From Elusimicrobiota bacterium (lineage in GTDB: Bacteria > Elusimicrobiota > Elusimicrobia > 2-02-FULL-39-32): DNA of 14,378 nucleotides. Made by a program: the position numbers and the translations under genes. Numbering within the stretch: the first letter of the stretch is position 1; every line of letters begins with the position of its first letter. This document shows positions 1 to 14,378 of this stretch, one piece after another. The notes below the pieces were generated by a model, which searched no databases, had not been told where the DNA came from, and was given only the letters and a program-made list of their open reading frames with translations. The stretch lies in NCBI GenBank assembly GCA_016193115.1, contig JACPSV010000196.1:1-14378 (forward strand). The letters run 5' to 3'.

Positions 1-1
1 C

Positions 2-430
2 AACACTCTGGACGCACGCACCACGTTCGACCTCACATGGTTTGTGAAACCAATGGACAACACCACGATCGGACTTCAGGCGAACACGGGTCAGGAAGAC
101 AAATCCGCTGTTGCGGGAACCAACATCGGCGGCTCAGCTCACTGGTACGGTCTCGGAATCCAGCCCAAGTATGACTTCAATAAGACGTTCTCTCTCGCGG
201 GACGATACGAATGGATTCAGGACAATGACGGCGCCCGAAACGGCAGCGGTCTGGGAATTGTGGGTAACTCGATCACGATCACTCCTACATTTAACCTCTC
301 CGATTCGCTTGTGTTTCGCGCTGAGTTCCGTCATGACGGAGCTTCCGCAAAGGTATATGAAAAGAGCGACGGCACGTTCGATAAGGACAGCGTGCAATCT
401 CTACACACGGAGTTCATTTACAAGTTCTAA
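2..430 (+). CDS. Outer-membrane beta-barrel porin, OmpL/BBP2-like (3' end only)
   Basis: This reading frame is open from the left edge, so the N-terminus lies outside the window and the GTG at 44 is internal rather than a start. About 142 residues are visible. They show alternating polar/hydrophobic strands rich in Gly, Asn and aromatics, for example LAGRYEWIQD, then ITITPTFNLSDSLVFRAEFR, and a closing FIYKF. A C-terminal Phe is the usual recognition signal for the outer-membrane BAM machinery. The RHD...KDS pattern shortly before the end resembles the putative beta-barrel porin-2 (OmpL-like) family, known as a diffusion channel family and often found near nitrogen genes; I infer a role in solute entry. 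It is followed by a palindromic repeat and a terminator-like hairpin, so it is probably a separate transcript from, or only partly reads into, the nitrogen operon. Family assignment is moderate; the beta-barrel nature is more secure. Confidence 0.75.
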   Translation, partial: NTLDARTTFDLTWFVKPMDNTTIGLQANTGQEDKSAVAGTNIGGSAHWYGLGIQPKYDFNKTFSLAGRYEWIQDNDGARNGSGLGIVGNSITITPTFNLSDSLVFRAEFRHDGASAKVYEKSDGTFDKDSVQSLHTEFIYKF

Positions 431-443
431 CTTAGCTGAGGTC

Positions 444-516
444 GTCATTCCCGTGAAAACGGGAATCTAGTCGGCGAAAAATCAGTTTTCTGGATTCCCG
501 CTTTCGCGGGAATGAC
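444..516. repeat. Paired REP-like palindromes (GTCATTCCCG family)
   Basis: Two 27-base units face each other: 444-470 and the inverted unit 490-516. They match at 24 of 27 positions after reverse complementing one. Each unit is itself a hairpin, ATTCCCGY-GAAA-RCGGGAAT, with a GAAA tetraloop. Two of the three differences are compensatory (T-A pair in the left unit, C-G pair in the right), so the stem is preserved. Similar GTCATTCCCGC...GCGGGAATCCAG palindromes are dispersed in many genomes (for example the dRS3 repeats of Neisseria). It lies just downstream of the porin stop. Confidence 0.85.
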
Positions 517-552
517 AGAGGGCTCAAAGTTCTAAGAGCCAAACAATAGAAC

Positions 553-612
553 AAGGGCGTTCTTCAACCGTTGAATATTCTTCAACGGATTTGGAGAACG
601 CCCTTTGTTTTT
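553..612 (+). terminator. Two-tier hairpin with U-tract: terminator or leader attenuator before nifI2
   Basis: The outer stem AGGGCGTTCT (554-563) pairs with AGAACGCCCT (595-604). An inner perfect 8-bp stem CCGTTGAA (568-575) / TTCAACGG (581-588) has a 5-base loop. TTTGTTTTT follows directly at 604-612. This fits an intrinsic terminator. It ends only about 18 bases before the nifI2 start, with no convincing promoter in between. It could terminate the porin transcript or act as a conditional attenuator for the nitrogen operon. A small GGCTC/GAGCC hairpin (521-540) sits just upstream. Confidence 0.75.
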
Positions 613-630
613 GTAGGGAAAGGATAAAAC

Positions 631-978
631 ATGAAAGAACTCGTCGCGATTATTCGACCGAACCAATGGCAAAAGACGAAATCCCGTCTTGTGGAGGAAG
701 GGTTTACCGCTTACACGGTGCAGAGAGTTTATGGAAGAGGTCGTCAGAAAGGACTTCAATATCTCTCTAAAACAGGCAAGGTCCAGGAAGGTATCCGGTT
801 CCTTCCCAAACGGATGGTCACATTATTTCTGCAAGATGAAGACATTCCCAGAGCGATCGAAGTTTTTCTGGAAACAAACCAAACCGGCGAAATTGGCGAC
901 GGTAAAATATTCGTCTGCCCATTGGACGCCGCGCAACGGATCCGAACGGGAGAAAAAGGAGAGGAAATACTGATATGA
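631..978 (+). CDS. nifI2: NifI2-like PII nitrogen regulatory protein
   Basis: A 115-residue PII-superfamily protein. PII proteins are small trimeric cytoplasmic sensors of 2-oxoglutarate and adenylates that bind and control nitrogen enzymes and transporters. The opening MKELVAIIRPNQ, the mid-region LPKRMVTLFLQDED, and the end NQTGEIGDGKIFVCPLDAAQRIRTGEKGEE follow the NifI2 (second nitrogenase-linked PII) pattern as I know it, rather than canonical GlnB/GlnK; the T-loop segment (about residues 38-55) lacks the GlnB uridylylation context. NifI2 normally works with NifI1 to inhibit nitrogenase reversibly. Here the partner NifI1-like protein is encoded at the far end of the same operon, after narK and nirA. 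An AAAGGA ribosome site lies 7 bases before the ATG, and the stop overlaps the narK start as ATGA. The PII fold is certain; the NifI2 subtype is likely. Confidence 0.85.
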   Translation: MKELVAIIRPNQWQKTKSRLVEEGFTAYTVQRVYGRGRQKGLQYLSKTGKVQEGIRFLPKRMVTLFLQDEDIPRAIEVFLETNQTGEIGDGKIFVCPLDAAQRIRTGEKGEEILI

Positions 979-2351
979 GCGCACTCAACCGTCATTCTGA
1001 GGCGAAGCCGAAGCCGCTTTCTTTACAACTTCACAAGGAAGCGGCATTCCCTCGCTGGAAGCTCGGTCAGAATCTACTGCCTTCCTGGTCAGAGCGAGCC
1101 AAACAGTTCGCACAAGCGGGTCATCTGCCCACACTTCTGTCCGCCTTCTTTTATTTTGACGTGTGTTTTGCGATTTGGGTTTTGAACGGCGCGATGGCTC
1201 CTTTCATTAGCGAGGAGTTCCATCTGACGCCCGCGCAAAAAGGACTCATGGTTTCGGTGCCCATTCTCTCCGGAGCTCTGATGCGATTTCCTTTGGGCGT
1301 GCTCGCGGAATATATCGGCAGAAAATCAGCGGCCATGGTAGAAATGAGCATGATCACGATCGCTCTTCTTTATGGCTGGTTATTCGTAAACACATACCAG
1401 GAAGTCCTAACGATGGGCATTCTCTTGGGTATCGCCGGCGCCAGTTTTGGCGTTGCCCTTTCCCTGGGATCTGGTTGGTATCCTGCCGAATACAAAGGTC
1501 TGGCCATGGGCATAGCCGGAGCGGGAAACAGCGGCACGGTTCTAGCGACATTCTTTGGGCCTCCCCTCGCTCAAAAGTATGGATGGGGATCCGTCTATGG
1601 TATCGCCATTCTTCCCATGCTGATTGCGATGGCCGCACTTTTCTTTTTGGCGAAGGAACCGCCCAACCCGCATGAGAAGAAACTAAAAGATTACATGAAA
1701 GTTCTGGTGGAAAAAGACGCCTGGATCATGAATTTAACCTATATCGTGACGTTCGGCGGTTTTATCGGCCTTTCTAACTTCATGCCCACATTTTTTCATG
1801 ATCAATTTGGGATCAGCAAAATTAAAGCCGGCCAGTTCACGACTCTGGTAGTTCTCATGGGGAGCGCTGCCCGAGTAGTGGGAGGATACCTTGCTGACCG
1901 GTTGGGCGGCATCAAAATCTTGAAAGGGGTCTTGATCCTGGTTTTCACAGGGGTGATCCTGGCCAGCCAAGCGACAAACCTTTACCTGATGACAGCCATT
2001 CTTCTCCTCATCTTTGCGGGATTGGGGGCAGGAAACGGATCCGTTTTTCAGTTGGTGCCGCTTCGTTTTCCGTACGCCACCGCGGTTGCTTCCAGCCTGA
2101 TCGGGGAAATCGGCGCCCTGGGAGGAGCCATTATTCCCAACGCCATGGGATTGTCCAAACAATGGATGGGGAACTTCGTGTTTGGGTTTGTGAGCTTCGG
2201 CGCGATCGTTTCTTTCGCGTTCTTAGCGATCTACAAGAGCGAGCGGCAATGGATTCTAAACTGGGTCGGAGAGGGCGGCAAAGCATTAAGAGAAGATTTG
2301 GCGATTCCACATGGGCGCGTGGTCATGGTTCCTGTCATGGAGATCTGGTAA
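975..2351 (+). CDS. narK: Nitrate/nitrite transporter, NarK/NNP family (MFS)
   Basis: A 458-residue major facilitator protein with about 12 membrane segments beginning near residue 51. Both nitrate-signature motifs are present: AGAGNSG at residues 181-187 and GLGAGNGS at 349-356. The LMRFPLGVLAEYIGRK loop after TM2 and the matching ARVVGGYLADRLGG in the second half carry the paired arginines expected for anion binding. It likely imports nitrite and/or nitrate for the downstream reductase. The start is fixed: it overlaps the nifI2 stop (ATGA at 975-978), and no ATG, GTG or TTG codon follows in frame until TM1. Residues about 6-33 of the cytosolic N-terminal tail are encoded by a palindromic repeat (991-1073), so the tail is longer than I would expect for the family. 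The C-terminal tail ends in RVVMVPVMEIW, and its last base is shared with the nirA start (TAATG). Confidence 0.93.
   Translation: MSALNRHSEAKPKPLSLQLHKEAAFPRWKLGQNLLPSWSERAKQFAQAGHLPTLLSAFFYFDVCFAIWVLNGAMAPFISEEFHLTPAQKGLMVSVPILSGALMRFPLGVLAEYIGRKSAAMVEMSMITIALLYGWLFVNTYQEVLTMGILLGIAGASFGVALSLGSGWYPAEYKGLAMGIAGAGNSGTVLATFFGPPLAQKYGWGSVYGIAILPMLIAMAALFFLAKEPPNPHEKKLKDYMKVLVEKDAWIMNLTYIVTFGGFIGLSNFMPTFFHDQFGISKIKAGQFTTLVVLMGSAARVVGGYLADRLGGIKILKGVLILVFTGVILASQATNLYLMTAILLLIFAGLGAGNGSVFQLVPLRFPYATAVASSLIGEIGALGGAIIPNAMGLSKQWMGNFVFGFVSFGAIVSFAFLAIYKSERQWILNWVGEGGKALREDLAIPHGRVVMVPVMEIW
991..1073 (+). repeat. Palindromic repeat element inside the narK coding sequence (copy A)
   Basis: Bases 1011-1072 match 9673-9734 at 58 of 62 positions without a gap. 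The inner stem GCCGCTT (1013-1019) / AAGCGGC (1039-1045) is kept. The right outer arm (1051-1068) is also present. The left outer arm differs from the other copy: it reads GTCATTCTGAGGCGAAGCC, and ATTCTGA (994-1000) pairs with TCAGAAT (1067-1073) to close the element. It is translated as part of the NarK N-terminal tail. Exact borders are uncertain. Confidence 0.88.
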
Positions 2352-3919
2352 TGTTTATTCCCGGCGCAAACCCTATCGAAAAATATAAATCGGAAAAAGA
2401 CGGTTTCGATATCCTTCAGGAAATTGAAACGATAGCGGCCAACGGGTACGCCCAAATCGCTCCGGGAGACGTGGAACGTTTGAAATGGATTGGGACGTTC
2501 CTGCGCAAAAGAACTCCCGGATTTTTCATGATGCGTATCCGCATCACAGGCGGCCAGACCAACAGCCGTCAGATGCGCGCTCTGGCTGGAATTTCCGAAC
2601 GGTTAGGAAACAATATCATGGATGTGACCACCCGTCAACAAATCGAGCTGAGAGCGATTAAGATTGAGTCTGTCCCGCAAATTTTGAAAGAATTGAAAGA
2701 AATAGACCTCTCCAGCTTTCAAACGGGTATGGACAATATCCGCGGCGTGAACACTTGTCCTCTTTCCGGACTTACGCCTCACGAAATTCTGGACGCTTAT
2801 CCTTATACCATAGAATTCACGAACCTATTTCTCAAAAACAAAGAGTTCACCAACCTGCCCCGCAAGATGAACGTGACCTTTACCGGTTGTCTGGAAAACT
2901 GCACCCACCCGGAATCGCAAGACATCGGTCTCGTACCGGCTAAGAAGGATGGAAAAGCGGGTTTCAATGTTTCTGTGGGCGGTAAAATGGGATCCGGCGG
3001 ATTCTGCAACTCTAGAAATTTGGACGTTTTTGTGACGGCCAAAGACGCCGCGCCTCTCTCCGCTGAAATCGCGCTCCTCTTTAGAGATCATGGATTGAGA
3101 GGCGAGAGAACCAAATGCCGACTCGCGTTCCTTCTGGAATCGTGGGGAATGGATAAGTTTCGTTCCGAACTGGATGCCCGCTGGTTCTCGAAGACCGGAG
3201 AACACATGAGACCTGCCGGCCAAGACCTGCGCAGAGAAACGGAGACCGACCATCTGGGCGTCACACCGCAAAAACAACCGGGTCTCTATGCGGTTGGACT
3301 TAAAATTCCTGTGGGAAGGATCACGGCAAAACAAATGCAGGAGTTGGCGCGCCTTTCAGAATCTTATGGAAGCGGAGAGCTCCGCATCACTCCCCAACAA
3401 AACATCCTATTGATCAATATCCCAAAAGAAAAACTCAATGGTCTTATGGAAGAACCGCTCCTCACCCATCTTACTCCGGAACCGACGCCTCTCTCCAGAA
3501 AAATGGTGAGCTGCGTGGGCACTGACTATTGTAACATCGCCCTGATTGAGACCAAAGGAATTGCTCTTCAGGTGAATGCGGAGCTGGAAAAGAGGTGCGG
3601 CAAAGAAGTTCTGGAACCCATCACGATCCGCTGGTCGGGTTGCGCCGCCGGTTGCGGAAACCACCATACGGCCGACATTGGATTGCAGGGAATCAAGGCC
3701 AGCGTGGACGGCAAAGTCGTGGATGCCGTGCACATTTTTGTGGGCGGAAAATCCGGCAAAGACGCCCGTCCCGCCGAAAAGATGATGGAGTTGGTTCCGA
3801 TTGACATTTTGCCGGACGTTTTGATGTTGATTATCCGGAACATGAACTTATTGAAAAAGGTCCGTCGCGACGTCGAAGCGGAACAAAGAGTCGTGATGGT
3901 CCCATCCAATTACGAGTGA
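2351..3919 (+). CDS. nirA: Assimilatory nitrite reductase, siroheme and [4Fe-4S] (NirA type)
   Basis: A 522-residue protein with the duplicated nitrite/sulfite reductase fold. The C-terminal half carries the cluster and siroheme ligands CVGTDYC (C388, C394) and CAAGC (C431, C435), followed by GNHHTADIGL. The N-terminal half has NTCPLSGLTPHE and GCLENCTHPESQDIGLVPA (C180, C184), typical of ferredoxin-nitrite reductases. The predicted reaction is six-electron reduction of nitrite to ammonium in the cytoplasm, probably with ferredoxin as donor. A sulfite reductase cannot be excluded by sequence alone, but the NarK and PII neighbours favour nitrite. I chose the ATG at 2351, which overlaps the narK stop (TAATG) and has GGAG about 8 bases upstream; earlier in-frame starts lie inside narK. 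No nitrate reductase is visible in the window. The C-terminus ends in RVVMVPSNYE, sharing RVVMVP with the NarK tail. Confidence 0.9.
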   Translation: MFIPGANPIEKYKSEKDGFDILQEIETIAANGYAQIAPGDVERLKWIGTFLRKRTPGFFMMRIRITGGQTNSRQMRALAGISERLGNNIMDVTTRQQIELRAIKIESVPQILKELKEIDLSSFQTGMDNIRGVNTCPLSGLTPHEILDAYPYTIEFTNLFLKNKEFTNLPRKMNVTFTGCLENCTHPESQDIGLVPAKKDGKAGFNVSVGGKMGSGGFCNSRNLDVFVTAKDAAPLSAEIALLFRDHGLRGERTKCRLAFLLESWGMDKFRSELDARWFSKTGEHMRPAGQDLRRETETDHLGVTPQKQPGLYAVGLKIPVGRITAKQMQELARLSESYGSGELRITPQQNILLINIPKEKLNGLMEEPLLTHLTPEPTPLSRKMVSCVGTDYCNIALIETKGIALQVNAELEKRCGKEVLEPITIRWSGCAAGCGNHHTADIGLQGIKASVDGKVVDAVHIFVGGKSGKDARPAEKMMELVPIDILPDVLMLIIRNMNLLKKVRRDVEAEQRVVMVPSNYE

Positions 3920-3928
3920 GGTGACCCA

Positions 3929-4246
3929 ATGAAAATGATACGCGCCATTGTCAGGCCGGAAAAAGAAGAGGAAGTCCTAAAATCATTAGAGACAGCAGGG
4001 TTCCCGTCCATGACCAAGATGGACGTTTTAGGCAGGGGTAAACAAAAGGGTATCCAAGTCGGAACCGCAGTTTACGATGAGCTCGCCAAGACAATGATTA
4101 TGGTTGTCGTAGAGGATACTCAAGCAGAGAAAGCAGCAGCCGCTATCACCGAATCCGCCAAGACAGGCAATTTTGGAGACGGCAAGATATTTGTTTCCAC
4201 TGTAGACTCCGCGATCACCATCCGCACAGGAAAACCCTCCGCTTAA
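3929..4246 (+). CDS. nifI1: NifI1-like PII nitrogen regulatory protein
   Basis: A 105-residue PII-superfamily protein. It begins MKMIRAIVRPEK, continues AGFPSMTKMDVLGRGKQKGIQVG, then YDELAKTMIMVVVED, and ends NFGDGKIFVSTVDSAITIRTG. These blocks follow NifI1, the first of the two nitrogenase-linked PII proteins of methanogens and some anaerobic bacteria, rather than GlnB/GlnK. NifI1 and NifI2 act together as a 2-oxoglutarate-responsive inhibitor complex on dinitrogenase. Here the gene is the last of the nifI2-narK-nirA-nifI1 operon, 9 bases after the nirA stop, with GAGGTG 6 bases before its ATG. I infer that the pair senses nitrogen status and acts on nitrite uptake or reduction, or that it acts on a nitrogenase encoded elsewhere. 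The sequence does not decide between these. Confidence 0.87.
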   Translation: MKMIRAIVRPEKEEEVLKSLETAGFPSMTKMDVLGRGKQKGIQVGTAVYDELAKTMIMVVVEDTQAEKAAAAITESAKTGNFGDGKIFVSTVDSAITIRTGKPSA

Positions 4247-4276
4247 AAAGTGGGTTCAAGCAGCCCCCACGTTTTG
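4245..4276 (+). terminator. Probable weak intrinsic terminator after nifI1
   Basis: GTGGG (4250-4254) pairs with CCCAC (4266-4270) across an 11-base loop. Flanking AAAA and TTTT extend the stem past one mismatch, and GTTTTGATT follows. The hairpin is short, so termination may be partial. It separates the nitrogen operon from the thioredoxin gene. Confidence 0.5.
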
Positions 4277-4301
4277 ATTCGCGATTTGAAATTGCTAGAC
4301 T
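4274..4301 (+). promoter_or_regulatory. Candidate promoter for the TlpA-like gene (possible leaderless start)
   Basis: TTGATT (4274-4279) and TAGACT (4296-4301) are spaced by 16 bases. A start site 7 bases past the -10 box would fall at 4308, the A of the ATG, giving a leaderless mRNA. The match to consensus is only moderate (4 of 6 in the -10). Confidence 0.4.
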
Positions 4302-4307
4302 CTAGGA

Positions 4308-4826
4308 ATGAAATTTCAGACTCTCTTTCTATCCCTTCTTCTATTTTCCAGCTGTAGTAGTCAGCCCAATGTGGAGGATGTGGCTGCGGCGCCGAAGGCA
4401 AAGACGGGGAATCCGGCTCCATCTTTTCAGTTGCAGAGTCTGAACGGGAAAAAAGTTCTTTTGGACGATTTCAAGGGGAAGGTGGTTCTTTTGGATTTCT
4501 GGGCAACATGGTGCCCGCCTTGCAGGGTTTCCACGCCCTATCTCGTGCAGTTGAATCAAAGGTACCAGGGGAAAGATCTTGCCATCCTGGCCATCAGTCT
4601 GGACGATAGCCGCGAGCCCGTGCTTCCATTCATCAAAAAAGAGAAAGTGCGGCATCTGGTTCTTTACGGCGATGAGGCGATTCAACGCGATTACCAAATT
4701 CGTTCCATTCCCACGTTCTTTCTGATTGACAAAAAGGGGCTGATTCACCGTAGATACGACGGTTTCCACCCCGCGTTGGGATCAGAGTGGGAAAAAGAGA
4801 TCAATTCCCTTCTTTCGCAAGGTTAG
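4308..4826 (+). CDS. TlpA/ResA-like thioredoxin-fold lipoprotein
   Basis: A 172-residue thiol-disulfide oxidoreductase. Residues 1-15 form a hydrophobic signal ending LLFSS before Cys16, a plausible lipobox, so the mature protein is probably membrane-anchored on the periplasmic side. After a short Ala/Lys-rich linker comes GNPAPSFQLQSLNGK, typical of TlpA/AhpC-type folds. The active site WATWCPPC follows (C69, C72), with a cis-Pro loop SIPTFFL near residues 130-136. Such proteins reduce disulfides in envelope proteins, for example during cytochrome maturation, but the specific partner cannot be told. It sits between the nitrogen operon and polA, 17 bases before polA. There is no clear ribosome site except AGGA directly touching the ATG, which fits the possible leaderless transcript. 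The family is secure; the substrate is unknown. Confidence 0.9.
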   Translation: MKFQTLFLSLLLFSSCSSQPNVEDVAAAPKAKTGNPAPSFQLQSLNGKKVLLDDFKGKVVLLDFWATWCPPCRVSTPYLVQLNQRYQGKDLAILAISLDDSREPVLPFIKKEKVRHLVLYGDEAIQRDYQIRSIPTFFLIDKKGLIHRRYDGFHPALGSEWEKEINSLLSQG

Positions 4827-4831
4827 ATTTA

Positions 4832-4837
4832 TACGAT
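4832..4837 (+). promoter_or_regulatory. Candidate -10 box for a leaderless polA transcript
   Basis: TACGAT lies 6 bases before the polA ATG, the same geometry as TAGACT before the thioredoxin gene. No Shine-Dalgarno-like sequence precedes polA. No clear -35 box is visible, so this is tentative. Confidence 0.3.
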
Positions 4838-4843
4838 TGATTC

Positions 4844-7504
4844 ATGCCTAAGCTAGTTCTAGTGGACGCCCATGGGTACCTCCATAGGGCTTATCATGCG
4901 TTGCCTCCCTTAACAACTCCCTCTGGAGAGCCGATCCATGCGGTCTATGGGTTCGCCCGCATGTTGATCAAACTTCTGACAGAACAAAAAAGCGATTATA
5001 TCGGCATTTGTTTCGATTCTAAAGGAGCCACGTTTCGGGAAAAGATTTATCCCGAATATAAAGCGAACCGAAAAGAAACGGACGCGGATCTCGTTTCACA
5101 ATTTCCGCTCTCCCGGGATCTGGTGGGAGCGATGGATCTCATGCGGTTTGAAATGGAAGGTTTTGAAGCGGACGACTTGATCGCGACCCTGTCCCGCAAA
5201 GCGGAATCCGACGGGATGGAGGTTCTCATCGTCAGCGGAGACAAAGACCTTCTGCAGTTGGTCAATGACCGCATCCATTTATTGAACGAACCTAAACAGA
5301 TTTTGTTTGGTCCGACGCAAGTAGAAGAAAAGTGGGGCGTTCCTCCGGAAAAACTGATAGAGATATTCATCCTTATGGGGGACTCTTCCGATAACATACC
5401 GGGCGTGCCCGGAATCGGCGAAAAGACCGCGGTCAAACTCATCCGGGAATATGGGTCCACATCCAACCTAATCTCCCATCTCAATTCGCTTCCCGCCAAA
5501 CTTCAAGAAAAGTTAGCCGCCGCCAAAGAGACGATCGAAAAAAACCGTTCTCTCCTCTCTCTGCGGGAAACCGTTCCTCTGGAAATTGTTTGGGATCGCT
5601 GCAAGATCAAACCGTTTCAACCGGAAACCCTTCTGCCCATTTTAAGAAAGTGGGGATTCCAAAGTCTGGTAGAAAACTTGGAGTCGAAAGGCCTGCTTTC
5701 CCATTCTGCGGAACCGTTGAACGAAACTCCTAAAAACTATACGATCGTTTCCCAGGAACCGGAACTGACCGTCCTTTTGCAATCTCTCTCCCGCTGCGAA
5801 CATTTTTCCATCCATACGGCGATCCGTTCCCAAGAGGGGGAGGACATTCTGGGAATCGCTTTTTCGATCCAAGAAGGATCAGCGAGTTATATTCCATTTC
5901 ATTCTTTTCCGAGGAAGGATATCTTATCTAAACTAAAGCCAATCCTGGAAAACGAAAAAATTCAAAAAATAGGCCACGACCTCAAACGGGAGTATTCAAT
6001 TTTCCAGAAATGCGGAATCGTGATGAAAAACCTTTTCTTTGACACGATGATCGCGGCTTATTGTCTGGACCCATCAAAAAATAATTCTAAACTGAAAGAG
6101 TTGGCTTCAGAGATTCTCAGTTGGGACAGGACTCGTTTAGAAGAGCCGCAAACGGTTTCTGCGGAACTTTTAGTGGACGAGAACGTCCCAAAATTCGCTT
6201 GCGCCGCCGCGGACGGAATCTTACAAATGTTTCAAACGCTCTCTCCCCTTTTGAAGGAACGAGGTTACGATTCCCTCTTTTATGAAGTGGAAATGCCTTT
6301 GGTTCCGATCCTGGCGGAGATGGAGTTGACCGGACTCAAAATTGATCGCGGCCATTTGGAAGAGTTGGGAAAGGATTTTGCTCATGAGATCGAAGATATA
6401 GAAAAAAAAACTCATCAGCTCGCCGGCCAGGAATTTAACCTGAACTCTTCCAAACAGATCGCTTTCATCCTTTTTGAAAAGTTGGGGTTGCCGCCCGTCA
6501 AGAAAAAAAAGACCCACTATTCGACGGACGAAGAGGTGCTTCACACGCTTTCTCCTCTGCACGAAATCCCCGCGCTTCTGCTCAAACACCGGGAACTTTC
6601 CAAACTCAAATCCACCTATGTGGACGGTTTGATTCAGGCCGTCCATCCAACCACGAAACGGGTTCACACCCGGCTGAACCAAACCGGCACGATGACAGGG
6701 CGTCTCTCTTCCAGCGACCCAAACCTGCAAAACATCCCAATCCGTTCCGAACAAGGCCGCAGGATACGTCGCGCCTTTATCCCAGAAGAAGGGTATCGTC
6801 TTCTTTCTCTGGACTATTCCCAGATTGATCTGCGTGTGTTAGCTCACCTCTCTCAAGATCCGGTTCTGATCCAGTCTTTCCGGGAGGGAGCGGACATCCA
6901 CCGTTCCACCGCTTCCGAGGTCTGGCATGTACCCATGGAACAAGTTAGCGAAGAACAGAGGAAAAACGCAAAGGCCATCAATTTTGGAATTGTTTACGGT
7001 CAACAGGCCTACGGACTTTCCCAATCCCTAAAAATTTCCCAGTCGGAAGCGCAAAACATGATTGACCAGTATTTCCAAAGGTACGCGGGCGTGCGCAATT
7101 GGATTGAACAGACGATTGCGGAGGCGCGCAAGAATGGTTTTGTCCGAACCCTTTCCGGACGTATCCGCCCCGTCCCTGAAATAAACGCTAAAAACGGTTC
7201 GATCCGCGCTTTTGCGGAACGGATTGCCATGAATACACCGGTGCAAGGAAGTTCCGCCGACATCATCAAGATAGCCATGATTCACATAGAAAAGGAACTT
7301 AAGAATAGCGTCTGGAAAAATAGAGTTCGGATTCTGCTTCAGGTGCATGACGACCTTCTTTTTGAGGTTCCGGAAGAAGAGGTTCTCCCATTGGCAAAAC
7401 TGGTCAAAAAAGAGATGGAACACGCGATGGAACTTTCTGTTCCCATCTTGGTAGACGCCAAATGCGGTAAAAACTGGGCAGAGATGGAACCCTTGAAAGT
7501 CTAA
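4844..7504 (+). CDS. polA: DNA polymerase I
   Basis: An 886-residue, full-length three-domain Pol I for gap filling and primer removal. The 5' nuclease domain (about 1-300) keeps its acidic motifs: GFEADDLIA, SGDKDLLQLV and MGDSSDNIPGVPGIGEKTA. The 3'-5' exonuclease domain (about 300-480) looks dead. Where E. coli has the DxE of motif I this protein has H324-T-A326; the motif II Asp is E383; and the motif III Asp aligns with A455. The polymerase domain is intact in outline: motif A DYSQIDLR (D657), motif B RKNAKAINFGIVYG (R706, K710, F714, Y718) and motif C QVHDDLLFEV (D836). Two positions that are usually Glu are Asp here: D662 (E. coli E710, steric gate) and D837 (E. coli E883). No ribosome site is visible. 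It is followed by a mutM remnant and coaE. Confidence 0.97.
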   Translation: MPKLVLVDAHGYLHRAYHALPPLTTPSGEPIHAVYGFARMLIKLLTEQKSDYIGICFDSKGATFREKIYPEYKANRKETDADLVSQFPLSRDLVGAMDLMRFEMEGFEADDLIATLSRKAESDGMEVLIVSGDKDLLQLVNDRIHLLNEPKQILFGPTQVEEKWGVPPEKLIEIFILMGDSSDNIPGVPGIGEKTAVKLIREYGSTSNLISHLNSLPAKLQEKLAAAKETIEKNRSLLSLRETVPLEIVWDRCKIKPFQPETLLPILRKWGFQSLVENLESKGLLSHSAEPLNETPKNYTIVSQEPELTVLLQSLSRCEHFSIHTAIRSQEGEDILGIAFSIQEGSASYIPFHSFPRKDILSKLKPILENEKIQKIGHDLKREYSIFQKCGIVMKNLFFDTMIAAYCLDPSKNNSKLKELASEILSWDRTRLEEPQTVSAELLVDENVPKFACAAADGILQMFQTLSPLLKERGYDSLFYEVEMPLVPILAEMELTGLKIDRGHLEELGKDFAHEIEDIEKKTHQLAGQEFNLNSSKQIAFILFEKLGLPPVKKKKTHYSTDEEVLHTLSPLHEIPALLLKHRELSKLKSTYVDGLIQAVHPTTKRVHTRLNQTGTMTGRLSSSDPNLQNIPIRSEQGRRIRRAFIPEEGYRLLSLDYSQIDLRVLAHLSQDPVLIQSFREGADIHRSTASEVWHVPMEQVSEEQRKNAKAINFGIVYGQQAYGLSQSLKISQSEAQNMIDQYFQRYAGVRNWIEQTIAEARKNGFVRTLSGRIRPVPEINAKNGSIRAFAERIAMNTPVQGSSADIIKIAMIHIEKELKNSVWKNRVRILLQVHDDLLFEVPEEEVLPLAKLVKKEMEHAMELSVPILVDAKCGKNWAEMEPLKV

Positions 7505-7508
7505 TTTA

Positions 7509-7580
7509 ATGCCAGACCCCATTACGAAAAAAATCATCGGAGCCCGCGGAGTCACCTACTGTTCCGCCTGCCAAACATGA
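7509..7580 (+). pseudogene. mutM: Remnant of mutM/fpg (formamidopyrimidine-DNA glycosylase) C-terminus
   Basis: This 23-codon frame has the features of the end of Fpg/MutM: DPITKKIIGARGVTY followed by CSACQT and a stop. It aligns without gaps to the last part of the Fpg zinc finger, where the pattern is C-x2-C-x16-C-x2-C-Q. There are 16 residues between Met1 and the CSAC pair, so Met1 stands exactly where the second zinc Cys should be. The conserved P-I, the Arg (R13, matching E. coli R259) and the Tyr before the Cys pair are kept. The rest of the gene, about 250 codons, is missing; an in-frame stop lies 15 bases upstream within polA. Its stop overlaps the coaE start as ATGA (7577-7580). polA-mutM-coaE is a well-known gene order in Firmicutes and others, which supports the identification. 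It may persist because its translation delivers ribosomes to coaE. Confidence 0.82.
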
Positions 7581-8185
7581 AAAAACATCCGCCCACTCTA
7601 ATGGGTTTAACGGGCGGTATCGCTTCCGGCAAGAGCGTCGTCCTGAAAATGTTTAAAAACTTAGGAGCTTCCACACTGGATTGCGACAAGATTTCCAGGG
7701 ATGTCGCGCGCAAAGGGCTGCCCGCTTATCGAGAGATCGTTAAGAATTTCGGGAAAGGGATATTAGAAAAAGATGGTTCCCTGAACCGCCAAAAACTTGG
7801 GTCGCTCATTTTTAAGAACAAACACAAGCGAAAAATCCTGGAAAATTGCATCCATCCGCGCGTCATCCAACAAATCCAGAAAAAAATAAAATCACACCGC
7901 TCCGGTCTATTGGTGATAGACATTCCTCTGCTCTTCGAAGCCAACCTTCAAAGTTTAGTGAATCGTACTGCCGTGGTTTATGCCCCGCTCTCCATTCAAA
8001 GAGAGCGCTTAAAAAAACGGGAGTCCCTGCCGGAGAAAGAAATCCGGTACCGTCTACGGTCCCAATGGCCCCTGTCCAAGAAAAAGAGGTTAGCCAACTT
8101 CATCATTGACAATAGCGGATCCCCGCATGAAACCCAGAGTCAGGTACGCCTCCTTTATAAAAAATTATTTTTAAAAAGCGCTTGA
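7577..8185 (+). CDS. coaE: Dephospho-CoA kinase
   Basis: A 202-residue P-loop kinase that phosphorylates dephospho-CoA at the 3'-hydroxyl of ribose, the last step of coenzyme A synthesis. It shows GLTGGIASGKS (P-loop, residues 10-20), LDCDKISRDVARKG (substrate-binding Asp region), HPRVIQQI, the DIPLLFE motif of the family, and a terminal-third REXLKKRE-type Arg/Lys lid segment followed by FIIDNSGS. Length is normal for the family. The ATG at 7577 overlaps the stop of the mutM remnant (ATGA), and no ribosome site is visible (the upstream bases GCCTGCCAAAC are purine-poor). Translational coupling through the remnant is therefore likely. The stop codon overlaps the -35 box of the rho promoter. 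Confidence 0.96.
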   Translation: MKKHPPTLMGLTGGIASGKSVVLKMFKNLGASTLDCDKISRDVARKGLPAYREIVKNFGKGILEKDGSLNRQKLGSLIFKNKHKRKILENCIHPRVIQQIQKKIKSHRSGLLVIDIPLLFEANLQSLVNRTAVVYAPLSIQRERLKKRESLPEKEIRYRLRSQWPLSKKKRLANFIIDNSGSPHETQSQVRLLYKKLFLKSA

Positions 8186-8209
8186 CAAAAGTTCATTTAT
8201 AAGTAAAAT
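8182..8209 (+). promoter_or_regulatory. Sigma70-type promoter for rho
   Basis: TTGACA (8182-8187, perfect -35) and TAAAAT (8204-8209, 5 of 6) are spaced by 16 bases. Transcription would begin near 8216 and give a leader of about 105 bases. The -35 box overlaps the coaE stop. Confidence 0.75.
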
Positions 8210-8220
8210 ATGGGTGTACG

Positions 8221-8300
8221 CGCTAACCAATTTTCCAATCATAGACTATTGAACCCGAACCGCCGCAGAGCCTTTCTAATGCACTCTATCATCCTAATCG
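8221..8300 (+). promoter_or_regulatory. C-rich, G-poor rho leader (possible Rho autoregulation site)
   Basis: By direct count these 80 bases of the predicted rho 5' leader hold 26 C and 10 G, with many YC dinucleotides and no strong hairpin. That is the composition of Rho loading (rut) sites. E. coli rho is autoregulated by attenuation in its leader, so the same is plausible here; it is inferred, not shown. Confidence 0.35.
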
Positions 8301-8321
8301 AATCCGGAGGAAGGAACCGAT

Positions 8322-9602
8322 ATGAACCAAACCACTGACGTATCCGTCTTGTCGCGCATGAAACTGCCTGAACTGATGCAGATAGCCTCAGACCTCAAAA
8401 TTGAACCCGGTTCCGGTTTAAGGAAACAGGAATTGATCGCAAAAATCCTGGAAGCTCAAGCGGCGAAGTCTCAAGGAAACTTGTACGATGAGGGCGTTCT
8501 CGAGATTTTGCCGGACGGGTTTGGTTTTTTGAGGTCTCCAAACTATAACTACCTTCCCGGCCCGGACGATATTTATATCTCTCCCTCCCAAATCAAAAAA
8601 TTCTCTTTAAGAAAAGGGGACACGGTTGCGGGGGAAGTGCGTCCTCCGAAAGAAGGGGAACGTTTCTTTGCCCTGCTTCAAGTTAAGAACATCAACGGCG
8701 AGACGCCGGAAAATATCCGGGTTCGTAACCTTTTTGACAATCTGACCCCGCTCTATCCGGACAAGCGTATCCGATTGGAAACCATTAAATCTGAGATCAA
8801 TATGCGGGTGTTGGATCTCGTCTCTCCGATTGGCATGGGACAGAGAGGGTTGATCGTCGCCGCTCCCAGAACCGGAAAAACAATCATTCTGCAAAAAATA
8901 GCGAATGCCATCACCACCAACCATCCGGACGTGACCCTGATGGTTCTCCTGATTGACGAGCGGCCGGAAGAAGTGACCGACATGCAGCGTTCCGTCAAAG
9001 GAGAAGTCATTTCCTCCACGTTCGACGAACCCGCAGACCGCCATATCCAGGTCGCGGAGATGGTTTTAGAAAAGGCCAAGAGGTTGGTGGAACACGGAAA
9101 AGAGGTCGTGATTCTTTTGGACTCGATCACTCGCTTGGCGCGAGCGTACAATACCAACACGCCGTCCAGCGGACGTGTGCTTTCGGGCGGGCTGGATTCC
9201 AACGCTTTGCAAAGACCCAAACGCTTTTTTGGCGCGGCCAGGAACATAGAAGAAGGGGGGAGTTTGACAATCCTCGCCACCGCTCTGGTTGAAACAGGCA
9301 GCCGGATGGACGACGTCATATTTGAAGAGTTTAAGGGTACCGGCAACATGGAAGTCTACTTAGACAGAAAACTGGCGGACAGACGGGTGTTCCCGGCCAT
9401 AGACATCAACCGGTCGGGCACGAGAAAAGAGGAACTGTTGCTGGAAGAAGATGAGCTGAACAAGATCTGGGTTTTAAGAAAAGTTTTTGCTTCCTTGAAC
9501 CCCATCGAAGCCATGGAACTCATCATTGAAAAGCTGACAGCCACCAAATCCAACAAAGATTTCCTGCGCGCCATGGAAATCTCCAGCATGGATAAAGTTT
9601 GA
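8322..9602 (+). CDS. rho: Transcription termination factor Rho
   Basis: A 426-residue hexameric RNA-dependent ATPase that releases transcripts. A SAP-like N-terminal segment ([14 protein letters not shown], about residues 12-50) is followed by the cold-shock-like RNA-binding domain ([16 protein letters not shown] to about residue 130). The ATPase core has the P-loop APRTGKT (about 181-187), the Walker B region [22 protein letters not shown], and the secondary-channel segments [25 protein letters not shown]. No insertion is seen in the N-terminal domain, so this is a compact Rho. The ATG is preceded by GGAGG (8306-8310) and AAGGAA. It has its own promoter just after coaE. No intrinsic terminator follows; the next promoter begins 14 bases after the stop. 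Confidence 0.98.
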
Positions 9603-9615
9603 AAATTCAAAAAGA

Positions 9616-9644
9616 TTGACATCCCTTGGTTCATGGGATATAAT
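9616..9644 (+). promoter_or_regulatory. Perfect-consensus sigma70-type promoter for the M23 peptidase gene
   Basis: TTGACA (9616-9621) and TATAAT (9639-9644) are both exact consensus with the ideal 17-base spacer. Transcription should begin near 9651, immediately before the palindromic element, giving a leader of about 150 bases. Confidence 0.88.
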
Positions 9645-9650
9645 GAAGCG

Positions 9651-9734
9651 TTCCTGTGACCGAGCTTCAGCGAGGCCGCTTTCTTTATAACTTCACAATG
9701 AAGCGGCATTCCCTCGCTGAAAGCTCGGTCAGAA
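9651..9734 (+). repeat. Palindromic repeat element in the M23 leader (copy B)
   Basis: The outer arms GACCGAGCTTCAGCGAG (9658-9674) and 9713-9730 are complementary except for one bulged A. The inner stem GCCGCTT (9675-9681) / AAGCGGC (9701-9707) is perfect. The 62 bases from 9673 to 9734 match 1011-1072 inside narK with 4 mismatches. It begins at the predicted transcription start, so the mRNA would carry a long structured 5' hairpin. Confidence 0.88.
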
Positions 9735-9803
9735 ATGGTTGTACCTTAGATGTTACAGGAGGAGACGAAGTCTCACTCTCGTCCTTTAGGATAAGAAAAA
9801 ACC

Positions 9804-10721
9804 ATGAATAAAATGGGGTGGTTGCTCTTTGGTTTAGTGTTGTCGGGCATCTTTACGTTGCCGCAGGTCTTTAGTCTCAACGTAACGGCTCCCGCTTCTG
9901 CCCATCGGGAAAGAGCGTTGTGGGTGACGGAAGCGGACGGCTTCTTGCCGGAAAGTGAGACGAAGACGATCTTGAGACAGCTGGAGATCCCGATCGTGAA
10001 GAGTTATACGGTCCGGAGAAACGAATGGCTGGAAAAGATCGCTCAGGAGTTGGGCGTTCCCGCCCTCTCTATCCGCAGCACCAACAATCTGGAAGACCCT
10101 CGACTGCGTCCTAACCAGCGGATCCTGATTCAGAACAAAAAAGGGATGGTTCACCTGTCCAGAGGAAATGAAAGTCTCGAGGCCGTGGTGAAATCCTACG
10201 AAAAGTTGGGCGGCACGCGGGAAAAAATTCTGGCGTCAAACCCCATGGACGAGATTCTGACTCTGGAAAATGGGCAGTGGATTCTAAAAGAAGGAATCAA
10301 ACTCTGGATTCCGGACGCGCGGCGAAGTTATCCATTTCTCGCCCGGCCTGTTCAGTGGCTGCGGATTTCGTCCCGGTTCGGCGTGAGGCGGCACCCGATC
10401 ACCCGCAGGAAACGATGGCACGAAGGATACGATCTGGTAGCCCGGTACGGGGCTCCCGTTTATGCCAGCCAAACCGGAGTGATCAGCTTTGCGGGATGGT
10501 CGGGAGGATACGGAAATGTCGTGGATATTCGTCATTCCCAGATCACCACGCGTTATGGACATCTCTCGGAGATATTGGTTAGCGACGGACAGAGAGTGAA
10601 GAAAAGGCAAATCATTGGTAGGGTTGGGTCCACGGGTCTTTCGACGGGGCCTCATCTCCACTTTGAAGTGCGCAGGAATTCAGACGGAAAATCTTTAGTG
10701 CCAGGAAGGTATCTATACTAA
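9804..10721 (+). CDS. LysM-containing M23 (LytM-type) murein endopeptidase
   Basis: A 305-residue cell-wall hydrolase or hydrolase activator. An N-terminal hydrophobic segment (about residues 5-25) is a signal peptide or membrane anchor. A LysM module ([18 protein letters not shown] to about residue 112) should bind peptidoglycan, with a second, weaker LysM-like stretch (about 115-170). The C-terminal M23 domain (about 185-300) keeps its zinc and catalytic residues: H206 and D210 in HEGYD, H253 in RYGHL, and H284/H286 in GPHLHFEV, so it should be active in the periplasm. The start follows AGGAT at 12 bases. A perfect promoter and palindromic repeat lie upstream, and rpmE begins 1 base after the stop, so the two are probably cotranscribed. 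Confidence 0.93.
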
Positions 10722-10722
10722 C

Positions 10723-11061
10723 ATGAGAACAGGAATACACCCCCAATACATGACAGCCACGGTGAAATGCGCCTGCGGACACAGCTTTCAAACCCGCAGC
10801 GTTCGGCCCGAGTACCATCTCGAGATTTGTTCCCAGTGCCATCCCTTCTTTACGGGCAAACAAAGGCTGGTTGACTCCGCGGGACGCGTAGAACGTTTCA
10901 CCAAACGGTTCCAGAAAACCGGCGGAAAAACAGTCCACGTCGCCGCCAAGACGAAACCCGCAAAAGTTCTGTCATCGGCCAAAAACGTTTTGTCGTCAGG
11001 CGCGCGGGTGGCCAAGACCGCAAAAACGGAGAATAAACCGGCTTCCAAAAAATCGAAGTAG
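10723..11061 (+). CDS. rpmE: 50S ribosomal protein L31 with long basic C-terminal tail
   Basis: A 112-residue protein whose first 65 or so residues are bacterial L31: MRTGIHPQY, the zinc ligands C16, C18, C36 and C39, and [20 protein letters not shown]. It belongs to the zinc-binding (C+) form that bridges the subunits of the ribosome. The remaining 45 residues are a low-complexity Lys/Ala/Ser/Thr tail with a short internal repeat ([13 protein letters not shown]). Typical L31 is about 65-75 residues, so this is an extension of unknown role. AGGAAGG lies 13 bases before the ATG. An intrinsic terminator follows. Confidence 0.95.
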
Positions 11062-11076
11062 CTTACGAATAGTTGT

Positions 11077-11117
11077 AAAAAGCGACAGGGAATTTATTTT
11101 TCCGTCGCTTTTTTTTT
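11077..11117 (+). terminator. Strong intrinsic terminator between rpmE and prfA
   Basis: AAAAAGCGAC (11077-11086) pairs perfectly with GTCGCTTTTT (11104-11113), with an inner GGAA/TTCC extension, and is followed by a run of nine T (11109-11117). It ends 11 bases before the prfA ATG. A weak promoter could hide within it (TTGTAA at 11073-11078, TATTTT at 11095-11100, 16-base spacer). Confidence 0.9.
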
Positions 11118-11128
11118 GAGAGCAAACC

Positions 11129-12220
11129 ATGAACAGAATCGAAATTCTTATTCAAGCAATATTGCACCGCCATGAAGAATTGGAACGGATACTCAGCCAA
11201 TATGGGTTCCATCAGGACCCCTCCTTTGCCCAAACCTCTAAGGAGCATAATGTTATCTTGCATAAGATAGAAAAATATAGAGAGTGGGAGAAGGTTTGCG
11301 CAGAAATGAAACATTTGGAAGAGATGACCCGCGCCGCGGACGTTGAGCTGGCGGACATGGCGCGCAAAGAAAAAGAAGACCTACAAACAAAAGAAGCGCG
11401 CCTGCAAGAGGAACTTATAAAACTTCTGATTCCGCGCGACCCCAACGATTCCAAAGACGTCATTCTGGAGTTGAGGGCCGGCACGGGCGGCGATGAGGCT
11501 TCCCTTTTCGCTCAAGAATTGGCCCGCATGTACGGGAAGTACGCCGAATCAAACGGTTTTGTCCTGGAACCGATCTCGGTCAGTCTTTCGGACAAGGGTG
11601 GATTCAAAGAGGCGATATTTTCCGTGGAAAAGAAGGGGTCTCAAAGAGGGGAGTCCGGAGCTTTTGGTCTGTTCAAATATGAGATGGGAGTGCACCGCGT
11701 GCAGCGGGTTCCAACCACGGAAAGCAGCGGACGAATCCATACCTCCACGATCACCGTCGCTGTCATGCCGGAAGCGGAAGAGGTGGAGGTTCAGGTTCAA
11801 CCGCAGGATCTTAGAGTGGATACCTACCGGGCTTCCGGACATGGAGGCCAACACCTGCAGAAAACAGATTCCGCCGTGCGGATCACACACATTCCTACCG
11901 GCGTCGTTGTACAATGTCAGGACGAAAGAAGCCAGCAGAAGAACCGGGAAAAAGCGATGAAACTTTTGCGCGCGCGGATTTATCAAATCCTGCAAGAAAG
12001 GCAGGCTAAAAAGCTGGCCCAGGAACGCAAAGCGCAGGTGGGAACCGGTGAACGTTCGGAAAAAATACGAACCTACAATTTCCCTCAAGACCGTATCACG
12101 GACCACCGCATTGGATTTTCTGTCCATAACATCCACGAGGTCCTAGAGGGCAAATTAGAGCCGATTGTAGAAGCTCTGGAAATGGCAGAAAGAAAAAGAT
12201 TGGAAGAGAAATCAATTTAA
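11129..12220 (+). CDS. prfA: Peptide chain release factor 1
   Basis: A 363-residue RF1 that ends translation at UAA and UAG. The codon-reading loop has PTT at residues 195-197 ([14 protein letters not shown]), the PxT form that marks RF1 rather than RF2. The catalytic GGQ is at 239-241 within [20 protein letters not shown]. The N-terminal coiled-coil domain and C-terminal core are complete. Only a poor ribosome site (GAGAG, 11118-11122) precedes the ATG, directly after a terminator U-tract. The next gene, prmC, encodes the methylase for Gln241, and the two overlap as TAATG. Confidence 0.97.
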
Positions 12221-13089
12221 TGGTTTTAAGAGGACTCCTTCAGGTTGGAGAAGAAAAATTGGGGGCGCTGCCTATCTACAACCCCCAGATGGAGGCGTTA
12301 TGGCTTCTCTGGTCCAGCCTTGGGAAAGACAGAACTCCCAAACCACAGGATCTCTATTTTCACTTGTCTTCATCTGCTCCGGAAACCCTGATTCAGACCT
12401 ATGAAGAAATTCTACAAAGACGATTGAATGGGATTCCGCTCCCCTATATTTTAGGCGAACAAGAATTCATGGGACACACTTTCCATATCAGCCCAGACGT
12501 CCTGATTCCGCGGCAGGAAACCGAAATTCTGGTTGAGGAAGCGACAATTCTGATCTCTCAAATCTCTACGCCCAACACTCTGGAAATTGGGACCGGATCG
12601 GGAATTATTTCTATCCTGATCGCCAAGAAATTTACGGACTGCAGAGTAACCGCAACCGACGTCTCCGAGAAAGCATTGCGCATGGCCCAGGAGAACGCCC
12701 ACCTGCATGGCGTTCGTCAAAAAATTACGTTTCTGGAAAGCAATCTCTTCTCGAATGTCTCGGCCGCATCCCGATACGATTTTATACTCTCCAATCCACC
12801 CTATATCCCAACAGACGAAATATCCCAACTGCAAAGGGAGATCCAGCGGGAACCCCGAATTGCTTTGGACGGCGGAAAAGATGGCTACCAAATCATTCGC
12901 CCCTTGATTCAACAGTCTCAAAAATATCTGAAGTCCGGCGGGAATTTTATCCTGGAAATCGGACACAACCAGTCCGAAACAGTTTTGAATTTGATGCAAA
13001 AATCCGGATACACACAATGCGAAACACTGAAAGATTTGTCAGGTCATGATCGCGTTATTAAAGGAATTTATGGACAAAATATTGATTGA
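12220..13089 (+). CDS. prmC: Release-factor glutamine methyltransferase
   Basis: A 289-residue SAM-dependent methyltransferase that N5-methylates the Gln of the release-factor GGQ motif. The N-terminal helical domain (about 1-85) recognises the release factor. YILGEQEFMGHTFHISPDVLIPRQETEILVE is typical of the family linker; LEIGTGSGIISILIA is the SAM-binding motif; and NPPY (residues 192-195) binds the substrate Gln. The ATG shares its A with the prfA stop (TAATG), so translation is probably coupled. The 3' end overlaps the murA start by 20 bases. Confidence 0.96.
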   Translation: MVLRGLLQVGEEKLGALPIYNPQMEALWLLWSSLGKDRTPKPQDLYFHLSSSAPETLIQTYEEILQRRLNGIPLPYILGEQEFMGHTFHISPDVLIPRQETEILVEEATILISQISTPNTLEIGTGSGIISILIAKKFTDCRVTATDVSEKALRMAQENAHLHGVRQKITFLESNLFSNVSAASRYDFILSNPPYIPTDEISQLQREIQREPRIALDGGKDGYQIIRPLIQQSQKYLKSGGNFILEIGHNQSETVLNLMQKSGYTQCETLKDLSGHDRVIKGIYGQNID

Positions 13090-14326
13090 GGGCGGAACCC
13101 CTTTGAAAGGAGTGGTGGAGGTTTCTGGTTCAAAGAACTCCGCGCTCCCTTGCCTTTTTGCCACTCTCCTCACGGAAGAGGAGTGCGTATTAGAAAATGT
13201 TCCGGACCTCGTGGATATTGACACGGCCTGCTCGCTCCTATCTTTTCTGGGGAAAAAAGTGAATCGTAAAGATCATACCGTCACGATCCAGTCCGGTACT
13301 TCCCTCTCCACGGAAGCGCCTTACGATTTGGTGCGCCGCATGCGAGCCTCCGCGCTCGTCTTAGGACCCTTACTGGCGCGACTCGGACACGCCTCCGCGT
13401 CCCTGCCCGGAGGATGCGCCATCGGCGTCCGTCCCATTGATATCCATCTTTCCGGATTTGAACGGCTGGGCGCGGAGACACAACTTTCCCAGGGAATCGT
13501 CACTCTCAAAGCCAGGAAGTTGCTCGGGAAGAGAATTGATTTTGCGTTCCCAAGCGTGGGCGCCACGGAAAACCTGCTCATGGCGAGCGCTCTGGCCCAA
13601 GGCCGGACAGTGATCCACAACGCGGCCCGAGAGCCGGAAATCGTGGACTGCGCCAATTTTTTGAATAAGATGGGAGCGGAGATTGAAGGAGCAGGATCCA
13701 AAACGATTCACATTCTCGGAAAGAAAAGTTTGCGCGGCGCCAGGCACCGCGTCATTCCGGATAGGATTGAAACAGCCACTTACCTTCTAGCCGCCGCGGC
13801 CACCCAAGGGGAACTTTTGATTCAGGCGGTCCATGCCAGCCACAATCAAATCTTGATACAGTCCTTAGAAAAGATTGGGATGGAGATTCTGGCCGATGCG
13901 CGAAACGCCAGCCTGATCTGCCGTTACTTCAAACCTCTTAAACCTCTCAACATCGTCACGGGTCCTTACCCAAAATTTCCCACCGATGTTCAAGCCCAGT
14001 GGATGACCTTGATGACTTTGGTTTCCGGAAAAAGTGTGATCCAGGAAGCGATATTCGAAAACCGGTTTTTGCACGCAGCCGAACTTTGCCGGATGGGAGC
14101 CCGCATTGAGGTGGACGGGAACCGCGCCTTCGTGACCGGCGTGAAACAGCTTTCCGGAGCGGACGTGATGGTCTCGGACCTGCGCGCCGGCGCAGCCATG
14201 GTGATTGCGGGACTTGTGGCGAAAGGAAAGACACGGATTCATCGAATCTACCATTTAGACCGCGGCTACGAGAATCTGGAAGAAAAACTGAGAAACGTAG
14301 GCGCTCAAATTCAGCGGGTCCATTGA
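13070..14326 (+). CDS. murA: UDP-N-acetylglucosamine 1-carboxyvinyltransferase
   Basis: A 418-residue enzyme that transfers enolpyruvate from PEP to UDP-GlcNAc, the first committed step of peptidoglycan synthesis, in the cytoplasm. SGSKNSALP near the N-terminus carries the conserved Lys-Asn pair. The mobile loop LPGGCAIGVRPIDIH contains the catalytic Cys116, so the enzyme is of the fosfomycin-sensitive Cys type. FPTDVQAQWM and the closing DRGYENLEEKLRNVGA are also family blocks, and the length is normal. I chose the ATG at 13070 because AAGGA lies 5-6 bases upstream and the protein then begins MDKILIEGG as expected. An ATG at 13046 in the same frame would extend further into prmC. The gene overlaps prmC by 20 bases and is probably cotranscribed with prfA-prmC. 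Confidence 0.97.
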   Translation: MDKILIEGGTPLKGVVEVSGSKNSALPCLFATLLTEEECVLENVPDLVDIDTACSLLSFLGKKVNRKDHTVTIQSGTSLSTEAPYDLVRRMRASALVLGPLLARLGHASASLPGGCAIGVRPIDIHLSGFERLGAETQLSQGIVTLKARKLLGKRIDFAFPSVGATENLLMASALAQGRTVIHNAAREPEIVDCANFLNKMGAEIEGAGSKTIHILGKKSLRGARHRVIPDRIETATYLLAAAATQGELLIQAVHASHNQILIQSLEKIGMEILADARNASLICRYFKPLKPLNIVTGPYPKFPTDVQAQWMTLMTLVSGKSVIQEAIFENRFLHAAELCRMGARIEVDGNRAFVTGVKQLSGADVMVSDLRAGAAMVIAGLVAKGKTRIHRIYHLDRGYENLEEKLRNVGAQIQRVH

Positions 14327-14340
14327 TTCTCCGACTCAGA

Positions 14341-14378
14341 CTCCTCACCCCAACCCTCTCCTCTAAAGAGGAGAGGGA
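14341..14378. repeat. Dispersed palindromic repeat (CTCACCCCAACCCTCTCC family), cut by window edge
   Basis: CCCTCTCCTCT (14354-14364) pairs perfectly with 14367-14377 across a two-base loop and is preceded by CTCACCCCAA. Similar palindromes are scattered between genes in many bacterial genomes. It lies 15 bases after murA, has no T-run in view, and may continue past the edge. Confidence 0.7.

Follow-up and report, generated by a model that had tools for sequence, protein, structure and literature searches.

The question raised by this locus is whether a palindromic repeat lying directly after the start codon of narK, a transporter gene, is read as part of the protein, and how it came to be there. 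The window, a stretch of 14,378 nucleotides analysed as a whole, is contig C89 of the Elusimicrobiota MAG G000 (1.5 Mb, 321 contigs, 80% complete). In it, narK and a nitrite/sulfite reductase gene are bracketed by two PII genes (631-4246). Another palindrome (444-516, 27-nt arms, GTCATTCCCGTG.. type) lies between a porin-like gene and the first PII gene, and peptides that by eye resemble this repeat type are found in frame in the Elusimicrobia proteins P0124, P0129 and P0130. At 551-609, upstream of the PII gene, a hairpin followed by a T-run looks terminator- or attenuator-like by eye. An Rfam search over 400-1300 gave eight matches, all sub-threshold, nearly all to microRNA families and none on the narK insert; they fall on hairpins near the insert, including 551-609, and were rejected. 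The features of the window are collected in Table 1.

Table 1. Coordinates of the features discussed, in positions of the window
Feature	Position	Strand	Basis
PII (NifI-like) gene	631..978	+	Pfam P-II, E 3.3e-21
narK, MFS nitrate/nitrite transporter, 458 aa from ATG 975	975..2351	+	Pfam MFS_1
Composite palindromic insert, narK codons 6-35	990..1080	+	Own-genome search, comparison of copies' flanks
Repeat A half (CGTCATTCTGAGGCGAAGCCGAAG), hairpin with CGTC tag; continuation of A at 1071-1080 (AATCTACTGC)	990..1013	+	
Repeat B core, hairpin, common to 9671-9734	1009..1072	+	Direct repeat; RNA fold
CTG, possible non-canonical start, aligned with M1 of P0001	1077..1079	+	
Nitrite/sulfite reductase gene, directly after narK	2351-3919		
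Second PII gene, after the reductase gene	3929-4246		
Leader ORF P, GTG, 51 codons, stop TAA 9809-9811, holds B and C in frame	9656..9811	+	
Second B copy, long palindrome together with flanks	9671..9734	+	Direct repeat; DNA fold
Repeat C hairpin, in frame in leader ORF	9756..9791	+	
LysM/M23 peptidase gene, downstream of leader ORF P; start overlapped by leader	9804..10721	+	

The first-pass annotation had described a repeat unit at the narK start, read as residues of about 6 to 33 and identical at 58/62 positions to a copy at 9673-9734. The same match is recovered as a pair of direct repeats of 64 nt, 94% identical (1009-1072 and 9671-9734). The frame is indeed open after codon 5, but the extent is larger, as a composite at 990-1080 covers residues 6-35. 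The second copy, described as lying between genes, is a true copy of the repeat but sits in an open leader frame running from GTG 9656 to TAA 9809-9811; a DNA fold of 9640-9750 gives z -6.5. Searching the MAG itself with the insert yielded 29 matches at E<=10; many are short, and the 9671 copy has E 2.6e-22. The element is dispersed through its own genome and therefore the repeat match is not due to chance. This genome-wide search for the core and for other in-frame copies, suggested by the first-pass annotation, matched the composite over at least 41 nt at 11 places. Five of them fall within the frames of genes, namely narK, a HAD hydrolase, a 576-aa ORF and, with the beginning of B only, dnaX and an NHL-repeat gene. 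Four have B in frame within leader ORFs (C89 at 9671, C153, C37 and C34), and two (C217 and C245) are in neither. A dispersed palindromic repeat read through in the narK frame is confirmed as real.

Close copies of the 91-nt unit 990-1080 are found on C259 (98%), C217 (96%) and C245 (92%), with partial copies elsewhere. In repeat A, two hairpins of CGTCATTCTGAGGCGAAGCCGAAGAATCTACTGC type form a palindromic dimer; near-full copies stand on C86, C14, C307 and C225, and a search for A-type hairpins gave 18 matches in the MAG. Comparison of the flanks places B within A on C89, C259, C217 and C245, the narK copy being one A half that encloses B. The A copies on C86, C307, C225, C256 and C14:2422 lie in no convincing gene frame and that on C299 lies only in a 161-aa open frame; copies on C115, C120, C280 and C245:4751 were left out of this frame classification. 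B-like matches were obtained in three of nine family genomes, our own included. In the relative G006, a diverged B copy stands just 5' of a frame that we take to be glycyl-tRNA synthetase alpha-like (locus L063).

The tail is absent from the NarK orthologues examined, as the first-pass annotation supposed. NarK matched at E<=0.001 in 13 of the 60 genomes searched, our own included, and the matches were long in six of the 59 others (G001, G003, G005, G007, G008 and G040; 57-71% identical). These six relatives align only from residue 39-43 of our NarK, and the codons at which they might start are a short way 5' of the AGH motif. Of the 7,867 NarK homologues found in the protein database at E 1e-30, 120 were listed, and none of these 120 carries the tail peptide. 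P0031 shows an N-terminal similarity to the tail (from residue 4, 96% coverage) that we judged to be chance; in this protein an internal M precedes the conserved AGH motif. A contig scan found narK relatives in two named genomes, both Elusimicrobia MAGs. By eye, narK in G005 and in G007, a genome of the same family as ours, is immediately preceded by the end of a PII-like frame, with a short spacer between them. One protein, P0001, is identical to NarK at 421/424 residues (99%); its sequence starts MPSWSER, and the initial M aligns with our L35 (CTG). As only its protein sequence was read, we interpret P0001 as a putative empty allele, that is, a strain without the insert. The first-pass annotation had also named the reverse course, in which relatives would carry the same residues and the repeat would derive from narK. 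We looked for such relatives and this derivation was rejected: narK in the relatives examined is without the repeat, and the other copies are in unrelated contexts.

Read from ATG 975, the insert gives RHSEAKPKPLSLQLHKEAAFPRWKLGQNLL (residues 6-35) with no stop. ATG 975 overlaps the PII stop TGA 976-978 and has an SD-like GGAGAGG on its 5' side, and the next in-frame ATG, GTG or TTG is GTG 1161, at residue 63. The start had been called pinned, from the ATGA overlap and the lack of another start codon before TM1. The in-frame CTG 1077 stands at the exact position of M1 in the 99%-identical P0001, and "pinned" is therefore too strong. The chance that an upstream ATG joins the narK frame is about one in four to five by our estimate, which is not very unlikely. 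We infer that the N-terminal tail is translated. AlphaFold2 (31-sequence alignment, mean pLDDT 82.9) predicts a confident helical transporter core and a tail without secondary structure; residues 1-33 and 441-458 have pLDDT <50. In MFS proteins of the NarK type the N-terminus is cytosolic, and thus the tail would be cytosolic.

Peptides from A and B are found in open frames also in purL, in a 617-aa ORF and in a 453-aa ORF that is paralogous to the 576-aa one; Pfam gave no match for the ORFs of 576, 453 and 617 aa. The HAD hydrolase insert is C-terminal, from residue 237, and 0 of the 119 homologues listed align past 245. That of the 576-aa ORF is internal, and the own-genome paralogue and the homologues P0123 and P0124 are without an insert there. 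No near-identical strain was found for this ORF: besides its own entry, the best match had 68% identity, or 71% where only 32% of the query was covered. In purL and dnaX the repeats lie in linkers of variable length among relatives and the alignments give no clean gap, so that insertion there is read from the repeat sequence itself.

Repeat C is a hairpin of 36 nt, exactly 12 codons; a query with C and the leader family P (see below) gave 52 matches at E<=1 in the MAG, many short. In GcvPB (L130:1369-2868) C is read as TGGDEVSLSSFR and faces an exact 12-residue gap in 1wyt_B. The case of bioF is less clean, with partial, rearranged C pieces in a gap relative to 6onn and 5jay (about 30 residues fewer there), while a FAD oxidase has a C copy within another palindrome, near its C-terminus. 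The N-terminal reading of C in a LeuD-like ORF (L070) is less certain, as are the cases of L134 and L137. Three of the six frames of the common 36-nt unit are open, and all three are found in open frames in the MAG. The 576-aa ORF carries a double change in C that keeps the hairpin and avoids a stop. The same variant, GTGAC..GTCAC, is also seen in the leader copies L127, L135 and L136, which makes the variant weaker evidence of selection, and special selection was downgraded as its explanation. A, the composite and C are each dispersed in several copies in the genome, and the in-frame insert is absent in the orthologues compared, cleanly in gcvPB, the HAD hydrolase, narK and the 576-aa ORF. 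Since further copies are in frame in other proteins and in leader ORFs, the repeats behave as protein-coding palindromes.

The leader ORFs form a family of their own, P, with the consensus MTE-x-QR-x-NG(F/C)TLDV-x-x-KKP and 34 distinct copies in the own-genome loci fetched. They typically have 19 codons, of MTELQR-NGFTLDVIGKKP type (9656-9811 in the window, L151, L157, L187, L025 and others), and some stand directly 5' of genes that by eye resemble eno, ribBA and parA. A stop-start overlap ends 23 of the 34 copies (ATGA in 22, GTGA in one). A one-base deletion near the end of the 9656-9811 leader shifts its stop off the usual ATGA, and the stop of the C34 copy is likewise moved by a shift near the end. 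C-like peptides are in frame in 11/34 leaders and B-like ones in 4/34. P-like matches were found in 11 of the 80 genomes searched, our own included; in G015, G034, G040, G067, G069 and G077, of another Elusimicrobia family, they cover mainly the first 28 nt. Related leaders in genomes of that other family (L202, L205, L207, L211, L214 and others) have 18-19 codons and read MTE-x-KRGNG.... Among 27 leader copies read in relatives, an ATGA or GTGA overlap is present at the end of 17. Arms of the form ATGGTT..AACCAT can pair across the start codon of the downstream gene; some relatives show compensating changes (TTGC/GCAA, TCGC/GCGA), others mismatches. A TATAAT-like box (at least 5/6) lies 5' of 26/63 leader copies, whereas shuffled sequences give about a quarter; the box is 6 nt before the leader start in 12 of these 26. 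The sequences suggest that P leaders may be leaderless mini-ORFs coupled to downstream genes. Our literature search gave neither coding palindromes nor coupled leader ORFs in Elusimicrobiota among the matches listed.

Copies inside and outside genes differ in their stop codons. Translation in the narK frame meets no stop in the narK and HAD copies but is interrupted in all three of the leader or intergenic copies that were translated. At the first diagnostic codon, the four own copies read in narK's frame have CAA (narK, HAD and 576-aa ORF) or CAG (NHL gene), and all six own leader or intergenic copies have TAA. At the second, the three in-frame copies that cover the position have TGG, CGA and TGG, and TGA stands in 6/6 leader or intergenic copies. 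The nominal one-sided probabilities, 1/210 for the first position and 1/84 for the second among own copies, or 1/330 and 1/120 when a G007 copy is included, are indicative only, because the copies are few and related and dnaX, in its other-strand reading, likewise has CAA. Part of the contrast may therefore be subfamily ancestry. The codons at the second position suggest that TGA was lost at least twice separately, via TGG and via CGA.

We consider it likely that a non-autonomous composite element inserted at the nifI-narK junction and that narK is now translated from ATG 975 through the element. Half of a repeat A enclosing B would have entered this junction in an Elusimicrobiota lineage, removing or displacing the native start region of narK. 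Translation would then have moved to ATG 975, with its PII stop overlap and its SD-like GGAGAGG, and NarK would have gained about 34 residues at its N-terminus, a cytosolic and probably disordered segment. The element may have been mobilised in trans; a search for Y1_Tnp found none in G000, which is 80% complete, and matches over cut-off in 2/9 family genomes. The insertion, itself a reconstruction from compared sequences, was presumably neutral, and the element would be tolerated because the frame used is stop-free and the segment lies N-terminal to the first membrane helix. Alternatively, the element could be extragenic, narK starting inefficiently elsewhere or at CTG 1077, and the repeat would be a 5' untranslated hairpin. 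Several observations make this unlikely. CTG is a rare start codon and no SD is visible 5' of it, whereas ATG 975 has one; no stop interrupts the frame from ATG 975; and the internal in-frame copies of the 576-aa ORF and gcvPB, which are free of start-site ambiguity, are left unexplained. On its side are the alignment of P0001's M1 with that CTG and the folding of the element as RNA (985-1085, -31.8 kcal/mol, z -2.0). Moreover, REPs at annotated ORF N-termini are, according to passages of PMC3733652, often extragenic, or may be so in many cases.

The tail could also be a functional acquisition, for instance a segment through which the neighbouring PII proteins dock or regulate the transporter, given that PII genes stand on either side of narK and the reductase gene and that the tail is basic-rich and, by topology, probably cytosolic. 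However, the same peptide is found in the unrelated HAD hydrolase and 576-aa ORF, the tail is absent in G005 and G007 despite the same PII-narK neighbourhood, and it is predicted at low confidence, without secondary structure. We regard this role as very improbable, and nothing was found that links the NarK tail to the PII genes. Finally, the MAG is fragmented (321 contigs, 80% complete), and the contig might have been joined through the repeat, or narK might be dead. Conservation of the PII-narK order in G005 and G007 disfavours misassembly, the narK copy has sequence variants of its own, and the 458-codon frame is intact with a core 99% identical to P0001, so that an artefact or a pseudogene is hardly credible. 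Insertion at the junction followed by translation from ATG 975 is the reading that we retain.

It is tempting, although doubtful, to propose that A, B and C are nested modules adapted to translated DNA, tending to keep the frame, being open in several frames and losing stops in the frame used. Leader ORFs of 18-19 codons, often beside a -10-like box and coupled to downstream genes through an ATGA overlap, would be the reservoir from which they enter proteins, forming tails and linkers there. If true, this would be the counterpart in an uncultured phylum of the coding palindromes of Rickettsia, and the comparison of narK with P0001 would allow the fate of new segments to be followed. The lineage, including the apparent strain polymorphism of narK, would offer a natural system for asking how mobile DNA extends proteins and whether stop-free variants are selected. 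There is also a warning for annotation: "HSEAKPK", "SASPQND", "LEETKSHSRPLG" and similar peptides in proteins of such MAGs are repeats and not domains.

Coding palindromes are best known from Rickettsia, and intragenic REPs are established in a range of other bacteria (PMC3733652, PMC2229807, PMC10969869). Among known systems, Wolbachia palindromic elements (WPE) are reportedly protein-coding palindromic repeats. The parallel with Rickettsia palindromic elements (RPE), drawn already in the first-pass annotation, fits a dispersed palindrome that is read in frame and absent from the orthologues examined. As sections of PMC3733652 describe them, RPE are short palindromes that occupy in-frame positions in numerous conserved genes unrelated to each other, while further copies are intergenic, and RPE-4 and RPE-6 are CGTC-tagged; some RPE-tagged products are reported there, and in part of PMC2229807, to be expressed in Rickettsia. 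Our repeats share the in-frame position in unrelated genes and the intergenic copies, and the A half shares the CGTC tag given in those sections (PMC3733652). They are set apart by description, being nested hairpin composites of A, B and C plus leader ORFs, in Elusimicrobiota. The first-pass view that the family differs from RPE therefore holds for B, which looks clearly different, but not for the A half, which carries the RPE-type tag (PMC3733652, in the sections cited).

The CGTC-tagged REP superfamily (Di Nocera et al. 2013, PMC3733652) is characterised, in the passages concerned, by a stem of 8-9 bp, a loop of 4-5 nt and a CCA-type tail, and intragenic copies are reported. The A half has the tag at 990-993 and, like these REPs, starts with CGTC and has A-T and T-A as its first stem pairs; the full C86 copy starts CGTC and ends GACG, and full A copies resemble the head-to-head REP dimers, with the CGTC ends outside (same passages). 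By eye, however, A has a stem of ATTCT + GA/GA mismatch + GGC (5+3 bp), a GAA loop and a CTA tail, and repeats B and C, unlike CGTC REPs, are without the tag. Elusimicrobiota is not among the five phyla that the cited part of PMC3733652 names for these REPs. Intragenic GTAG REPs, ERIC/RU and Correia MITEs are, in excerpts of PMC3733652, PMC2229807 and PMC10969869, mobile sequences of small size that have become in-frame parts of ORFs; from these descriptions, we judge A, B and C to be different in structure and host. In summary, the insert is placed as a nested Elusimicrobiota variant of protein-coding palindromes and is not filed as an RPE, because A shares the CGTC tag but has neither the uninterrupted stem nor the CCA tail.
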